A stretch of 64,000 bases of DNA, from the NCBI RefSeq assembly GCF_002000055.1, contig NZ_MVBD01000008.1:1-64000 (forward strand). Reading direction: 5' to 3'. Under the pieces are notes generated by a model, which did no database searches, had not been told where the DNA came from, and saw only the letters and a program-made list of their open reading frames with translations. The position numbers and the translations under genes were made by a program. Source of the DNA: Marinicella sediminis. GTDB lineage: Bacteria; Pseudomonadota; Gammaproteobacteria; Xanthomonadales; Marinicellaceae. Below are positions 1-64,000 of the stretch, in pieces (position 1 is the stretch's first letter; each line of letters starts with the position of its first letter).

Positions 1-164
1 ATCATGAAAATCACCGGCCAGGGTTTCGTTGTTGAAGCCGTTTTCATGGTAAATGTCCAGATGACCATCATTGTTAAAATCAGCCAGGCAGGCACCCCAG
101 CCCCAGTAGCCCTGACGGATGCCAGCGGCATCAGTGACATCGATGAAGTTGCCACTACCGGCAC
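1..164 (-). pseudogene. FG-GAP/VCBS (CRTAC1-like) protein fragment
   Basis: Read leftward from about 164 this stretch encodes a piece of an extracellular beta-propeller protein. It contains GSGNFIDVTDAAGI, then YWGWGACLADFNNDGHLDIY, which is a typical FG-GAP calcium-loop repeat (DxNxDGxxD) as found in CRTAC1/ASPIC-type secreted proteins. The 3' part runs off the left edge of the window. The upstream end stops abruptly near 160, where an oppositely oriented metalloprotease fragment begins, so a rearrangement junction lies here. No start codon or signal peptide belongs to this piece, so it is scored as a fragment. Confidence 0.6.
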
Positions 165-325
165 ATGAAATAGGACATGCATTTGGAATGGATCATGATA
201 TTGGGTGTTTGGGTTATATTATGGATGATGGACAGTGTGCTGGGCCAAATTATGATGCATTCCTAGCTCGAGAGGAACTCTCTTTTTCACCAGAAAGTCA
301 TATATATTTATCAAATAAAAGATAG
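158..325 (+). pseudogene. metzincin-type metalloprotease fragment (C-terminal end)
   Basis: The rightward frame ending at 325 contains HEIGHAFGMDH, the HExxHxxGxxH zinc site of metzincin metalloproteases, followed by about 40 residues with IMDDGQCAGPNYDAF. Everything upstream of the zinc site is missing. The preceding in-frame codons are antisense to an FG-GAP repeat and are not part of this family. The fragment therefore looks like the 3' end of a secreted protease gene joined at about 160 to unrelated DNA. It is A+T rich like the next 500 bases. A second broken HExxHxxGxxH gene lies at 24313-24700. Confidence 0.6.
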
Positions 326-334
326 GTGTCTTAA

Positions 335-841
335 ATGAAAATATTAACGCTTGTAGCAATAATATTAAGTTACACAGTTGAGAAGTCTTGGAAAATTAAA
401 CTTTATTTACCTATGGAAAAAGTTATTTATTCAGCTGAGCTTTATTATGAGGATTGTGAAAAATATCCACTTAAAATAACCGAGTTAATTCATTCAATAG
501 AGTCATGCTGGAATGGACCATATTCTTCAAATACAGAAATATTTGATTTAGTAAGCCAAAAAAACTTCCAACTAAAATTATTAGGGGGGGAGTTAGTGGT
601 TATTTCAGCGGGAGCTGACGGAAAATTTGGTACTAAGGACGACTTTTCAAGTTCAGACACAGCGCTAGAAAAAAAGAAAGCAATTGAATATTATGAAAAG
701 GCTTCTGATACAAAAAGGTTAACTAATTATTTTGTGATATTAATTATATTTATCAAAATACATGGACAGGCAATAGTTAGAGAAGCCAGTTGGAGAAATT
801 GTTCTGGTTTTTTATGCAAAACAATGAGTTTGATAGGTTAA
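335..841 (+). pseudogene. GspG-like pseudopilin-domain protein, 3' end replaced by RAYT element
   Basis: The 168-residue frame has a short hydrophobic start, then YYEDCEKYPLKITEL and SAGADGKFGTKDD. These resemble the tyrosine/proline region and the C-terminal calcium-loop motif of GspG-type major pseudopilins. It lacks the prepilin G/FTLIE motif, so a normal pseudopilin role is unlikely. From about 764 the DNA is the left end of the RAYT element (GGACAGGCAATAG), so roughly the last 25 codons come from the element and the native 3' end is lost. No other type II secretion genes are nearby. Function is unknown and the assignment is tentative. Confidence 0.45.
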
Positions 842-956
842 AAAGGCGAATGTGAGGCCAGAATGCTCGGTTTCGATGAATTTGCTTGAGATTGCCTGAT
901 TTCAGATGAGTTGGACGGTGGCAGACAGAATCTGCAGGTTTTTTATGGATGTTAGG

Positions 957-1892
957 CTATTCCAGAGCAGGTTTTAGTCGGTGGCCCACAGCGAATTTTT
1001 TGCCGACCTTCTGGCAGAATTTTTTGAGCTGATCCACTGTGCCGACAGCTGAAAATCCGACTGACTTAAAGCCTTTGAGTTCTTCAAGCCAGGTATCTGG
1101 ATCAAGGCCCAGCCGGTCGAGTATTGGAGGCCGGTTTTCTGAAATGTATCCGCGTTTGGTTTCCAGTATTGCGCGACCGGAATAATCCACCAGATCCAGG
1201 TAACCAGACAGTGAAAATGGCAGGTCATTTTCGTCATATCCAAAGCCGATAAGCCTGGTGTTTTTATCTTTGATTCTTTCCTGGATTGATGTGTAGTCAG
1301 ATTGCTCAGGAGTCTTTGCCATGGCTGCTCTGATAGGGTTAAGGTCAACGTAAGCCATGCATGTCAATAAAGCGCGCTCATCCAGCAATGCCTGGCTTTT
1401 GAAGCGGGACTCCCAGAAGTGACCGGTACAGCCATCTTCGATGTTTGCCCGCCTGGCAATGTATTCATTCAAGCACTTCATGAACCAACTGATGGATTTT
1501 AATCGCTGACGGTAGACATCCGCTTTTTGAAACACGAAATCCAGTTGTGGTTTGCTCAAGGGTTCACCTCTCAAAAAGGGTTCGCAGGGTCCTGGTAAAT
1601 CAAACAACCCAGCCCAGGTCATCAACACCCTTTTGTCTGACCAATCAGCATTGTTGTTAACCTTGAGGACGATGTGAAAATGGTTCGACATCACCGCATA
1701 GGCACAGATGTCGATGCTGAATAATCTCGCCAGGTATTTCATGCGTTCAACGACCCACTTTCTTCGGTGCTCGAACGACCTCCCAGAAGCATGATCATCA
1801 CCACACAAAAAAGCCCTGCGGACGCATCGACTTACCACATGGTAGTAGGGTGTTTCCTCAACATAAATCTGGTATTTCCTTGCCAATCCCAT
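957..1892 (-). CDS. REP-associated tyrosine transposase (RAYT, Y1_Tnp/IS200-like)
   Basis: This 311-residue protein belongs to the Y1 single-strand transposase superfamily. It contains ETPYYHVVSRCVRRAFL near the N-terminus and MSNHFHIVLKV, with the HUH-type metal ligands His-Phe-His, at about residues 68-78. The conserved FMKCLNEYIARRAN segment probably carries the catalytic tyrosine, and GHFWESRFKSQALLDERALL follows. RAYTs cut and join single-stranded REP hairpins, and the element ends here carry such hairpins. This is the only intact copy in the window. Two decayed relatives lie at 39660-40066 and 47906-49075. Confidence 0.9.
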   Translation of the reverse strand: MGLARKYQIYVEETPYYHVVSRCVRRAFLCGDDHASGRSFEHRRKWVVERMKYLARLFSIDICAYAVMSNHFHIVLKVNNNADWSDKRVLMTWAGLFDLPGPCEPFLRGEPLSKPQLDFVFQKADVYRQRLKSISWFMKCLNEYIARRANIEDGCTGHFWESRFKSQALLDERALLTCMAYVDLNPIRAAMAKTPEQSDYTSIQERIKDKNTRLIGFGYDENDLPFSLSGYLDLVDYSGRAILETKRGYISENRPPILDRLGLDPDTWLEELKGFKSVGFSAVGTVDQLKKFCQKVGKKFAVGHRLKPALE

Positions 1893-1982
1893 GGTTTTCT
1901 CCGATTAAAACCATGATTTTCAGAAATTCAGCTGGAAATAGCTGTGGCAAATGTATGAAGTGTACGTATGATATTTCTGAGG

Positions 1983-2000
1983 AAGTGCCTGTCCACGCTT
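1983..2000. repeat. REP-like hairpin at the RAYT right end
   Basis: AAGTGCCTGTCCACGCTT folds into a 5-bp stem (AAGTG/CGCTT with one G-U pair) around the CCTGTCCA core. A cleaner version (AGCGCCTGTCCGCGCT) occurs alone at 23610-23625, and a decayed one at the end of the third RAYT copy near 49166-49178. It is the probable recognition site of the local RAYT. Confidence 0.6.
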
Positions 2001-2037
2001 TTTTTCTTTTTCAAATATTTACCCAGATCAAGAGGAG

Positions 2038-2394
2038 TTGCATTATGAGGGGTTGCATGAAATTTTTGATGCCGACTCAAACTTTGAATACTCAAGTTTC
2101 AGGCCTGAAAGTCATTCGGCTAGTGATGATTGGAGTGAGTACTTGAGTACTTTATCAGAAAAGCAACTGAGGAATTTGTTAGAGTTGCCAAATCCTGCAA
2201 GTAACAGAAATAGATTTTCTAGAGAGTTATTAGTTTATTTCATCGAGCGTAGAGCTTTAAATTCATCAAGGAATGCAAGAAACTTTAATATGCAAAGAAT
2301 TGAAGATGAAAGGCAATCAATGAGAGAACAAAGAAGAGCTTTAATTGAGGAAAATAAACATATAATTGGCATCGGTATAAAACCAAAGTTATGA
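2038..2394 (+). pseudogene. hypothetical protein, probably 5'-truncated
   Basis: The 118-residue frame opens with a TTG. The codons before it (reading IYPDQEE) look like a continuation of the same protein back to the REP hairpin at 2000. The product is hydrophilic, has no signal peptide or membrane segment, and ends in a charged helical stretch with MREQRRALIEENKH. I do not recognise a family. The most economical reading is that this is the 3' part of a gene whose 5' part was removed when the RAYT element arrived. The DNA is A+T rich, like its right-hand neighbours. Confidence 0.4.
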
Positions 2395-2404
2395 ATAAAA
2401 AACT

Positions 2405-2689
2405 ATGAATTTAAAGAATATTAAAAATGGAACATATTTAATTAACCTTATCTTGTTAATAGTTTCTGGTTATGTTTATGCTAAAGGAAGTCATTTTGGA
2501 ATAGGATTTTTGATATTACTGTATATTTATTTTCCAACAATTGTTTTAACTCTCATATTTTTATTATTGGACTTTTATATAATTGGTTTTAATAAAAAAT
2601 CTAAATCACGAAGTAATTACTTCTTTGTAGTTATTGGTGTAATAGGTTTCATTGGTCAAATTGTAGTCAATCAAATTATCCAAAGTTGA
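2405..2689 (+). CDS. small membrane protein, unknown function
   Basis: A 94-residue protein with three predicted membrane helices: about residues 12-30, 32-60 (very rich in Leu, Ile and Phe) and 72-92. A lysine/serine-rich loop (NKKSKSRS) follows the second helix, suggesting that loop is cytoplasmic. It starts 10 bases after the preceding frame ends, so the two may have been co-transcribed. No family was recognised. The A+T-rich composition matches 2000-4560 and differs from the genes after 4640. Confidence 0.5.
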   Translation: MNLKNIKNGTYLINLILLIVSGYVYAKGSHFGIGFLILLYIYFPTIVLTLIFLLLDFYIIGFNKKSKSRSNYFFVVIGVIGFIGQIVVNQIIQS

Positions 2690-2764
2690 ATAAGTTAACC
2701 TTGAGTTAAACATTCTGACCTTTCCACGAAATTGATACCACAGCTTGGATGAGATAATTTCATT

Positions 2765-2856
2765 TTATGCTGTTTGATCTTCAAAAGACACTGGCGTGAT
2801 ATACCCCAGTGCACTGTCCGGTCTGACAGTGTTGTAATGGTGTAGTGGTACAGTGA
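2765..2856 (-). pseudogene. IS3-family transposase OrfB C-terminal scrap
   Basis: Read leftward, this stretch gives LHHYNTVRPDSALGYITP followed by VSFEDQTA and a stop. This is the characteristic C-terminal end of the IS3-family OrfB integrase (the YNxxRPHxALGYxTP block). Only about 30 codons survive. It lies head to head with an OrfA start on the other strand at 2914, so remnants of two insertion sequences in opposite orientations meet near 2857. Confidence 0.7.
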
Positions 2857-2913
2857 AATTGGTCACCGACTTAGAGGTGATATATGATATGACTTCGGGA
2901 CAGAAGGTGAACA

Positions 2914-3210
2914 ATGAACAAGCCAACCAGGCGCACATTCAGTGCAGAACTTAAATTAGAAGCGGCCAGTTTGATCACTGAACAAAGATATTCAGTCAGG
3001 GAGGCCAGCCAGGCCATGAATGTGGGGCGTTCAACCCTGGCTAGATGGCTCCAACAGCTAAGAAGTGAGCAGCAAAGACTCACCCCTAAAGCCAAGCCCA
3101 TCACTTCTGAACAACAAAAGATCCGTGAACTTGAGAAGAAAATCGAGCGGATACAGTTGAGGAAAATAAAAACAAACCTGGTGCAGAAGAGGTTTCAAAA
3201 TGAAGACTGA
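2914..3210 (+). pseudogene. IS3-family transposase OrfA, truncated
   Basis: The first 75 or so residues match the helix-turn-helix OrfA of IS3-family elements: TRRTFSAELKLEAASLI, then YSVREASQAMNVGRSTLARW, then a heptad-like helix with EQQKIRELEKKIERI. An intact OrfA continues with an ENEILKKA-type segment and a frameshift into OrfB. Here it breaks after about residue 82 and runs into unrelated codons overlapping the start of the ankyrin gene by 11 bases. It is therefore a decayed 5' end. A short IS-end-like sequence (GGTCACCGACTTAGAGGTGA) precedes it at about 2863. Confidence 0.75.
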
Positions 3211-4156
3211 ATATAAATATGGTTTTGTCATATTAATCCTTGTTTCAATAGCAATTATTTATATAGAGCTGGTTAAGTCAAAAAATAATTTAGTTACTCC
3301 CAAATTATCTGACAGGACTAAGATAATTAATACCGGTTATCCAGATGATATCAGGGAGTATCTTCGACGACCTGGAGCGTTTGTAACAATAGACAATTAC
3401 TATTCAATAATAGATAGTAACAGACCTGATATTATGGAGATATTGTTAGGTGAGTTTAATTTAGATCCAGATTTAAGTTTTAAATACGAGCTCTCGACAC
3501 CTTTATTACACGCAGCAAGAACATTACGACCTGAAATTGTATCAATATTAATTAAGTACGGTGCCTCAGTAAACTATCAAGATCCTTATGGAGTAACGCC
3601 ATTAATTGCAGCTTCATACACCGTTCATAAATTTAAAAAAAGATTAAGTTTAAAGGTGACTCAATTGTTGGTTGAAGCTGGGGCTGATATCAGTATAGTT
3701 TCGAAATATGGAAAAACAGCAATTGAGGGAGCCTTGTTCAGCGATGATTTGGTGAGAGTAAAATATTTGGTGGAAAATGGGGGTGATATCCACCATTTGA
3801 ATCCATCAGGTGCAAATTATATGTTCTATTGCGATGAGCTTGAATGTTTTGAATTCTTTCTGAGTCAGGGCTTTGACATCAATTCAACAGACAGTGATGG
3901 GAGAAGCATTTTTCAGGCAGTGCATTATCTAGGCACCCCTCTGAATACGACGAAACAATTATTGGACTGGGGTGCTGATATATGTCATTTGGACGATTCT
4001 GGTGATTCTGTATTAATTTATGTGGAGCGTCAAAGAGCTGGAGTACATGATCAAACTGAACGACCTGAATATTATAAAAGGCTAGTTGATCAAAATCGAA
4101 AATCAGAAACCTACCAATACCTAGCTGAAGCCTATCATTCGAAATGTACCGAATAA
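3200..4156 (+). CDS. ankyrin-repeat protein with N-terminal membrane anchor
   Basis: A 318-residue protein. Residues 8-25 are a membrane helix or uncleaved signal anchor (FVILILVSIAIIYIEL). From about residue 85 onward there are four to five ankyrin repeats, seen as TPLLHAARTLRPEIVSILIK, YGVTPLIAAS, YGKTAIEGA and DGRSIFQAVH, with the usual GA(D/S) turns. Ankyrin repeats bind proteins, but no partner can be named. The start overlaps the decayed IS3 OrfA, suggesting the present 5' boundary was shaped by that insertion. A+T-rich composition suggests it is not part of the older surrounding backbone. Confidence 0.75.
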   Translation: MKTEYKYGFVILILVSIAIIYIELVKSKNNLVTPKLSDRTKIINTGYPDDIREYLRRPGAFVTIDNYYSIIDSNRPDIMEILLGEFNLDPDLSFKYELSTPLLHAARTLRPEIVSILIKYGASVNYQDPYGVTPLIAASYTVHKFKKRLSLKVTQLLVEAGADISIVSKYGKTAIEGALFSDDLVRVKYLVENGGDIHHLNPSGANYMFYCDELECFEFFLSQGFDINSTDSDGRSIFQAVHYLGTPLNTTKQLLDWGADICHLDDSGDSVLIYVERQRAGVHDQTERPEYYKRLVDQNRKSETYQYLAEAYHSKCTE

Positions 4157-4263
4157 GCTACACCAAATCAGAGATCAAAATATTCACACATTATCAATAC
4201 AATTAAAGTTTACTGGAGTGGTTGCTAACAAGGAAAATTATTCGTACTTTTGGGTAAGGACAA

Positions 4264-4557
4264 ATGAAAGTAAGTAGCTATCAAAAAACGAGAAATGCAT
4301 TATTGGGAATATCAATCATTGTATTTTTGATGGTGCCTATTTTCTTAAAAAATTCTGCACATTTTGATTATGGTTTTGGAATATTAATGATTGTGGTTTT
4401 TCCATTATATTTTATATTTCCGATTATTTTGATTTGTGAATTGGCTTGTCAATTGTTTACGAGCTACCTGCCAAAATTTAATTTATATTTAATTTTTGCA
4501 TACTCAGTATCTTGGATTTGGGTTTTTAAAACGATGAGGGAGTACCTGGCAGGTTAA
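4264..4557 (+). CDS. small membrane protein, unknown function
   Basis: A 97-residue hydrophobic protein with three predicted membrane helices at about residues 12-28, 35-65 and 74-92. It resembles the 94-residue protein at 2405-2689 in size, in A+T-rich composition and in having a (H)FGIG/YGFGI loop before the second helix (SHFGIGFLILLYIYFP against DYGFGILMIVVFPLYF). The two may be paralogues. There is no recognised family. A GGTAAGGAC sequence lies just upstream of the ATG. Confidence 0.5.
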   Translation: MKVSSYQKTRNALLGISIIVFLMVPIFLKNSAHFDYGFGILMIVVFPLYFIFPIILICELACQLFTSYLPKFNLYLIFAYSVSWIWVFKTMREYLAG

Positions 4558-4646
4558 TTCATGCGTTGATTACTTTATGGACCTTTATGAAGTAATTCGA
4601 GTTAATTCAAACAAACATTGGTCCAAACCAAAATAAGGGAGAAAAA

Positions 4647-6021
4647 ATGGAATCAATACATTTCAAATGGACACTGTTTTTAATTACAGCTCTTCTGTCC
4701 TCTACAGCACAAGCCTTTGACATTCTTGAATACTTTCCGGATTTTCATGAAAAAGCGGCGGTTTATCAATCGATTTCTGCCAAAGGTATGGAAGAACTAT
4801 GGGGATACTGGGCGAATTGATGAATTGAATGAGCTACTGAAAAATGCAGTGGATGAACAGGACAAGACCGCTACGGACTACTTTGTGCTGGGCAATATGT
4901 TTTTCGGTGGGTATCCAGAGCTGTCCGTACATTTCATGAAAAAAGCTGAGCAGTTGTTGCCAGACAATCCTGCGATTCACTTTGAAAGAGCCATTCAAGA
5001 ACACGCCAGAGACAATTGTGTTGATGCGGTTAAATACTATGATCGCTTTTTTGAGTCTGATTTTGGTGCCACCCATGCCACGGCCAGAGCCAGGGGCGCT
5101 GAGTGTTATCTGAAAACCGGCAGATACAGCGATGCGATTGATTCCTGGATTGCTGCAGATCATGGTGATAATCATATCTCGATAGAGAAAGCCATTTTTT
5201 CAATGTATGAAGGCGAGCCTTATTTTTCCCTTCGGTTAAAGCTGCTGAATAAAATCATCAAAGGCAATGAAACTGACTTGTTTCCTGAACTGATCAGCAT
5301 GGATTTAAATTGGCGGCGTGATTGGTGGAACATCGATGTCAATGAAAAACACCTGGTCTCTGACATGACCTTGGCCAGCAAGATGCTGAGTGATGATGAA
5401 TATCAAAAGCTGGTTGTGATGACCCATCTGGAAAAGTTAGATAAGTCCAAAGAAGACATGTTGCAGCTCTTGGATGAGAGCAATCTTTGGAACGAATCAT
5501 CTTCACTGCCAAAATCTGATGTATTGATGTATCACTTGATTTTTTACCTCTCAAAACAAGGGATCGTTAAGACAGATGAATTATTGAGCCGGTTTGAAAG
5601 TGAACTGCGAGAGCGGGTGTTCAATGAGAACGAACACAGCAAGAACCTCGACATCCTGGCATTTATCTACTCTGAAACTGATGAAGACAAACTCAGGGAA
5701 ATTGACCGGCTCGGCTGGAAAAAATACCATCTACCCAACTATGCACTCAGCTTGTTATTGGCAGAAAAAGACGAAGCAAAGTTTGAAGCCTTGCTGAATG
5801 AAATGGCTCAGGACTTTCCATATGAACCGCAAATAGCCTTACTCAGGCTGTCACGAAACAAAGACAAAAACAAAGAAACCGAGTTAATGGCCAATATGGT
5901 TATTGGTGAATACAAGAATGTTCAAAATCGGTTCAATTCATACCAACTGAAAGACTACATGTACAGTTTGGCCAAGCAAATTAAGCATCGGGTTTATACG
6001 GATAATTTAAATCGCGATTAA
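4647..6021 (+). pseudogene. secreted helical-repeat (TPR-like) protein with a frameshift near codon 52
   Basis: The natural start is ATG 4647 after AAGGGAG. It encodes a clear signal peptide (FLITALLSSTAQA, cleavage before FDI) and runs to a stop at 4818-4820. The rest of the protein continues in the +1 frame, from about GDTGRIDELNELLKN to 6021. The frames cross around a GGGG run near 4800. Downstream there are TPR-like helical pairs (DYFVLGNMFFGGYPELSVHF, FERAIQEHARDNCVDAVKYY). Either the gene is inactivated by one indel in the G run or this is a sequencing error. Total length would be about 457 residues. Function is unknown, probably periplasmic. Confidence 0.6.
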
Positions 6022-6281
6022 TGTACTGGTATTACAAAGTGGTTTTGATTGAAACAGACAAAGTCCTTAAGAGAGGACCCTTTATAAGGTTAATTGTTGT
6101 CATCTTACTAACCCGCTTCTCCGGCTTATCATTTGCATCAGGTGGGGGAAATGGTTATCTGCAATTAGGATTTCTTTTTTTTCTTACTGTACTGATAGGT
6201 TTGCTTGTCGTTGCCTTGTTAATCGCGACAATTTGGGAAAGGGCCAAAAACAAAAAGTTGCATAAGCCTAATGGAAAGTGA
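6021..6281 (+). CDS. small membrane protein, unknown
   Basis: An 86-residue frame whose ATG overlaps the preceding stop (TAATG at 6019-6023), suggesting translational coupling. It has a hydrophobic segment that could be a signal (LIVVILLTRFSGLSFASG), a GGGNG loop, a second long hydrophobic helix (about residues 47-70) and a basic tail (RAKNKKLHKPNGK). No family was recognised. The start could instead lie a little downstream. Confidence 0.45.
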   Translation: MYWYYKVVLIETDKVLKRGPFIRLIVVILLTRFSGLSFASGGGNGYLQLGFLFFLTVLIGLLVVALLIATIWERAKNKKLHKPNGK

Positions 6282-6462
6282 GTAAATGGTTTCTTGCTGT
6301 GGGAATGGGTGATGTTAATGTCATTTACTAGCTGCCTCTGTGCATAGAACAAGACTGGGCAGTATACAAATACAGCACCAAAGACGAATGATGTGATCAG
6401 TGCGTTGCCCAACCGTTGTTTTGCGTTTGGCTTGGGTTAGAATGGATTCACGGAGGGATGTT

Positions 6463-9072
6463 ATGGATTTTGAAAAAAGTTTACCTGTCAGTTATTTATT
6501 GTTCACCCGCAAGGGGCGGATTGATCGGCTGACCTTCTGGAACCTGCAGCTTTTTATCTGGCTGTCTTTTTATGTCTTGTTCAATGCCTTTGATGCCTGG
6601 TTTGGTTTTGCCTTTACCTGGACTTTGTACCCGTTGTTGTTCTGGGCTTTGTTCTGTAGCGGGGCCAAGCGATTTCATGACCTGAATGTATCCGGCCGCT
6701 GGTTGTTGTTGGTGGTGATCCCTGTGTTGGGGCCATTGTTGTTGTTGCTGGTGTTGGGGTTGAAAAAAGGCCGGGCGGTACGTAATCGTTATGGCTTGCA
6801 GCCGGGCACGGTGGATGAATACCTGACGGTGGATGCGGTCAGTGAGATCGAACACCTGAAATCAGGAGAGCGCATAGTCAATGATGTCACAGGCCTGAAT
6901 CCTGTCCTGGTCTCACAGGTGGTGGTACCAAATTCTGTGGCACAAATCCGCGGGCTGTTAACCTCGACTGAACAGCCTATATCTGTGGGAGGCGGGCATT
7001 TCAGCATGGGTGGTCAGACCGCCAGTGCCGGGACCATTCACTTGGACATGCGGGCGATGAACCGGATTCTGGATTTTTCAGCGGATGACAAAACCATTCG
7101 CGTCGAACCCGGTGTGCGCTGGTGTGACATTCAACGACATGTGGATGCCTATGATCTGAGTGTGATGATCATGCAGACCTATGCCAATTTCACCGTTGGT
7201 GGATCACTGAGTGTCAATGTGCATGGCCGTTATGTGGGTCTGGGGCCTTTGATTTTGTCGGTCAAATCGGTGGATGTGATGCTGGCCGATGGTTCGGTGG
7301 TGCACGCTTCACCGGATGAAAACAGTGAGGTGTTTTTCGGAGTCATTGGTGGTTACAATGCACTCGGGATCATCATCGGGGCTGAGTTAAAGCTGGCCGA
7401 CAATGTGCGTGTGGAACGCACTTCAAAACGATTGGCGACCGATGATTATCATGCCATGTTTAAGTCCGAAGTCAGGCATGATCAAACTGCGGTGTTTCAC
7501 AATGGCGACATGTATCCACCTGAATTTAAACAGATCAATGCGGTGACATGGTCTGAGACGCGGCGAAAACCCACTGTGAGTTCCCGGTTGATGCCGCTGC
7601 AGGGGGCGTATCCTTTGGAGCGGTCTTTCTTCTGGCTGTTCACCGAAACCTACAGCGGTCATCGTGTCCGACGGTACCTGCTCGATCCTTTGCTGTATGC
7701 ACGCAAAAAGGTGCACTGGCGCAATTACGAGGCCGGCTATGATGTGTTTGAGCTGGAGCCTGAAAGCCGCAGGCACCGCACGTATGTGTTGCAGGAGTAC
7801 TTTGTGCCGGTGGACAGGTTTGATGAATTCAACCCATTAATGAGCGAGGTTTTTCATCGACACCGGGTCAATGTGGTGAACATTTCAATCCGTCATGCCC
7901 TGCCTGATTCTGGCAGTCTGTTGGCCTGGGCACCTGGAGAGGTGTATGCTTTTGTGGTGTATTACAAACAGCGCACCCGTGAGAATGCCAAGGCCCGGGT
8001 GGCGGTGTGGACCCGTGAGCTGATCGATGCGGCGATTGCATGTGGAGGCAGTTACTATTTGCCCTACCAGCCACATGCCACTGATGAGCAGTTTCATCGG
8101 GCTTATCCCCGCGCTCAGGAGTTATTCCACCTGAAAGACAGGCTGGATCCTGATTACCGCTTCCGAAATGTGTTGTGGGATCAATATTATCAACCCAATA
8201 ACCAACCAACAGGTGAAGCCATGGGACCATCTGAATTCAGGGCGGTGTTCAATGACACAGAACAAAAGGATGCTTTTTATCGATTCCTGCAGGTGGTGTT
8301 CCGGCTTTATCCGGAAGACCGTTTTCACCACCTGATCGACCAACACGTCAATCAGCATGAGACCGATGAAGACATCTATAACGCACTTCGCCAGCAACTG
8401 CCATCGATCAAGCCATTTCTGGCTGATCTGACTTATGGTTTACCGGCGCTGAAAAAACAAAAGCAAGTCATGGCAGACCAAACCCTGCATCTGCTGGATA
8501 AGCGCACCGCCATTAATGGTTATCTGGAGATCGGCTCCACCGGTCGATATGTCAGTGCCTTGAGGAAATCAGTGACGGTTCATGAGCCGATTTATCTGAT
8601 GAGCGATCAGGTGCCGGACCATTCCCCAGGTGAGGTTTTTGAGCGTGGTGGCATCAGGAAGTTTGGAACACATATACCGCTGGATTATCAGCCAATTGAT
8701 CCTGCGGTGATTCAACCTCAGTCATTGGATGTGATCAGTTGTTACATTGGCTTGCATCATTGTCCGCTTGAGCAGCTTGATGAGTTTGTCCAATCGATTC
8801 ATCGTTCGCTCAGGCCTGGTGGGCTGTTCATCCTTAGAGACCACGATGCTGGTAGTGAACAGATGAAGACTTTTGTCTCCCTGGTACACACCGTGTTTAA
8901 TCTTGGGACTGGTGAGGACTGGGCGTTCAATGCCGCAGAATACCGGAATTTTCAAGGTGTGGATTATTGGGTGAGGCTGCTTGAGGCGCATGGTTTCAGG
9001 GACCACAAGCATCGATTTTTACAGCACAAAGACCCTTCTGACAATGTGTTGATGGCTTTTATCAGGGAGTGA
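6463..9072 (+). CDS. DUF805 - FAD-linked oxidase - SAM methyltransferase fusion
   Basis: Three domains lie in one 869-residue protein. Residues 10-115 are a DUF805 membrane domain (FTRKGRIDRLTFWNLQLFIW, three to four helices, GAKRFHDLNVSGRW). About 135-330 is an FAD_binding_4 fold of the gulonolactone/alditol oxidase kind: PISVGGGHFSMGGQ, VEPGVRWCDIQRHV, NFTVGGSLSVNVHGR; the substrate domain follows to about 570. The last part, about 660-869, is a class I methyltransferase (YLEIGSTGRYV, DVISCYIGLHH, LRPGGLFILRDHD). The ATG at 6463 has GGAGGG five bases upstream and is preferred to earlier in-frame starts. Substrate is unknown. The next gene follows without a gap, so the two probably act together at the membrane. 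Confidence 0.8.
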   Translation: MDFEKSLPVSYLLFTRKGRIDRLTFWNLQLFIWLSFYVLFNAFDAWFGFAFTWTLYPLLFWALFCSGAKRFHDLNVSGRWLLLVVIPVLGPLLLLLVLGLKKGRAVRNRYGLQPGTVDEYLTVDAVSEIEHLKSGERIVNDVTGLNPVLVSQVVVPNSVAQIRGLLTSTEQPISVGGGHFSMGGQTASAGTIHLDMRAMNRILDFSADDKTIRVEPGVRWCDIQRHVDAYDLSVMIMQTYANFTVGGSLSVNVHGRYVGLGPLILSVKSVDVMLADGSVVHASPDENSEVFFGVIGGYNALGIIIGAELKLADNVRVERTSKRLATDDYHAMFKSEVRHDQTAVFHNGDMYPPEFKQINAVTWSETRRKPTVSSRLMPLQGAYPLERSFFWLFTETYSGHRVRRYLLDPLLYARKKVHWRNYEAGYDVFELEPESRRHRTYVLQEYFVPVDRFDEFNPLMSEVFHRHRVNVVNISIRHALPDSGSLLAWAPGEVYAFVVYYKQRTRENAKARVAVWTRELIDAAIACGGSYYLPYQPHATDEQFHRAYPRAQELFHLKDRLDPDYRFRNVLWDQYYQPNNQPTGEAMGPSEFRAVFNDTEQKDAFYRFLQVVFRLYPEDRFHHLIDQHVNQHETDEDIYNALRQQLPSIKPFLADLTYGLPALKKQKQVMADQTLHLLDKRTAINGYLEIGSTGRYVSALRKSVTVHEPIYLMSDQVPDHSPGEVFERGGIRKFGTHIPLDYQPIDPAVIQPQSLDVISCYIGLHHCPLEQLDEFVQSIHRSLRPGGLFILRDHDAGSEQMKTFVSLVHTVFNLGTGEDWAFNAAEYRNFQGVDYWVRLLEAHGFRDHKHRFLQHKDPSDNVLMAFIRE

Positions 9073-10164
9073 ATGATGAACCGATTGAGATTGTTGACTG
9101 TAGTGGCTTTGATTCTGGCAGTTGTGACTTACCAGTTAAAAAAAGATGAGTCTCTGACCGTGGCCAATGGTGCCGGATTGGTGATCAACCCGGACTGGCT
9201 TCAGAATCTGGAGCAGCCGTTGACACCTGAGGAGGATCGCCGTCCGCCTGATCAGACGTTTCTGACCTTTCCTGAATGGTTTCTGGTCCACAGCCCGGCC
9301 GAACAGGCTGAAGACTTCAAGAGACGCACCGCAACCCAATTTCCGTTTACTGACCACGTCAGTCAAATCTGGGGCAGTTACGCGGTGATCAATGAGCAGA
9401 TCAAAGAGTATTTTCCCCACAATGCCGAATATCACATGATGATCAAAGTCATCGGTGTCAGTTCGACCATTGAGTACTGGCTCAGGCAGGCTTATGAGCT
9501 GGTGATCGGTCGCATCACTGATACCGTCAAGCCAGTGACCGCCGAGGACCAGTTCAATCAGCAATACATGCAAGACTATGTGCATTTCATTCATGAATCA
9601 CCTTGGTACTTGTTCGACTTCACAGCTCAACTGGGTAAGTTGTGGTCAGACACTCCGTGGTGGGGTGGTCATATGTTCAGAAAACTGGAGCGGCGTTATG
9701 TGCTGACTTCTGAGCTGATGGTCAAAGCGGCTTATGGCTATCTGATTGGACTGGGTACCCGGGAGTTATACGGTGTGGCAGCCCCAACCACCGCAGTGGT
9801 GGTGACGGGTCTGAGCCTGGATCAATTGTCTGCATTCCAGGTCAACGCGAGTTTTTCAACAGATAAACACCTGGTATACCTGCCACGGTACCGCCCATTT
9901 CGACAGGCGGCAATGTCGCTGGCCAAGCAGGGTGGGGTGTTTGCTGAAATAGCTGGAAATGATTCAGCAATCCTGCTCAGTGTGCTGACCGACCGCGGTT
10001 GGCAGATGCAGGATCCACTGGTACAACGGGTGTTCACCCAGCCCATCCCCGCCGATGATCAACGACAACGGGTGGCCCTGGTGACACCGGTGCCACATTT
10101 GCATCAGCTTTTACTGGCATTAAATGAGCAGGACATTGTGCTGGAGCATGTGTATGATTTTTAG
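9073..10164 (+). CDS. membrane-anchored conserved hypothetical protein
   Basis: A 363-residue protein beginning directly after the stop of the oxidase-methyltransferase fusion, with AGGGAG as the ribosome-binding site inside that gene's end. Residues 4-20 form an N-terminal membrane anchor (LRLLTVVALILAVVTYQL). The rest is predicted to be periplasmic, with conserved-looking TFLTFPEWFLVHSPAEQA near residue 62 and RKLERRYVLTSELMVKAAYG near 205. No domain name can be given. The tight coupling suggests it supports or receives the product of the upstream flavoenzyme. Confidence 0.65.
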   Translation: MMNRLRLLTVVALILAVVTYQLKKDESLTVANGAGLVINPDWLQNLEQPLTPEEDRRPPDQTFLTFPEWFLVHSPAEQAEDFKRRTATQFPFTDHVSQIWGSYAVINEQIKEYFPHNAEYHMMIKVIGVSSTIEYWLRQAYELVIGRITDTVKPVTAEDQFNQQYMQDYVHFIHESPWYLFDFTAQLGKLWSDTPWWGGHMFRKLERRYVLTSELMVKAAYGYLIGLGTRELYGVAAPTTAVVVTGLSLDQLSAFQVNASFSTDKHLVYLPRYRPFRQAAMSLAKQGGVFAEIAGNDSAILLSVLTDRGWQMQDPLVQRVFTQPIPADDQRQRVALVTPVPHLHQLLLALNEQDIVLEHVYDF

Positions 10165-10279
10165 TTATTCACGAACCGAATAAGAAATCATTAATAACCT
10201 TATCAGTAATTTTAGGAGTTGGAAAAGCTACACTTATGGCATAATCAGATTCTCAGGATTCAAGTAACAGGGAGTCGAT

Positions 10280-12700
10280 ATGTTTCGTTCATTTATCAAG
10301 CTGATTTTATTCAGTACAGTCTTTTATTTCCCGCCGGTCTTAGCCCGGTCCATTCATAAATGTGTTCAGCCTGGTGGGGCGATCAGTTACCAGGAGTCGC
10401 CTTGTGTGGAAGCGGGTGATTCAATGCTTGAACAAAAAGGTGTGGAGGATCAGGCGAGTTTTCAGGATTCGCTTAAGGTGCTGGAAGCGCGGATGGGGGA
10501 TGTTCTGGTCAGCATTCCTGCATTTGAATGGTGGCGCGTGTTTCGCAAGGAACACAGTGACGATTTTTTGCACATCAAGCTACGGGATGACGAAGGAGAT
10601 ACCCCCATTTCGCTGCTGATTGATGTGATGCGGCCTCAATCACCCGATGCATTGAATGAAGCCATGATCCGGGATCTGGTCAAAGAGCGGCACAGTTATT
10701 ATGGACCCACTTCAGCCGAACAACATTTCAATCCACAAAAGATTAAGCTGGATGATGGTTTCGGGATGTACCAACGTTATACCGATAAGAATTTACTGGG
10801 CGTGAAAAACTATCCTCCGGGTGAGTACTTATACACCACTGCCGGATTTTTGGTGCGTGATGGTCTGTTGATCAAATTTACTTTACTGAGTAATAACTAC
10901 ATGGCACAGAACCATGGTTATGCATTTGTGTTTCTGACCCGGGGCATGACCATAGAGCGGGGTGTTCCCGCAGAGGACACACAGGATCTGACAGCTTACG
11001 AATCAGGATTGGCTGCGTTTGTAGAGGGTAAATTACTGGACTCGGTGATGCTCTTTGAGCAGGCCACCACTGAGCAACCCGAAGATTCCGATGTTTGGAT
11101 GGCTTACTGTCTGGCGTTGGGTGAGGTTAAAAGACTACAATCGGCCATGATTGCCTGTGACCGGGCCTATGCACTTAACCCCAAAGAGCCAGCTTATGAA
11201 AAACATAACCTGAGCTTAATGATCAGTGCCAGGTTGTTTGATCAGGCCATTGCACAAGCTGAAAAGCTGATGCGTATACAGCCGGAAGAAGACATCTCAG
11301 AGTTGTTGATGGAACTGACTCAAAGGGCCTCTTTGTCGGGACAGCTGTCTGTATCAGGTAAGGCCTTGGCGCTGTGGGCTAAAACCGGGCAGAAGTCCAC
11401 AGCTTATTATCTGGAATTGGCTCACTATTTATACCTGTCTGGTAAGCAGGAACAGGCGTTGGAAGTGCTCAGTGAGATCAGTGAACCGGACCCTGAATTG
11501 AATGAAGTGGTGAAAAATTTCACTTATCAAATCAGTGAAGATCAATCGGTTTATCCCAGCCATGCAGCAGAATACAGCTACATTGAATTACCGAAGCGGT
11601 TTCAGCAGTTCGGCCAGGGTATATTGAAAGATGCCAGTTCTGATCAGTGGGTGACCCACCGGATTCCATTGATGGGTGTGGGTGAGCTGGTGGTGGAGTT
11701 GCCTGAGCAATGGGTGGCTTCGGTGCAGCGCCAGCGACAGGGAGAACAATCCAATCAGATGACAGTCGTGGTGCGTGGCCTGGAAGACATCACTGAACTC
11801 TTGACCATCGATGTGGGTAAAGTGGATCAGGACTGGAGTGACGGACAATTGCAACAAAGACTGATACAGTTGATCAGGGTTCAGAGTGATGAACCGCGCA
11901 TTGTCTTACAGCCTTTGGCTGGTAAAGCGCGTGGGTTTACCTATGTGCACCAATACCAGAGAGGTTCAATTCCGGTGAGAAACCGCTACCTCAGTTCAGT
12001 GGATGGAGTGATTGCTTTGGACCTGCACAGTATTGATGTCAACGTCGATGCGGAATCCAAAGTTGTGCTGGACCGGATTTTCGACAGTGTCAGCATTGTA
12101 GAGAAAGATCAGACACCGCTGAAGCCATTGGCTGAGGTCAGTTCATCTGCTGGCTCAGAAACTCAGGTCACTCAAAGGGTGCCAGCCAATGACATGGATT
12201 TACCGGCACCTCATGAGGGTTTCAGCTGGCAGCGCATGCCAGAGATTATGGCTGCGGTGCAAAAACCTGATGGCTGGCATGTGCACAAAGGCGAGACCGA
12301 TGATGGGGTGACCTATGCCATCTCCAAAGAAAAAGTCAGTGACGGTGGAATATTTGAAACCGGGTTCACTTTAATTGGAATCAGCAATTTATCCAGCAAA
12401 TCAGGCATCAAACCTTCATTGTTTGTGCAGCGTATGGTGGAGGAATTATCAGCTCACGAACATCATCAGCTCATCCGCAAGACCGCATTGAAACAGGGCT
12501 TGTTCAGAGGTGCTTTGATTCGTTATGAAAACAATGAGCCTGGTGAAATACCTATCATTGTTCATCAGGTGTTGGCAGCCAATGACACCACCGGGTCTTT
12601 GTATATGGCGATCTTTGAAGCGCCGAAGGCAGAATGGACGGAAGCCTGGAAGCTGGGTGAGGTGATGCTGAAGAAGTATATTCTGGATGATGAGTTTTGA
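10280..12700 (+). CDS. secreted protein: DUF4124-like N-terminus plus TPR region
   Basis: An 806-residue protein with a signal peptide (FIKLILFSTVFYFPPVLA). Immediately after it comes SIHKCVQPGGAISYQESPC, which fits the short DUF4124 pattern (IYKCxDxxGxxxYxxxPC). About residues 240-400 are TPR-like (YESGLAAFVEGKLLDSVMLF, DVWMAYCLALGEVKRLQSA). The remainder contains two similar beta-rich regions, around 470-610 and 645-800, that may be an internal duplication. A GGGAG lies just before the ATG. It is probably periplasmic. No enzymatic motif was seen. Confidence 0.65.
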   Translation: MFRSFIKLILFSTVFYFPPVLARSIHKCVQPGGAISYQESPCVEAGDSMLEQKGVEDQASFQDSLKVLEARMGDVLVSIPAFEWWRVFRKEHSDDFLHIKLRDDEGDTPISLLIDVMRPQSPDALNEAMIRDLVKERHSYYGPTSAEQHFNPQKIKLDDGFGMYQRYTDKNLLGVKNYPPGEYLYTTAGFLVRDGLLIKFTLLSNNYMAQNHGYAFVFLTRGMTIERGVPAEDTQDLTAYESGLAAFVEGKLLDSVMLFEQATTEQPEDSDVWMAYCLALGEVKRLQSAMIACDRAYALNPKEPAYEKHNLSLMISARLFDQAIAQAEKLMRIQPEEDISELLMELTQRASLSGQLSVSGKALALWAKTGQKSTAYYLELAHYLYLSGKQEQALEVLSEISEPDPELNEVVKNFTYQISEDQSVYPSHAAEYSYIELPKRFQQFGQGILKDASSDQWVTHRIPLMGVGELVVELPEQWVASVQRQRQGEQSNQMTVVVRGLEDITELLTIDVGKVDQDWSDGQLQQRLIQLIRVQSDEPRIVLQPLAGKARGFTYVHQYQRGSIPVRNRYLSSVDGVIALDLHSIDVNVDAESKVVLDRIFDSVSIVEKDQTPLKPLAEVSSSAGSETQVTQRVPANDMDLPAPHEGFSWQRMPEIMAAVQKPDGWHVHKGETDDGVTYAISKEKVSDGGIFETGFTLIGISNLSSKSGIKPSLFVQRMVEELSAHEHHQLIRKTALKQGLFRGALIRYENNEPGEIPIIVHQVLAANDTTGSLYMAIFEAPKAEWTEAWKLGEVMLKKYILDDEF

Positions 12701-12744
12701 AGTCTGTCAGAGGGCGTTTAAGATGTTAAGAATGATGGAGAGAA

Positions 12745-13074
12745 ATGTCTAAGTTTTTAATTGTGACGGGACTCTGTGTGATTAGCGGATCTGCTTTCGC
12801 TGAGTTTTCTCTGAATCCGTTTAAAGGTGGGTTCATCAAAGGGTATACCGAAACCTGTATCAAGGACTCTGAACACAACCTCAATAAAGCCAAGGAATTA
12901 TGCGGTTGTATGGCGCAAGGTAATTATGATGAGTTTTCCTGGCTTGAATGGATGGCGTTTTATGAGAAGTTAGAACAGGGTGAAGAACCTGATGAATCAT
13001 TCATGAACAGATTGGAAAAGGTTCGCAAGGCTTGCGAGGATAAATTTCTGCGACCCAATCTAAGTGAAGACTGA
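12745..13074 (+). CDS. small secreted cysteine-containing protein
   Basis: A 109-residue protein with a signal peptide (FLIVTGLCVISGSAFA) and a mature part of about 88 residues. That part has four cysteines (ETCIKDSEHN, KELCGCMAQG, RKACEDKF) spaced as in small helical secreted proteins. GGAGAG precedes the ATG. It follows the 806-residue secreted protein by 44 bases in the same direction and may be in its operon. Family unknown. Confidence 0.6.
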   Translation: MSKFLIVTGLCVISGSAFAEFSLNPFKGGFIKGYTETCIKDSEHNLNKAKELCGCMAQGNYDEFSWLEWMAFYEKLEQGEEPDESFMNRLEKVRKACEDKFLRPNLSED

Positions 13075-13100
13075 TGTAACACCACTGTGATCATTGGAGT

Positions 13101-13138
13101 AAGGCATCGCTCTGAATGAGTTCTGACCGATGCCTTGT
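13101..13138. terminator. possible hairpin between convergent genes
   Basis: AAGGCATCG and CGATGCCTT form a perfect 9-bp stem with a 20-base loop, in the 80-base gap between two convergent genes (stops at 13074 and 13155). A long T run is missing on both sides, so it is a weak or factor-assisted bidirectional terminator at best. Confidence 0.45.
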
Positions 13139-13154
13139 AACTTCTGGGGGTTGT

Positions 13155-14933
13155 TTAGCTGACCAGTACTGATACCGCCAAGGCGTTGTTGATCATATGA
13201 AACATGATGGCACCGTATAGGTGTTTTTGGGTTTTGACGAAATAGCCAGTGATCAGTCCGAAGATGAAGTGGTGGATGTAGTTGCTCTCATGAATTGCTG
13301 AAAAGGCAGCCGCCTGGAGGATGTTGGCCCAGGCAAAGCTGATGTGTTTGGTGAAGCTGTTGAGCAAAACGCCACGGAACAGGTACTCTTCTATCAACGG
13401 GGTGATGAACGCGATTGATAACAGAGTGATCCATACGCCGTATTGTTCAAACAAGTCATGAATGGTCAGTCGCACGATGTCAAATGTGGATGAAACCGTG
13501 GACAGTTTGATACCAATCATGAAGGCAGCGAAGATGAATTTGAAGGTGACAAACACGGCCACCGTGATGACCAGTGCTTTGAGGAATCCGGTGAAATTGA
13601 CTTTGAACAATGAAGCCCCATGTCGGAATATTAGCAGGGACACGAGTATCATAAAGGCCGCATCAATAAAATAAATGGTTGAGTTCAGGCCTGGTTCGCT
13701 GGAGAAGGGCACAGATTCATCACCAAAGAATATGCTGTAAAAAGCGTCATGCTGAAACATAATGAACAGCACCGTGCTTCCCAGAAAGAACATGAAGGAT
13801 AAGTACAGGGCATGTTTTAGGTTCCATCCCGTCAGTGAACCTGTGGGTGGCTGGCCATGGACCCTGCGGTATAAACCCCGGTAGTGCACCGGTCCAATCA
13901 GTGCAAAGGGTATCAAAAAACAGATCACCACCAGTGCCAGCCAGATCAGTAAGCCGTAGATGTCTTGTATGCCCCAGTTCCAGTTGCCTGAAGCTTGATA
14001 CAGCTTATATTTATGGTACAGAAACGGGTCTTGCCAGATGTCGTCATTGGTCAGGAACTGGTAAGTGGTGTCGGCGGATTTGTGATGACCGGATTCGATA
14101 AAATACTCCAACAGTTCTTTCAGTTGTTCATTACCGGTCCAGGCGTCTTTGATTTCCTTGAGCAGACTGGTTTTGGGTGAATAATCAGCATCCAGTTCGG
14201 CCTTCAGCTTGATGATGTCTATGCGATTACCATAAACCAGCTCAATTTGGTTGAGTAAATCCTGGGCCTGATCTGTGTGTCCCAGATTGATATGAAACCT
14301 GGCCAGATTTAATCGGTCATCATCGTCCTTGGGCTGATAATGGCGCAGCAGCTCCAGCGCCATATCCGGGTTCCCTGTTTCTGATTCATGGATGGCAGCG
14401 CCCAATATAAATTGTGGATCCCGGGTTTCGTAATAGGCTTGATGATGCATGGTTGAGTCAGTTTCTCCTGACCAGCGCAGGGTGTTGGCCCGCCATTGAT
14501 AGAGCCTGGTGATTTGTCCGGGTGTCCAGTTTTCCAAACCAGAGTCGAGGATTTGCTGATATTTTTCCGTGGCGTCTTCTCCCCACAGATTTCTGGAATC
14601 ATACAGCAGGCGCTCAGGATGATCTTCCGGATGATCTTCGATGGCCTGTTTACAAAGCTCCATGCTTGCATCAATGGAGTCAAAATAGAGGACTTCTGAT
14701 TCTGCGTAGGTAAACGAGTCAATGAAGTAACATTTTTCAGCTTTGGCCAACACATCATCAGGATTGTTGCTGATGTGATCATCGTATTGTTGCAAGACAT
14801 CCAAGAAGGTCGATTCATAGTCTTGGGTGACTTGTTCGATAAATTTTTCATGGCTTTGGTGACCAAATTGGTTACCATATACTGCACAGGTGGTACACAG
14901 CAGCATAAAGGCCAACAGTGGATAAGACTTCAT
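13155..14933 (-). CDS. CPBP-family intramembrane metalloprotease with N-terminal TPR region
   Basis: A 592-residue protein. It has a signal peptide (LLAFMLLCTTCAVYG), then about 280 residues of TPR-like helices, then about eight membrane helices. The CPBP (Abi/Rce1-like) glutamic protease signature is complete near the C-terminus: the EExxxR motif in PLIEEYLFRGVLLNSF, a second motif with histidine in AAFSAIHESN, and a third in MFHMINNALA. Such proteases cut within or next to the membrane. The periplasmic TPR part probably recruits partners, and this fused architecture is longer than typical CPBP proteins of 200-300 residues. It is transcribed opposite to its neighbours. Confidence 0.85.
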   Translation of the reverse strand: MKSYPLLAFMLLCTTCAVYGNQFGHQSHEKFIEQVTQDYESTFLDVLQQYDDHISNNPDDVLAKAEKCYFIDSFTYAESEVLYFDSIDASMELCKQAIEDHPEDHPERLLYDSRNLWGEDATEKYQQILDSGLENWTPGQITRLYQWRANTLRWSGETDSTMHHQAYYETRDPQFILGAAIHESETGNPDMALELLRHYQPKDDDDRLNLARFHINLGHTDQAQDLLNQIELVYGNRIDIIKLKAELDADYSPKTSLLKEIKDAWTGNEQLKELLEYFIESGHHKSADTTYQFLTNDDIWQDPFLYHKYKLYQASGNWNWGIQDIYGLLIWLALVVICFLIPFALIGPVHYRGLYRRVHGQPPTGSLTGWNLKHALYLSFMFFLGSTVLFIMFQHDAFYSIFFGDESVPFSSEPGLNSTIYFIDAAFMILVSLLIFRHGASLFKVNFTGFLKALVITVAVFVTFKFIFAAFMIGIKLSTVSSTFDIVRLTIHDLFEQYGVWITLLSIAFITPLIEEYLFRGVLLNSFTKHISFAWANILQAAAFSAIHESNYIHHFIFGLITGYFVKTQKHLYGAIMFHMINNALAVSVLVS

Positions 14934-15003
14934 AAATAATTCCTTTTAATGTCAATTGTCAGAAAACCACCATTTTGCCATCAAAAATAAAAAAAGAAAC
15001 GGA

Positions 15004-16350
15004 ATGAGACCAATTTATAAAAAAGGACTGATTTTTATCGCCGTGATCACACCGGTGATGATGCTGGTGTTGTGGTTGGATGATTCATTGACACCCCTGT
15101 CTGAGCGGGTGCTGAATTACCAGGTGCCGATGCACAAAGAGGATAATGGCGAGGTCTATTTATGGTGTTTCAAGTGCCAGACTGATGATGTGTATCAGGC
15201 GGCCTTGACAGTCTTGGAAGACATGAATTCGGCCATCAGCGCAGATGTGTTCAATGAGGAAGGCATCATGGATGACTTTGAGCGATATGAGTTTCGTAAC
15301 ACAGATCTGTTGTGCGCCAAGTTTGAGCCAGATTGTGATGTGTTTGAGGAGGTCGGGGGTGACCACATTGATCAATACCTGAATGATCATCAGTGGGCGA
15401 TGGATCGTTACCAAAAATATTTGGGTTTTTCTCATTACAGTTTTCAGCTTGAGTTATCCGAAGAATCGCCACTACCCGCTTACAAATCTTTGATTTATGC
15501 TCAAAGGTTGTACCACATGGCATTGTTAAAGCGATATGCTGATGATCAACCGGATGTGTTGTTGAACAAACTGGAAGAAGAGCTTTCCAAAACCAAAGTG
15601 GTTCTTAGCCGGGCTGATATTCTGATTCATAAAATGATTGTGGTGGTATTGATCAGTGAAAACCTGGAGTTGGCGAATCAACTGTTTCAACTGGGTTATT
15701 TTCAAAGCACTGATTTTTCTGGCTATGAAGCTGAATTAAGCCTGGATAAGCAACACCATGATTTAACGGAAGCCTTTATCAGGGACTATGATTATTGGGT
15801 CTGGTTGGTCAGTCAATGGTTTAATGCCGATGATTTGTTCAAAGAAAAAAAGACTTCGTTCTTTAATAAGTTTCTTGGCAAAGTGATCTTTAAATACCTG
15901 TACAAGCCAAACATGACCACAAACTATGTCGTTGAAGACATTGAATTCCCGGCAAAGCTGACGGTTCTCGATCCGGATGATTTCTGGCGGGAAGTAAAAA
16001 ATGTACCTGAGAAGAAGCGAACAAACAAGTTCAGAAATTTTCTGGTTTGGCGCGCCTTTAAGAAACCCAATAAAATCCAGCATCACCAATACACAGCACG
16101 AATACACAGTCTGCACAATAAAATGCGGTTGTTGAAGAACCTCTTTGCCTCGGGTTCAGTTGAGGCCATGGTTTTGAGTCTTGAATCAGGTCAGGTGCCG
16201 CACACAAATGTCTTTGATGGCAGCTTGCCTTATGTGGGAGATGGCACCCAATGTTTCACCTCGATTTCGTTGGTGGCTGCTGACGAAGAACTCATTTGTC
16301 TGAGTATCCTGACGGGTGGTTCAATCACCGGAGGATCAGATGTTGAATGA
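15004..16350 (+). CDS. membrane-anchored hypothetical protein
   Basis: A 448-residue protein when started at ATG 15004. A TTG at 14956 would add 16 polar residues before the hydrophobic segment. Residues 8-25 (LIFIAVITPVMMLVLWL) are a membrane anchor. The remainder is acidic and helical, with a WCFKCQTDD cysteine pair near residue 58. No domain was recognised. It is divergent from the CPBP gene (start-to-start gap of about 70 bases) and overlaps the next gene by 11 bases, implying co-translation. Confidence 0.55.
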   Translation: MRPIYKKGLIFIAVITPVMMLVLWLDDSLTPLSERVLNYQVPMHKEDNGEVYLWCFKCQTDDVYQAALTVLEDMNSAISADVFNEEGIMDDFERYEFRNTDLLCAKFEPDCDVFEEVGGDHIDQYLNDHQWAMDRYQKYLGFSHYSFQLELSEESPLPAYKSLIYAQRLYHMALLKRYADDQPDVLLNKLEEELSKTKVVLSRADILIHKMIVVVLISENLELANQLFQLGYFQSTDFSGYEAELSLDKQHHDLTEAFIRDYDYWVWLVSQWFNADDLFKEKKTSFFNKFLGKVIFKYLYKPNMTTNYVVEDIEFPAKLTVLDPDDFWREVKNVPEKKRTNKFRNFLVWRAFKKPNKIQHHQYTARIHSLHNKMRLLKNLFASGSVEAMVLSLESGQVPHTNVFDGSLPYVGDGTQCFTSISLVAADEELICLSILTGGSITGGSDVE

Positions 16351-16948
16351 CAACATGTCAGCGCAGCAATGGGTGGCTAAGGTGAATCAGTTAATAGATT
16401 CTCAAGACTGGACCGGCCTTGAGTCAATGAATCAACAGGTCTGCCAAAGATTGGTCGATCGTAAGGATATGAACAGTCTGGTGGATTTTTATGAGCAGGC
16501 CTTTGAGCTTGTTGCTGGCGCTGTAAAAGTGGATCACTTGAGCACTGATGACCTCAAAGTTCTGGGTTCAGATCTTCAGTTTGTTTTAACCAATGCGTTG
16601 AGTCAAAGTGCGGTTGATCCGGACATCAAAGCCATTTATCTGGAATATCATTACGATGGTGGTGACTCGACGGAGCTGAATCTGTTCCTCAGTGAAAAGC
16701 ACCCTGATGAAGATACTGAATGCTGGGGGTCATATTTCGGGGACAACGGCTTTATTGAGGGGCCCAATGTCCATCATTTATTCCATTTTGACCCTGATGG
16801 TGAGTTATCCGATTTGGAGGTAACCATCGCCACGGAGTGCGTCAGGGCTCACCTCATTACTGTTTTGATGTCAGTCATTGATGGGCTGAAACCAGATGTC
16901 CCGGTTGGTTTTGCAGCGCATGATGGATTTGTGGTGATGTTGAACTAA
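16340..16948 (+). CDS. hypothetical cytoplasmic protein
   Basis: Started at ATG 16340, which has GGAGG six bases upstream and overlaps the end of the preceding gene, this gives a 202-residue acidic soluble protein. It has SAQQWVAKVNQLIDSQDW at the N-terminus and a beta-rich centre containing IYLEYHYDGGDSTELNLFL. There is no signal peptide or membrane segment. The family was not recognised. The overlap with the upstream membrane-anchored gene suggests the two products are partners. Confidence 0.55.
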   Translation: MLNDNMSAQQWVAKVNQLIDSQDWTGLESMNQQVCQRLVDRKDMNSLVDFYEQAFELVAGAVKVDHLSTDDLKVLGSDLQFVLTNALSQSAVDPDIKAIYLEYHYDGGDSTELNLFLSEKHPDEDTECWGSYFGDNGFIEGPNVHHLFHFDPDGELSDLEVTIATECVRAHLITVLMSVIDGLKPDVPVGFAAHDGFVVMLN

Positions 16949-17114
16949 GTCCTGGTCTGATTGAGGTTCCTGCTGGTACCGCTTTGGTGTCATTTATTGC
17001 TCCCCTTGTTGATGTCAGAAATGATTGATGGATTGTTGGGGGGATGATTGCGACAATCTGGGGTATGATTGTTGATACATTAATATTAAACGTGGATAGG
17101 GAGGTTGTTCAGCG

Positions 17115-20100
17115 ATGAAATACATTGGCTTTGTGATAGCGGGGCTTATTTTTGGGGCGTACAGTCGGGATGGCTGGGGTGTCTGGGTCGGTGGGATCAT
17201 TGGTTTTCTGATTGCCTGGATCAGTTCGCAGGGGAAGCGGATCAATGAATTGGAACAGCGCTTGCTGGATGCTGAGTCTAAACAGGATCCGGATCAGGGC
17301 GCGACCACACGGGCATCGACCGATGCCGATACTTCTCCCGGGTTTCTGGCTTCCTGGATCGGTTCTTTGAGCCGGCGGATTGATGAGTTGGAGATCAAAT
17401 TATTTGGTGAGGCCAGGAAGGACGTCTATGATTATCAGCAGCCTGCTGAGGAGCCTGCAGATGATGTGGCTGATGAAGTTGCTGATGATGCGGTAACGCA
17501 AGCAGCCAGGCAGATTCATGAGCCGGCAGTTGAACAGCTCGAAGAGGTGGTGGAAACACCGGAGGCAGCGGAGCTGGTCAGTGAGTCTGTGGTGGATGAG
17601 GCTGCTGTGGCTGAGTCCACAAGCGATGCGGTGTCAGCTGATGCAGATGAACTGACCGAAGAGCCGTTGATGCTGTCAGAAGAAGTTTCGGCTGAGCCGA
17701 CGGCTTTTGAACTGGCCATGTCCAGGGGCTTTGAGAAGATCAAAGACCTGGTGGTGGGGTATTTTACCGGTGGTAATTCGCTGGTGCGCACCGGGATGCT
17801 GGTGTTGTTTGTCGGGGTGGCGTTTTTGCTGAAATACGTTGCTGAGCGTACGGTGGTGCCGGTTGAATTGCGTTACATCGGTGTGGTCGGTGGTGCGCTG
17901 GTGATGCTGGTGTTGGGCTGGCGTTTGCGGGTGAAGCGTCCTGGCTTTGCTTTGAGTTTACAGGGCGGGGCGGTGGGTCTGTTGTACCTGACGCTGTTTG
18001 CAGCGATGCGTTTGCATCAATTGATTCCGCCTTCGGTGGTGCTGATGTGCCTGATCGGCATCGTGGTGTTGTCGGCGGCGCTGGCGGTGTTACAAAACTC
18101 CATGGCCCTGGCGGTCATTGGTGTGCTCGGTGGGTTTGCGGCGCCGATTCTGACCTCCACCGGTTCCGGTTCGCATGTGCAGTTGTTTGCCTATTACCTG
18201 TTGTTGAACCTGAGTATTTTTGGCATCGCCTGGTTCAAGTCCTGGCGCTTGTTGAATGTATTGGGCTTTGTGGCCACTTTTGCAGTGGGTTCAATGTGGG
18301 GTTATCAGTATTACCAGCCCGGGTATTTCAATTCGGTTGAACCATTCCTGATCGCGCACTTTTTGTTGTATGTGGTGATCGCGGTGCTGTTCGCCTTTAA
18401 ACAGCCACCGAAGCTCAAAGGCATCAATGACGGTACCCTGATCTTTGGCACCCCGATTGTGGTGTTTGCTTTGCAGGCCGGCCTGGTCAGGGACATGGAT
18501 TATGGGCTGGCGTATTCAGCCTTGGCCCTGGGCGTGTTTTATGTGCTGCTGGCCTTGCTGATCAAGCGTTTGCACAGGCCGTTTTTCAAGGAACTGATCG
18601 AATCCTTTGTGGCTTTGGGTGTGGGCTTTGCCACGCTGGCCATTCCGTTGGGTTTCGATGGCAGGGTGACCTCAGCGATGTGGGTGGCCGAAGCCAGTGC
18701 GCTGGTGTGGGTAGGGGTGCGACAGTCTCGTTCCTTGCCGAGGCTCAGTGGATATGCGCTGGCGCTGCTCGGTTGTGGGGCGTTCTTTGTCGAGCCACCG
18801 GGGACAGGTGATTTGTTACCGTTTTTGAATGCCGATTACGTCGGTGTGTTGATTGTGGTGGCTGCCAGTCTGTTCATGGGTTTGTATACCCGCCAACACC
18901 AGGACACATTGTGGCCAGGTGAGGGGCTGTGGGTTTCCCGGTTGATGCTGATCAATGCGGTGCTGTGGTGGGTGACAGGTTCGCTGGTTGAGCTGCACCG
19001 GCATTTTCCGGAGCAGGTGTATCTGCTGCAACAGCTGTGGTTGATGTTCACGGTGCTGGGGCTGATCGCCCTGGGCCACAAAGTCCGCGATGGTCTTGTG
19101 GTGTTGTATGCACTGTTGATTCAGGTGCTGATGCTGGTGGGCTTGGGAGCCACCCAGGTGGACTTCAATGAGTTGTCCTTGTTCCTGAATGTCGGTTTTG
19201 GAGGGCTGTTGGTGGCGGCGCTGTTTTCGCTGGTGATGTCGGTGTTCTGGCTGAAGTATGAATGGCCAGAGTACAGTGAGTCTATCAATCAGCGGTTGTT
19301 GCACCGGTTTTTCCTGGCAGCTGGGGTGGTGTTGTGGCTGGTGGCGATGACGGTGGAGATTCAGTTGCGTCTGGAAACCCATCAGTTGTTGTGGATGATG
19401 TTATTGATGGCCCTCACCGCGGTGGCCTTGCATGTGTTTGGCAGGCGCAGGCAGCTGGCTGATTTTGTCACCGCAGCGGTGGTTGTGGTGGTGGCGATGC
19501 TGATTCCGTTGTTTAATTCACTCATAACCGGCAGGTGGTATGTGCCGCCAGTGGCCGCTGCCGACCTGCCGCTGGTGCATGTCACTTTTGTCTCGTTGTT
19601 GATCTGTTTTATCACCCAGTTCAGTTTTGCCCGGATTTGGGATCAGTACATCAGTGGCGATACCGGCACCGATGAGGTGCGGTTGTTGGTCAGCCGGACT
19701 TTGTTGCTGTCATCGCTTGGCCTGTGGGTGATCAATGGCGTGATGGAGATCAACCGCTTCATCATCAACCCGTATTGGCTGCCAGCTGTGCTGGCCTGCC
19801 TAGCATTGTCCATGGTGTTGTTTGTGTGGCTGGCGCATCGGTTGCGCTGGAACGATCTACACCGGGTGAGGTATCTGATGGTGCCTGTGCTGTTGTTGTT
19901 TGCAGCCTGGTTCCCGGCTGAACAGCATTACCATGAAGGCTTTGGCTGGTTGGCCTGGTTACTGGCCTTTGGGGTGAACTACTGGATCCTGAAAGTTTAT
20001 GAGCCGGACCGCATGCGGTATCTGCCGCAGTGGCATGCGTTCAGTCTTTGGATTCTGTCGTTTGTGCTGATGATTGAAGCCGCGCGGTTGATCGACAGCC

Positions 20101-20828
20101 ACTGGGGCTTTGATAACATCTGGTTTTATGCCTCATTCTCAGCGGTGTTGTTACTGGTGTCGTTTGTGGTGTTTGCATTACGTGATCGGTTGCGCTGGCC
20201 GCTGGTGGCCCAACAAGCGGCATACACCCAACTGGCTTTGCCGGTGATGATGTGGGTGTTGTGGGTGTTGTTGATGGTACTGAACCTGTCAGAGCCTGGT
20301 GAATCACTGGGGCTGACCTACATGCCGGTGCTGAACATCATTGATCTGGTTGGCCTGGGTGCCATTGGCCTGGCGGTGATGATGCATCGCCGGGATGCTG
20401 AGGTGTTTTTCCTGAAAGAGATGAAGCACAAATACATCATTGCGGCGGTGACCGGATTTCTGATGCTCAATGCCACCATGCTGCGCTGTTTCCATTATTG
20501 GTATGGCATTGATTACCTGTTGGATGAACTGTTGGCCTCGCGCATGGTGCAAACCGGCTTCAGCATCTTGTGGGCCACTGCAGCGGTGACGCTGATGGTG
20601 CTGGCGGCGAAGAAACACTGGCGCCAGGTGTGGCTGGTTGGCCTCGGACTGATGATTGTGGTGGTGGCCAAGCTGTTCCTGGTGGACATGTCGGCCTCGG
20701 GCAGCATTGAGCGGATCGTGGCGTTTTTGACGGTTGGGTTTTTGTTGTCGTTGGTGGGGTATTTCTCACCCTTGCCGCCGGATCAGAAGAAGGTCACTGA
20801 AGAACAGGAGGCTGTTGCCAATGCATAA
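17115..20828 (+). CDS. DUF2339 polytopic membrane protein
   Basis: A 1237-residue protein. It has a glycine-rich N-terminal membrane hairpin (YIGFVIAGLIFGAYSRDGWG), a coiled segment (GKRINELEQRLLDAES), an acidic Ala/Glu/Val-rich linker to about residue 210, and then more than twenty closely packed membrane helices. The conserved first block (LVRTGMLVLFVGVAFLLKY, then FALSLQGGAVGLLYLTLF) is the hallmark of DUF2339. The family's biochemical function is unknown. It overlaps by 8 bases a DUF3999 gene, and this pairing is common in proteobacteria. It probably forms an inner-membrane complex with that protein. Confidence 0.88.
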   Translation: MKYIGFVIAGLIFGAYSRDGWGVWVGGIIGFLIAWISSQGKRINELEQRLLDAESKQDPDQGATTRASTDADTSPGFLASWIGSLSRRIDELEIKLFGEARKDVYDYQQPAEEPADDVADEVADDAVTQAARQIHEPAVEQLEEVVETPEAAELVSESVVDEAAVAESTSDAVSADADELTEEPLMLSEEVSAEPTAFELAMSRGFEKIKDLVVGYFTGGNSLVRTGMLVLFVGVAFLLKYVAERTVVPVELRYIGVVGGALVMLVLGWRLRVKRPGFALSLQGGAVGLLYLTLFAAMRLHQLIPPSVVLMCLIGIVVLSAALAVLQNSMALAVIGVLGGFAAPILTSTGSGSHVQLFAYYLLLNLSIFGIAWFKSWRLLNVLGFVATFAVGSMWGYQYYQPGYFNSVEPFLIAHFLLYVVIAVLFAFKQPPKLKGINDGTLIFGTPIVVFALQAGLVRDMDYGLAYSALALGVFYVLLALLIKRLHRPFFKELIESFVALGVGFATLAIPLGFDGRVTSAMWVAEASALVWVGVRQSRSLPRLSGYALALLGCGAFFVEPPGTGDLLPFLNADYVGVLIVVAASLFMGLYTRQHQDTLWPGEGLWVSRLMLINAVLWWVTGSLVELHRHFPEQVYLLQQLWLMFTVLGLIALGHKVRDGLVVLYALLIQVLMLVGLGATQVDFNELSLFLNVGFGGLLVAALFSLVMSVFWLKYEWPEYSESINQRLLHRFFLAAGVVLWLVAMTVEIQLRLETHQLLWMMLLMALTAVALHVFGRRRQLADFVTAAVVVVVAMLIPLFNSLITGRWYVPPVAAADLPLVHVTFVSLLICFITQFSFARIWDQYISGDTGTDEVRLLVSRTLLLSSLGLWVINGVMEINRFIINPYWLPAVLACLALSMVLFVWLAHRLRWNDLHRVRYLMVPVLLLFAAWFPAEQHYHEGFGWLAWLLAFGVNYWILKVYEPDRMRYLPQWHAFSLWILSFVLMIEAARLIDSHWGFDNIWFYASFSAVLLLVSFVVFALRDRLRWPLVAQQAAYTQLALPVMMWVLWVLLMVLNLSEPGESLGLTYMPVLNIIDLVGLGAIGLAVMMHRRDAEVFFLKEMKHKYIIAAVTGFLMLNATMLRCFHYWYGIDYLLDELLASRMVQTGFSILWATAAVTLMVLAAKKHWRQVWLVGLGLMIVVVAKLFLVDMSASGSIERIVAFLTVGFLLSLVGYFSPLPPDQKKVTEEQEAVANA

Positions 20829-22191
20829 ATATGCTTTGCTCTTGATGTTGTTGTGCCCGTTGGCGGTTGATGCCGGGTTTCGCTATGCCATGCCGATGAT
20901 CCTGGATGAAGCCTCATCAGGGTACCGGTTCAATGTGCCCGGTGAGGTGTATCAACGGGTGCATCATGCTGACCTGCGCGATCTGCGGATCACCAATCAG
21001 GCTGGCGATGAGGTGCCGATGCGCATCACCCTGAACGAGGACCGCAAGCTAACCAGCTGGTCTGACACCAGCTTGCCGGTGTTTTCCCTGCGCCGCTTGC
21101 AGGAAGTACCAGTCACCAGTCAGCAAACCCGCACCAGTTGGCAGGGAGATGAAGAAAGTTTCACCGTCACCACTTCTGAACAACTGCGCCGTTTTGTCCG
21201 GCAGCAGGTCGCAGATGATGGGCGCACAGTGTTGATTGATGCCAGCCTGGTCAAGGGTCAGGGCCTGCGCGAACTGGTGCTGGACTGGTCATTTCAGGCT
21301 GTGGGTAACCGGGTATTTTATGTGGGCCTCTCAGGCAGTGATGATCTGTCCGCCTGGCGTTCGGTACAGAATCGGCAGAAGCTGATTGAACTGGACACCG
21401 GTGGTCGGGTGGTGCTGGAAAACCGCATTCCTGTGGGGCGGGCTGATTTTGCTTATTACAAACTTGAATTTCAGGGTCCGGAAATTCCAACGATTAATCA
21501 GGTGACCGCCAGGATCAGCCGCGAGACACGTAACAGTCCGATCAAGTGGCGGACCATCCAGGCCTTTGAAGAACTGGACCGGGAGTCGATGGGGCATGCC
21601 ATCGAGTGGGATGCCGGTGGTTATTATCCTGCCGAGGCCGTGAAACTGGTGTTTGATTATCCGAATCTGATGGCTGATGTGCGGTTGTTTTCCAGGGCAA
21701 ACCCTCAGGCCCCGTGGCGACTGGTGACTCAAGGGCCTGTGTATGAGGTCGGGGACGGTGAATTATCCATGTTCAATGATGATTTAAGCTTCCCGACCAA
21801 CCAACACCGCTACTGGCGCCTGACCAGTGATTCTGCAATCAACAGTCAGTGGATCACAGGCATTGAGATGGCCTGGCGTTCACACCAGGTGCAGTTCCTG
21901 GCCCAGGGCGAGGCGCCATTCACCCTGAGGTTCGGTTCAGCCAAAGTCAACTCATGGCCCTCAGTCAAGTGGTACCAGACCCTCACCCAACCGATGAAAC
22001 ACAGCCTGTTCTCCTCAGCGGTGTGGCTGGGTGAAATCAGCCAGCTCGTCCATGCTCCAGTGGAGCAGCCTGAAGAACAGCAACCGGACGACAGCAGTCG
22101 CCTGGTGTTCTGGGGCTTGTTGGTGCTGGTGCTGACATTTTTACTGGTGATGGCGGTTCAGTTGTTGCGGGAAGTGGGTGATGAGCAGTGA
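20821..22191 (+). CDS. DUF3999 secreted/membrane-anchored protein
   Basis: A 456-residue protein started at ATG 20821, inside the last codons of the DUF2339 gene and preceded by CAGGAGG. It has a signal peptide (LLLMLLCPLAVDA), then a long beta-rich periplasmic region (GFRYAMPMILDE, LRDLRITNQAGDEVPMRI), and a C-terminal membrane helix (LVFWGLLVLVLTFLLVMAVQ) with a short tail. This matches DUF3999, the usual partner of DUF2339. A decayed duplicate of its 3' third lies at 23071-23391. Confidence 0.85.
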   Translation: MHKYALLLMLLCPLAVDAGFRYAMPMILDEASSGYRFNVPGEVYQRVHHADLRDLRITNQAGDEVPMRITLNEDRKLTSWSDTSLPVFSLRRLQEVPVTSQQTRTSWQGDEESFTVTTSEQLRRFVRQQVADDGRTVLIDASLVKGQGLRELVLDWSFQAVGNRVFYVGLSGSDDLSAWRSVQNRQKLIELDTGGRVVLENRIPVGRADFAYYKLEFQGPEIPTINQVTARISRETRNSPIKWRTIQAFEELDRESMGHAIEWDAGGYYPAEAVKLVFDYPNLMADVRLFSRANPQAPWRLVTQGPVYEVGDGELSMFNDDLSFPTNQHRYWRLTSDSAINSQWITGIEMAWRSHQVQFLAQGEAPFTLRFGSAKVNSWPSVKWYQTLTQPMKHSLFSSAVWLGEISQLVHAPVEQPEEQQPDDSSRLVFWGLLVLVLTFLLVMAVQLLREVGDEQ

Positions 22192-22324
22192 AGCTTTAGT
22201 GTCACTGCCAAATTGGCCTGAAAGAAATATTTTTCACTTTTTTGGAAAGAAAGTTAGGGTGTTAAAATTATCAGGATTTATGCGTTGTGATAGGGTTAAT
22301 TTACTATTGTTAAGTTTGAGTGAT

Positions 22325-22942
22325 ATGAATGTCAGATTGATATGGTGCCTATTATTAGTTATACCTCTTCAACTTAAAGCAAACGCTTTCTCAGACCTTG
22401 CCATCGAGTTAGAATTTAATGAAATCGCAGGCGTGGTGACTGAAGCTCAAGGCGAATTTGTGGCGCGTGTCACTAATCTTGGGCCAGATCCAGCGGGGCT
22501 GAACGCACCATTCCCACACCCTATTGCATTTTTATCAGATGTCGTTCAGTTTAATGGCAGCACAGGCCCTGAAATTAACTTCACAGCTGCTCCACACAAC
22601 GACAACCAAAAGTGTTTTTTTGTCACAGTTATTGGGTCTCCTCCGCCAGGTGGTCATGGCCCTGTTTATGCCTTTGATATCAACATTCAGTCTGTCGAAG
22701 TGAATGAGACTGTTGAATGTTTTGGCCGGTATACAAGGAGTTTTGAGTCAGGTGTCAGGGAAGTGGGGTGGGAGATTCGCAACTTTGCAGATACAGATCC
22801 AAATGACAACAACAATGTCCAATCCATTACCTTTGGCTTTCCACCAGAGAATGTGCCAACTATTGGTTATTTCACCTTAAGTTTTTTAATGCTGGCGATG
22901 CTTTTGACAGGGCTTAAGTTTATCCTCTCACGGAATGGCTGA
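22325..22942 (+). CDS. secreted DUF11-like protein with IPTL-CTERM-like tail
   Basis: Started at ATG 22325, this is a 205-residue protein. It has a signal peptide (LIWCLLLVIPLQLKANA), one beta-sandwich domain of the DUF11/conserved-repeat type (FVARVTNLGPDPAGLNAP, DTDPNDNNNVQSI), and a C-terminal sorting tail. The tail is VPTIGYFTLS, a hydrophobic helix and a basic end (KFILSRNG), as in IPTL-CTERM/exosortase-type substrates. It is a paralogue of the protein at 23687-24316. The frame is open upstream to 22178, but that part looks like read-through leader. Confidence 0.7.
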   Translation: MNVRLIWCLLLVIPLQLKANAFSDLAIELEFNEIAGVVTEAQGEFVARVTNLGPDPAGLNAPFPHPIAFLSDVVQFNGSTGPEINFTAAPHNDNQKCFFVTVIGSPPPGGHGPVYAFDINIQSVEVNETVECFGRYTRSFESGVREVGWEIRNFADTDPNDNNNVQSITFGFPPENVPTIGYFTLSFLMLAMLLTGLKFILSRNG

Positions 22943-23027
22943 TGGGGTGATCTTTGTTGTTATGCAAAAATGAATAATATGTAATAATATGGGTAATCAC
23001 ATGCATTAACTTTTTGCAGGGCCCTAA

Positions 23028-23391
23028 ATGAAAACAGCACATCTTCTTTTTATACTTTTTACTTTTTGCATCTACTGGCGTCTGACCAGCGATTCTGCGA
23101 TCAACAGTCAATGGATCACAGGCATCGAGATGGCCTGGCGCTCACACCAGGTGCAGTTCCTGGCCATCGGTGAAGTGGTACCAGACCCTCACCCAACCGA
23201 TGAAACACAGCCTGTTTTCCTCAGCCGTGTGGCTGGGTGAAATCAGCCAGCTCAAAACAGCGCCGAAAGAGGAGCCCGAAGCAGAGCCACCAGCCGACCA
23301 CAGCCGCCTGGTGTTCTGGGGTTTGTTGGTGTTGACGGTGTTGTTGGTGATGGCGGTGCGGTTGTTGCGGGAAGTAGAGACAACAAAATAA
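23028..23391 (+). pseudogene. decayed duplicate of the DUF3999 3' end, joined to a foreign signal peptide
   Basis: From 23071 (CTACTGGCG) to 23391 the DNA closely copies 21811-22191, the last third of the DUF3999 gene, with scattered silent differences. About 60 bases are missing after 23165 (the block encoding QGEAPFTLRFGS and onward), which also shifts the frame. Bases 23028-23070 encode an unrelated signal peptide start (MKTAHLLFILFTFCI). The result is a chimeric pseudogene. The IPTL-tailed gene at 22325-22942 sits between the two copies, so an imperfect direct repeat now flanks it. Confidence 0.8.
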
Positions 23392-23529
23392 TACTGGTAC
23401 AGTTTGTTCGTAATATGTCTGAGTTGTTAGTTGTTGATCAGCCATCAGAGGTTCTGTTTGATATTTCGTTTATTACGGGATGCCAAATCAATGGAATCAA
23501 TCAAAGGGGTCAGAGTCATTGATTGTCCA

Positions 23530-23630
23530 TTTAAAACCATGATTGTGGAATAATCTGGTGATTGTTGCTGTGGTAAATGTCTGAAATAGCTGTATGATAA
23601 TTCTTAGAGAGCGCCTGTCCGCGCTTATAA
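23530..23630. repeat. solitary RAYT right end with REP-like hairpin
   Basis: The sequence has the same order of motifs as the right flank of the RAYT elements: TTTAAAACCATGATT, AGCTGTATGATAATTCTTAG, then the hairpin AGCGCCTGTCCGCGCT (23610-23625). It has no transposase gene. It looks like a MITE-like or decayed end left behind. The rest of the 23392-23686 gap holds no gene that I can support. Confidence 0.6.
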
Positions 23631-23686
23631 CCAACTAAACTACAGGTGAACCGACTTTGGTCAGGTGATGGGTGTAGTCTGGTGGT

Positions 23687-24316
23687 CTACTGGTAAACTA
23701 ATTTTTTCGGCAAAATGTTGATTTTAAAATATGTGTAAGCAAGAAATATCAAAACCATAAACAGTAGTGAATAATTTGCAAGTGTAGGAACCTGAGGAAC
23801 AAACCCTCTAAATGTCATAACAAATTGATTATTTGAATTATCTGGATCCGTATCAGCCGGATTTCCATTATTAACACCCCAGACTACTTCATTAATGTTT
23901 CCCGGTCTTGTTACTACAAAATTCCCATAACAAGTAATTGAGGATCCTGCCAATAATTCAGATATAGTGAAAAACCTTATCACGACAACCGGATCACCAG
24001 GCCTTGGGTCTCCAATCAAAGTTCCAAAACCACATTCTTGGGAAACATTTGAGTTTATTGAAAAGTCAACTGTGCTTGAATCAATGAGTGGAATTGAAGT
24101 TGATACAACAATTGGTGTTGCAGTAGGAGCGCCGATACCAGCATCCCCTGGACCATTGTTTATGACCATAATTTCAAATTCACCTTCATCTCCAACTTGT
24201 AGGTTTGCAAAATTTTCTGGTGAGGTTTGCAGTTCTAAATCAGCATCTGCAGACATTGCTATATCCCAAAAGCTAAGAAGATATAAAATAAAAATATGTT
24301 TTAATATTGAAATCAT
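23687..24316 (-). CDS. secreted DUF11-like protein with IPTL-CTERM-like tail
   Basis: A 209-residue paralogue of the protein at 22325-22942. It has a signal peptide (HIFILYLLSFWDIAMSADA), a DUF11-like beta domain (EFEIMVINNGPGDAGIGAP, PADTDPDNSNNQFVMTF), then VPTLANYSLL, a hydrophobic helix and a basic end (KINILPKK). Its ATG overlaps the stop of the broken metalloprotease upstream (ATGA at 24313-24316), so the two were once one operon. It is predicted to be exported and processed or anchored through the tail. Confidence 0.7.
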   Translation of the reverse strand: MISILKHIFILYLLSFWDIAMSADADLELQTSPENFANLQVGDEGEFEIMVINNGPGDAGIGAPTATPIVVSTSIPLIDSSTVDFSINSNVSQECGFGTLIGDPRPGDPVVVIRFFTISELLAGSSITCYGNFVVTRPGNINEVVWGVNNGNPADTDPDNSNNQFVMTFRGFVPQVPTLANYSLLFMVLIFLAYTYFKINILPKKLVYQ

Positions 24317-24700
24317 TGTGTGTCAAAGTTACTTGAAAAGATAAAATCTGGCCTATCAAAATAACCTTCCATAACAGAAGCCAATAAATCTATTACTTGT
24401 GCATTATACCTGGTTAAAGCGTCACCAGTTGGAACACCAATTAGTGTGACATTGGGATTTGAAAATACAATCTTCTGGTTGTATCAAAATCGACTGACAT
24501 TATTGAGACGAAAATGTTGTTCACAATAGTTCCGAATGCCTGAGGATATCCATTATTGATAACTGCAGGTATCCACCCGACCGGTAATAGGGAACCTGGG
24601 TTTGGGTCTTCTATTGCAACATGGTTTTCACCTAAAAGGTGGCCCAGTTCATGAGTAAAAGTATCGTCGACAATGGTGCTGACGGGATACAATTGGTGGA
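24313..24700 (-). pseudogene. secreted metzincin-type metalloprotease, 5'-truncated and frameshifted
   Basis: Read leftward, the frame contains TFTHELGHLLGENH, the HExxHxxGxxH zinc site, then GWIPAVINNGYPQAFGTIV. Near 24465 it runs into a stop, but the other frame continues as NPNVTLIGVPTGDALTRYNA and ends FIFSSNFDTQ. That end resembles the IFxxGF[DE] terminus of other secreted proteins here. There is no start or signal peptide: the 5' part breaks off at about 24700 next to the stop of the large NTPase gene. It is therefore a 3' remnant with one indel. Compare the zinc-site fragment at 158-325. Confidence 0.7.
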
Positions 24701-24711
24701 TTACCCTAATT

Positions 24712-27700
24712 TTAAGGTCTTTGATTTTTTAAGTAGCTGATCAATAACATCTGAATGGTGTGGCCCATGTGATTGCGTCTGTCATTGAAATCATCGAACA
24801 GATAGTAAAGGTTTCTGATTTCTTCATAATATTTTTTACCCATGGTTATCATACTTTCACAGTTACTGATCATTTTATCTTCGACTTTTTGTAACCAAAT
24901 TTTATCTGACTCAAATAAAGTGGCATTTGATTTTGTAACCACTCTGGCACTCAATGCCACTTCGGCAAAGGTAAAGATGAATGGTGCGTCGTAGATTCTG
25001 TATTTGGCCATGATGTCAGAAAAATATTCGAATGGACGGTTGGACGTGTTTGCATTGCCTGCATCACGGTTCAGTTCATACATGAAAATCAGCCAGTTTT
25101 TGGTCCTCAGATGATTGACCATGGGGTAATGATGGGTCATCAGTAAACGCTCCATGGACGTTATGATGTTCTCATGATTGAGTTCTTCTTTTGTGCATTC
25201 AAAATAATCAGTGTATAAGTTTGCAGTTTCTTGTCTGGTTTTAGAGAGAAAGTCAGAGGGTGCGTTACTTTTTATCAGGAAATCCATGATAAACAAAAAT
25301 GACAGGGCAGAACTCTGTATTTCGGGTCTCAGTCTTGGTTTGGCAATGCCGCTGTTGAGGGTTGATGGTGGTTTAAATCCACATTTTGATTTCAATGTTG
25401 AATTGATGCCGGATTCTAAAAGCCGCCATCCCAGTCCAATGAGAATTTCGGTGATCTGATTGGTTTTGGGGTTCTCCATGGCTTTGATGTAGAGCATAAC
25501 CAATATCAGGTGAAATTGTTCATGGTATTCTTTGGAAGCATATTCATTGTATCCTGCTTCTGATAATGTATTCACGCCCGAAAATGAAGCCAATAGACCG
25601 GTCAGCAGGGTTTTTTCAACGGAGAGCAGCTGATTTTCAACAATCAGGTCATGGGTTTTACCGTCAGCAACTTTACCGAATAACTCAGATGCTTTACAGA
25701 TAGAAACATACCTGCCATTGAGTTGAATGTTCAATTCAAGATCCGTATCCTGCTTCTCATCTTGCTCCAGGAAAATCCATTTTTTCACATCTTCAGAAAA
25801 CACTTCGAAAGCTACAGATTGAACCTCATTTGGCTTTGCAGCATCATGAGCCAACAAATCAACCAAATTAACCGATGCCACCAAAGATTCGCCCAGGTCG
25901 AGTAAATTGGATGACAGTGCCAGTGATATATGATCTGGAAATCTAACGCTTTGTACAGGCAATGAATTCTGGCTGGCCAGTGCTCTGCTTTGTTCATACA
26001 GCCTGATTTCGTGGAGGGATATCCGGTAATGATGAATGCCCCGATGGAGGTAGTCATTGCAGTGTTTTTCATCTGGCAGTCCTTTTTTGCCCTTAAAAAA
26101 GTACAAATCACCTGCTTTGTTGTGAAACTGTGATTTCAGGATAAAAAAATTGGTTTCAGATTGTGCAGAAAAACCTTCGCCTGAAGAAATGGTCAATGTT
26201 TTGCCAGAGATGGCTGTGCGGAATTCCTGCAAGCCTTGTTCCAGGACATCGATGCTTGAATCTACTCCATTGTGAAGCTTTTCAAGGATCCAGACTTCAG
26301 CAAAAAAAGCTTGAAAGAGGATGTTAACGTGTTTGACCACAACCAGGCGCTGACCTTTTTTATTCAGTTTGTTTTTTATGATGTCAGTTTGTTTTGTTTG
26401 ATCAACAGCAGGCGTACCCTTTGTAGAACCTGAGTTGTTATTTGACAGTTCACCCAAATAGCTTTTGAACAACAGGCGGGAAAACAATCGGGCATCTTTG
26501 TATTTGGTAAATGCATAGATCAGTTTGTTGTCTCTTTCATAGGTCATTCCAATTTGTAACATCAAGCCCAGTCGTTCGATTCCCCACTTGATGTTGTAAT
26601 TCAATAACTTGCTTTTCCAGTTGCGTTTGATTAAGGCGTCATTCAGCGGACTTTGACCATTAATCTGATGCTTGGCTATGAAATGGTCATCCAGAATTTT
26701 GATCGCAGCGATGTAGTGTTCTCTGGCGTCTTCAAACTCCCTGTCGAGGTCATACAGTTCTCCCAGTCCAACCCGGTAATCGGTATTCAATGTGGTGTTG
26801 TCATCCAGTTTTCTGCGGTAAATGTCTTTCAGATCGCCTGATTCATCCAGGGTGAAATTATAGGAGGCGCTGTCTGCGTCCGATACTTTAGACAAGTAAG
26901 CAATTTCTTTACTGACGTCGCTTCTGAACCTGAATGTATACAGGCCATTGAGCACTTTGTTGAGGTAAAAGCCGGTGAAATGATTCACCAGTTTTTCAAA
27001 GATATTGTGCAGTTCGGGTAATTTATGGATGTGTGCCAGTTCATCGAGTCGGAACAAATGCCGCCAGGAAAAGGCATGGGCATTGAACTTCAGGACAAAG
27101 TCAGACAGATAGAAAATGGAAGTGGCCATTTTGTCATCGGCGTTGATCAGGTAATCACCCAATTCAATTTCTATCAGATAAAACACTTCAGCCACGAATT
27201 GAATTCTGCATATGTCATTTTCAGTGAAGACCAGCGCGTCATCAAATTCATCAAATCCAGTCATTGATTCGATGTTCTCGAGAATGAGTCGTTTCAACTG
27301 TTTGGGAACACCACGGCTTTTATAGGTTAAAAAAGACACGTAGTCGTTGATGTACCGGTTTTGATCAACATCGTTGTGAGGAGTTAATCTGGTAATGTGG
27401 TTTTCATCTGATAACGTACTTACGTGTATGGGATAGTCCTTATATAGCGGGGTATGGTTGAATAACAGGTATTCTTCAGAGAGCAGTTCTTCATTTTTTT
27501 CTGAGAACAAGCTGTTTCGGTTTTGATGTCTGACCAAACGCCCTTCAAATTTCTTAATTGCTTTGAAGTGGTTTATTTTGAAAAATTTATGTATGTTGTC
27601 GCTTAATCTGGCGCCATCCTGATCAGAGTGATCAGTCAGCAGCGATGGTATGAAAATTTCCTGTTCAAAAATGCTGGATAAAAAATGTTCTCTGGCATTG

Positions 27701-29637
27701 GCGTCAGCCAACCACTGGTCACGCATGTCACGCCCGGCGATAAAAATGAATTTAGCCGGTGCGGTGGTGATTAAGTTTTTCATATCGGAAAGTAAGCGGT
27801 AAATCTGTTTAGCCCGGGCCGCTTCATTTTCGGTGAAGTTCCTTCTTTTGTCATTGGGGTGTAATTTGTTGTGATTGTCCGAATGGTCATGCAATTTATC
27901 CAATTCATCAAACACAAACAGAATGTTCGGGGAGGGCTTGGAAATGACTTTTCCGGGTGAGAAAAACCAACCCTTCTCAGATTGTTTCATCAGATTGAGT
28001 AACCAGATCAGCTTGGTTTCTACCAGCCTGGAGTTAAGCGGTTCCCTTTCATTCAATGCAATGACTTTGTTTTCCAGGGATGCGCCCCGAATCTTGAAGC
28101 CCATACCACCCTGTTTGGTTTTGATGCTTTTGGTCGCTAATTCTTCGATCAGGGTATCAATCCTTCTCAGGTTTTCTGAGCTTCTGGAGAGTTTTGCTTT
28201 GATGAATATCCAGTTCAGTAATACAAATATGATGGTCACACCAGCGAGGTCCAGTATGCTGAGTGAGGTTTTATTATTGTCAGTAAACATACTGACCAAT
28301 GTGGCACTTGAGTCTGCCTGAACTTTAGTTTCATAGTTATTCAGCGTGGCCATGAAACCAGTCAAATTAATTGTATCCAGCGACATCCAAATGAGCAGTG
28401 CTGCGAGGAAGAAAAAAGCATGTCTGATGAACAAAAAGCCATAATTATTGCTCTGAAAAATTTCTCTGTATTTGTTCCTCAGGTCGATGAGCATTGAAAA
28501 AATGATGTTTGAATGATTCAGGTCACTGAATCCCAGGTTGATGTTGACGTGTATGGTGGGTGCATAATGTCGCAGGATGACCGAATTCAATGTCCACTGA
28601 GAGAGGTAATTGGCCCGGCGGTTGTACCGTTCTTTTGATTTGTTGATGGGATTGGATGATTTGATGATGTTCTTAATTAATTGACGTTCATTGAAGTAAC
28701 TGCGCACCAGTATGAACATTATAATGAAAAGAAAAAACCAGCTCTTATCAAAGTCAGTCAAGAACCAATGAAGCAGTGTTTCTTCAAAAAAATATATGAA
28801 AAACACCGTTAACACAGTGATGAGGATGGCGAAAAAAGTAAACTGTGGTTTCACTGCATAAGAAAGCTCTTTTTCCAGTTTTTTTCTCAAATGACATTTG
28901 TTGTTGATGTATTTTCGGTTGAAATAAACCACGGTTAAAAAAAGCATCGTAATGCTGACTTTCAACCCAGCGTTGCCTGATGGGGTTGAAAACAGTGGGC
29001 AATAAAATAACAAATAGTAGTGGATAAATTTGAGTGATATGGCAGCCCCGACCAGTGTCAAGAATGTGCTCAACGAACATAAATGTAAGTAGAGTCTGGA
29101 AAGTTCAGAATTGTTATCAGTTTGCGGATAGTGCTCATAGTCTGTCATTTGATTGATACGAACCACCGCTCTTTTTAACAATCCACCCCAATAAATCATC
29201 AATAAAAAGGGCACCATTCCGATCGTCCAAATGATGTGGTTGAGTAAAAAATTTGTGGTATTTATGGATAATAACTCATAGAAGAGAGTCAGCATGACAC
29301 TGATGATGATGAACACCAACAGGATCATCAGCTTATCACCCCAGTTAACCGAATAGCCTTTGAGTTTTAGCCGTTCGTACAGGTTGACGTTCATTGAACC
29401 AATGACGTTTTTGACAAAGGTGGATTTACCAACACCCCGGGCACCGGTGATCAGGATGGAGCCACTGGGTTTCAGGGAGGTGAGCCAGCGCATCAGTTGT
29501 TGACGTTTTTTCTCCCTGCCCAGGTAAACTTCATTTTGTGGGAATGTTTGCCGTCCTCCTTCAATGACTTTTCCAAATGGTATGATTTTTCTTGTCTTTT
29601 TTAGCATGTGATTTTTATTTTCAATATCACCAACCAA
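24712..29637 (-). CDS. KAP-like P-loop NTPase with inserted membrane helices and helical C-terminal half
   Basis: A 1641-residue protein. Walker A is GARGVGKST at about 65-73. Between about residues 95 and 480 are roughly eight membrane helices in groups. Walker B is ILFVFDELDK at about 575-584, followed by a sensor-like strand (KFIFIAGRDMRDQW). Membrane helices inserted between Walker A and B are the defining layout of KAP NTPases, which include the phage-exclusion protein PifA. The C-terminal 800 residues are helical, with TPR-like segments (LGELYDLDREFEDAREHYI). The first codon is TTG at 29637; ATG 29607 is an alternative. It lies 50 bases after the patatin gene in the same operon. Defence is an inference. 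Confidence 0.75.
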   Translation of the reverse strand: MVGDIENKNHMLKKTRKIIPFGKVIEGGRQTFPQNEVYLGREKKRQQLMRWLTSLKPSGSILITGARGVGKSTFVKNVIGSMNVNLYERLKLKGYSVNWGDKLMILLVFIIISVMLTLFYELLSINTTNFLLNHIIWTIGMVPFLLMIYWGGLLKRAVVRINQMTDYEHYPQTDNNSELSRLYLHLCSLSTFLTLVGAAISLKFIHYYLLFYCPLFSTPSGNAGLKVSITMLFLTVVYFNRKYINNKCHLRKKLEKELSYAVKPQFTFFAILITVLTVFFIYFFEETLLHWFLTDFDKSWFFLFIIMFILVRSYFNERQLIKNIIKSSNPINKSKERYNRRANYLSQWTLNSVILRHYAPTIHVNINLGFSDLNHSNIIFSMLIDLRNKYREIFQSNNYGFLFIRHAFFFLAALLIWMSLDTINLTGFMATLNNYETKVQADSSATLVSMFTDNNKTSLSILDLAGVTIIFVLLNWIFIKAKLSRSSENLRRIDTLIEELATKSIKTKQGGMGFKIRGASLENKVIALNEREPLNSRLVETKLIWLLNLMKQSEKGWFFSPGKVISKPSPNILFVFDELDKLHDHSDNHNKLHPNDKRRNFTENEAARAKQIYRLLSDMKNLITTAPAKFIFIAGRDMRDQWLADANAREHFLSSIFEQEIFIPSLLTDHSDQDGARLSDNIHKFFKINHFKAIKKFEGRLVRHQNRNSLFSEKNEELLSEEYLLFNHTPLYKDYPIHVSTLSDENHITRLTPHNDVDQNRYINDYVSFLTYKSRGVPKQLKRLILENIESMTGFDEFDDALVFTENDICRIQFVAEVFYLIEIELGDYLINADDKMATSIFYLSDFVLKFNAHAFSWRHLFRLDELAHIHKLPELHNIFEKLVNHFTGFYLNKVLNGLYTFRFRSDVSKEIAYLSKVSDADSASYNFTLDESGDLKDIYRRKLDDNTTLNTDYRVGLGELYDLDREFEDAREHYIAAIKILDDHFIAKHQINGQSPLNDALIKRNWKSKLLNYNIKWGIERLGLMLQIGMTYERDNKLIYAFTKYKDARLFSRLLFKSYLGELSNNNSGSTKGTPAVDQTKQTDIIKNKLNKKGQRLVVVKHVNILFQAFFAEVWILEKLHNGVDSSIDVLEQGLQEFRTAISGKTLTISSGEGFSAQSETNFFILKSQFHNKAGDLYFFKGKKGLPDEKHCNDYLHRGIHHYRISLHEIRLYEQSRALASQNSLPVQSVRFPDHISLALSSNLLDLGESLVASVNLVDLLAHDAAKPNEVQSVAFEVFSEDVKKWIFLEQDEKQDTDLELNIQLNGRYVSICKASELFGKVADGKTHDLIVENQLLSVEKTLLTGLLASFSGVNTLSEAGYNEYASKEYHEQFHLILVMLYIKAMENPKTNQITEILIGLGWRLLESGINSTLKSKCGFKPPSTLNSGIAKPRLRPEIQSSALSFLFIMDFLIKSNAPSDFLSKTRQETANLYTDYFECTKEELNHENIITSMERLLMTHHYPMVNHLRTKNWLIFMYELNRDAGNANTSNRPFEYFSDIMAKYRIYDAPFIFTFAEVALSARVVTKSNATLFESDKIWLQKVEDKMISNCESMITMGKKYYEEIRNLYYLFDDFNDRRNHMGHTIQMLLISYLKNQRP

Positions 29638-29687
29638 CCTGAATGCAATGGTTAAAAACTTGTATCGGATTGAGCCATCTGAATTAA

Positions 29688-32186
29688 TTATTCAATAGTC
29701 TGGTCATCATTAGAAGATTGAGTGGTGGCAGCTGGTGATGTTTTGGGTGCCTGAAAAAACAAACCATTGTTAACTTCAGGGCCGTTCAGAAACTCAGATC
29801 CAATCAGCTGTCCCAGTTCTCTGTAGACTTCGAATTGTTGTTCATCATAAAATTGATCGCTGGTGCTTTGGTGAGGAAATTCAGGGTGATTACTGGCGTA
29901 TGAAATGATTTCAGCAGAGATGTTGGGGTTTTTGTTCGCGGACAGTAACACCAATTGACCTTCTTTATTATTGGGGTATACAACCTGGGCAATGGCGTAG
30001 CTTTTTGCTGACAAACCGGTTTTCGGATCTGGCTTCAAGGCATTGAAGTCAGCAGCCTTGAAGTGAATCCTGGTGCCAAAGTCTACCCGGGCTTTTTGGA
30101 TGAGGTTAGCCAGGTCTTCGAATTTATAATCTGGATCGGCGCTGGCCAATGAAATGACTATGACATCAAGTTCTCTTCTGATCAACTCATATGCCCCGGT
30201 ATTATCAAAGTGACCGCCATCGGTAAGTTCCAGCCAATATGCCTTGCTGTGTAAGCCACGGCCAAATAATCCCTGGCGAATGCCTGGGATGATGAAATTA
30301 GCCCTGAACATCGATGTCAGGAAGAACTTGATTTTACTGGTTAATTTACCTTCGGTCATTTCGGGATTGGGTGCCCAGTAGCCCAGTCGGATTTGTAACA
30401 AGGCAAGGATGAATGACACCAGTCTGTTTTTGGTCACACCTTTCCCGCTTACTCCGGAATTTGGGTTAATGGCAGCCCCGGAGATTGACACTGCAGTGGG
30501 TAGGTTCATGCGGCCATTGAACCACATCTCAGAATTAAGGTATCCGGTGGCCTCGCTGCCACAATAGGCTGGTGAAATGATGAAATTATCGCCGCCGCGG
30601 CCTCTGTAGCGTTCTTCATCTGAGTCGACCAATACCACATTGGTGTTAATGATGTGAAAAGGCCTGATATTTTTGAAGGCTGTAATGGGGGTTTTATCTG
30701 CCTGGTTGGCCATGCCCCACTGTCCCTTCTCAATGGATTCTTTATTGGGCATAAAGGTTTCCATGATCCGGTCCCGGTACATGCGGCCAATGCCAAAATA
30801 ATTCAGGTTGATGAAAATGCTGATGAAGATCACGATTGTTATGAACCACAACAAATGGGCTTCAAGCATGGCATGATGATAAAACACAAAGGTGTACGCG
30901 CCCAGAAACAAGCTGAAGATCAACAAAGCAGATGAAACTATGATGAGTAAATTTGTGTTGATACCCCTGTCGACTTCTTTGCTTCGACCTCTGGTGAACT
31001 GGAGGACACTGCCCATTAATCCCGCCAGGCCGGCGATCAGTGAAGTGGTTTCAGGTTCAATCAAATGAAGCCGGGTTAGGTTGAACAGATAAGGTAATGC
31101 GGTGATCAGAGCCAAAGTCAGTGTGATGCCAAGGATCAAGCCGGCACGTTGTTGTCCTATCAGTCTGGATCGGTAGTTATGTGATGAAATTCTATTGCTC
31201 TCTTCATTGAAAATGGTGGTGATCAAAGCAATCAAACTGAAAAATGTGATGAAAAACAGACAAAACACCACGACCATTGAAGTTTCAAGATTGGTTTTAG
31301 CGTCAAGCAATGAACCCCATTGAGGCCAGGTATTGTTGGTGTATGAGATCGTCACGATGGTCATGGCAATGAGCCACAACAAACCCAGGAAAGATTGGGA
31401 TTGTATGACCGCCAACAAACCGTTGTTAAATTTCAGTGGCTTGAAACTACCGATGTATGTGGCCACCGGATACAATAAGAATACGGAGCCACACAAGCCC
31501 AGGCTGATCAGAAAGAAGGATGGTATGGAATACAGTTTGGTTTGGGTCATGGCCACTACCTGACCCACTTGATCAACTGATTCAACTTGAGTAGCCTCAA
31601 ATGACAACAGTCCTGACGCCCGGAAAACAAAGAACAGCAATACCAACAGTGAGAAATAGACCAGAAAGCTGGTGAGCATATTCCTCAGCACAACACTCAG
31701 TAAACTCAATGAACTGATTGACTTGGGTTTGAGGTAACTGCCGTGTTGTCTGACATAATCCAGCCAGGTTTTGTTGTTTAATCTGTTTCTGGCTCCTCTG
31801 GAAGTGCTTAGTTCTTCATCCAAGTCATGGCCATTGCTTTTTAACCAGGTCAGGGCTGCTCCAAGGTAGCCACCGCCTGAAACAGTTGAAAGGTATTTGA
31901 AAAGGCGTGCAAAAGCTCCAACATGATGATTGTCCTGATGGTTCAGGAATGCCTGTATAACACCAGTGGCAAACGATGCTGATCTGATCCCTCCACCTGA
32001 TAGCGCCAATCCCACTTTCTTTGGTTTGTTTTTATTGAGCTCTTCAGGAGTTAATGTTTTGGATTTAAAATCCGATTTTATTTCTACTTCATCAGTCCTG
32101 GCTAATATGGAGTTTTCCTGAGCAATCACCTGATCAGCCAGTTGATAAAATTGCTCGGATGTATTCGTTTGGTTGGTTTTATTCAT
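29688..32186 (-). CDS. patatin-like phospholipase with internal membrane domain
   Basis: An 832-residue protein from ATG 32186, which has a GGGGG upstream; an earlier ATG lies at 32216. The patatin oxyanion loop is GLALSGGGIRSASFATG. The nucleophile motif reads TVSGGGYLG, so the usual first Gly of GxSxG is Thr. About eight membrane helices follow (roughly residues 160-480). The second catalytic residue is in TDGGHFDNTGAYELI near residue 660. Patatins cleave acyl chains from membrane lipids. Here both catalytic parts flank a membrane domain, so the active site must close across the insertion. It is the first gene of an operon with the KAP-like NTPase. Confidence 0.82.
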   Translation of the reverse strand: MNKTNQTNTSEQFYQLADQVIAQENSILARTDEVEIKSDFKSKTLTPEELNKNKPKKVGLALSGGGIRSASFATGVIQAFLNHQDNHHVGAFARLFKYLSTVSGGGYLGAALTWLKSNGHDLDEELSTSRGARNRLNNKTWLDYVRQHGSYLKPKSISSLSLLSVVLRNMLTSFLVYFSLLVLLFFVFRASGLLSFEATQVESVDQVGQVVAMTQTKLYSIPSFFLISLGLCGSVFLLYPVATYIGSFKPLKFNNGLLAVIQSQSFLGLLWLIAMTIVTISYTNNTWPQWGSLLDAKTNLETSMVVVFCLFFITFFSLIALITTIFNEESNRISSHNYRSRLIGQQRAGLILGITLTLALITALPYLFNLTRLHLIEPETTSLIAGLAGLMGSVLQFTRGRSKEVDRGINTNLLIIVSSALLIFSLFLGAYTFVFYHHAMLEAHLLWFITIVIFISIFINLNYFGIGRMYRDRIMETFMPNKESIEKGQWGMANQADKTPITAFKNIRPFHIINTNVVLVDSDEERYRGRGGDNFIISPAYCGSEATGYLNSEMWFNGRMNLPTAVSISGAAINPNSGVSGKGVTKNRLVSFILALLQIRLGYWAPNPEMTEGKLTSKIKFFLTSMFRANFIIPGIRQGLFGRGLHSKAYWLELTDGGHFDNTGAYELIRRELDVIVISLASADPDYKFEDLANLIQKARVDFGTRIHFKAADFNALKPDPKTGLSAKSYAIAQVVYPNNKEGQLVLLSANKNPNISAEIISYASNHPEFPHQSTSDQFYDEQQFEVYRELGQLIGSEFLNGPEVNNGLFFQAPKTSPAATTQSSNDDQTIE

Positions 32187-32349
32187 TGTTATTGCGCCCC
32201 CGTTAATAACAATCATATACCAATATGTTCAATTAAGCCGGGAGTAATCAATGTTTTTCTTGTTTTTTTGCAAGTTGGGATAAATTCACAAAACCGCCAT
32301 TTATGGAAACTTACCTGCTGAACAATGTACATAGGTTTTCTCAGTATAA

Positions 32350-32445
32350 ATTCATGATTGTGGATCATTCAGGTGATTGATAAGGGCAATTGTCTGATGT
32401 GGCCGTATGACATTACTTAGTGGGTAATTGTCCGTGTTATTTGAA
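32350..32445. repeat. degenerate RAYT-end-like sequence
   Basis: The order TTCATGATTGTGG, GATGTGGCCGTATGACATTACTTAG, then GTAATTGTCCGTG follows that of the RAYT right flank and of the solitary copy at 23530-23630, but with many changes. It directly abuts the 5' end of the broken P-domain gene. The rest of 32217-32349 is the upstream region of the patatin operon. Confidence 0.4.
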
Positions 32446-32890
32446 CCTCACGACCGCCATCACCCATACATTTCCGGGAGACCTTGACATGACCCTTACC
32501 TCACCTGAAGGTACAGTGGTGACCATCAGTACCGACAATGGCGGTGGCAGTGATGATGCTTTCAATGGCACAATTTGGGATGATTCTGCAACAACATCTG
32601 CCAAAGTCTTTGTTTACACCAATGGTGTGCCTGCTCCATCATTGGTGGTTGAAGGCGCCATGGGTGCCTTTATCGGAGAAAACCCGAATGGAACCTGGTC
32701 TTTTGATGTGTTTGATGATGCCGGTGGTGACACAGGTACTTTGGCCTCATGGGGACTGGATGTCACCACATGTGCTGGTGCGCCACTGGTGGCATTGCCT
32801 GTTCCGGGTAACAACAGATTGGCTCTGTTCCTGTTGACTCTGATGCTGTTGTTTGGTGCATTTTGGGGCTTGAGAACATACCACAGCTGA
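32420..32890 (+). pseudogene. secreted protein 3' fragment: P-domain plus hydrophobic sorting tail
   Basis: The frame begins without a proper start or signal peptide next to a RAYT-end-like repeat. It contains a proprotein-convertase P domain (THTFPGDLDMTLTSPEGT, GENPNGTWSFDVFDDAGG, LASWGLDVTTC). It ends in ALPVPGNNRLA followed by a hydrophobic helix and RTYHS, a tail like IPTL-CTERM signals. P domains usually follow secreted subtilase or peptidase domains, so the catalytic part has probably been lost. A strong terminator follows at 32944. Confidence 0.7.
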
Positions 32891-32943
32891 TAAACTGGCT
32901 ACATCATACAGAAGAAACAGCCGGGTCGGCTGTTCAGCAATCT

Positions 32944-32979
32944 AAAAAAACCAGCTTGAGTGATCTTGCTGGTTTTTTA
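32944..32979. terminator. rho-independent terminator
   Basis: AAAAAAACCAGC, a 12-base loop, then GCTGGTTTTTTAT form a perfect stem with an A run on one side and a T run on the other, so it can work in both directions. It closes the P-domain fragment and insulates the downstream RiPP locus. Bases 32980-33114 contain no gene; GAGTGCCTGTTCTGCTT at about 33040 may be another decayed REP core. Confidence 0.85.
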
Positions 32980-33114
32980 TTGCGGGAAGCCGAAGGTGGG
33001 CAGTAAACCGGAAAAATAATGAGGACATTTCTTTGGGAGTGCCTGTTCTGCTTATTTGTGCTGTTAAAGTGTCGACAACACTTGTCCTTATGTCACAGTA
33101 ATAGGCCAAGTCTT

Positions 33115-33145
33115 TTGTGGCTTATTATGAACATAAAGGTATAAT
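33115..33145 (+). promoter_or_regulatory. possible sigma-70 promoter of the rightward RiPP-locus operon
   Basis: TTGTGG (33115-33120) and a perfect TATAAT (33140-33145) are separated by 19 bases in A+T-rich DNA 28 bases before the methyltransferase ATG. The spacing is longer than ideal. Confidence 0.4.
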
Positions 33146-33172
33146 AATATAAAAACATAATGTCTTAATCCT

Positions 33173-33763
33173 ATGCACTACAGATCATATATCGGCAAAC
33201 CTGATGGCTATGACATATTGGCTGCAAACCAATTTGAAGTTTTAAACCACTTGGGGCTGAGAGAGTTCCACAAAATACTGGATTTGGGCTGTGGATCTTT
33301 GAGGTTAGGTAGAATACTCATCCCATATTTATTGAAGCATGGTTACTTTGGTGTTGAGCCCAATATCCAGTTAATTATGGATGGAGTAGAGAACGAACTG
33401 GGTTGGGATGCCATTAAAATCAAGCAACCACAGTTTTTGCCAGTCGAAGACTTTTCTCTGTGGCGTTTAGCAACACAATTCGATTTTGTTATAGCTCACA
33501 GCATTTTCACACATACTTATCCCGAATTGGCTGTTCATGCTTTACAGAATGTTAAGCAAGTGCTTGCGCCACGTGGTCTATTGGTCTGTACTTTTATTGA
33601 AGTGGATAAGCAGCCTTTTTACAGCAAGGAGGGGTGGGAATACCCTGTTTGTTTGGGCTATACAAAAGAAGTTATTCATTCCTTTTTTGACAAGGCAGGT
33701 TTCAAAGGAGAGCCATTGAATTTCCCCAACCCCTGTCAATCCTGGTGGCTGGGGTATAACTGA
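33173..33763 (+). CDS. class I SAM-dependent methyltransferase (RiPP locus)
   Basis: A 196-residue protein with motif I in KILDLGCGSLRLGRILIPYL (residues 34-53) and the acidic end of the next strand in YFGVEPN. FDFVIAHSIFTHTYPE is the motif-IV region. It belongs to a widespread family that starts Y-x-G-P-P/D-x-YD and has the LGCGSLRxGRxLIPYL signature. Substrates of that family are not established, and members often sit in polysaccharide or natural-product loci. It is first in a three-gene operon ending tail to tail with the YcaO gene. There is no clear ribosome-binding site before the ATG. Methylation of the peptide is possible but inferred from position only. Confidence 0.8.
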   Translation: MHYRSYIGKPDGYDILAANQFEVLNHLGLREFHKILDLGCGSLRLGRILIPYLLKHGYFGVEPNIQLIMDGVENELGWDAIKIKQPQFLPVEDFSLWRLATQFDFVIAHSIFTHTYPELAVHALQNVKQVLAPRGLLVCTFIEVDKQPFYSKEGWEYPVCLGYTKEVIHSFFDKAGFKGEPLNFPNPCQSWWLGYN

Positions 33764-33809
33764 CCCAAGATATACACACCAAAACAGTGAACTATGAAGC
33801 AATAGAAAC

Positions 33810-34568
33810 ATGTCCATAAACAGACAGATTATTACCAATGCTCACATTGAAAAGGTGTTTCATGATTCCAACGTGATGAGAATGTGTGAAATCAAATGTT
33901 CACGATCTGTGTATTTAAAGCATCTGGGGCAATACCTATACAACTCCAGACCGTTTATGTGTGACACCGGACTTCAGGCCAAAAAAGTAAAATCAGACTT
34001 GGATCATCAAATGATTCCCATGCTTTTTGAGTCTCACATTTTAAAGAGAGACTACCGTACTTATTCCGAATCTGTGCTGCAACTGTTTCAGGATTTGAAG
34101 GGCTTGAGCGGCATCAATCGGGTATTGGTTTCAGTGAGAAACTTTTTTGCCCCAGGGGATCTTGTGTGGCATGTAGATCGTTCAACTAAGCGCCGTGCCA
34201 TCAGAGTCATTTGGCCATTGGCCCGGGACCACGGAACCTTGTATACACCGACTGAAAACATTGATTTGGATATGCACACCGCTTACATGAACCGTGAACA
34301 TCCTTTGTTGAGTCTTTTAGACCGTCAAGTATTTGACAAAAATATAAGCTATCGGGAAAACTGGCATCACCGCCCGTATCAAGTCAATGCAATGCTTCAT
34401 TGTGATTTTCCATTCATTAAAGATGCAACAAAAATCAAAGAAGCCGACCCTGACAGCATTGCTATTCACAGATTTGATACGGGCAAGTCTGATGGAACTT
34501 ATCATTGCTCGTCGTCCAGGAATGAAGTGACTCCAGGATTGCAAACAATATTTACCGCAACAGAGTAG
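33810..34568 (+). CDS. possible Fe(II)/2OG-like or DUF1826-like protein (RiPP locus)
   Basis: A 252-residue soluble protein of uncertain family. Two features hint at a cupin or Fe(II)/2-oxoglutarate fold: a His-x-Asp in DLVWHVDRSTKRRAIRV (H121, D123), and a late histidine and arginine in GTYHCSSSRNE (H232, R237) just before a final strand, QTIFTATE. This order resembles DUF1826, which has FHxD and a late HRSP. It starts 46 bases after the methyltransferase and ends 3 bases before the aldo/keto reductase ATG, so the three are one operon. If iron-dependent, it could hydroxylate or otherwise oxidise the repeat peptide. The name is a hypothesis. Confidence 0.4.
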   Translation: MSINRQIITNAHIEKVFHDSNVMRMCEIKCSRSVYLKHLGQYLYNSRPFMCDTGLQAKKVKSDLDHQMIPMLFESHILKRDYRTYSESVLQLFQDLKGLSGINRVLVSVRNFFAPGDLVWHVDRSTKRRAIRVIWPLARDHGTLYTPTENIDLDMHTAYMNREHPLLSLLDRQVFDKNISYRENWHHRPYQVNAMLHCDFPFIKDATKIKEADPDSIAIHRFDTGKSDGTYHCSSSRNEVTPGLQTIFTATE

Positions 34569-34571
34569 ATT

Positions 34572-35534
34572 ATGCGTTACAGAGAATTTAAACGGTGTAA
34601 CACCAAAGTTTCAGAAATTGGCTTTGGTACTTGGGGATTTGATACACAATTGTGGCGGGATGGCAATGTGCACGATTTTGCCAAAAGTCTCAATATAGCT
34701 GTTGAGCTTGGAGTGAATTTGGTCGACACGGCTCTCGTTTATGGAGATGGCCAGGCAGAACAAATCATTGGAAAAGTCATCAAGTCTTTCCAGAACCGAA
34801 AAGAACTTTATGTGGCGACAAAAGTGTCCCCCATGATGCCAATTTCTATTCCATCGCCGCATATTCACGCAGATGAGGCATTTCCCAAAAACCACATCAG
34901 AAAAGCGACCGAACAGTCTTTAAAAAATCTAGGTTTAGAGTGTATCTTTTTGCAACAACTCCATGCATGGACACCCAGGTGGCTTACTGAAGGAGAGTGG
35001 TTACATACGCTGTTAGAACTTAAAAAAGAAGGTAAAATACAGGCCATTGGCGTGTCCCTTCACGACCATGATTGCATCAGCGCTGTTGACTTGATCAAAA
35101 GTGGATATGTGGATTCAATACAAATTCAATATAATTTATTTGACCAGGGACTAGATCGATACATTGGTGATATCGCAGCTAAAAATGGAGTTGCTGTTCT
35201 GGCCCGTTCTCCCTTGTATGCCGGAGCACTGGCAGGTAACTATGCCAGTAATCAACAGTTTAAACAGGGGGACTGGCGGTCTCATTTTTTTGAAAATCAA
35301 CATCTGACTGAAGTTAATCAAAGAATCGCTCGAATTCAGCATGATTTCAATTTACCGCCAGGTGCACTGGCTGACTTTGCCTTGAATTTTGCCGTTTCCA
35401 GCCCTTACTTAAGCTCGGTACTGGTAGGAATGCGCTCACCACTTCGGGTGTACGACACCATCAATATCGCTCAGAAACCTTACATGTATGATCATGTGAG
35501 AGCGTTTTGTGGTCGATATGATTGGCTATCCTGA
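34572..35534 (+). CDS. aldo/keto reductase (RiPP locus)
   Basis: A 320-residue NAD(P)H-dependent TIM-barrel reductase. The catalytic tetrad is visible: Asp52 and Tyr57 in LVDTALVYGDGQAE, Lys84 in VATKVSP and His131 in LQQLHAWTP. The C-terminal cofactor region contains SSVLVGMRSPLRV. These enzymes reduce aldehydes and ketones, and some act on imines. It is translationally linked to the preceding gene (3-base gap), and its stop lies 8 bases from the stop of the convergent YcaO gene. In this setting a carbonyl or imine on the modified peptide is a plausible substrate, but that is an inference. A housekeeping role cannot be excluded. Confidence 0.85.
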   Translation: MRYREFKRCNTKVSEIGFGTWGFDTQLWRDGNVHDFAKSLNIAVELGVNLVDTALVYGDGQAEQIIGKVIKSFQNRKELYVATKVSPMMPISIPSPHIHADEAFPKNHIRKATEQSLKNLGLECIFLQQLHAWTPRWLTEGEWLHTLLELKKEGKIQAIGVSLHDHDCISAVDLIKSGYVDSIQIQYNLFDQGLDRYIGDIAAKNGVAVLARSPLYAGALAGNYASNQQFKQGDWRSHFFENQHLTEVNQRIARIQHDFNLPPGALADFALNFAVSSPYLSSVLVGMRSPLRVYDTINIAQKPYMYDHVRAFCGRYDWLS

Positions 35535-35542
35535 GAATGAAT

Positions 35543-36727
35543 TCATCCTATTGGGTGAGGGAGGTGGTTGAGTTGTTCCGACATCAAGCCAAGATCCTTT
35601 AATCTTTTACCTCCTGTATAACGGTATGCGTGATTGTATTCTTTTCTAAAGGCGTGAGGTACGATCACGCGACAGACATAAAATCCTTCTGTCCGAAAAT
35701 CTGGGGGTGTCGTGTCCACCAGCAAGGGTCTACCCAGCCCTAAGTTAACACAAGCAGTCAGTGGATCATGATTTACATTTCGCTGAGTCATCATGTGAGT
35801 TGGTTTGTACCAATCCCACACTTTTTTACCATTGAACCATCCCCATAAGACATGATCTTCGCTGGACATGATTTGATGAGTAAGTTGCCTGTTTTCCTGA
35901 CTCATTAATAAAGCTGACCCTCTGAGCATGAGCGCCTCAAGTGCCGATTTTTGAATGTCCTGCTCTGTACTGCCACCGCAAGCCACGCCAATTGTGGTGC
36001 GATATAAATGATCTGTAAGTAAAGTAATGACAACACGTATGCCATGTTCGCTGCCAATGTCCAGCAAACGATAACTGAGGTTTTGAATTGCGAACTCATC
36101 CTGTAAGTCAGGATGTAATAATGTTCGATCTAAATTGATTTTTGGGTAATTTGGCACTTTCCAGGACAGCATCAAAGCATCCCGCTCCAAAACTTCGCAC
36201 AATGCCCTGTCTGTGGTTTCGGATTTTCGGTCTGAAAAACCGGCCGCAAATCCAACCCCATCCGTTTCAGGCAACGGTAAAACACATTCGCTGAAAGATT
36301 TCCACCAGGGAAATACAGCTTCTGCTGGTATGAAATGTATAGAGCCGTCGACCAGATCCTGGGCAGCAACACTCATTGTTGGCTGTCGACTTCTGAGCTT
36401 TTCCAGCCATTTAACCTGTTCATCAGAATAAGGAAAGAATTCAGCGAGAGAACGATTTGATTCCACAGATTTGGCAAGTGTCTCCATTGCCCAAAGAGAC
36501 AGGCCAGCACAGCGTTCGACCCCTTCCATAAAACACTTAAATCTTGCGATTTCTGGGTTAGACGACATGCCTGCAAAAATGTGTTTTCTGCCACCTTGAC
36601 GGGTTTTCACCTGAAGCTCAAAAAAAGCCCCCCAAATATTGTGAGTTTGTCCTTCACAATATACCGGTATGTCTTCAATGGATTGATATTGAGCAGTTCT
36701 GATCGATGCTGGTAATTGTAGTTTCAA
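35543..36727 (-). CDS. stand-alone YcaO-family peptide backbone-activating enzyme
   Basis: A 394-residue YcaO. ATP/Mg-site signatures are present: SSNPEIARFKCFMEGVER (residues 55-72) and TTDRALCEVLERDALMLSW (171-189; E178, E181, D183). YcaO enzymes phosphorylate peptide amides to form azolines, amidines or, with a partner, thioamides. No E1-like/Ocin-ThiF, TfuA or flavin dehydrogenase partner is encoded nearby. The C-terminus reads NHLPHPIG, only a partial match to the PxPxP end of azoline-forming cyclodehydratases. The only start after the upstream stop is TTG 36727, which follows the HEXXH gene stop by one codon in the same frame, so translation is likely coupled. Last gene of the leftward operon. 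Confidence 0.92.
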   Translation of the reverse strand: MKLQLPASIRTAQYQSIEDIPVYCEGQTHNIWGAFFELQVKTRQGGRKHIFAGMSSNPEIARFKCFMEGVERCAGLSLWAMETLAKSVESNRSLAEFFPYSDEQVKWLEKLRSRQPTMSVAAQDLVDGSIHFIPAEAVFPWWKSFSECVLPLPETDGVGFAAGFSDRKSETTDRALCEVLERDALMLSWKVPNYPKINLDRTLLHPDLQDEFAIQNLSYRLLDIGSEHGIRVVITLLTDHLYRTTIGVACGGSTEQDIQKSALEALMLRGSALLMSQENRQLTHQIMSSEDHVLWGWFNGKKVWDWYKPTHMMTQRNVNHDPLTACVNLGLGRPLLVDTTPPDFRTEGFYVCRVIVPHAFRKEYNHAYRYTGGKRLKDLGLMSEQLNHLPHPIG

Positions 36728-36730
36728 AGA

Positions 36731-37969
36731 TTAAACCACGTAATCGTTTCCGACACGCTTGTAGTAGGCCGGGTCGGGTTCTGGAAGCGTTCTTTTGAAC
36801 CAGTCAAGCACATGACACATCCCGGCATAGAGCGCTTGGCCTTCTTCAGTAAATGAGGCGTATTTAGACAGGGAGTCCATACCCTCAATGAAGCCCAACA
36901 AATGCCTATGCAGCCGAAAATACACTTCGTCTTCTTTTGAAAATTGGACCTGGTGCTTGAAGAACATGACTAACCTCATAAATACAAATGTCGAATGAAG
37001 TATGCCAATCATTGGCCTGGGGTCTTTTCTGATGGGTGATGGTGCGCCGTAAAAATCCGGATTTTTCAAAACAGGAGAAACTTCATTTGCTGTGTGGAGC
37101 AAAATGTGTGCGGACTCATGAATTAAATGGTCTGCGAAAGTGTACTTTGACCACTGTAAGTCCAAGTTTAAGAACGCAACACCATGGTAGGCAATGTCAG
37201 AACCGCCCACAAATCGGTCACCACTTAATAAGGCTATGGCATCCATGAGGACATTAACTTCGTCGAAGCGTTCCTGTCCGCTTTTTATGATTAACTCCAC
37301 ACCGTTTTTCAATCCATCCTTGAGTACATCCACCTCGGGTTCGTGCGGCATTCTGATATGTAAATTTTCGGCATTGTTAATTGGTTTTGATGCAATGCCA
37401 TCAAGTTCTGCCAGGTATTCATTCAATACACTTGAATGAGAATGGATGATGATATCCGTTTTTTCTACTTTGTTTGTATTTGCTTTGCGAATATCTATCA
37501 GCTGTCTGATGTCAGCAGTATTGACTTGATAAGACCTGCCATCAATACAATGCAAAATCAACAATTCATAACCAATGCTGAGTTCATAAACAGGAACAGA
37601 AAAGACATAATCGGCTTGCGGAATATGGCTTATTGCATGAGGAATAGCCAGATTAATTTGCTCATCAGGTTTGATTGTAATGATGAGCTGCCCAACCATT
37701 AACTCAATTAACTTATCAATATAAGGCACTAACGCATCATGTTTGAAATGTTGGGGGGCATTGGATAACCAGTAATAAAGTGGGGCACCAATTGCATAAC
37801 GATCCCCTTGCTCTGCATTCATTTTTAGATAATCAAAACAATTGACCAAAGACCGATGATGAGCCTCAGAATGAGCGCAAATACGCTCTATGTCTGAGAT
37901 AATAATGCAATCCAGCAATCGCCTCAAATGCTCCGCCATGTTGGCGGACGGAAAAATAATGGGATGCAT
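36731..37969 (-). CDS. HEXXH-motif protein, putative peptide beta-hydroxylase (aKG-HExxH type)
   Basis: A 412-residue protein. The metal motif is HESAH (284-288) in DHLIHESAHILLHTANE. It is followed by YGAPSPIRKDPRPMIGILHS (307-326), where His325 is a likely further ligand and Arg-Pro-Met matches the family's conserved RP. This layout is that of the HEXXH-motif peptide-modification family, members of which were shown to be 2-oxoglutarate-dependent peptide beta-hydroxylases rather than proteases. The N-terminal 230 residues are helical and may bind the leader. The ATG is 7 bases after the precursor stop, and YcaO follows after 3 bases, so precursor, HEXXH and YcaO form one unit. Confidence 0.85.
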   Translation of the reverse strand: MHPIIFPSANMAEHLRRLLDCIIISDIERICAHSEAHHRSLVNCFDYLKMNAEQGDRYAIGAPLYYWLSNAPQHFKHDALVPYIDKLIELMVGQLIITIKPDEQINLAIPHAISHIPQADYVFSVPVYELSIGYELLILHCIDGRSYQVNTADIRQLIDIRKANTNKVEKTDIIIHSHSSVLNEYLAELDGIASKPINNAENLHIRMPHEPEVDVLKDGLKNGVELIIKSGQERFDEVNVLMDAIALLSGDRFVGGSDIAYHGVAFLNLDLQWSKYTFADHLIHESAHILLHTANEVSPVLKNPDFYGAPSPIRKDPRPMIGILHSTFVFMRLVMFFKHQVQFSKEDEVYFRLHRHLLGFIEGMDSLSKYASFTEEGQALYAGMCHVLDWFKRTLPEPDPAYYKRVGNDYVV

Positions 37970-37976
37970 CTATTAT

Positions 37977-38687
37977 TTATTTCTTTTTGGCTTTGGGGTT
38001 TGCTGATTTGGTGTCAGAGTCATTGTTTTCCTCCAACCCGGCAGCCTTTTGCGCCTGTTCCAAAGCTTTCATTGCCTTTTCAGGCCCCAAAACGGATGCC
38101 AGTTGAATGAGCATCGGTTGCAGTAAATTCACGCCACCATCGACGCCATCTGCAGGATCGAGGGCATTCAATCTGTTGTCATTGTCAGGGCGGTAGCGGA
38201 TCATAGCGCGATCAGGTCGACGGGTGTCAACATCCGGGCGGTAGCGGATCATGGCGGCATCGGGTCGACGGGTGTCAACATCGGGGCGGTAGCGGATCAT
38301 GGCGGCATCGGGTCGACGGGTGTCAACATCCGGGCGGTAGCGGATCATGGCGGCATCGGGTCGACGGGTGTCAACATCGGGGCGATATCGAATCATTGCA
38401 CCATCTGGTCGACGATAGTCAACATCAGGACGGTAGCGGATCATTGCGCCACCAGGTCGACGGGTGTCGACATCGGGGCGGTATCGGATCATGGCAGCCG
38501 TAGGCCGACTGTCCGTATCCGGACGATAGCGAATCATGGCACGGCTTCTGGTATTCTGTGCTGAAAACGCTTGGTCTACTGCGTTATAAATAAGTGCGCC
38601 AAGGTTGCCAGAATGACCCAGATTGTCATCAAAAACGGCGTCTTCCAAGGCCTCTATTCTTCTTCTAAAAGCGTTAAGTTGTCCCAT
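37977..38687 (-). CDS. multi-core RiPP precursor candidate with eight 16-residue repeats
   Basis: A 236-residue protein. Residues 1-49 form a helical leader (LNAFRRRIEALEDAVFDD) with no signal peptide. Residues 50-176 are eight tandem units of consensus AMIRYRPDVDTRRPDA. AMIRYRPDxD is invariant. The position after the second Asp is S, T, Y, T, T, T, T, N in order, and the unit ends vary (PTA, PGG, PDG, PDA, PDR, NAL). Residues 177-236 are a helical, Lys-tailed follower (PMLIQLASVLGPEKAMKALE). No cysteine occurs in the repeats, and Ser/Thr occurs at only some positions. A strong AGGGAGG lies 6 bases before the ATG. The adjacent HEXXH and YcaO genes make it the likely substrate. A purely structural repeat protein is the alternative. 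Confidence 0.8.
   Translation of the reverse strand: MGQLNAFRRRIEALEDAVFDDNLGHSGNLGALIYNAVDQAFSAQNTRSRAMIRYRPDTDSRPTAAMIRYRPDVDTRRPGGAMIRYRPDVDYRRPDGAMIRYRPDVDTRRPDAAMIRYRPDVDTRRPDAAMIRYRPDVDTRRPDAAMIRYRPDVDTRRPDRAMIRYRPDNDNRLNALDPADGVDGGVNLLQPMLIQLASVLGPEKAMKALEQAQKAAGLEENNDSDTKSANPKAKKK
38160..38540 (-). repeat. eight 48-bp tandem repeats encoding the core units
   Basis: Eight in-frame units (the first 45 bp) run leftward. Units 5, 6 and 7 are almost identical at the DNA level, while units 1-4 and 8 carry synonymous changes (for example CGATATCGAATCAT in place of CGGTAGCGGATCAT, read on the + strand). This fits recent amplification of the inner units with older outer ones, while the protein motif AMIRYRPDxD is kept in all. 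Confidence 0.95.
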
Positions 38688-38691
38688 TTTG

Positions 38692-38760
38692 CCTCCCTAA
38701 ACAATTAAAAAATAATCACACGTAAATCAATATACTACATATTTGCACAAATTGCATGAA
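38692..38760 (-). promoter_or_regulatory. precursor ribosome-binding site and possible promoter region
   Basis: Leftward, AGGGAGG (38692-38698) is an unusually strong Shine-Dalgarno for this window, as expected for a highly made precursor. A TATATT hexamer (38729-38734) is a possible -10 box without a good -35. On the + strand TTGCA occurs twice, 9 bases apart (38743-38747 and 38752-38756), and could bind a regulator. The 75-base gap could give the precursor its own promoter, separate from the upstream methyltransferase. Confidence 0.4.
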
Positions 38761-38762
38761 AA

Positions 38763-39503
38763 TTATTTAATACTTACCAAGACCAATGAATGAGAATCAT
38801 CATCATATTTAGCGCCACTTAAACTGCCATAGGTCTTTACCTTTTTAAAGCCCGATGACTTTAGGCTGTTAACGAGTTCATCAGAAGAATATAACCAGTG
38901 TGAAACCGTTTCTGTTGCCTGTACTTTGCCATTCTTTAACAGTGTCCATGTAAAGCGATTCTTCCTTGAGCCAGCTTTATATAAAGATGTTTCGATCAAA
39001 GTGTATTCGCCCATATTGAATTCTCTTACTGGTTCCCGGTTACGTTCAAAGGCCTCCAGGGTTATCAGCTCCATAATGAACTTTCCTCCGTTTTTTAAAC
39101 TGAGAAATACATTATCCAGCACCTTCGTGTTATCTTCTGGAGCTTCAAAATAACCGAATGAAGTCCACAAAGACATAACAGTTTCAAATTGTGTCTTGAA
39201 AGAAAGATTTCGCATGTCATTGTGAACCCAGGATACGTTTGCTTGTTTCTTCAAAGCGGCTTCTTTTGCCTTTTGAAGCAAATATCTTGATTGATCTAAG
39301 CCATAGACGTCAAACCCCAGGAGACTGAGTTCAATAGCGTGCCTGCCAACACCACAACCTAAATCCAGAATTTTCGAATGGTGCGGAATGGAGACAAGAT
39401 CAAGTAACTGTTTCACTTCGTTTTTTGCATCTTCGACTTTGGAGTCATTAAACAAAACGACACCAAAGGTTTGCCAAAAGGATTCATTTTCATACCATTT
39501 CAT
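38763..39503 (-). CDS. class I SAM-dependent methyltransferase upstream of the precursor
   Basis: Started at ATG 39503 (AAGGAT nine bases upstream), this gives 246 residues; in-frame codons before it extend to 39602 but look non-native. Motif I is KILDLGCGVGRHAIELSLLG, then YGLDQSRYLL; motif IV is in FETVMSLWTSFGYF. It is unrelated in detail to the methyltransferase at 33173. It is read in the same direction as precursor, HEXXH and YcaO, ending 75 bases before the precursor, so it may belong to the same transcription unit and methylate the product. Its right side is bounded by transposase remnants. Confidence 0.8.
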   Translation of the reverse strand: MKWYENESFWQTFGVVLFNDSKVEDAKNEVKQLLDLVSIPHHSKILDLGCGVGRHAIELSLLGFDVYGLDQSRYLLQKAKEAALKKQANVSWVHNDMRNLSFKTQFETVMSLWTSFGYFEAPEDNTKVLDNVFLSLKNGGKFIMELITLEAFERNREPVREFNMGEYTLIETSLYKAGSRKNRFTWTLLKNGKVQATETVSHWLYSSDELVNSLKSSGFKKVKTYGSLSGAKYDDDSHSLVLVSIK

Positions 39504-39659
39504 GTGCTTATCCTTGAAAAAATTGATTTGACCATTTTGTATCCCATAACGCTTGCTGTGATTTTGCCACAAGAACCCGTGATCTTTTCCAGTGTTTATC
39601 ACATGATGATTGCGCCATTCAATTGGTTATATTGTAATCCCCATTCCTAACCGACTTTA

Positions 39660-40066
39660 TATAAGGTTCACATGGTCCTGGTAAATCGTACAATCCTGCC
39701 CAGGTCATCAAGACCCTTTGGTCAGACTAATTGGCATTGTTATTGACCTTCAGGACGATATGAAAGTGGTTTGACATCACTGCATAGGCACAGATGTCAA
39801 TGCTGAATAATTTAGCCAGGTATTTCATGCGTTCAACGACCCACTTCCGTCGATGCTCGAAAGTTCGCCCAGAAGCATGATCATCACCACACAGGAAAGC
39901 CCTGCGGACGCATCTTGAGACGACATGATAATAGGGCGTTTCTTCCAGACAAACTTGGTATAACCTTGCCAGTCCCATGGTTTTCTCGGTTTCAAACCAT
40001 GATTTTCAGAAATTCAGCTGGAAATAGCTGTGGCAAATGTATGAAGTGTACGTATGATATTTCTTA
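39660..40066 (-). pseudogene. RAYT element remnant, copy B
   Basis: The leftward frame from 39978 encodes the N-terminal 83 residues of the RAYT (ETPYYHVVSRCVRRAFL, MSNHFHIVLKVNNN), then hits a stop. About 60 further bases resemble the MTWAGLYDLPGPCEP region before homology ends near 39660. The right flank (39979-40064) is nearly identical to that of copy A. Most of the transposase and the left end are lost, so it is immobile. It marks the right boundary of the RiPP locus. Confidence 0.85.
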
Positions 40067-40089
40067 TGGATTGGTAAGGCCTGAGTTTC

Positions 40090-40250
40090 CTACACACTCT
40101 TTGGGTTCTCAAAAAACTTCTGTTCATAAACCGTCGGTGTCACACGACCATTACTGGTGTGACGGCGTTTTGGGCTGTAGAACATTGCTATGTAGTTAAA
40201 TTCATCTGCCCGTGCCTGAGCACGGCTTTTGGACTTCTTTCTTCAAATTA
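40090..40250 (-). pseudogene. IS3-family transposase OrfB C-terminal remnant
   Basis: Read leftward it gives KSKSRAQARADEFNYIAMFY, then SPKRRHTSNGRVTPTVYEQK and a stop after FFENPKSV. This is the C-terminal block of IS3-family integrases (FNYIxxFYNxxRRHSxLGxxSPxxYE). Only about 50 codons remain. It lies directly beside RAYT remnant B, so 39660-40250 is a dead mobile-DNA patch. 40251-40334 holds only a terminator. Confidence 0.8.
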
Positions 40251-40280
40251 TTATTGATACAGCGAATTGGGAACAAGGAT

Positions 40281-40320
40281 AAACCACAAGCCAGCATGAA
40301 CTGACTTGTGGTTTTGGGTT
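40281..40320. terminator. hairpin terminator downstream of the subtilase gene
   Basis: AAACCACAAG (40281-40290) and CTTGTGGTTT (40305-40314) form a perfect 10-bp stem with a 14-base loop. It lies 20-54 bases beyond the leftward subtilase stop. T-rich sequence follows on the + strand and TTTATCC on the - strand, so it is probably bidirectional. Confidence 0.7.
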
Positions 40321-40334
40321 TTTGGCGTTTTGGT

Positions 40335-43300
40335 TTACTGCAATAACCGAGAAATGGAAGCATTGTTTTTATACAGCCCGCCGCCGGGGGTTAATGGGTA
40401 AGTGATGTCAAGATCGGCCGTGGTATCGATGCCAAAATCGATACTGAATGGTCCGGCAGATTGGCTGGACAGGGTGCCGCTGGTGGTTCTTGGGTAGCCG
40501 GTGTGGTGTTGCATGCCGTATGTCAGGTTACCCAGGGATGAATGTACTGAATGATCAGAGACCCATCTGCCGATGCCGTTGTTGTCATAATAATAAACCA
40601 CTGCAAATGATTCTTTACTGGATGCTTCATGGGTTTGTAGTGAGATTCCCCAGCTGCCAGAATGGGTGGGCTCATAATACACGCCAGAGTGGAGTGCCGG
40701 CAGGGCGGGTGTATCATTGCTGTTTTTAAAGATGGGTTGAATACACCAGTTGCCTGATTGACCATTGATGTTCCAGTAGAACGAACCCAGTTGCATGCGA
40801 CGGTCTTTGCCTGCACAGTGGGCATTGCTGTTAACCTGGGTCTCGCCGTAATTCAGGCTGAAATTACCCACGGTGGTGTGGGTTGTTGATTGGCTGTTAA
40901 AATCATAAGTGACCTGGTTGAGGGTTCCGGACATTTGGTTGTTGGCATAGGTGCTGCTGCCATAAAACCATTCCGGGTGGCCGTTTTGGTCGTATGATGA
41001 GAAGTACAGGTAGTACGTCGAACCGCTTTGTGAAATGTGTATGCCATGGCCACTTCTTAAGGTGTCATAACTGAAGCCCCTGACAGGTGTTGGGTATGAT
41101 GTTTCAAGCAGAGCAGGGTCCTCAAACAGCACATTTTGGCCGACATGCTGGTCTTCATCCGCAATGAATACCATGTCCGAGATGTGACCGGTGAATGATT
41201 GTCCCACGGGGATCCGGTAAGTGACCCAGCCAGTGCCAGAATAATTGTGATGGCTTTGATTGCCGTAGATTTCGGTGCCATCAACCTGCCACACCCTGGC
41301 CGGTGTTACTGAGTTGCTGCCTGCCATGATGAAGCCGATGCCGGATATTTCGTTTTCCTGACGGTTGGATTTGAATTTAAATTCCAACACCGTGTCCGTT
41401 GTGACCTGGTAATCATAAGCTATTTTTTTCCATGAATTGCCCATGAATTTAAGCCGGTTGTTGTTAGTACCCACCACCACATAAGAGGTGTGTTCGAGGT
41501 CTTCGCCATTGCCATAGCTGAGTAATGGTTCACCCATGAAAGGCGGCTGAGCTGCAGTGGCCGGGCGTGTAAAGCATTGTTCATTGCTTTCTATGCCGTC
41601 GCTGACAACCCAGAAGCACAGCCCATTTTTGTTGAATAGATTTTGTAGATACAAATTCTGAATGGGAAATTGCAGCCTTTCCTGACCGTTGTAATCTGAG
41701 CGAACGTAAATGTCGTTGCCAGCAAATTCGGCCAATACGGGACTGTTGGCTGCATTTGCTCTGACTTTAACCGAAGCATCGGCTGCGAAATTGTTCCCCA
41801 ACATGCGGATACAGTAGTTGTTGTTACACACCGGGTAGGCATCTTCCAGCACCGGAATGATGCTGCTGATGGCCTGGTACAGATCAGGTTGAGGCCCGAT
41901 GTGACCGGTATCACCTGTCACTTGTGGGGTGCCGGTGGAACTCAGCAGGTTGCGCATACCATAAGAATCATATTTTGGCTTACCGGCATTGTCAGCGATG
42001 CTCTGAATGGTTGCTGCGGCGCCAACCACGATGGGTGATGCGCCGGACGTGCCGCCAAAAACAGCGGTATACAAACTGTCTTCTGAGCCCACATTCTGTA
42101 AGTCTCCGTAGCCGGTTGTGGTGATGTTTTCACCCCATGCATGGACATCCACCCGGCTACCATAATTGGAAAAACAGGCCCGTGTGCGAGAGGTTGAGAG
42201 ACTGGCACCAACGATGATGGCCCCAGAGTCCTGGACTTTGCGATTAAAGGCGCCCTGATAAATGGGGTCATCCAGATTTACGCTGCCATTGGCTCCTGCC
42301 TCGATGACAATGATGCCATTGGCGGTGGCTTGTTTGATTGCTGCAAATACCGCCGGTTCACTTTCCACAGGAACGTATCTGCAATTGTTGCTTGTGCACA
42401 CACAGGTGTTGCCGGTTTCAGGTCCGTATGACTGCATTTCCAGCAGCATGATGTCTCCGCTGGCCATCGATGCCGCGGCACTGGTGATGGCACTGGCACG
42501 GCCTTGAGTCTCTGAGCGGAAACCCATGATGGCCTGATCGGCAATGCCTTTGATTCCCAGTTGATTGTCCTCAGCGGCGATGATGCCGAGTACCGCTGTG
42601 CCATGATCCCGATAGCCGGGATAATGGTTACCTGCATCGTCAGCAAAGACCGGCAGGTCTTCATGGGTGGTGTTGAAAGAGTATTCAACATCAATGATTT
42701 TGATGTTTTCACCCTGACCATTTGGCAAGCTCCAGGCAAACTGGGCATCGATGCCATTGGGCGCAGGTAACAAGTAACCTTGTGAAGCGCCGAAGTCCGG
42801 GGTATTGGACTTGACCAATGGTGGTGGTGCCATTGATTCTGCATAGGCCACTTCAATGATTTTTAATTGGTTCAAAGCCTCAATGAGTTGTGCCACGTCC
42901 TGGTAATGGCTGCCTTCAGGCAATGGAGCAGAATGGAATAAATTCAAATCCACTAAGTCCTGCCGGACGTTTCGTTCAGCATTGATTCGGCGGTTATCCA
43001 GATAGTCTTCTGCCAAAGTTGCGAATGTTCTCTGAGCGGTCAGCTGGTGTTTTTTTAATAATCCATCAACGACTTTCAGGCTGTCATTCACCTGCTGAGC
43101 TGAGACTTTCTTTGTGGCGAATTGATCAGGCAGGAACGTGGTTTGGTTTTGTTGAATGGCGATGCCACTTCCTTCAATGTATTTGATGGTAATCGCAGTG
43201 ACTGAGGTTGTATCTGGTAACACCAGTCTGGCATATTTCATCCTGGGGTCAAGGTCATACAATGAGTCAGTTTGGGCCTGTGAGGTGAAGGTGAACAGCG

Positions 43301-43376
43301 TCAAAAGTATCAGCCAGGAGATTTGTGGCAGGACACGATTGAGCCGTCTTCGGTGTGTTTGAGCTTTGTCTTTCAT
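40335..43376 (-). CDS. secreted S8-family subtilisin-like serine protease
   Basis: A 1013-residue protein with a long signal peptide (ISWLILLTLFTFTSQAQ) and a pro-region of about 180 residues. The S8 catalytic triad is Asp in KIIDVEYSFN (about 230), His in YRDHGTAVLGIIA (about 258) and Ser in GGTSGASPIVVGAA (about 447). The oxyanion region contains VIEAGANGSVNLDD. The C-terminal 500 residues are beta-rich extracellular domains with WFYGSSTYANNQ and similar motifs, probably binding or secretion modules. It is predicted to be extracellular and to degrade protein. It is a single-gene unit with its own terminator. Confidence 0.9.
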   Translation of the reverse strand: MKDKAQTHRRRLNRVLPQISWLILLTLFTFTSQAQTDSLYDLDPRMKYARLVLPDTTSVTAITIKYIEGSGIAIQQNQTTFLPDQFATKKVSAQQVNDSLKVVDGLLKKHQLTAQRTFATLAEDYLDNRRINAERNVRQDLVDLNLFHSAPLPEGSHYQDVAQLIEALNQLKIIEVAYAESMAPPPLVKSNTPDFGASQGYLLPAPNGIDAQFAWSLPNGQGENIKIIDVEYSFNTTHEDLPVFADDAGNHYPGYRDHGTAVLGIIAAEDNQLGIKGIADQAIMGFRSETQGRASAITSAAASMASGDIMLLEMQSYGPETGNTCVCTSNNCRYVPVESEPAVFAAIKQATANGIIVIEAGANGSVNLDDPIYQGAFNRKVQDSGAIIVGASLSTSRTRACFSNYGSRVDVHAWGENITTTGYGDLQNVGSEDSLYTAVFGGTSGASPIVVGAAATIQSIADNAGKPKYDSYGMRNLLSSTGTPQVTGDTGHIGPQPDLYQAISSIIPVLEDAYPVCNNNYCIRMLGNNFAADASVKVRANAANSPVLAEFAGNDIYVRSDYNGQERLQFPIQNLYLQNLFNKNGLCFWVVSDGIESNEQCFTRPATAAQPPFMGEPLLSYGNGEDLEHTSYVVVGTNNNRLKFMGNSWKKIAYDYQVTTDTVLEFKFKSNRQENEISGIGFIMAGSNSVTPARVWQVDGTEIYGNQSHHNYSGTGWVTYRIPVGQSFTGHISDMVFIADEDQHVGQNVLFEDPALLETSYPTPVRGFSYDTLRSGHGIHISQSGSTYYLYFSSYDQNGHPEWFYGSSTYANNQMSGTLNQVTYDFNSQSTTHTTVGNFSLNYGETQVNSNAHCAGKDRRMQLGSFYWNINGQSGNWCIQPIFKNSNDTPALPALHSGVYYEPTHSGSWGISLQTHEASSKESFAVVYYYDNNGIGRWVSDHSVHSSLGNLTYGMQHHTGYPRTTSGTLSSQSAGPFSIDFGIDTTADLDITYPLTPGGGLYKNNASISRLLQ

Positions 43377-43616
43377 GAGCTTTGATTGGTAATTTTTTTA
43401 AGGACTGTCCAGCTTACTGATGTGCCAAAAAACAACTTTCAAATTTGGGACAGATTGTCTCAATTTCCAAACCAGCACCGTGATACTGAGTTTTCTCGCA
43501 ATGAAACCGTAACAGGCAAATGAGAATGCTCGTATGTCACCTTCATTAGTGCATGTCTTATAATGTACAATTTAATGAATGATTTAAACTGAATTAATTC
43601 TGCCGGGGAAACTGAC

Positions 43617-44492
43617 ATGACACACAATCTACTCACAATTATTTTATTATCAGGATGCTTCATCACTTCTGCACTGGCAGGTGATCGTGGCTGGGTTAAT
43701 TTCACCGGCATGGCGCCACAAGCTTATGAAAAACAGCAGCAACCGCTGACCGTGTTTGCCTGCAACAACACCGCCGTGTCATTGGACATGCAATGGGGCA
43801 CAGATAACATCCGTGAAGTGCCTTTTGGCTTGGAGTTTGCTGGCGATCAGCCTTACTTCATCAGTAAATACTACATTGCTTCCCCGCCACTGCCCAACCA
43901 GTTTGTCTCAGGCACACCACTGATCCTTGGGGTGTTGTCACAAGACCACTTCAGGTTGGATGGCGGACCGGAGATGGCTGAGGTTTTTATGGACTATCGG
44001 TTACTTAAGCCGGTACAACTGGGCTTTCTCCCGGTCAGTTACCAAAGCAGTGAGCGCGGAGAGGCCAGTTGCCTTGATTTGGGTATCAATCAGATCCCGA
44101 TCAATATCCGTTGCCCTGAGTTTGAATACACCGCGTACGGGCAAAAAATAACCGGTCAGAAGAAAGGACTGGGAAAGGGCATTGGTCAATTGGCCCGGGT
44201 GAAGACTAAAACCGGTGAGTTAAAAGACCATGGGCAATTGTTTATTCCACTAAATGTCGCCAGCCAAAAACCACTGAAAGACTGTACGGTCGAAATCGTC
44301 AATGACATCATGTTTGCCCATCAGGTCTTTTTTGGTAAGGCCAGTGATCATCAGTCCATCATTAACCTGACCCAGGCATATGAACGACATCAGCATTCTG
44401 GTGAATCGGTCGGACTGTATTGCCGTCCACGGCCAGTCGATCAACCGGCAGCGGGTTGTGTTCCTTTGCAGCCATTGAATGAGTTTGACTGA
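43617..44492 (+). CDS. secreted hypothetical protein
   Basis: A 291-residue protein with a signal peptide (LLTIILLSGCFITSALAGD). The mature part has several cysteines (FACNNTAV, EASCLDLG, NIRCPEFEY, LKDCTVEIV, GLYCRPRP, AGCVPLQP), probably in disulfide bonds, and no recognised domain. GGGGAAACTGAC precedes the ATG. It is divergent from the subtilase gene; the 240-base gap between the two starts (43377-43616) should hold both promoters, but I cannot place them reliably. Confidence 0.6.
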   Translation: MTHNLLTIILLSGCFITSALAGDRGWVNFTGMAPQAYEKQQQPLTVFACNNTAVSLDMQWGTDNIREVPFGLEFAGDQPYFISKYYIASPPLPNQFVSGTPLILGVLSQDHFRLDGGPEMAEVFMDYRLLKPVQLGFLPVSYQSSERGEASCLDLGINQIPINIRCPEFEYTAYGQKITGQKKGLGKGIGQLARVKTKTGELKDHGQLFIPLNVASQKPLKDCTVEIVNDIMFAHQVFFGKASDHQSIINLTQAYERHQHSGESVGLYCRPRPVDQPAAGCVPLQPLNEFD

Positions 44493-44701
44493 ACCTTTCG
44501 GCGTTCTCTCTGATTACATGAACTGATGGTTTCAGGTTATTGATTGAGGTTACTGCTGTTCTCTCATCTTAATGAAGTAAGTCACTCCCTGCATTCCTTA
44601 TTTTGTAGTACACTCATTCAACTGTAAAAAAAAGTAAGTAAAAAAAGTACAGTCGTATAACGGACCGATTGGTCATTAAATCAAATAACAGGGGGAATCA
44701 A

Positions 44702-46216
44702 ATGAACAGACAAGTGCGCATTCATTCATCAGAACTGGGTGAGGATCAATTAAAATCTTTGGCTAAAAAATATCAGGAAGAATTTGAGCTTCCAGTTACC
44801 ATTGTCAATAATGAACCTGACATATTGGCAGCATCAAGGTGGGCAGATTTGGCTCAGGTTGACGATATGGAGAAATTATTGAGGTACTGGTCTATCCAAT
44901 CAAAAACACTTTCAAAAATGTTGGCTGAGACATATCCATTGGTTAATGACAATAAGGAAACCAATGAGTTATTAAGTGTGCTTGCATTGCCATGGGATGA
45001 TGATCCGAAAGGAACAGTCATTTACTATCGTACTACTACAAAATACAGTATCAGCATTGTTTTAAGAGACTTTTCAATCAGTCGAATTGGACAACTTGAG
45101 ATAAAAGGAGCCCCGACACCATTACCGCCTCGACATGTCATTGAGCCAGAACGGCCGAAAACACTGGCAGAATCAGGTGGTGGTGAAGATGTGCAAAAGG
45201 CCATTTGGAATATTCTTGATTACATCGGTGCTGGCTTGGCGGAAGCAGGTTCTCCAATATTGGGTGCAGTTTTTTCAGTATTGATGGATTTGCTTAAAGC
45301 ATTCAGTAGTACAGCTGATGATCAAATGACTGAACTGTTATCACAAATAAAAATGCTGCTCCAGGATGATCGTATTCAATTAGAAATGGACAGTGCCAAT
45401 GCTGTTATCTTAACTTGGTCAGAATACGAAGGATCTCATTTTAAAGAGTCAGACTTGGAAATTTTAAATGCCGATAATCCTGATACATCCTCACAATCAT
45501 ACATAGACGCGAAAAATCGTATAAGTAGTTTCGTGACCAAAATCAATAACGATTTAAATGGCACGCCACGTATCTTAGATGCAGTTAACCTGATGCGAGG
45601 CGACCCAGATAAAAATGCCGAAACATATGACTTTCCAACCGATGGTATGCTTAAGTTATCGTATTTTATGTTTTATTCAGGTTTTGTTTTGGCTTTGGGC
45701 AAACAGGCCTGGCTTGCATCAAGAGCCCTGAATGGGGTGAGTGATTCAACAACAGAGAGTCTTCAAAACCAGGTCGCTTTCCTTTCTCAAAACTACACCG
45801 AGTATGTCGAAGCAATCTATCCCTCGATCAATCAACAAGTCAGCGAAAGAGCCGCAAGGTGGGATGTAGAAGATACTCAACCTTTGGATGGGCACACCTT
45901 TTTTATCATCCATGACACCATCCATGATGCACAAGACCCATTGAATAGGCTCAATCGATATTCTCCACCCAGTGAGTGGGGGTATACTGGGAGTACATGG
46001 TTTTCTTATTGTGGTAATTCACAACGGGCAACAGCCAATCAGCAAGCTGATGCAGCCTTGGTGAACCTGAAACAAACTTATATAGACTATTTTTATGGAC
46101 GCATAGTGAAGTCGGCCAGTGATGGCAGGTCGATGCAACAAGAGTTGGATGCCAGGGTGGCGGCATATAAGTCAAACAACGCCAAATACCAAAATCTTGC
46201 CAAATCTGACACTTAA
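44702..46216 (+). CDS. possible Cry-like (delta-endotoxin N-type) helical pore-forming protein
   Basis: A 504-residue protein from ATG 44702, preceded by AGGGGGAATCAA; no signal peptide. The region of about residues 160-370 resembles the seven-helix Endotoxin_N bundle. Amphipathic helices run through GAGLAEAGSPILGAVFSVLM, then IKMLLQDDRIQLEMDSANAV, then a sequence like the central hydrophobic helix (LKLSYFMFYSGFVLALGKQA). A Tyr/Trp-rich beta part follows (GYTGSTWFSYCGN). Absence of a Sec signal is usual for Cry-type proteins. The similarity is by eye and moderate, and another alpha-helical toxin or structural family is possible. A terminator closes this single gene. Confidence 0.4.
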   Translation: MNRQVRIHSSELGEDQLKSLAKKYQEEFELPVTIVNNEPDILAASRWADLAQVDDMEKLLRYWSIQSKTLSKMLAETYPLVNDNKETNELLSVLALPWDDDPKGTVIYYRTTTKYSISIVLRDFSISRIGQLEIKGAPTPLPPRHVIEPERPKTLAESGGGEDVQKAIWNILDYIGAGLAEAGSPILGAVFSVLMDLLKAFSSTADDQMTELLSQIKMLLQDDRIQLEMDSANAVILTWSEYEGSHFKESDLEILNADNPDTSSQSYIDAKNRISSFVTKINNDLNGTPRILDAVNLMRGDPDKNAETYDFPTDGMLKLSYFMFYSGFVLALGKQAWLASRALNGVSDSTTESLQNQVAFLSQNYTEYVEAIYPSINQQVSERAARWDVEDTQPLDGHTFFIIHDTIHDAQDPLNRLNRYSPPSEWGYTGSTWFSYCGNSQRATANQQADAALVNLKQTYIDYFYGRIVKSASDGRSMQQELDARVAAYKSNNAKYQNLAKSDT

Positions 46217-46237
46217 AACAAATCGTTATCAATGAGT

Positions 46238-46266
46238 CGGGGCATTCATTAATGTCCCGTTTTTTA
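46238..46266 (+). terminator. rho-independent terminator
   Basis: CGGGGCAT, a six-base loop, then ATGTCCCG and TTTTTT form an 8-bp stem with one G-U pair and a T run, 22 bases after the preceding stop. The remaining gap to 46490 contains no gene, only the upstream region of the next one. Confidence 0.85.
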
Positions 46267-46490
46267 AATTGACCTATGAATTCGTAAAAGACATGGGAGT
46301 TATTTGTTTAGTGGTAAAGCCATGATTCCCCGGCATTCTTGTGGTTCAAAAAACTGAAACCACCCCTGGATATGGGGTCAATACCATCCATTTATTTCCG
46401 AGCTTGGCCTGTTTGAAAAAGTGGTCTATAATGGACGAAAGGACAGTTTGAATCTTCAAACGTAATATCTATTTTAAATAAGGAGTGTTT

Positions 46491-47588
46491 ATGAAAATTT
46501 CCGTTAAATCGTCTGTGGCCTGTGCCATGCTGGCTACCAGCTTAACTGTTGCTGCTGTTCCGCTTTTTGATCCCAATAGCTTGCTCATTGTCAATGATCA
46601 GACCATCTATGAATACAATACGAATGGCGATGTGCTTTCTACCCTGGAAGTGCCTATGGGTTTCAATGCAGAACAAGTCAGGGACATCACCATCCTGGAA
46701 AACGGAAGGCTTGCGGTTTTTAATGGCACATTTGCCCCTGAACTGAATGTTTATGATGGCAACTACTGGGAGAGTTATCAGATCGATGGTTGGAGTACCC
46801 CGAATAATCTGACATATGGGGGTATTGCCAATGTAGGTGAGGTGGTTTTCCTCACCGACGGGTCCACTTTTGGCGGCGAAGCCAAGGGGCTCATTGCTTT
46901 CAATGAACAATCATTGACCCATCAGCGATTCATTGACACCAGTGATTACATTGACATCACTTTAGGTGCTGATAACCAATTGTATGCGCTGCGAAATTTT
47001 TATGGGGATGTGGATGTATTTGATCCACTGAGCCTGGAGTTGGTCAGGTCAGTTGACTTAGGCCACTTATCATCATCACGTTCAGTCACTGCCAATGCCG
47101 CCGGTGAAATATACATGGTCAGCTGGAATGGTTATGTGGCTAAATACGATGTATCGGGTAATGTGGTGCAGACATTGGATATTGGTGGTGGATTGCATGA
47201 CATAGACATCAATGACCAGGGTGCTTTGTTGATCGGGAGCTGGAATGGTGCGTTTTATCTGACTGATGAGTCATTAATAACCTATCAGTCATTTGCGATG
47301 CCAGCATCCAATGTGTTTGTGGCTTTTGCATCACCTGTTCGCTTCACACCTCCAATTGAGCCTCCGGTACTTGTGGGATCTCATTACCGGCACGGGCGTA
47401 ATATTTACACCACTTTGAACTGGTCGACTGAAGCTCAGGGCGTGGATGTGTATTTGAATGGTGAATTACTGGATACCTTCAGTGGCGTCAATGAAGCCAC
47501 TTACGCTTTCTTCAAAAAATATGCTCAGGTGTTCATGGTTTGTAACATGGGTACCGAAGATTGTTCGGCGACATATGTGGCCAATTGA
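46491..47588 (+). CDS. secreted beta-propeller-like protein
   Basis: A 365-residue protein from ATG 46491 with AAGGAG 5 bases upstream. The signal peptide is SVACAMLATSLTVAAVP. The mature part has repeated four-strand blade-like segments (SLLIVNDQTIYEYNTNGDV, LAVFNGTFAPELNVYDG, GEIYMVSWNGYVAKYDVSG, GALLIGSWNGAFYLTDE), suggesting a six- or seven-bladed propeller. A small Ig-like end follows (NGELLDTFSGVNEATYAF). Ligand unknown. A terminator follows. Confidence 0.65.
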   Translation: MKISVKSSVACAMLATSLTVAAVPLFDPNSLLIVNDQTIYEYNTNGDVLSTLEVPMGFNAEQVRDITILENGRLAVFNGTFAPELNVYDGNYWESYQIDGWSTPNNLTYGGIANVGEVVFLTDGSTFGGEAKGLIAFNEQSLTHQRFIDTSDYIDITLGADNQLYALRNFYGDVDVFDPLSLELVRSVDLGHLSSSRSVTANAAGEIYMVSWNGYVAKYDVSGNVVQTLDIGGGLHDIDINDQGALLIGSWNGAFYLTDESLITYQSFAMPASNVFVAFASPVRFTPPIEPPVLVGSHYRHGRNIYTTLNWSTEAQGVDVYLNGELLDTFSGVNEATYAFFKKYAQVFMVCNMGTEDCSATYVAN

Positions 47589-47619
47589 TCAATCGACCTG
47601 ATTGCTGAGGACACTGATA

Positions 47620-47650
47620 AGCCAGGCTGAATGACAGTCTGGCTTTTTTA
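47620..47650 (+). terminator. rho-independent terminator
   Basis: AGCCAG, a 13-base loop containing a partial inner pairing, then CTGGCTTTTTTA give a stem and T run about 30 bases after the preceding stop. Confidence 0.8.
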
Positions 47651-47905
47651 TGTGTGAGGCTGATTGCTGATAGTCTGAGGTCAGGGGTGAGAAATAGAGA
47701 AAATAGAGGGACAGGCACTAGTTATATATACCAGCTTGAGTATTTAAGCTGGTTTGTATGTGGTAAATAGTTGGTTTGATTGGTCAGGAAGCAGAATGTG
47801 AGGCCTGAATGCTCAGTTTCGATGAAGTTGACTGAATTGGCCCGATTTCAGCTGAGTATGCCGGTGGCAGACAGGATCTGCTGGATGGGTTTGATGGTTG
47901 GTTAG

Positions 47906-49075
47906 CTACTCCCGGGCTGGTTTTTCGGTGACCTACAGCGAATCTTTTACCAACTTTCTGACAGAAACTTTTGAGCTGATCCACTGTGCCGACTGCTGTG
48001 AATCCGACTGACTTAATGCCCTTAAGCTCATCGAGCCAGGTGTCTGGATCGAGGCCCAGTCGGTCTAAGATTGGCGGCAGGTTTTCTGGAATGTATCCGC
48101 GTTTGGTTTCCAGGATTGCCCTTCCAGAAAAATCCACCAGATCAAGGTAACCCGACAGTGAAAATGGCTGGTCATTTTCGTCATATCCAAAGCCGATCAG
48201 CCTGGTGTTTTTGTCTTTGATTCTCTCTTGGATAGAGGTGTAATCAGATTGCTCTGGCGTCTTTGCCACGCACGGTCACTCACAACCAAAAGGCTTCTTT
48301 CACTGCGTGAAAACCGCCATTTAGTTGTTCATTGTGCTGCTGCCCTGATTAGGTTCAGGTCCACACGCATGACGGCACAAAGCAAGCGCTTCTTTTGCTA
48401 TACAAAAACCGCACTCACTTTTTAGCCTATGCTGCCATACAAGTCAAAAAAGCCTGCTCATCGAGCCACATGGATGTGGAGAATAATAGAAATGTAGGAG
48501 CATTTTCTGGCCAGCAGGGCTTGGCTTTTAAACCGGCTTTCCCAGAAATGGCCCGTGCAGCCATCTTCAATATTAGCCCTTCGAGCAATGTACTCATTGA
48601 GCATTTTTTCGTCTCATCCATGAGACTCACCCCTGCGGGGCTGGCTTGAAAAATCGTTCCTGACGATTTTTTCATAAACCATGAAATGGATCTCAGCCGC
48701 TTGCGATAAACTTCCGCTTTTTGAATCACGAAATCCAATTGAGGTTTGCTCAATTGCTCACCCCTCAGATAGGGTTCACAGGGCCCAGGAAGATCGAATA
48801 ATCCTGCCCATGTCATCAACACCCTTTTGTCTGACCAATCAGCATTGTTGTTAACCTTGAAAGTGGTTCGACATCACCACATAAGCACAGATGTCAATGC
48901 TGAATAATTTAGCCAGGTATTTCATGCGTTCAACGATCCACTTCCGTCGATGCTCGAAAGTTCGCCCAGAAGCATGATCATCACCACATAAGAAGGCCCT
49001 GCGTAGGCATCTCGATACAATGTGGTAATAAGGGGTTTCCGAGACGCAAATCTGATACTTCCGTGCTAATCCCAT
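47906..49075 (-). pseudogene. RAYT transposase pseudogene, copy C
   Basis: Intact homology to the 311-residue RAYT begins at ATG 49075 (ETPYYHIVSRCLRRAFL). It is broken at once near 48860 by a small deletion that removes part of the His-Phe-His motif (MSNHFQG remains). Further on, four short insertions split the coding sequence, and the last 110 codons survive as QERIKDKNTRLIGFGYDEN onward, ending at 47906. The gene cannot make a functional transposase. Compared with copy A the surviving parts differ by scattered substitutions, so it is an old copy. Confidence 0.85.
48268..48670. repeat. four short hairpin-bearing insertions inside RAYT copy C
   Basis: Alignment by eye with copy A shows four extra segments of about 45-66 bp: 48268-48333, 48365-48422, 48466-48510 and 48606-48670. 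Each holds a palindrome: TTTCACTGCGTGAAA within a longer GGC/GCC stem (48292-48318), CAAAGCAAGCGCTTCTTTTG (48378-48397), CCACATGGATGTGG (48466-48479) and GTCTCATCCATGAGAC (48611-48626). The last segment also has AAAATCG/CGATTTT and CCCC/GGGG stems. They resemble short palindromic insertion elements. Confidence 0.6.
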
Positions 49076-49324
49076 GGTTTTCTCCGTTTAAAACCATGAT
49101 TTTCATAAATTCAGCTGGAATTAGCTGTGGCAAATATATGAAGTGGCCGTCTGATATTTCTTAGGAAATGCCTGTCCTAAACTTTTCTGCAGAATATTTT
49201 TGAACATTTAGCTGTCCTCATGGGTGTGCTAATGTGGACAATGAGGTCTTTGTTCCGTATAATCATTCCAATTATTTTATAGGGCATTATGCTTCCTATT
49301 CTCAATCAATCAAACGAGTTAAAA

Positions 49325-49831
49325 ATGAAGATCCTCATCATTACCGCTATTCTCCTCTTGGCCTCTTTTGCCTCGTGCCTTCGCGCAACTACTACCCCTC
49401 AGCAGAGTACTGAGGAGTCGTACACCACCGTCGGCAACTACAGCTATTTTTGCAATAACTATTGTGACACTTATAAAAACCAGATGTGCAGCCCGCCAGG
49501 TGACACGGCTACTGACTTCCAATTTGAAATCCTCAGCGGGGACCTGTCGACCCCACAGACGTCAAATGGCTATCAATTCAAGCTGGCGGGCCACGAGGCC
49601 GTCTATCTGGAATTTAAATGTCCACCTCTGGGTTCGGGGACAGCCTGTTCCGGAAACGGGCCGAAGTCTATTGAATTCGACAAGAACGGTCATGTAGATT
49701 GCAGCGTCACGTCAAAAAGCAACAACCCTAACGACGAACACAAAACCCTTTATTGCAAAAACAAGTCAAGCGACAGCCACCACCACCTGAACATTTTGAG
49801 TTTCGGGTGCGGGGCGTACTACGCTTTTTAA
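49325..49831 (+). CDS. small secreted cysteine-rich protein
   Basis: A 168-residue protein from ATG 49325. The N-terminal signal is ILIITAILLLASFASC, where the cysteine could be a weak lipobox (FASC). The mature part has about eight cysteines (SYFCNNYCDTYKNQMCSPP, LEFKCPPL, HVDCSVTS, TLYCKNKS, LSFGCGAYY), so it is probably exported and disulfide-bonded. No family was recognised. It is more G+C rich than the decayed gene that follows. Confidence 0.6.
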   Translation: MKILIITAILLLASFASCLRATTTPQQSTEESYTTVGNYSYFCNNYCDTYKNQMCSPPGDTATDFQFEILSGDLSTPQTSNGYQFKLAGHEAVYLEFKCPPLGSGTACSGNGPKSIEFDKNGHVDCSVTSKSNNPNDEHKTLYCKNKSSDSHHHLNILSFGCGAYYAF

Positions 49832-49862
49832 CCGAAGAAGCAAGCTAGTAAGTGGTGGGTTA

Positions 49863-50366
49863 TGTCGATAAAACATGTAATTTGGAGAATGGTCGTTATT
49901 ATTTCAGCCGTTAATAATTCAACTGCCGAACAATCAACAGACTCTGCTGGAGATTATGAAATGGATTTATTTCATGTATATGGAGCCATTCATGGAACGA
50001 AATTTACCGAAGAGTTATGCACAGACTAATATCCAGAAACACAAAAACAAAATGAAATGGCATATAAGAAATGGAGAAAAAAATATCTTCCCTTCATTCA
50101 AGAGATTCAAAAACACATAAGATTTCATATTTGGCAAAAATCAAAAGGAAACATGGCTATTTATCAAGAACGTTTAGCCGAACAAGATGACCTAATGGAT
50201 AAACAAAAATTAAGCATATGAATGGAATGTAATGAAATATCAAGATCCAACTTTTAAAGAGATTTGCATGACTTTCCCTTAATATCTGAATACTAAAAGA
50301 ATGGATCTTGAGTATTACTATGCTGATCAGCTTCAGACCATAAGATCAAAAGTTGTTGATGATTAA
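49863..50366 (+). pseudogene. decayed hypothetical gene with nonsense codons and a frameshift
   Basis: Coding-like A+T-rich sequence starts at ATG 49863 (a secretion-signal-like VIWRMVVIISAVNNSTAEQ), then meets an in-frame TAA at 50026-50028. It continues in the same frame as YPETQKQNEMAYKKWRKKYL to a TGA at 50218-50220. It shifts frame (WNVMKYQDPTFKEICMTF), meets another TAA, and ends LQTIRSKVVDD at 50366. No known domain. The remaining reading shows a small secreted protein that has lost function. Confidence 0.5.
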
Positions 50367-51902
50367 AATCCACTTTTAAAGATAATGTCACTTCCAAAAA
50401 CAACATAACTTTGACCAGCATCAGATAGTCCATTTGGGTCTGCTCTTGGAGCTCCAATAATCACATCATCAATACCATCACCATTAATGTCTCCAGCTGA
50501 ACTTACACTTCGACCCGAAAAATCATCGATTCTTGTGCCCCATATGACGAATCCTAATTCTTCTGTTAAATTAACTAATTCGATTGGTGATAAATCGGTA
50601 TCTTCACTGCCAAAAATCACATAACTCTTACCACCCCATCTTCCAAACTCGCCATTTGCTCTGTGTGCTCCAATGATGACATCACTGATACCGTCACCAT
50701 TAAAGTCTCCGGCATGACGAACTGAATTTCCTGTGTGGCTGCTTCGTAAACCGTTAACTATTCACCCGTATTTTGATCCAGACTATTTACATAGAAAATT
50801 GGTGGAAATTCAGATTGACTGCCAAAAATTATGTATGCAAATCCGAAATTATCATTTGCTCCTGATGCTCCAATTATGATGTCATCAATACCATCTTTAT
50901 TAAAATCACCCGCAAATGAAACTGAACCTCCTAACCAATCACCATCCTCGGTTCCACTCATAATAAAGCCTGTATCTGAGCTCATGTCATGCAATGATAT
51001 TCCTCCTGGAAATCCATCTGTTTTTCCAAATATCACAAATGCAGCTCCGGTCCTGTTTGCACCACTAGGCAATGTACTGTTGGGACCACCAATGATCAAA
51101 TCATCAATACCATCTCCATTAAAATCACCAGCATTATTCAAAGATGCGCCTATGTTACCTCCGGCAAATCCTCCAGGGATGTAAAAACCATTTTCTCCAT
51201 TAAGAGTTGTGAGATCTATCGAGCCTAGCGTGAAACTATTTGACCCAAAAACCACAAAAGCAAATCCTCTTTGAGTGTTAAACTCAGGAGCACCAATTAC
51301 AACATCAGAAATTCCATCACCGTTTAAGTCACCTGCAAATCTTACACTTGTTCCAACACGTCTACTATATGCTGTTCCATCGATGATAAACCCTTGTGTT
51401 GCATCCATTTCTGATACCAAAAGTGGATGTGGTAGTGAGTTTTCAGTTCCGTAAATGACATAAGTTTTTCGTGCAACACCCGCACCAACCAGCAAGTCTC
51501 CTATTCCATCCCCATTAAAGTCTCCTGCTCCACTGACAGATCCAAACAGGTCACCAGGATTTTCACCTTGTATCACAATTCCATTAGAACCATCAAGGTT
51601 AGCTGGATTCAATGTGTTTGGATATCCATTTGCATCCCCAAAATGACATAAGCCATCCCAGTTCGATTGTCATCACTTGTCCCAGCATCATCTGCTCCAA
51701 TGATAAAATCATCAATACCGTCACCATTCACATCACCAGCAAAGCTGACTGAAACTCCCAAACTATCATTTTCATTCAGTCCATCGATTACCAATCCATT
51801 ATCTTGATTGATTTCGCTTAAATATAAATTCAAGTTAAGTTGTGCTTTACATTCTGATGCCAAAATGAAAGCTAAAAGTGTTATTACCAGAATTTTTTTC
51901 AT
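50363..51902 (-). pseudogene. secreted FG-GAP/integrin-alpha-like propeller protein with two frameshifts
   Basis: The gene starts at ATG 51902 with a signal peptide (LVITLLAFILASECKAQ). It encodes about seven FG-GAP repeats, each with a calcium loop (AGDVNGDGIDDFIIGA, AGDFNGDGIGDLLVGA, AGDFNKDGIDDIIIGA and others) and a YVI(F/L)G strand. The reading frame is broken near 51612 and again near 50758, where NTGE is followed by a stop but the other frame continues IVNGLRSSHTGNSVRHAGDF. The protein would end DIIFKSGF. It is A+T rich. Both breaks could be real decay. Its start overlaps the stop of the upstream gene (ATGA). Confidence 0.75.
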
Positions 51903-53067
51903 TCGAGGTACCTGAAGGCCACATGCTTCACTTGACTCAGGGTGTGCAGTGGATGAGGGTTGTCATCGATCAAGGCGATTTTACCTTCCCATGATTGACC
52001 ATCTGTGGTGGTAAGGTCAGCATCAACCCAGTTGCTGCCTAAGGATGATTGGGCATGGCCTGGGGATTCAGGTGTCGGCTTTTGACCTGGTTGATTTGTA
52101 ATAATTGCAGGTCATTGGCAATGCGTTTAAGCATGCGTTTGCTTTCTCCCTCGCGGTAGTCATTATCGATGACTTTCTGAAAATAGTTTCGTGCCTGGTT
52201 AAATTCATCCAACCAATAGTGAATTTGCGCGATGTTGTAGTAACTGGCATAGCGCATTTTTCTGTGGGCCCTTTTGTTACTGGGGTAGCGTTTGGGGATT
52301 TCATCGAGGAATCGAATGATCGGTAACAAGGCGGGTTTTAAAGCAGCGACGTCATCATGAGGGGCCATTTGCCCAAAGATGGCTTTGAGGTCCTGTTCGA
52401 CTTTTTTGTAATCAGCATATTCCGGGTATTTTTTTGAATCCATGATCAAAAAACTGGTTTCACCGAAGATGGGTTGGTAGCCATGCATGGCATTGAGTTT
52501 GTCGTTAAATTCAATCATGGTTTCATATAAAAACTCATGGTACAACTCTGCCCTTAACTCGTTGATGTTGTGGTTAAGGTAGTTCCAGGCTGATGTTTGT
52601 GACGGAGTGGTTTCGCCCTTGTGTTTGATATAAGACGATCCATAGCGATGGGATTGTTGTTTCCCATCGGGGTAGTGAATGATGATCCGTGCACCGACTG
52701 AGTATTCCAGTTCAGGTGTGTAGGTGTATTTGATCCTGGTCTGGCCATCACGGTTTTTGTCTTCCCTCTTGTGGGTTTTGACCCGCGTTTCCTGAATTTT
52801 AAGCGTATCAAACCGGAACTCAATGTGTAAATAGCCGGCTTTTTCTACCCGATTAAAGCCATGTAACCTGAAGGTGTTTTCAATGGTTTGCCTGGTTTCA
52901 TAGGTGTCATAAAAGGCGCTGACCTGAGTGCTGACTGTTCTGTTCCCCAATTGGGTGATGGGATCTGTGGGCAGTTGTATGTAGGCCACGTTCGCTGATT
53001 TTCTGTCCAGGTCCAAAGCTTTGACCGGGCCGGTCAATGCCAGACATAAAATGAACCAGTATTTCAT
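51899..53067 (-). pseudogene. secreted hypothetical protein with a frameshift near its 3' end
   Basis: From ATG 53067 the frame encodes a signal peptide (WFILCLALTGPVKALD) and about 325 residues. These include a beta-rich region (YLHIEFRFDTLKIQE, VGARIIIHYPDGKQQSHRYG) and TPR-like helices near the end (ASYYNIAQIHYWLDEFNQA). It stops at 52039. Directly after, another frame is clearly coding (GSNWVDADLTTTDGQSW, then LIDDNPHPLHTLSQVKHVAF) up to TGA 51899. The original protein was therefore about 45 residues longer and overlapped the FG-GAP gene. Alternatively, a junction between two genes lies here. No known domain. Confidence 0.55.
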
Positions 53068-53238
53068 GTTTTTTTAATTGTCTGTGGTGATTGTTGGTGA
53101 TTCTATCGCATATCTCCTTCATTGGCTTTGGGTTTTTGTGTATTTCCTGGTTATGGTCAGTGAACAAAAAAGTGGCGCATTTGGGTGAATGCCGACGCAT
53201 GTATGAATAGGGGACATCCATCACAGCCAGGAGTTATC

Positions 53239-56200
53239 ATGGAACAATCAGCCACTGATCCAATCAACAGCAGCATTTCTTTACCCGCTCAATTCATCCG
53301 TTATTTAAGGTGGTATTGTCTGATGGTTTTGGGGTTTTTTTCACTGCCGTTAAATGCGGCCACATCTGATGTCATCTATTTGGATGGGTTTGAAGACCGG
53401 CCATTGTTTTTTCCCAGGGTATCATCTGCCGCTCAGGAACCTGTGAATGATGGTGATGATGCCCATGGGGCAGCTGTTTATGGAGAACAGGTGAGTGTGG
53501 TGCTCAGTTCCGGGGAGGCCAGGCTGGATCGCACAGACCTCACCGTACCGGGACGGGGACAGTTGAATTTTGCTTTTACCCGCCGACATCGCAGTCAATT
53601 GGAGTATGACGGCCCTCTGGGTCATGGCTGGGATTTTATTTACAACGAGCGTTTGCAAATTACCTCAAATGGGAATGTGCAGCGATCCAATGGCAAAGGA
53701 CATGTGGCCTCATGGACGTTGAATCCTGATGACAGTTACACTGCCCCGAAAGGATATTTCGGCACCTTGACCCTGGAACTCGATGGTCATTATCTGTTGC
53801 GTGAGCCGGATGGCTTTAAACGAACGTATTCTGCGCAGGGTAGGCTGGTCCAATATCAGGATCGCTTTGGTAATTCAATGGCTTTCAGTTACGACGGGTC
53901 AGGAAACCTGACCGGGATTATGGATGTTTTTGGACGCAGCTATGAACTGGATTATAAGTACATCGCAGGGCGCGACCGACTGGTGACATTGCGTGATTAC
54001 AGTCTGCGGGAGTGGACCTATGGTTATGATTCAGCTGGTCATTTGGTGACCGTGCGAACACCCCTGGTGACCGGTACTTCGACTGGCAATGATTTTCCAG
54101 CTGGTCGCAGCGAACATTACAGTTATTATGATCAGGGCCAGACAGCACCTGTTCTGCATAACCTTGAATCAGTGACTTTTCCTCAGGAGGCGGCAGATAT
54201 GGGGCCTGCTGGCATCAGCATCAGTTACGGCAGCAGCGGTGTTGAGTCAGATCGTGTGGTGGCATTGACAGTTGGTGGTACCAATGCATCGGCCACACCT
54301 GCCGGAGGCACTGTGATATTTGATTACCAGACAATCAACAGTGGTATTCCACTGGGTGATCCTTCGGTGATCAGGCTGGAAGTTTCGCTGCTGGAACGCA
54401 ATGGCCTGCAGAAAATGTACTTGATCAATGAATTGAACCATCTGAAGGAACTGCGTGAATTGACCCAGGGACTCAGACCGGTGGAGCCCGCTGATCACTA
54501 CGCTACCAGGTTCAGTTATGATGCCGATGGGCAAATGACCGAAAAAATCATGCCTGAAGGCAACATTCATCAATTTGCATACCACAGTACGGGAAATCGG
54601 GCACAGCAAAAAAACGCAGTTGAAATCAGACAGATTGCCGACCTCGACCGAGGCGGAGGTGAAGACCTGGTGACCACCATGACCTATGAACCTGTTTTCA
54701 ATCAATTGTTCAGTGAAACGGGCCCCAGGGGCAATGCAGCATCATTCATTCCACCATTGGGAAGTCATACAGCAGCACGGTATACCAGGCATTATCTTTT
54801 TGATTATCAGGAACACAACCTGACAATCCCAGATGTGGTGAAGTACGGTATTGACTTGGGCAGCATACCAAGAAACCTGGGAGACCTGAATCAGGATGGA
54901 CAAACCGATCAGCTACTTGGACTGTGGGTGAGGCGTGAGGAACCTGCTGTGTTGCTGAGGGTGGATGCGCATCAAGCCATCTCCACCGGCAGCACAACGC
55001 AAAACATCATCACCGAGGCGCAGTGGAATGACCGGGGCCAACAGGTGGCCGAAATTGATGCTGAAGGCAACATCAGCAGTTTTGTTTATCACCCTGAAAA
55101 TGATCCTGATGGTGATGGTCTCATCATTCCGGGACAGCCTTCATCATTGAATCGAGGTTATCTGGCAAGTGACATCAAAGACAGTGCGCCTGCATCCAAC
55201 CGGCGTACCGCCCCTGTCCCACCAGCTGAGCTGAAAACCTTCTATGGCTATGACCCGGGTGGCAATGTCAACAGTCTGCAAAATCCCCGGGGCGTGGTGA
55301 CAACATATGAGTACAACACGTTGAATGAGTTATTGGTTGAAACCCGTGGTGCCAACGTTGATGAGGCTGTGTTGCAGGGTGAACTGGTTACCGGTGAAAC
55401 GGCGTTTGGTTATCAACAAAGACATCATTACGACCACAATGGCAGGGTGGTGCTTAAAGAGGTGCAGAATGAGGCATCGGTATCGGTGACGGCTGGCGTG
55501 GGTGATTGGGTTGAACTCATCCACACCTATGACATCCTTGGTGGTCTGTTGAGTACTGCGGTGGAAATTGATGCGGCCAGTCAGGCAGTGACCCAATGGC
55601 AATACGATGGCAATGAGAACCTGGTGCGGGTCACTCATCCGCAGGGCAATCAGGTGTCTTATGAATATGATGAGCGAGATCTTCTGTTCAAAGAGGTCCG
55701 TGGGTTTGCCTCTGCTGACGAGGCAATTGTGCAGTACGATTATGACCTGAATGGCAATGTGTCAAGGCGGTTGGATGCCGAAGACAATGATGCCGTGGCG
55801 GGGCCCGAAGAAACCCTCCGTGTGTATGACGGTTTTGATCGCAACACCCAAGTCATTGATGCCATCGGCAATCAGGTGCAATGGTTTTATGATGTGGCTT
55901 CAAACCGCATCCGCATGCAAGTCTCTGGACACCGGGCCAACCAACCTGGTGCCGGCAATGTGTTACTGAAGGATGAGTTTTATGTGCATGATGAATTGAA
56001 CCGCCAGTATCAGCGGGATCAGGTGTTGTTTCTTGCCGATGGTTTTAATCCATTGCGCCCTGAAGATTTGCGTGATGACAACAATGATGGAATGGTTACC
56101 GAATTCACGGAATACGATGCTTTATCGCGTGTCACTTACCTCAGTGAGGACGACGGTGACACCAAACAAACCGTTTACGATGGCGTCAGTCGCAGTTTAT

Positions 56201-58914
56201 TTAGCCTGGACCCCCTGGGCAACAGCGTGGCTTACACATACGATGCCAACAGCAATGTGCTGAGCCTGACCGAAACCGATGTCAGTGATACCACTGCTGT
56301 GGCTGATGAAACCTTTGTGACCCGCTATGTCTATGATCAGCTTAACCGGCTGGTCCGGGAAACCGATCAAGTGGGTCGTACCAAGCGATACCACTATGAC
56401 AGCCGTGACAACATCAGGGAGAAGTCCGATGCCCAAAATCCCAATCTGGTGGTCGATCCCTGGTCCGTATATCCGGGTAATATCAATCAGCCAGGCAACC
56501 GCAGTCACTACGCATATGATGGGCGGGACCTGGTACTCCTTGAACGGCAGGAATTACGGGTTGGTGGCAACGGCAGTGGAGCCCTGGACACCAGTAACCC
56601 ACTGAACCCGGATGGCTTCATTGACTTGCTGTACTGGTATAACCTGAATGGCTTGCTGTCAGCAGTGATTGATGACAATGGTAACACCACACAATATTTT
56701 TATGATGCCCGAGACCGGCAGGTTCAGCAATTGAATGCCGATGGTACGGTCCTGACTCAGATGTATGATCGTGATAACAACCTGATTGCAATCACTGATC
56801 CAAATGGCTCAGTGATCACCCAGACCTTCGATGGGATCAATCGCCTGGTACAACGGGATATCAACCGAGGTCAAGGGGTGATTGGTACCACCCAGGAAAC
56901 ACATCAATATGATGGCCTCTCAAGAGTAACCCGGACGGTGGACAACAACGGCACTGCCAGTGATCATCAAGTGGACAGGATTTATGACTCATTGAATCGT
57001 CTGATTGAAGAACAACAGGATTTTGAACCTTATTCGAATGTGTTGGCTGGAGATGATCGCAGATTGAGTCTGAGTTATCCAAGCAGCCGAAACATTGAAT
57101 ACACCCACGATGCACTCAACAGGGTGGTTCAGGTGGTTGAACCCAATCCGTCAGGCATCAGCAACAGAGGACCCTTGCCGTCACTGACGGTGTTATCAAC
57201 TGACTGGATGGGCCCAGAGGCTTGTAGTGAAGCCTGTCCATGTGATGCCAGGCCGTTGCACATGGCAATGGGTAATGACACCAGTCTGAGCTTTCTGGAC
57301 ATCGGGCAGACCAATAACGTGGGTTACAGTGCCGTGCGTGAACCGATTGGGATGGTGCATCTGGATTCTGGCATACCATTCATTGACCGTTCTTACGGCT
57401 ACAACCGCAACTACATGCGCATCAGTGAGCTGATGTCCGACTTGCCTGGTGGGCCTGAAAACCTGTATGAACTGGATTCTGCCTATCGTTCTGAAAGCAC
57501 GTTCATTGATGACTTCGGTGGCGAGACTTTTTCGCAGTTGATTGAATACCAGCTGGATGGTGTGGGCAATCGTGATTCGGTTGATTTCACTCAGGATTTT
57601 GGTGGTCCGCCGATACAGTTTTCAGATAATTACACCCTCAATAACATGAATGAATATGACTCTGCAGGTGGCGCTGGTCCACAACTGCATGATGACAATG
57701 GCAACCTGACTGATTCAGCTGGATTCCTCTATTTCTATGACTATCGTAACCGACTCATCGAAGTGCGCCGCAAAAGTGACAACGCTTTGCGTGCGCTTTA
57801 TGAATATGACACGTTCAACCGTCGGGTACAAAGGACCACTTATCAAATGCCAACCACCACGGTGGATGAAGAAAGACGCTACTTGTATGATGGCTGGCAT
57901 GTCATAGAAGAGTGGGCCAGTGATGCCGATTACAACAACAATGGACCCATAGCTTCTTATGTTTTTGGAGCCGGTATAGACCAACCCACTCAAATGGAGA
58001 CTTCTGTGTCAGCCACGGTGCCTGGAACATTCTGGTTTCACCGTGATGTCAGGAATAATGTGGTTGCCATGAGTGATGAGTCCGGAACTCAGGTCGAACA
58101 AACCAGATATGATGATTTTGGTCAGTTTGAACAAAGCGTGTCAATCGATAACCGTCTGCTTTATCAGGGTCGGCGTTATGATCCTGAAACCGGGTTGTTT
58201 TATTTCCGCAACCGGTATTACAACCCCGCCACCGGACGCTTCATGCAACGTGATCCGGTATGGGATCCAAACAATGTGGGCAATGCTTACACGTTTGTTG
58301 GTAACAATCCGGTATCAGCTCTGGATCCGATGGGAACTGACGTCTGGATTGAGGGCAGTTCAGGCTCAGAGCCAGCCGGGCATCAGTCATTGTGTATCGG
58401 TGATCCCAATGGTCATTACATCTCATTCAGTTTTGGGGCCAGTGGTACCAGTTGGAAATGGGGGTTGACCGGTGAGGTGTATCAGGACACAGAACTGGGT
58501 GGTGACATCATTGAAGACTCTTATTACAAAACATCGAAGAAAGTTGATACCCGCATCAAAAAACTTCTCAGAAAATTGATTGGCAGTAAATATTACTACC
58601 GGTTATTCAACCGCAATTGTCGCTGGTGGTCGCAGACCCAATTTAAATTCATTGCCAAGGAACTGGAAAAACACAAAAAAGGCACCAAGACCAAACCGCC
58701 CAAGCGTAAACCCAGGAAAAAACCCAATGTCGGTGGCTTGCCTGGGGTGATTCAACCCACCAGACCCTTCAGCCGGGCTACTTCAGGGCCAACCACGACC
58801 ACGGTAGAGCCCTCGACTTCCAGTACCGGTGCCACGGGTTCTACTTCGAAACCATCCAGTACTGTACCGAGTACTCCGGTTCCAAGCAGTTCCGGTTCAA
58901 CAGCCAAGAAATGA
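53239..58914 (+). CDS. secreted RHS/YD-repeat protein with a possible permuted papain-like C-terminal domain
   Basis: An 1891-residue protein from ATG 53239 (AGGAG six bases upstream). The signal peptide is WYCLMVLGFFSLPLNAAT, directly followed by SDVIYLDGFED. After a DUF6531-like start there are dozens of YD repeats (YDANSNVLSLTETD, YDSRDNIREKSDAQN). The RHS core end is ETGLFYFRNRYYNPATGRFM at about residue 1645. The variable C-terminus begins after NPVSALDPMGTD: it has GHQSLCIGDPNGHYISFSFG, then LFNRNCRWWSQTQF, a His-first, Asn-Cys-later order as in permuted NlpC/P60 or LRAT-like papain folds. A basic and a Ser/Thr/Pro tail close it. No immunity gene or PAAR motif is evident. Confidence 0.85.
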   Translation: MEQSATDPINSSISLPAQFIRYLRWYCLMVLGFFSLPLNAATSDVIYLDGFEDRPLFFPRVSSAAQEPVNDGDDAHGAAVYGEQVSVVLSSGEARLDRTDLTVPGRGQLNFAFTRRHRSQLEYDGPLGHGWDFIYNERLQITSNGNVQRSNGKGHVASWTLNPDDSYTAPKGYFGTLTLELDGHYLLREPDGFKRTYSAQGRLVQYQDRFGNSMAFSYDGSGNLTGIMDVFGRSYELDYKYIAGRDRLVTLRDYSLREWTYGYDSAGHLVTVRTPLVTGTSTGNDFPAGRSEHYSYYDQGQTAPVLHNLESVTFPQEAADMGPAGISISYGSSGVESDRVVALTVGGTNASATPAGGTVIFDYQTINSGIPLGDPSVIRLEVSLLERNGLQKMYLINELNHLKELRELTQGLRPVEPADHYATRFSYDADGQMTEKIMPEGNIHQFAYHSTGNRAQQKNAVEIRQIADLDRGGGEDLVTTMTYEPVFNQLFSETGPRGNAASFIPPLGSHTAARYTRHYLFDYQEHNLTIPDVVKYGIDLGSIPRNLGDLNQDGQTDQLLGLWVRREEPAVLLRVDAHQAISTGSTTQNIITEAQWNDRGQQVAEIDAEGNISSFVYHPENDPDGDGLIIPGQPSSLNRGYLASDIKDSAPASNRRTAPVPPAELKTFYGYDPGGNVNSLQNPRGVVTTYEYNTLNELLVETRGANVDEAVLQGELVTGETAFGYQQRHHYDHNGRVVLKEVQNEASVSVTAGVGDWVELIHTYDILGGLLSTAVEIDAASQAVTQWQYDGNENLVRVTHPQGNQVSYEYDERDLLFKEVRGFASADEAIVQYDYDLNGNVSRRLDAEDNDAVAGPEETLRVYDGFDRNTQVIDAIGNQVQWFYDVASNRIRMQVSGHRANQPGAGNVLLKDEFYVHDELNRQYQRDQVLFLADGFNPLRPEDLRDDNNDGMVTEFTEYDALSRVTYLSEDDGDTKQTVYDGVSRSLFSLDPLGNSVAYTYDANSNVLSLTETDVSDTTAVADETFVTRYVYDQLNRLVRETDQVGRTKRYHYDSRDNIREKSDAQNPNLVVDPWSVYPGNINQPGNRSHYAYDGRDLVLLERQELRVGGNGSGALDTSNPLNPDGFIDLLYWYNLNGLLSAVIDDNGNTTQYFYDARDRQVQQLNADGTVLTQMYDRDNNLIAITDPNGSVITQTFDGINRLVQRDINRGQGVIGTTQETHQYDGLSRVTRTVDNNGTASDHQVDRIYDSLNRLIEEQQDFEPYSNVLAGDDRRLSLSYPSSRNIEYTHDALNRVVQVVEPNPSGISNRGPLPSLTVLSTDWMGPEACSEACPCDARPLHMAMGNDTSLSFLDIGQTNNVGYSAVREPIGMVHLDSGIPFIDRSYGYNRNYMRISELMSDLPGGPENLYELDSAYRSESTFIDDFGGETFSQLIEYQLDGVGNRDSVDFTQDFGGPPIQFSDNYTLNNMNEYDSAGGAGPQLHDDNGNLTDSAGFLYFYDYRNRLIEVRRKSDNALRALYEYDTFNRRVQRTTYQMPTTTVDEERRYLYDGWHVIEEWASDADYNNNGPIASYVFGAGIDQPTQMETSVSATVPGTFWFHRDVRNNVVAMSDESGTQVEQTRYDDFGQFEQSVSIDNRLLYQGRRYDPETGLFYFRNRYYNPATGRFMQRDPVWDPNNVGNAYTFVGNNPVSALDPMGTDVWIEGSSGSEPAGHQSLCIGDPNGHYISFSFGASGTSWKWGLTGEVYQDTELGGDIIEDSYYKTSKKVDTRIKKLLRKLIGSKYYYRLFNRNCRWWSQTQFKFIAKELEKHKKGTKTKPPKRKPRKKPNVGGLPGVIQPTRPFSRATSGPTTTTVEPSTSSTGATGSTSKPSSTVPSTPVPSSSGSTAKK

Positions 58915-58937
58915 CCGGTTAAGGTGAAAATAACAAG

Positions 58938-58975
58938 AGCCTGAGCCAACACGGTTGGCCCGGGTTTTGATGTTT
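58938..58975 (+). terminator. probable terminator of the RHS gene
   Basis: AGCCTGAGCCAAC and GTTGGCCCGGGTTTT pair over about 11 bp with one mismatch and a 3-base loop, followed by a short T run, some 23 bases after the RHS stop. In the rest of the gap, to 59268, I see no gene, repeat or RNA that I can support. Confidence 0.6.
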
Positions 58976-59268
58976 GTTCTGGATACAGAAACGCGAAGTT
59001 TGCCAGGATGGGGTGGCTTTTGTCAGTATAATGATGGTGGTTCCTGAACCTTCTGGGATGTGACTCAATGAAAGGATTTGCTGAATATAGCTCATCACAT
59101 AACCATCGGATTTTGTTGGGAATCGATGGTGAGGTTGACTGTTCTGGTATCATTGCCTGTGTGATGATTTGAACGTAAAAACTGAATCCATTGGTGCGTT
59201 GATTGTTTATACTGATGGTCCATGAAGGGCCTTTTTGTAATTTTCAGGAAAAGTTTTAAAATCCACCC

Positions 59269-60273
59269 ATGTTAATCAATATTCAAATACTGAGGGGACT
59301 GGCTGCATTGTGGGTTTTTCTGCATCATTCACTGCCACATTTTGCTTATTTAAAGCTCTCATCACCGTTGTTTGAGTCCATTGCCGGTTATGGCTACATG
59401 GGTGTTGATGTGTTTTTTGTCATCAGTGGTCTGGTGATTGCCAAAAGCATCGAAAATACTGACTTCGGATACCACCAATCAAGGCGATTTATCATAAAAA
59501 GATTCAGCAGAATTTATCTGGGGTTTTGGCCGGTTTTTATTTTGACATTGGCACTGGTATATTATTTCGATGCCACGAAAGTCATGTCTCATGAACTCGT
59601 CAAATCATTTTTTCTGTTGGGTATAATAGCCGAAGACTTATTCATACCTCCAGCTTGGTCACTGGCATTTGAATTGTATTTTTATGTGTTGACCGGGCTG
59701 ATGTTATTGTCCGGAAGGTTTAATCATCACCTGATGTTTGCCCTGTTGATGATTTTAACTGTGATCAAAATCAACTGGATTGAATATGGTGTTAATGAGG
59801 CATTGGATTTGGTGTTTACCCCGATGTTGCTGGAGTTTCTGATGGGATTTTATCTTTGGAAATACCGGCATATACTCATAAAGCCTCAATGGGCGGTCGT
59901 TTTTGTGGGCATCATGGTTTTTGCCTTGTGGATTTCTGTGGAATATTTTCTGGTAGCCACTTCATTCCGGCCAGTCTCTGTGGGTTTATTTGCATTTTCA
60001 TTGGTGGCTCTGGCTTTGATTTTTGAAAGCAAACTACCAGGGTTTTTATCCGCAGTTCTCAAGCCAGTTGGCGACAGTTCATACACTTTGTATCTCTTGC
60101 ATTTCCTGCTGCTTTTCTTGTTTCATGCCACTGGCTTCAGGGGCTGGTTGTTGTTGAATGGTTATTCATTGACTGGTTATCTGATGCTGATTATTTCTGT
60201 AGTTCTCATCAGTTATGTGTTCTATCGTTTGGTCGAGAAACCGTTGTATCAGGTGGTCAGCAGAAGATCATAA
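59269..60273 (+). CDS. acyltransferase-3 family membrane protein (OafA/YrhL-like)
   Basis: A 334-residue integral membrane protein with about ten helices. The family signature is at the N-terminus: IQILRGLAALWVFLHHSLPH with the catalytic-type histidine, then GYGYMGVDVFFVISGLVIAK and the basic FIIKRFSRIYLGFW loop. PPAWSLAFELYFYVL matches the second conserved block. It probably transfers acetyl or similar groups to surface polysaccharide or lipid at the inner membrane. The 58-residue SGNH extension of longer members is absent. It stands alone, with no other polysaccharide genes nearby. Confidence 0.9.
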   Translation: MLINIQILRGLAALWVFLHHSLPHFAYLKLSSPLFESIAGYGYMGVDVFFVISGLVIAKSIENTDFGYHQSRRFIIKRFSRIYLGFWPVFILTLALVYYFDATKVMSHELVKSFFLLGIIAEDLFIPPAWSLAFELYFYVLTGLMLLSGRFNHHLMFALLMILTVIKINWIEYGVNEALDLVFTPMLLEFLMGFYLWKYRHILIKPQWAVVFVGIMVFALWISVEYFLVATSFRPVSVGLFAFSLVALALIFESKLPGFLSAVLKPVGDSSYTLYLLHFLLLFLFHATGFRGWLLLNGYSLTGYLMLIISVVLISYVFYRLVEKPLYQVVSRRS

Positions 60274-60390
60274 TTGGACGGACTCAATCAGTTTGAACCC
60301 CCTCGTGTGATAACAATAAGTATTCATGGTGTAAATTTGGCGGTGGGATAATGGCTCAGAAAATGCTGAATAAACAAAAAATGTTTGCCT

Positions 60391-61047
60391 TCACTCACCA
60401 GACAGGTAGCGCAGTATTTTACCTTTGAATGGTTCACTGGCCGGGTCTTCATTGGGGGCGTTTGTCTGGCTGTGGGCGAATCCCAATGTGGTCATGGCTT
60501 TGCTGAATTTGCTGTGCAGACCACGGCCCGGGTCGACTATGATGACTTCGCAGTTTGGTTTGGCATGTTGCTTGATGAATTGTGACAGTAAATGAATGTG
60601 TTCAGTTTCATACAGCAGGTCGCTGCCTACGATCAGGTTAAAACGACCCAATCCAGTGTGCTGATTGTCCCATCCAGTGCGCAGAAAAGGAATCACTTCG
60701 CCATCATTCAGAGCGGTGTTGCTGAGCAGGAATTCACCGGCCATGGGATGGTGATCTGTGGCCGTGATGTCCTCGTGCCGGGCGTTGAGTAATAAACTGG
60801 ATAATCCGATACCACAACCGACTTCCAGAATTCTCAGTCCCCGGGTGTCTTTGTCGTCCAGTATCCGGGCCAGCACCTGGCTGGATTCCCACACCACGCC
60901 AAACAATGGCCATTGTGCTGATGAAATACCAAAGGCCGCAGCCACGCCATCGGGATCGGCATATTGCTGGCGGTCACGCAGGGTTTTGATGTGGATGTCC
61001 TGGTGGGTGAATTCGATGGTTTGGTATTTGATTCGGTAGGTTGACAT
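60391..61047 (-). CDS. METTL21-like (Methyltransf_16) class I methyltransferase
   Basis: A 218-residue soluble protein. The family layout is clear: PLFGVVWESSQVLARIL, motif I LRILEVGCGIGLSSLLL (about residues 72-88), DITATDHHPM, then FNLIVGSDLLYETEHIHLL, the (D/E)xxY-type substrate block. Relatives methylate lysine or histidine side chains of proteins; the target here is unknown. GGAGCAC precedes the ATG. It is convergent with the acyltransferase gene and divergent from the next secreted protein. Confidence 0.8.
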   Translation of the reverse strand: MSTYRIKYQTIEFTHQDIHIKTLRDRQQYADPDGVAAAFGISSAQWPLFGVVWESSQVLARILDDKDTRGLRILEVGCGIGLSSLLLNARHEDITATDHHPMAGEFLLSNTALNDGEVIPFLRTGWDNQHTGLGRFNLIVGSDLLYETEHIHLLSQFIKQHAKPNCEVIIVDPGRGLHSKFSKAMTTLGFAHSQTNAPNEDPASEPFKGKILRYLSGE

Positions 61048-61364
61048 GCTGTGCTCCTGAAGTTGAGGAAACGCAACAAGCCATCATCACTGATTCGCCA
61101 CGACTGATCGAATGAAACAATCTGTATGAATGATTATATACCAAAGACATGACTGAATGATTTAATCGTTGTTGTTGGCCCCGATAAACACCGATTTTTA
61201 AGAGGGCAGAAGCATCGCCTTGCGTATCTGTTTTATTCCGTGTGATCAACGAAACAGTTGAGAATGTGCTGTTCACCAATGAATACCGATGGCTACGCTT
61301 GTTTGTTGGCTGAATCACAAAATCAGATGCGGATTTTGGATACCATGGTGATTCTGCTTAATCA
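61048..61364. other. intergenic region without a recognisable gene
   Basis: This 317-base divergent gap should contain promoters for the methyltransferase (leftward) and the secreted protein (rightward). I see no convincing promoter pair, RNA gene, repeat or terminator, and all short frames lack coding character. Confidence 0.6.
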
Positions 61365-62306
61365 TTGGAAGCTGAAATCAAATCAACCACTATCACACAG
61401 TCAGCAGCAAACCGGTTTGCCTCATTGAGCATCGTGTTGCTGTTGGTCTCATGGTATGCATCTGCAGCTGACAGGGCATTGCAAGACCTGTCCGGTACTG
61501 CTCAACCAACGGCACCCGGGTTCATCGAAGATTACCAATCCCCAGGTGATCTGACGGTGTTGTCATCAGTGGCCAATTTGTCAGGAATTACCTACAACTG
61601 GGTGGCTGACCAATACGTCACGGTTCATCAAAATCAATACTGTCGATATGATGCGCAGTTCAATGAGTTGTTTTGCGGGTCTTTGGCCTGTGGAGATTGT
61701 GAGGATATTTTCTTTCTGGGAACAGCAGATGGTATGTATGAATATGCCCTGGTAGAAGAGGGCGGATCAGAAGGATCTGTAGCCATCGTTCAGGCGCCGA
61801 TCAGCACGCACAACCTTCGCTTGGATCAAGAGACAGTTCAATGGCTGACTTATGCCAACACGGCGGGAGGTGATTCGGGAGAAGGCGTGGCATTTGATGG
61901 GGTCAGTGATACTTTTTATGTGTGCATCGAAGATCCGCAAATGCAGGTGCTGAGTTTTGCCCGTCCCGCCCATGATGACGATCTGAGTTTTGCTGATGGG
62001 TCATTGTCAGTGACAGAGGTGTTGTCACACGCCCAGTTGAGTGCTGTTTTGGGCGCAGGAGCCGACTTGTCCAGTTGTTACTTTCATGAATTCACCGGCC
62101 GCCTGTGGCTGATGTCTCACCTGGCACATAACATCAGTGACATTGACTTTTCAGGCGTATTACATGGCCAAATCGAGCTTCCGGTCAGTCAATTTGAGGG
62201 ATTTACCTTCAATCATGATTTCAGTCAGCTCATTGTGGTTTCTGAACCCAATTTGTACCAGGTCTATCACGCTGCTGATTTGATTTTTGAAGCGGGGTTC
62301 GACTGA
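61365..62306 (+). CDS. secreted protein, possibly SdiA-regulated-like propeller, with IFxxGFD C-terminus
   Basis: A 313-residue protein whose first in-frame start is TTG 61365; no ATG precedes the signal peptide (LSIVLLLVSWYASAADR). The mature part has propeller-like segments (LSGITYNWVADQYVTVHQN, SGEGVAFDGVSDTFYVCIED, FEGFTFNHDFSQLIVVSE), which fit the SdiA-regulated/DNase-like propeller family only loosely. It ends AADLIFEAGFD, the terminal signature seen in other secreted proteins of this window. A CLACGDCED cysteine cluster is present. Predicted periplasmic or extracellular; no enzymatic residues are apparent. Confidence 0.6.
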   Translation: MEAEIKSTTITQSAANRFASLSIVLLLVSWYASAADRALQDLSGTAQPTAPGFIEDYQSPGDLTVLSSVANLSGITYNWVADQYVTVHQNQYCRYDAQFNELFCGSLACGDCEDIFFLGTADGMYEYALVEEGGSEGSVAIVQAPISTHNLRLDQETVQWLTYANTAGGDSGEGVAFDGVSDTFYVCIEDPQMQVLSFARPAHDDDLSFADGSLSVTEVLSHAQLSAVLGAGADLSSCYFHEFTGRLWLMSHLAHNISDIDFSGVLHGQIELPVSQFEGFTFNHDFSQLIVVSEPNLYQVYHAADLIFEAGFD

Positions 62307-62400
62307 ATACGTCCAATTCATCTGGTCGGTGACGGGCCGTTGACTTCATGCGAAATTGACAGTCAAGATGTCATGATTGGCTTTTTCACTGTGAACTACC

Positions 62401-63063
62401 ATGAATCCACATATCAGACAACCCACCACCGTGCCCGCAATGCTGTTGGCTTTATCACTGTTTTTTGTCACTGGGATGGCGATGGCCATTGAAGAACCCA
62501 AATTCCAGGTACTGGAGAAACAAGGTAAATTGGAATTGCGAACTTATGAGCCGATGATCATTGCCGAAGTGGCGGTGGACGGAGATATGGATGATGCTTC
62601 CGGGAGGGGATTCAGACTGATTGCTGACTATATTTTTGGTAATAACACCACCACGCAGGGTGATGCTGAGAAAATCAGCATGACTGCGCCAGTGACCATG
62701 GAAGTTCAGCCTGTCGCTGAACAGTCAGAAAAAATTGCCATGACCACGCCGGTAACCATGGCTCAATCCGGTGAACAGTGGCGCATGCACTTTGTCATGC
62801 CAGCCGAATACAACATGCAAACCCTGCCGATACCCAATAATCCGAAAGTGAAACTGCGCGAAATCCCAGCACACAAGTATGCCGCAATTCGATTTTCCGG
62901 GTTTTCCGGAGCCAAAAAAGTTGATCGCAAAACACGAGAGTTGCTGGACTGGATGGAGCAAAAGGGTCTGAAGCCAGTGGGCACACCTGAATTGGCGCGC
63001 TACAACCCGCCCATCACCCCACCGTTTTTTCGTCGCAATGAGGTGTTGATCAGGTACCAGTGA
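62401..63063 (+). CDS. SOUL-family heme-binding protein, secreted
   Basis: A 220-residue protein with a signal peptide (MLLALSLFFVTGMAMA). A SOUL/HBP domain spans the rest: FQVLEKQGKLELRTYEPMII, GFRLIADYIFGNN, then KISMTAPVTMEV and KIAMTTPVTMAQ, the family's twin MTxPV motifs, and a closing RRNEVLIRY. Family members bind heme or other tetrapyrroles; bacterial roles are not well defined. The signal peptide places it in the periplasm. Confidence 0.9.
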   Translation: MNPHIRQPTTVPAMLLALSLFFVTGMAMAIEEPKFQVLEKQGKLELRTYEPMIIAEVAVDGDMDDASGRGFRLIADYIFGNNTTTQGDAEKISMTAPVTMEVQPVAEQSEKIAMTTPVTMAQSGEQWRMHFVMPAEYNMQTLPIPNNPKVKLREIPAHKYAAIRFSGFSGAKKVDRKTRELLDWMEQKGLKPVGTPELARYNPPITPPFFRRNEVLIRYQ

Positions 63064-63360
63064 ATTGGCTCGTCATTAACCGGCATCGTTTCAGCATTGG
63101 ACTTCATCAATGACATTTTCTCGCCAAAGCCACCAGTGTTAAATCGGCAATCTGTTTTCCCAGGCGCCAATGATTTGGGTGCTTTCTGATCTCGATGCAT
63201 GGCCCATTTCTGGCGTCACTCAGTGCCACCAATGGGCCGGTCATTGCCAGATCCCGGCTTTGTTGTTCTCGGTGCAGTTTCATCCGTTAAAAAAAATATC
63301 CACTGGGTTGTCGAATTTAACCTGAGTTGTTCGTTTAAGATAGACATAAACCGGAGAAAA
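63064..63360. other. intergenic region without a recognisable gene
   Basis: About 297 bases between two rightward genes. An upstream in-frame extension of the next gene exists here but has no coding character or signal peptide. No terminator, repeat or RNA was identified. Confidence 0.55.
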
Positions 63361-63882
63361 ATGATGAAAATTTTGCTTACCTGGCTGCTCTTGATACTGA
63401 GTACCAGCTTGATGGCTCAGAGCAAGAAAACAGCCCACACCTACCGCCTGGACGACCCGAATAAACGACCACCAGCAAAGATTCAGCAAGTAGCCTGGCT
63501 GGCCGGTTCATGGTCAGGTACCGCATTTGGGCAACAGTTTGAAGAGGTGTGGAACCCGCCAAGTGCTGGCAGCATGGTGGGTATGTTTAAACTGTATGAT
63601 GAAAACAAAGGGGTGAATTTTTACGAGTTGATGCTGTTGGTAGAACAGGAAGAGAGCCTGTCTTTGTTGGTCAAGCATTTTTCTGCTGATTTTGTCAGCT
63701 GGGAAAGCAAAGAAGAGCACATTAACTTTAAGTTGGTGGCCATTGAAGATCAGGCGATTCATTTTTCCGGGCTGAGTTTTTACCGAACTGGTGCCGATAC
63801 CATGGATGTCTATCTGGCCATGCGGATGAAAGATGAAACTGTCAGGGAAGAGAAAATGCTGTTCCATCGCCAACGTCCATAA
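63361..63882 (+). CDS. DUF6265-like secreted protein
   Basis: From ATG 63361 (CCGGAGAAAA upstream; a second ATG follows directly) this is a 173-residue protein with a signal peptide (LTWLLLILSTSLMAQ). The domain contains VAWLAGSWSGTAFGQQFEEV, then NPPSAGSMVGMFKLYDENKG and LSLLVKHFSADFVSWE, matching the DUF6265 pattern, a lipocalin-like small beta barrel. The function of the family is unknown. It is probably periplasmic and monocistronic. Confidence 0.8.
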   Translation: MMKILLTWLLLILSTSLMAQSKKTAHTYRLDDPNKRPPAKIQQVAWLAGSWSGTAFGQQFEEVWNPPSAGSMVGMFKLYDENKGVNFYELMLLVEQEESLSLLVKHFSADFVSWESKEEHINFKLVAIEDQAIHFSGLSFYRTGADTMDVYLAMRMKDETVREEKMLFHRQRP

Positions 63883-63895
63883 TGTCTGAATAGCA

Positions 63896-63918
63896 GCACC
63901 AGGTTGTACCTGTGGTGC
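63896..63918. terminator. weak hairpin after the DUF6265-like gene
   Basis: GCACCAGG, a 5-base loop, then CCTGTGGTGC pair over 8 bp with a two-base bulge, 14 bases after the stop. The following T-rich stretch is 13 bases further on, so it is only a possible terminator. 63919-64000 holds nothing recognisable. Confidence 0.35.
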
Positions 63919-64000
63919 AGGTCAAGCCACTTATTTTTCACAGGTCCAATGAGGTGGTTGGATATGGTATTGTGTGAGTTGGTGATTTGGATGCGATGAC

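Follow-up and report, generated by a model that had tools for sequence, protein, structure and literature searches.

A multi-core RiPP-like operon in Marinicella sediminis that places a peptide beta-hydroxylase-type HExxH protein beside a stand-alone YcaO

We found in Marinicella sediminis (GCF_002000055.1, contig NZ_MVBD01000008.1) what is probably a multi-core RiPP operon that combines hydroxylation with backbone modification, leaving aside whether the two steps are coupled. As judged from sequence, its precursor consists of a leader and a tail that flank eight copies of a single core peptide, and the adjoining genes encode an HExxH protein and a YcaO, modifying enzymes that are rarely neighbours. 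The locus (33173..39503 of the window, the whole 64,000-nucleotide stretch analysed here, positions 1 to 64,000 of the contig) suggests a real, so far uncharacterised RiPP variant.

An ORF check of the window confirmed seven ORFs at the positions claimed earlier, with the following features:

33173..33763, plus strand: MT1, SAM-dependent methyltransferase and candidate pathway member, gene 1 of the rightward operon (PF08242, 38.5 bits, cut-off 30)
33810..34568, plus strand: ORF2, orphan 252-aa protein and candidate pathway member (no database matches)
34572..35534, plus strand: AKR, aldo/keto reductase and candidate pathway member (PF00248, E 4e-46)
35543..36727, minus strand: stand-alone YcaO, 394 aa, TTG start, C-terminal LPHPIG (PF02624)
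36731..37969, minus strand: alpha-KG-HExxH-type peptide hydroxylase, 412 aa (TIGR04267)
37977..38687, minus strand: multi-core precursor, 236 aa (repeat analysis)
38541..38687, minus strand: putative leader, residues 1-49, with a GGGAGG ribosome site upstream
38160..38540, minus strand: eight core units, AMIRYRPD-x-D-x-R invariant in 8/8
37977..38159, minus strand: C-terminal tail that follows the eighth unit (residues 177-236 and the stop codon), a possible follower
38763..39503, minus strand: MT2, SAM-dependent methyltransferase, gene 1 of the leftward operon (PF13649, 61.8 bits, cut-off 27)

The arrangement described in the earlier note, a tight leftward operon met by a convergent rightward one, was borne out in both ORFs and gaps. 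The leftward operon runs MT2, repeat precursor, HExxH protein and YcaO, separated by 75, 7 and 3 bp; the rightward operon runs MT1, ORF2 and AKR (3 bp between the last two) and converges on it, with the stops of AKR (35534) and YcaO (35543) 8 bp apart. MT2 starts with ATG, and a GTG at 39602 is likewise open. An E1-like protein, TfuA, an azoline dehydrogenase and a transporter had been called absent, and none was found among the ORFs scanned in the cluster and its flanks (for E1-like/ThiF, the larger ORFs, 10 here and 10 flanking; for TfuA, Pfam and NCBIfam scans); the cluster likewise yielded no leader-binding partner of E1-like or RRE type. Pfam gave no protease, aminotransferase or radical-SAM match among the seven cluster genes. 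The further claim that a dedicated protease is lacking is limited to the cluster proper, because an S8 subtilase (40335-43376) lies just past MT2.

The precursor is built from a 49-aa leader, eight units spaced 15 residues apart once and then 16 six times, and the C-terminal tail. Tandem Repeats Finder returned a period of 48 (score 448), and the two-copy motif pattern matched 7 times in the window, compared with 0.00 expected (100 shuffles). Ten positions are invariant in all eight units: A-M-I-R-Y-R-P-D, D10 and R12. When the first eight codons are compared across all 28 unit pairs, synonymous change reaches 0.61 (93 differences, 151.7 sites) and amino-acid change is zero (0 differences, 520.3 sites), which indicates strong purifying selection at the protein level and thus that the core peptide is selected. 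The repeat region has no Lys and contains 0 Cys, 1 Ser and 7 Thr, and so is not rich in Cys, Ser and Thr as the cores of azoline-forming RiPPs (TOMMs) are. The earlier statement that the units have no Cys and little Ser or Thr therefore stands overall but not at position 11, which reads S, T, Y, T, T, T, T, N in unit order (S/T in 6/8, not conserved).

Pfam, NCBIfam and further family searches placed the precursor in no family above cut-off. A degenerate pattern (MIRYRP, with RYRP 15-45 bases later) had three matches in an 84,980-species collection, all of them chance: the stretches are off-frame or within unrelated genes, and the cluster enzymes are not at their sides. The stricter two-copy pattern had 0 matches among viral contigs and the precursor query 0 among plasmids. 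Among relatives, 12 of 40 other genomes gave precursor matches when E values up to 1 were admitted. We inspected the best two of these 12 and rejected both as homologues, the best (L019, E 1.4e-4) being a low-complexity protein and the other (L020) apparently a Cys-rich repeat gene read out of frame. No second locus carrying these units was present in the collections searched. Widespread repeat homologues without HExxH or YcaO neighbours, which the earlier note had named among the results that would refute its reading, did not appear.

The HExxH protein scores 79.6 bits against TIGR04267, the model for alpha-KG-HExxH peptide beta-hydroxylases (curated cut-off 40). It carries HESAH at residues 284-288 and, 30 residues on, RKDPRP at 314-319; 16 of 22 relatives have both motifs and 12 have that spacing, five are missing the second motif and one (L044) is without both. 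Its top PDB match, ChlH (8s5f), aligns over the HExxH and SPxRxDxRP signatures. By sequence it belongs to the alpha-KG-HExxH peptide beta-hydroxylases, and hydroxylation itself is predicted; enzymes of this family are described as acting on Asp, His, Gln, Phe and Pro (PMC12636437; PMC13060819). Relatives occur in none of 100 other relatives (17 listed as the same genus), in 7 of 368 other genomes of the class, in 8 of 387 other genomes in a phylum draw and in six plasmid records, of which five were viewed, Photobacterium H6 being left out. A scan with a 33-row YcaO profile found no YcaO near other HExxH proteins in 20 loci (21 scanned, minus L046, a GGDEF protein), over spans of mostly ~6.5-8 kb per side that were shorter at contig ends (L040, L043, L045 and L091).

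The YcaO scores 82.7 bits against PF02624 (cut-off 25.7). Its top-scoring model is the SagD-type TIGR03604, yet at 83.0 bits against a cut-off of 219.25. The protein is a divergent, stand-alone YcaO. EGVER and EVLERD lie at the conserved-motif sites of other YcaOs, and the PHP ending also occurs in several YcaOs of the comparison set. A housekeeping role was considered and rejected, as the genome's housekeeping-type copy is a separate OsmC-YcaO protein on another contig. Matches to the window YcaO occur in 2 of 368 other genomes of the class and once on plasmids (Helicobacter, 26% over 60%); YcaO queries had zero matches among viral contigs.

The same enzymes recur elsewhere. HExxH, YcaO and methyltransferase genes adjoin in Streptomyces microflavus NA06532 (NZ_CP054927.1), a locus found via HExxH, and in Embleya sp. 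NBC_00896 (NZ_CP108777.1), found via YcaO; these are the only two loci found with the pair. In both, the enzymes are preceded by a tiny ORF (24 residues in Streptomyces, 26 in Embleya) with its own ribosome site; the two ORFs have 15 of 24 residues in common, are Cys-free and contain a common Asp in [VI]D[VL]P. Both clusters resemble the window in having a class I methyltransferase gene next to those for HExxH and a stand-alone YcaO, and in a Cys-free putative precursor, but these precursors are single and tiny whereas the window has eight cores, with no recognisable homology between them. The methyltransferases of all three clusters have the daptide methyltransferase as best NCBIfam model, each below cut-off, and the Streptomyces enzyme searched against the Marinicella genome narrowly puts MT2 on top (E 0.0032 versus 0.0048). 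The recurrence of HExxH, YcaO and methyltransferase beside tiny conserved precursors suggests a type of peptide natural product that is so far uncharacterised. Together with the purifying selection on the unit and the agreement of the family models, these two clusters support the core of the earlier proposal, in which a stand-alone YcaO and an HExxH protein of peptide beta-hydroxylase type serve a multi-core precursor in a RiPP-like operon whose product class the note could not name.

Two YcaO motifs, EALMxRxS and a PHPxG ending, are shared by the window, Streptomyces and Embleya proteins, the first being found in 0 of 30 others and the second in 0 of the 29 others with a reading frame closed by a stop codon; this signature was picked after viewing the alignment, and its three carriers include two that are closely related. 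As for a common origin of the paired enzymes, neither BLAST nor trees join the three clusters. The window YcaO matches YcaOs without an HExxH link (L048, 62.0 bits; L066, 60.1; L049, 57.8) better than the HExxH-linked ones of Streptomyces (44.7) and Embleya (39.7), and the window HExxH scores higher with same-class HExxH proteins that have no YcaO (L038, 85.9 bits) than with those of Streptomyces (56.6) and Embleya (50.4). The three linked proteins are not grouped in either tree, although trees that hold them together are not rejected (AU p 0.225 for YcaO, 0.407 for HExxH). The YcaO comparison comprised 33 sequences, and its tree kept 30 of 30 profile matches; the OsmC-YcaO of L047 had no profile match and is absent from it. 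No HExxH protein lay near actinobacterial YcaOs in 22 further loci (1.5 kb flanks; 21 of 345 genomes, no more than five candidates scored per genome).

We propose that the HExxH enzyme, with Fe(II), O2 and alpha-ketoglutarate, would hydroxylate a conserved core residue at its beta-carbon, most likely Asp8 or Asp10, and that the stand-alone YcaO, by analogy with its family, would use ATP to activate a neighbouring backbone amide. MT2 may methylate the product, and a protease would then free cores of 15-16 residues. More tentatively, the two enzymes could be coupled, the new hydroxyl serving as nucleophile in place of Ser, Thr or Cys to give a 5-substituted oxazoline, for example an oxazoline-carboxylate from beta-hydroxy-Asp; we consider this coupling possible but, taken on its own, rather less than an even bet. 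The 3 bp between the HExxH and YcaO genes here and the 1 bp overlap of their counterparts in Streptomyces, as annotated, suggest joint action, and the daptide YcaO acts on a nucleophile put in place by prior modifications (PMC12670281). With a beta-hydroxylase and a YcaO beside Cys-free precursors in three genomes, 'hydroxylate, then cyclise' becomes directly testable, and eight near-identical cores per chain form an internal replicate for mass spectrometry. If true, azoline-like chemistry could extend to other residues.

Uncoupled action, in which HExxH hydroxylates the core and YcaO independently converts the backbone to an amidine or thioamide, has perhaps a one-in-several chance of being correct. 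It would suit a core without Cys, and both bottromycin YcaOs are described as partner-free, and one is an amidine-forming enzyme (PMC8442711). An amidine would, however, find no Lys in the repeat region as internal amine, and no TfuA was among the genes scanned; the streptamidine YcaO, moreover, seems to need AmiB, a predicted cyanobactin-heterocyclase-like protein (PMC8442711), and the gene spacing that suggests joint action counts against independent enzymes.

Slightly less probable is an ordinary azoline, formed by YcaO from the Ser or Thr at position 11, with hydroxylation as a separate decoration. The case made earlier against ordinary azole formation is weaker than claimed, because six of the eight units have S/T at that position; the SagD-type model scores best for the YcaO, albeit below cut-off, a three-row YcaO profile has TruD as best PDB match, and the PHP ending is kept. 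Nevertheless, position 11 varies while ten other positions are invariant, the last 17 residues of the Embleya short ORF include no Ser, Thr or Cys, and neither an E1-like partner nor an azoline dehydrogenase was found among the ORFs scanned.

We regard as unlikely an oxidative excision in which HExxH cuts at Ala1 in the manner of PflC/PosC, leaving cores that are amidated at the C-terminus and bear at the N-terminus a keto group that AKR would turn into a lactyl cap. Ala1 is invariant in 8/8 units, the seven cluster genes include no protease, and AKR would have a substrate if the ends were keto. PflC/PosC cut at ARMD, and PosC cleaves at Ala, at an internal motif too and twice in ARMDARMD, gives ketone products and tolerates replacement of R, M or D singly; in a three-motif construct, however, it spared the leader-proximal motif (PMC12636437). 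Against excision, too, the actinobacterial ORFs are short and single, Embleya has Pro at the site of the Streptomyces Ala, AKR is only a candidate member, and the YcaO is left unexplained. A composite of the coupled and excision schemes is more doubtful still: the iron enzyme would write the nucleophile and YcaO close the ring, giving heterocycles from residues other than Cys, Ser or Thr, while HExxH also cuts at each Ala1 to yield amidated, keto-N-terminal, AKR-reduced cores free of any protease. Equally improbable is that the repeat protein is structural or binding and that HExxH and YcaO act on the whole protein or another target, for although the precursor is in no family above cut-off and no transporter was among the ORFs scanned, the precursor, HExxH and YcaO genes form one operon with 7- and 3-bp gaps, the same pair adjoins tiny conserved ORFs in two actinobacteria, and the housekeeping-type YcaO is another gene.

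Thiovarsolin-type precursors have a modular repeat core that is modified by YcaO in a TfuA-dependent thioamidation. The window resembles them in repeat core and YcaO and differs in that they need TfuA, of which there was none among the window genes scanned. The PflC/PosC pathway of Pseudomonas likewise directs a stand-alone alpha-KG-HExxH enzyme at a RiPP precursor in a protease-free cluster, but it has a single core, a nitrile-hydratase-type leader, and an MNIO-nitroreductase fusion with a GNAT instead of YcaO and methyltransferase (PMC12636437). Daptide clusters share with our preferred, coupled reading a YcaO that acts on a nucleophile from an earlier modification, there a C-terminal Thr altered by decarboxylation and transamination (PMC12670281). 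Their methyltransferase model is the top NCBIfam match of MT2, at 69.1 bits against a cut-off of 175, and their aminotransferase has no counterpart among the seven genes; the term HExxH is absent from the daptide paper PMC12670281. Bottromycin clusters share partner-free YcaOs and methyltransferases but have two YcaOs and radical-SAM enzymes, whereas the window cluster has one YcaO and no radical-SAM match; HExxH is likewise absent as a term from the bottromycin papers (PMC4603692; PMC8442711). We found no description of an HExxH-YcaO pair in the literature searched, which lies mostly outside subscription journals; PMC12452194 contains both terms, with YcaO solely in a reference title.

Two claims about the rightward operon were not supported. 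ORF2 had been called a possible Fe/2OG-type protein, which is not supported because it has zero matches in Pfam, NCBIfam, PHROGs and PDB; nor did it find a match among plasmids, phages or the 368 other genomes of the class. Membership of this operon in the pathway had also been suggested. Embleya has no AKR match at its locus, and the Streptomyces AKR, rejected as a part common to all clusters, is closer to another Marinicella ORF (E 3.1e-7) than to the window AKR (E 0.043). The nearby extras in these two soil actinobacteria differ, a P450 in Streptomyces microflavus and a PhyH oxygenase in Embleya.

The locus is real, not a chance arrangement. It most likely represents a RiPP cluster whose pairing of enzymes is uncharacterised, and it would work like a RiPP pathway. 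As the earlier note described, it holds seven open reading frames (ORFs) in two converging operons, with 8 bp between the stops of the aldo/keto reductase (AKR) and YcaO genes. In transcription order, these are:

ATG at 39503, minus strand: MT2, a SAM-dependent methyltransferase, first
38687-37977, minus strand: precursor, second, 75 bp after MT2
37969-36731, minus strand: HExxH protein, third, 7 bp after the precursor
36727-35543, minus strand: YcaO, fourth, 3 bp after the HExxH protein
Plus strand, in this order: MT1 (SAM-dependent methyltransferase), ORF2, AKR

Promoter-like and terminator-like sites occur in the region at about the frequency of shuffled sequence (13 versus a mean of 14.8, and 8 versus 6.3, respectively) and therefore define no transcripts. 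The relevance of the right-hand operon to the pathway is uncertain; ORF2 (252 aa) has no relative in Pfam, NCBIfam, PHROGs, the PDB, the 368 other genomes of the class, plasmids or phages.

The precursor (236 aa) comprises a 49-aa N-terminal part, eight core units and a C-terminal tail. Ala1, Met2, Ile3, Arg4, Tyr5, Arg6, Pro7, Asp8, Asp10 and Arg12 are invariant in all eight units, position 9 is T, V or N, and position 11 reads S, T, Y, T, T, T, T and N in order. Across the 28 unit pairs, the first eight codons show 93 synonymous differences (0.61 per site) and no amino-acid differences (0.00 per site); silent sites have thus diverged among the copies, with the peptide itself preserved. The repeats lack Cys, Lys, Glu, His and Trp, and their G+C content is 0.609 versus 0.454 for the window. 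A scan of 84,980 species with the unit pattern gave chance matches only; because such a scan misses altered cores, and entries for the window's own genome or very close ones were possibly excluded, the result means no more than that an identical core did not turn up elsewhere.

The HExxH protein, earlier taken for a peptide beta-hydroxylase type, indeed exceeds the cut-off set for the alpha-KG-HExxH peptide beta-hydroxylase model; among solved structures, ChlH (8s5f) is its best match. The YcaO is above the Pfam cut-off (PF02624) and below that of the SagD subfamily. On its own it had no match among solved chains at E 0.1; a profile combining it with two actinobacterial counterparts matched TruD first, then LynD, MJ1094, another YcaO and MusD. 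A PF02624 search of the genome found one further YcaO, an OsmC-YcaO fusion (L047:8114-10396, elsewhere in this genome) above the cut-offs for TIGR03549 and the S12 methylthiotransferase accessory model; this is the housekeeping-type YcaO, and the window YcaO is therefore an extra copy.

The HExxH protein shows the testable features of its hydroxylase family, and the precursor those of multi-core precursors. By contrast, the cluster departs from TOMMs in partner, subfamily score and core make-up, and lacks defining features of TfuA-thioamides, daptides and bottromycins, which agrees with the earlier view that no product class could be named. No paper on a HExxH-YcaO pair was found in the literature searched, most subscription journals lying outside its coverage.

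HExxH relatives were absent from 100 relatives (17 listed as the same genus) and present in 7 of the 368 other genomes of the class; YcaO relatives occur in 2 of the 368, both distant. In one same-class genome (G133, locus L038), a 115-residue frame from 6449 with three GAKIGK motifs lies directly ahead of the HExxH gene and is possibly its precursor. Separately, in a same-genus genome a protein resembling, by eye, a DUF692/MNIO enzyme comes after a tandem CGEGKCGGDDKKAEGK repeat frame (L020:1-1114); this looks like another repeat-type RiPP-like locus.

HExxH matches fell on six plasmid records, of which five were examined. The Streptomyces microflavus plasmid (L035, NZ_CP054927.1) has the order HExxH, YcaO, methyltransferase, P450 and AKR, with a ferredoxin-like frame (by eye) between the last two. 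A plasmid search with its YcaO found one more pair locus, in Embleya (L051, NZ_CP108777.1), with identities of 43% (HExxH), 51% (YcaO) and 54% (methyltransferase). Each HExxH gene is preceded by an ORF that has a good ribosome site but is missing from the annotation:

L035:6452-6526, Streptomyces microflavus: putative precursor ORF, 24 residues, shared ribosome site, MNEEIEQVPEEELPELALMVDVPS
L051:5689-5769, Embleya: putative precursor ORF, 26 residues, shared ribosome site, MNEVIEPVTPEELPELPLLIDLPGDQ

The two share 15 of 24 residues and contain no Cys. Conserved tiny ORFs that precede enzymes of this type are very likely to be precursors, and these two are probably RiPP precursors that annotation overlooked. 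A plausible site for hydroxylation is the Asp conserved in [VI]D[VL]P. YcaO was near HExxH at 0 of 20 other HExxH loci (a GGDEF protein, L046, left out), and HExxH near YcaO at 0 of 22 actinobacterial YcaO loci within the 1.5-kb flanks examined. A Streptomyces hirsutus plasmid (L036) offers yet another HExxH context, with ThiF-like, TldD-like and lantibiotic dehydratase genes adjoining.

Do the three clusters form one family? EALMxRxS in the third YcaO motif occurs in all three HExxH-linked YcaOs versus 0 of 30 others, and a PHPxG end in all three versus 0 of 29 others with a true stop, a signature picked after viewing the alignment and with two close relatives among its three carriers. Methyltransferases of all three share a best NCBIfam model (daptide MTase), each below cut-off. 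In trees, the branches of the window YcaO and HExxH are very long and do not group with the actinobacterial proteins, and trees constrained to keep the three together are not rejected (AU p 0.225 for YcaO, 0.407 for HExxH). BLAST places the window YcaO nearer to YcaOs from loci without an HExxH link (L048, 62.0 bits; L066, 60.1; L049, 57.8) than to those of Streptomyces (44.7) and Embleya (39.7), and the window HExxH nearer to L038 (85.9) than to Streptomyces (56.6) and Embleya (50.4). The window AKR is not the Streptomyces AKR's nearest match in the window's genome. From the trees, BLAST and AKR, it is quite possible that the pair was assembled independently in the window and in actinobacteria.

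The residues modified by characterised alpha-KG-HExxH enzymes are Asp, His, Gln, Pro and Phe, and one pair additionally cuts the backbone at Ala (PMC12636437; PMC13060819). Family membership predicts that the HExxH enzyme hydroxylates a core residue, and the YcaO would activate a backbone amide. With no Cys in the window core, and no Ser, Thr or Cys in the C-terminal part of the Embleya peptide, the nucleophile may come from outside (giving amidine or thioamide) or be produced by modification. For phenyloxazole RiPPs, YM-216391 among them, a probable origin is hydroxylated Phe. A daptide YcaO uses an amine made by modification (PMC12670281). On these two precedents we tentatively rank first, within a chemistry that we infer throughout, hydroxylation followed by cyclisation; behind it come uncoupled amidine or thioamide formation, azoline formation at Thr11, and oxidative excision.

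Directly past MT2 lies a subtilase (PF00082; 40335-43376), possibly a leader protease, possibly unrelated. Between it and the cluster, a short ORF (39727-39978) with a weak, below-cut-off match to REP-associated tyrosine transposases is perhaps a remnant.
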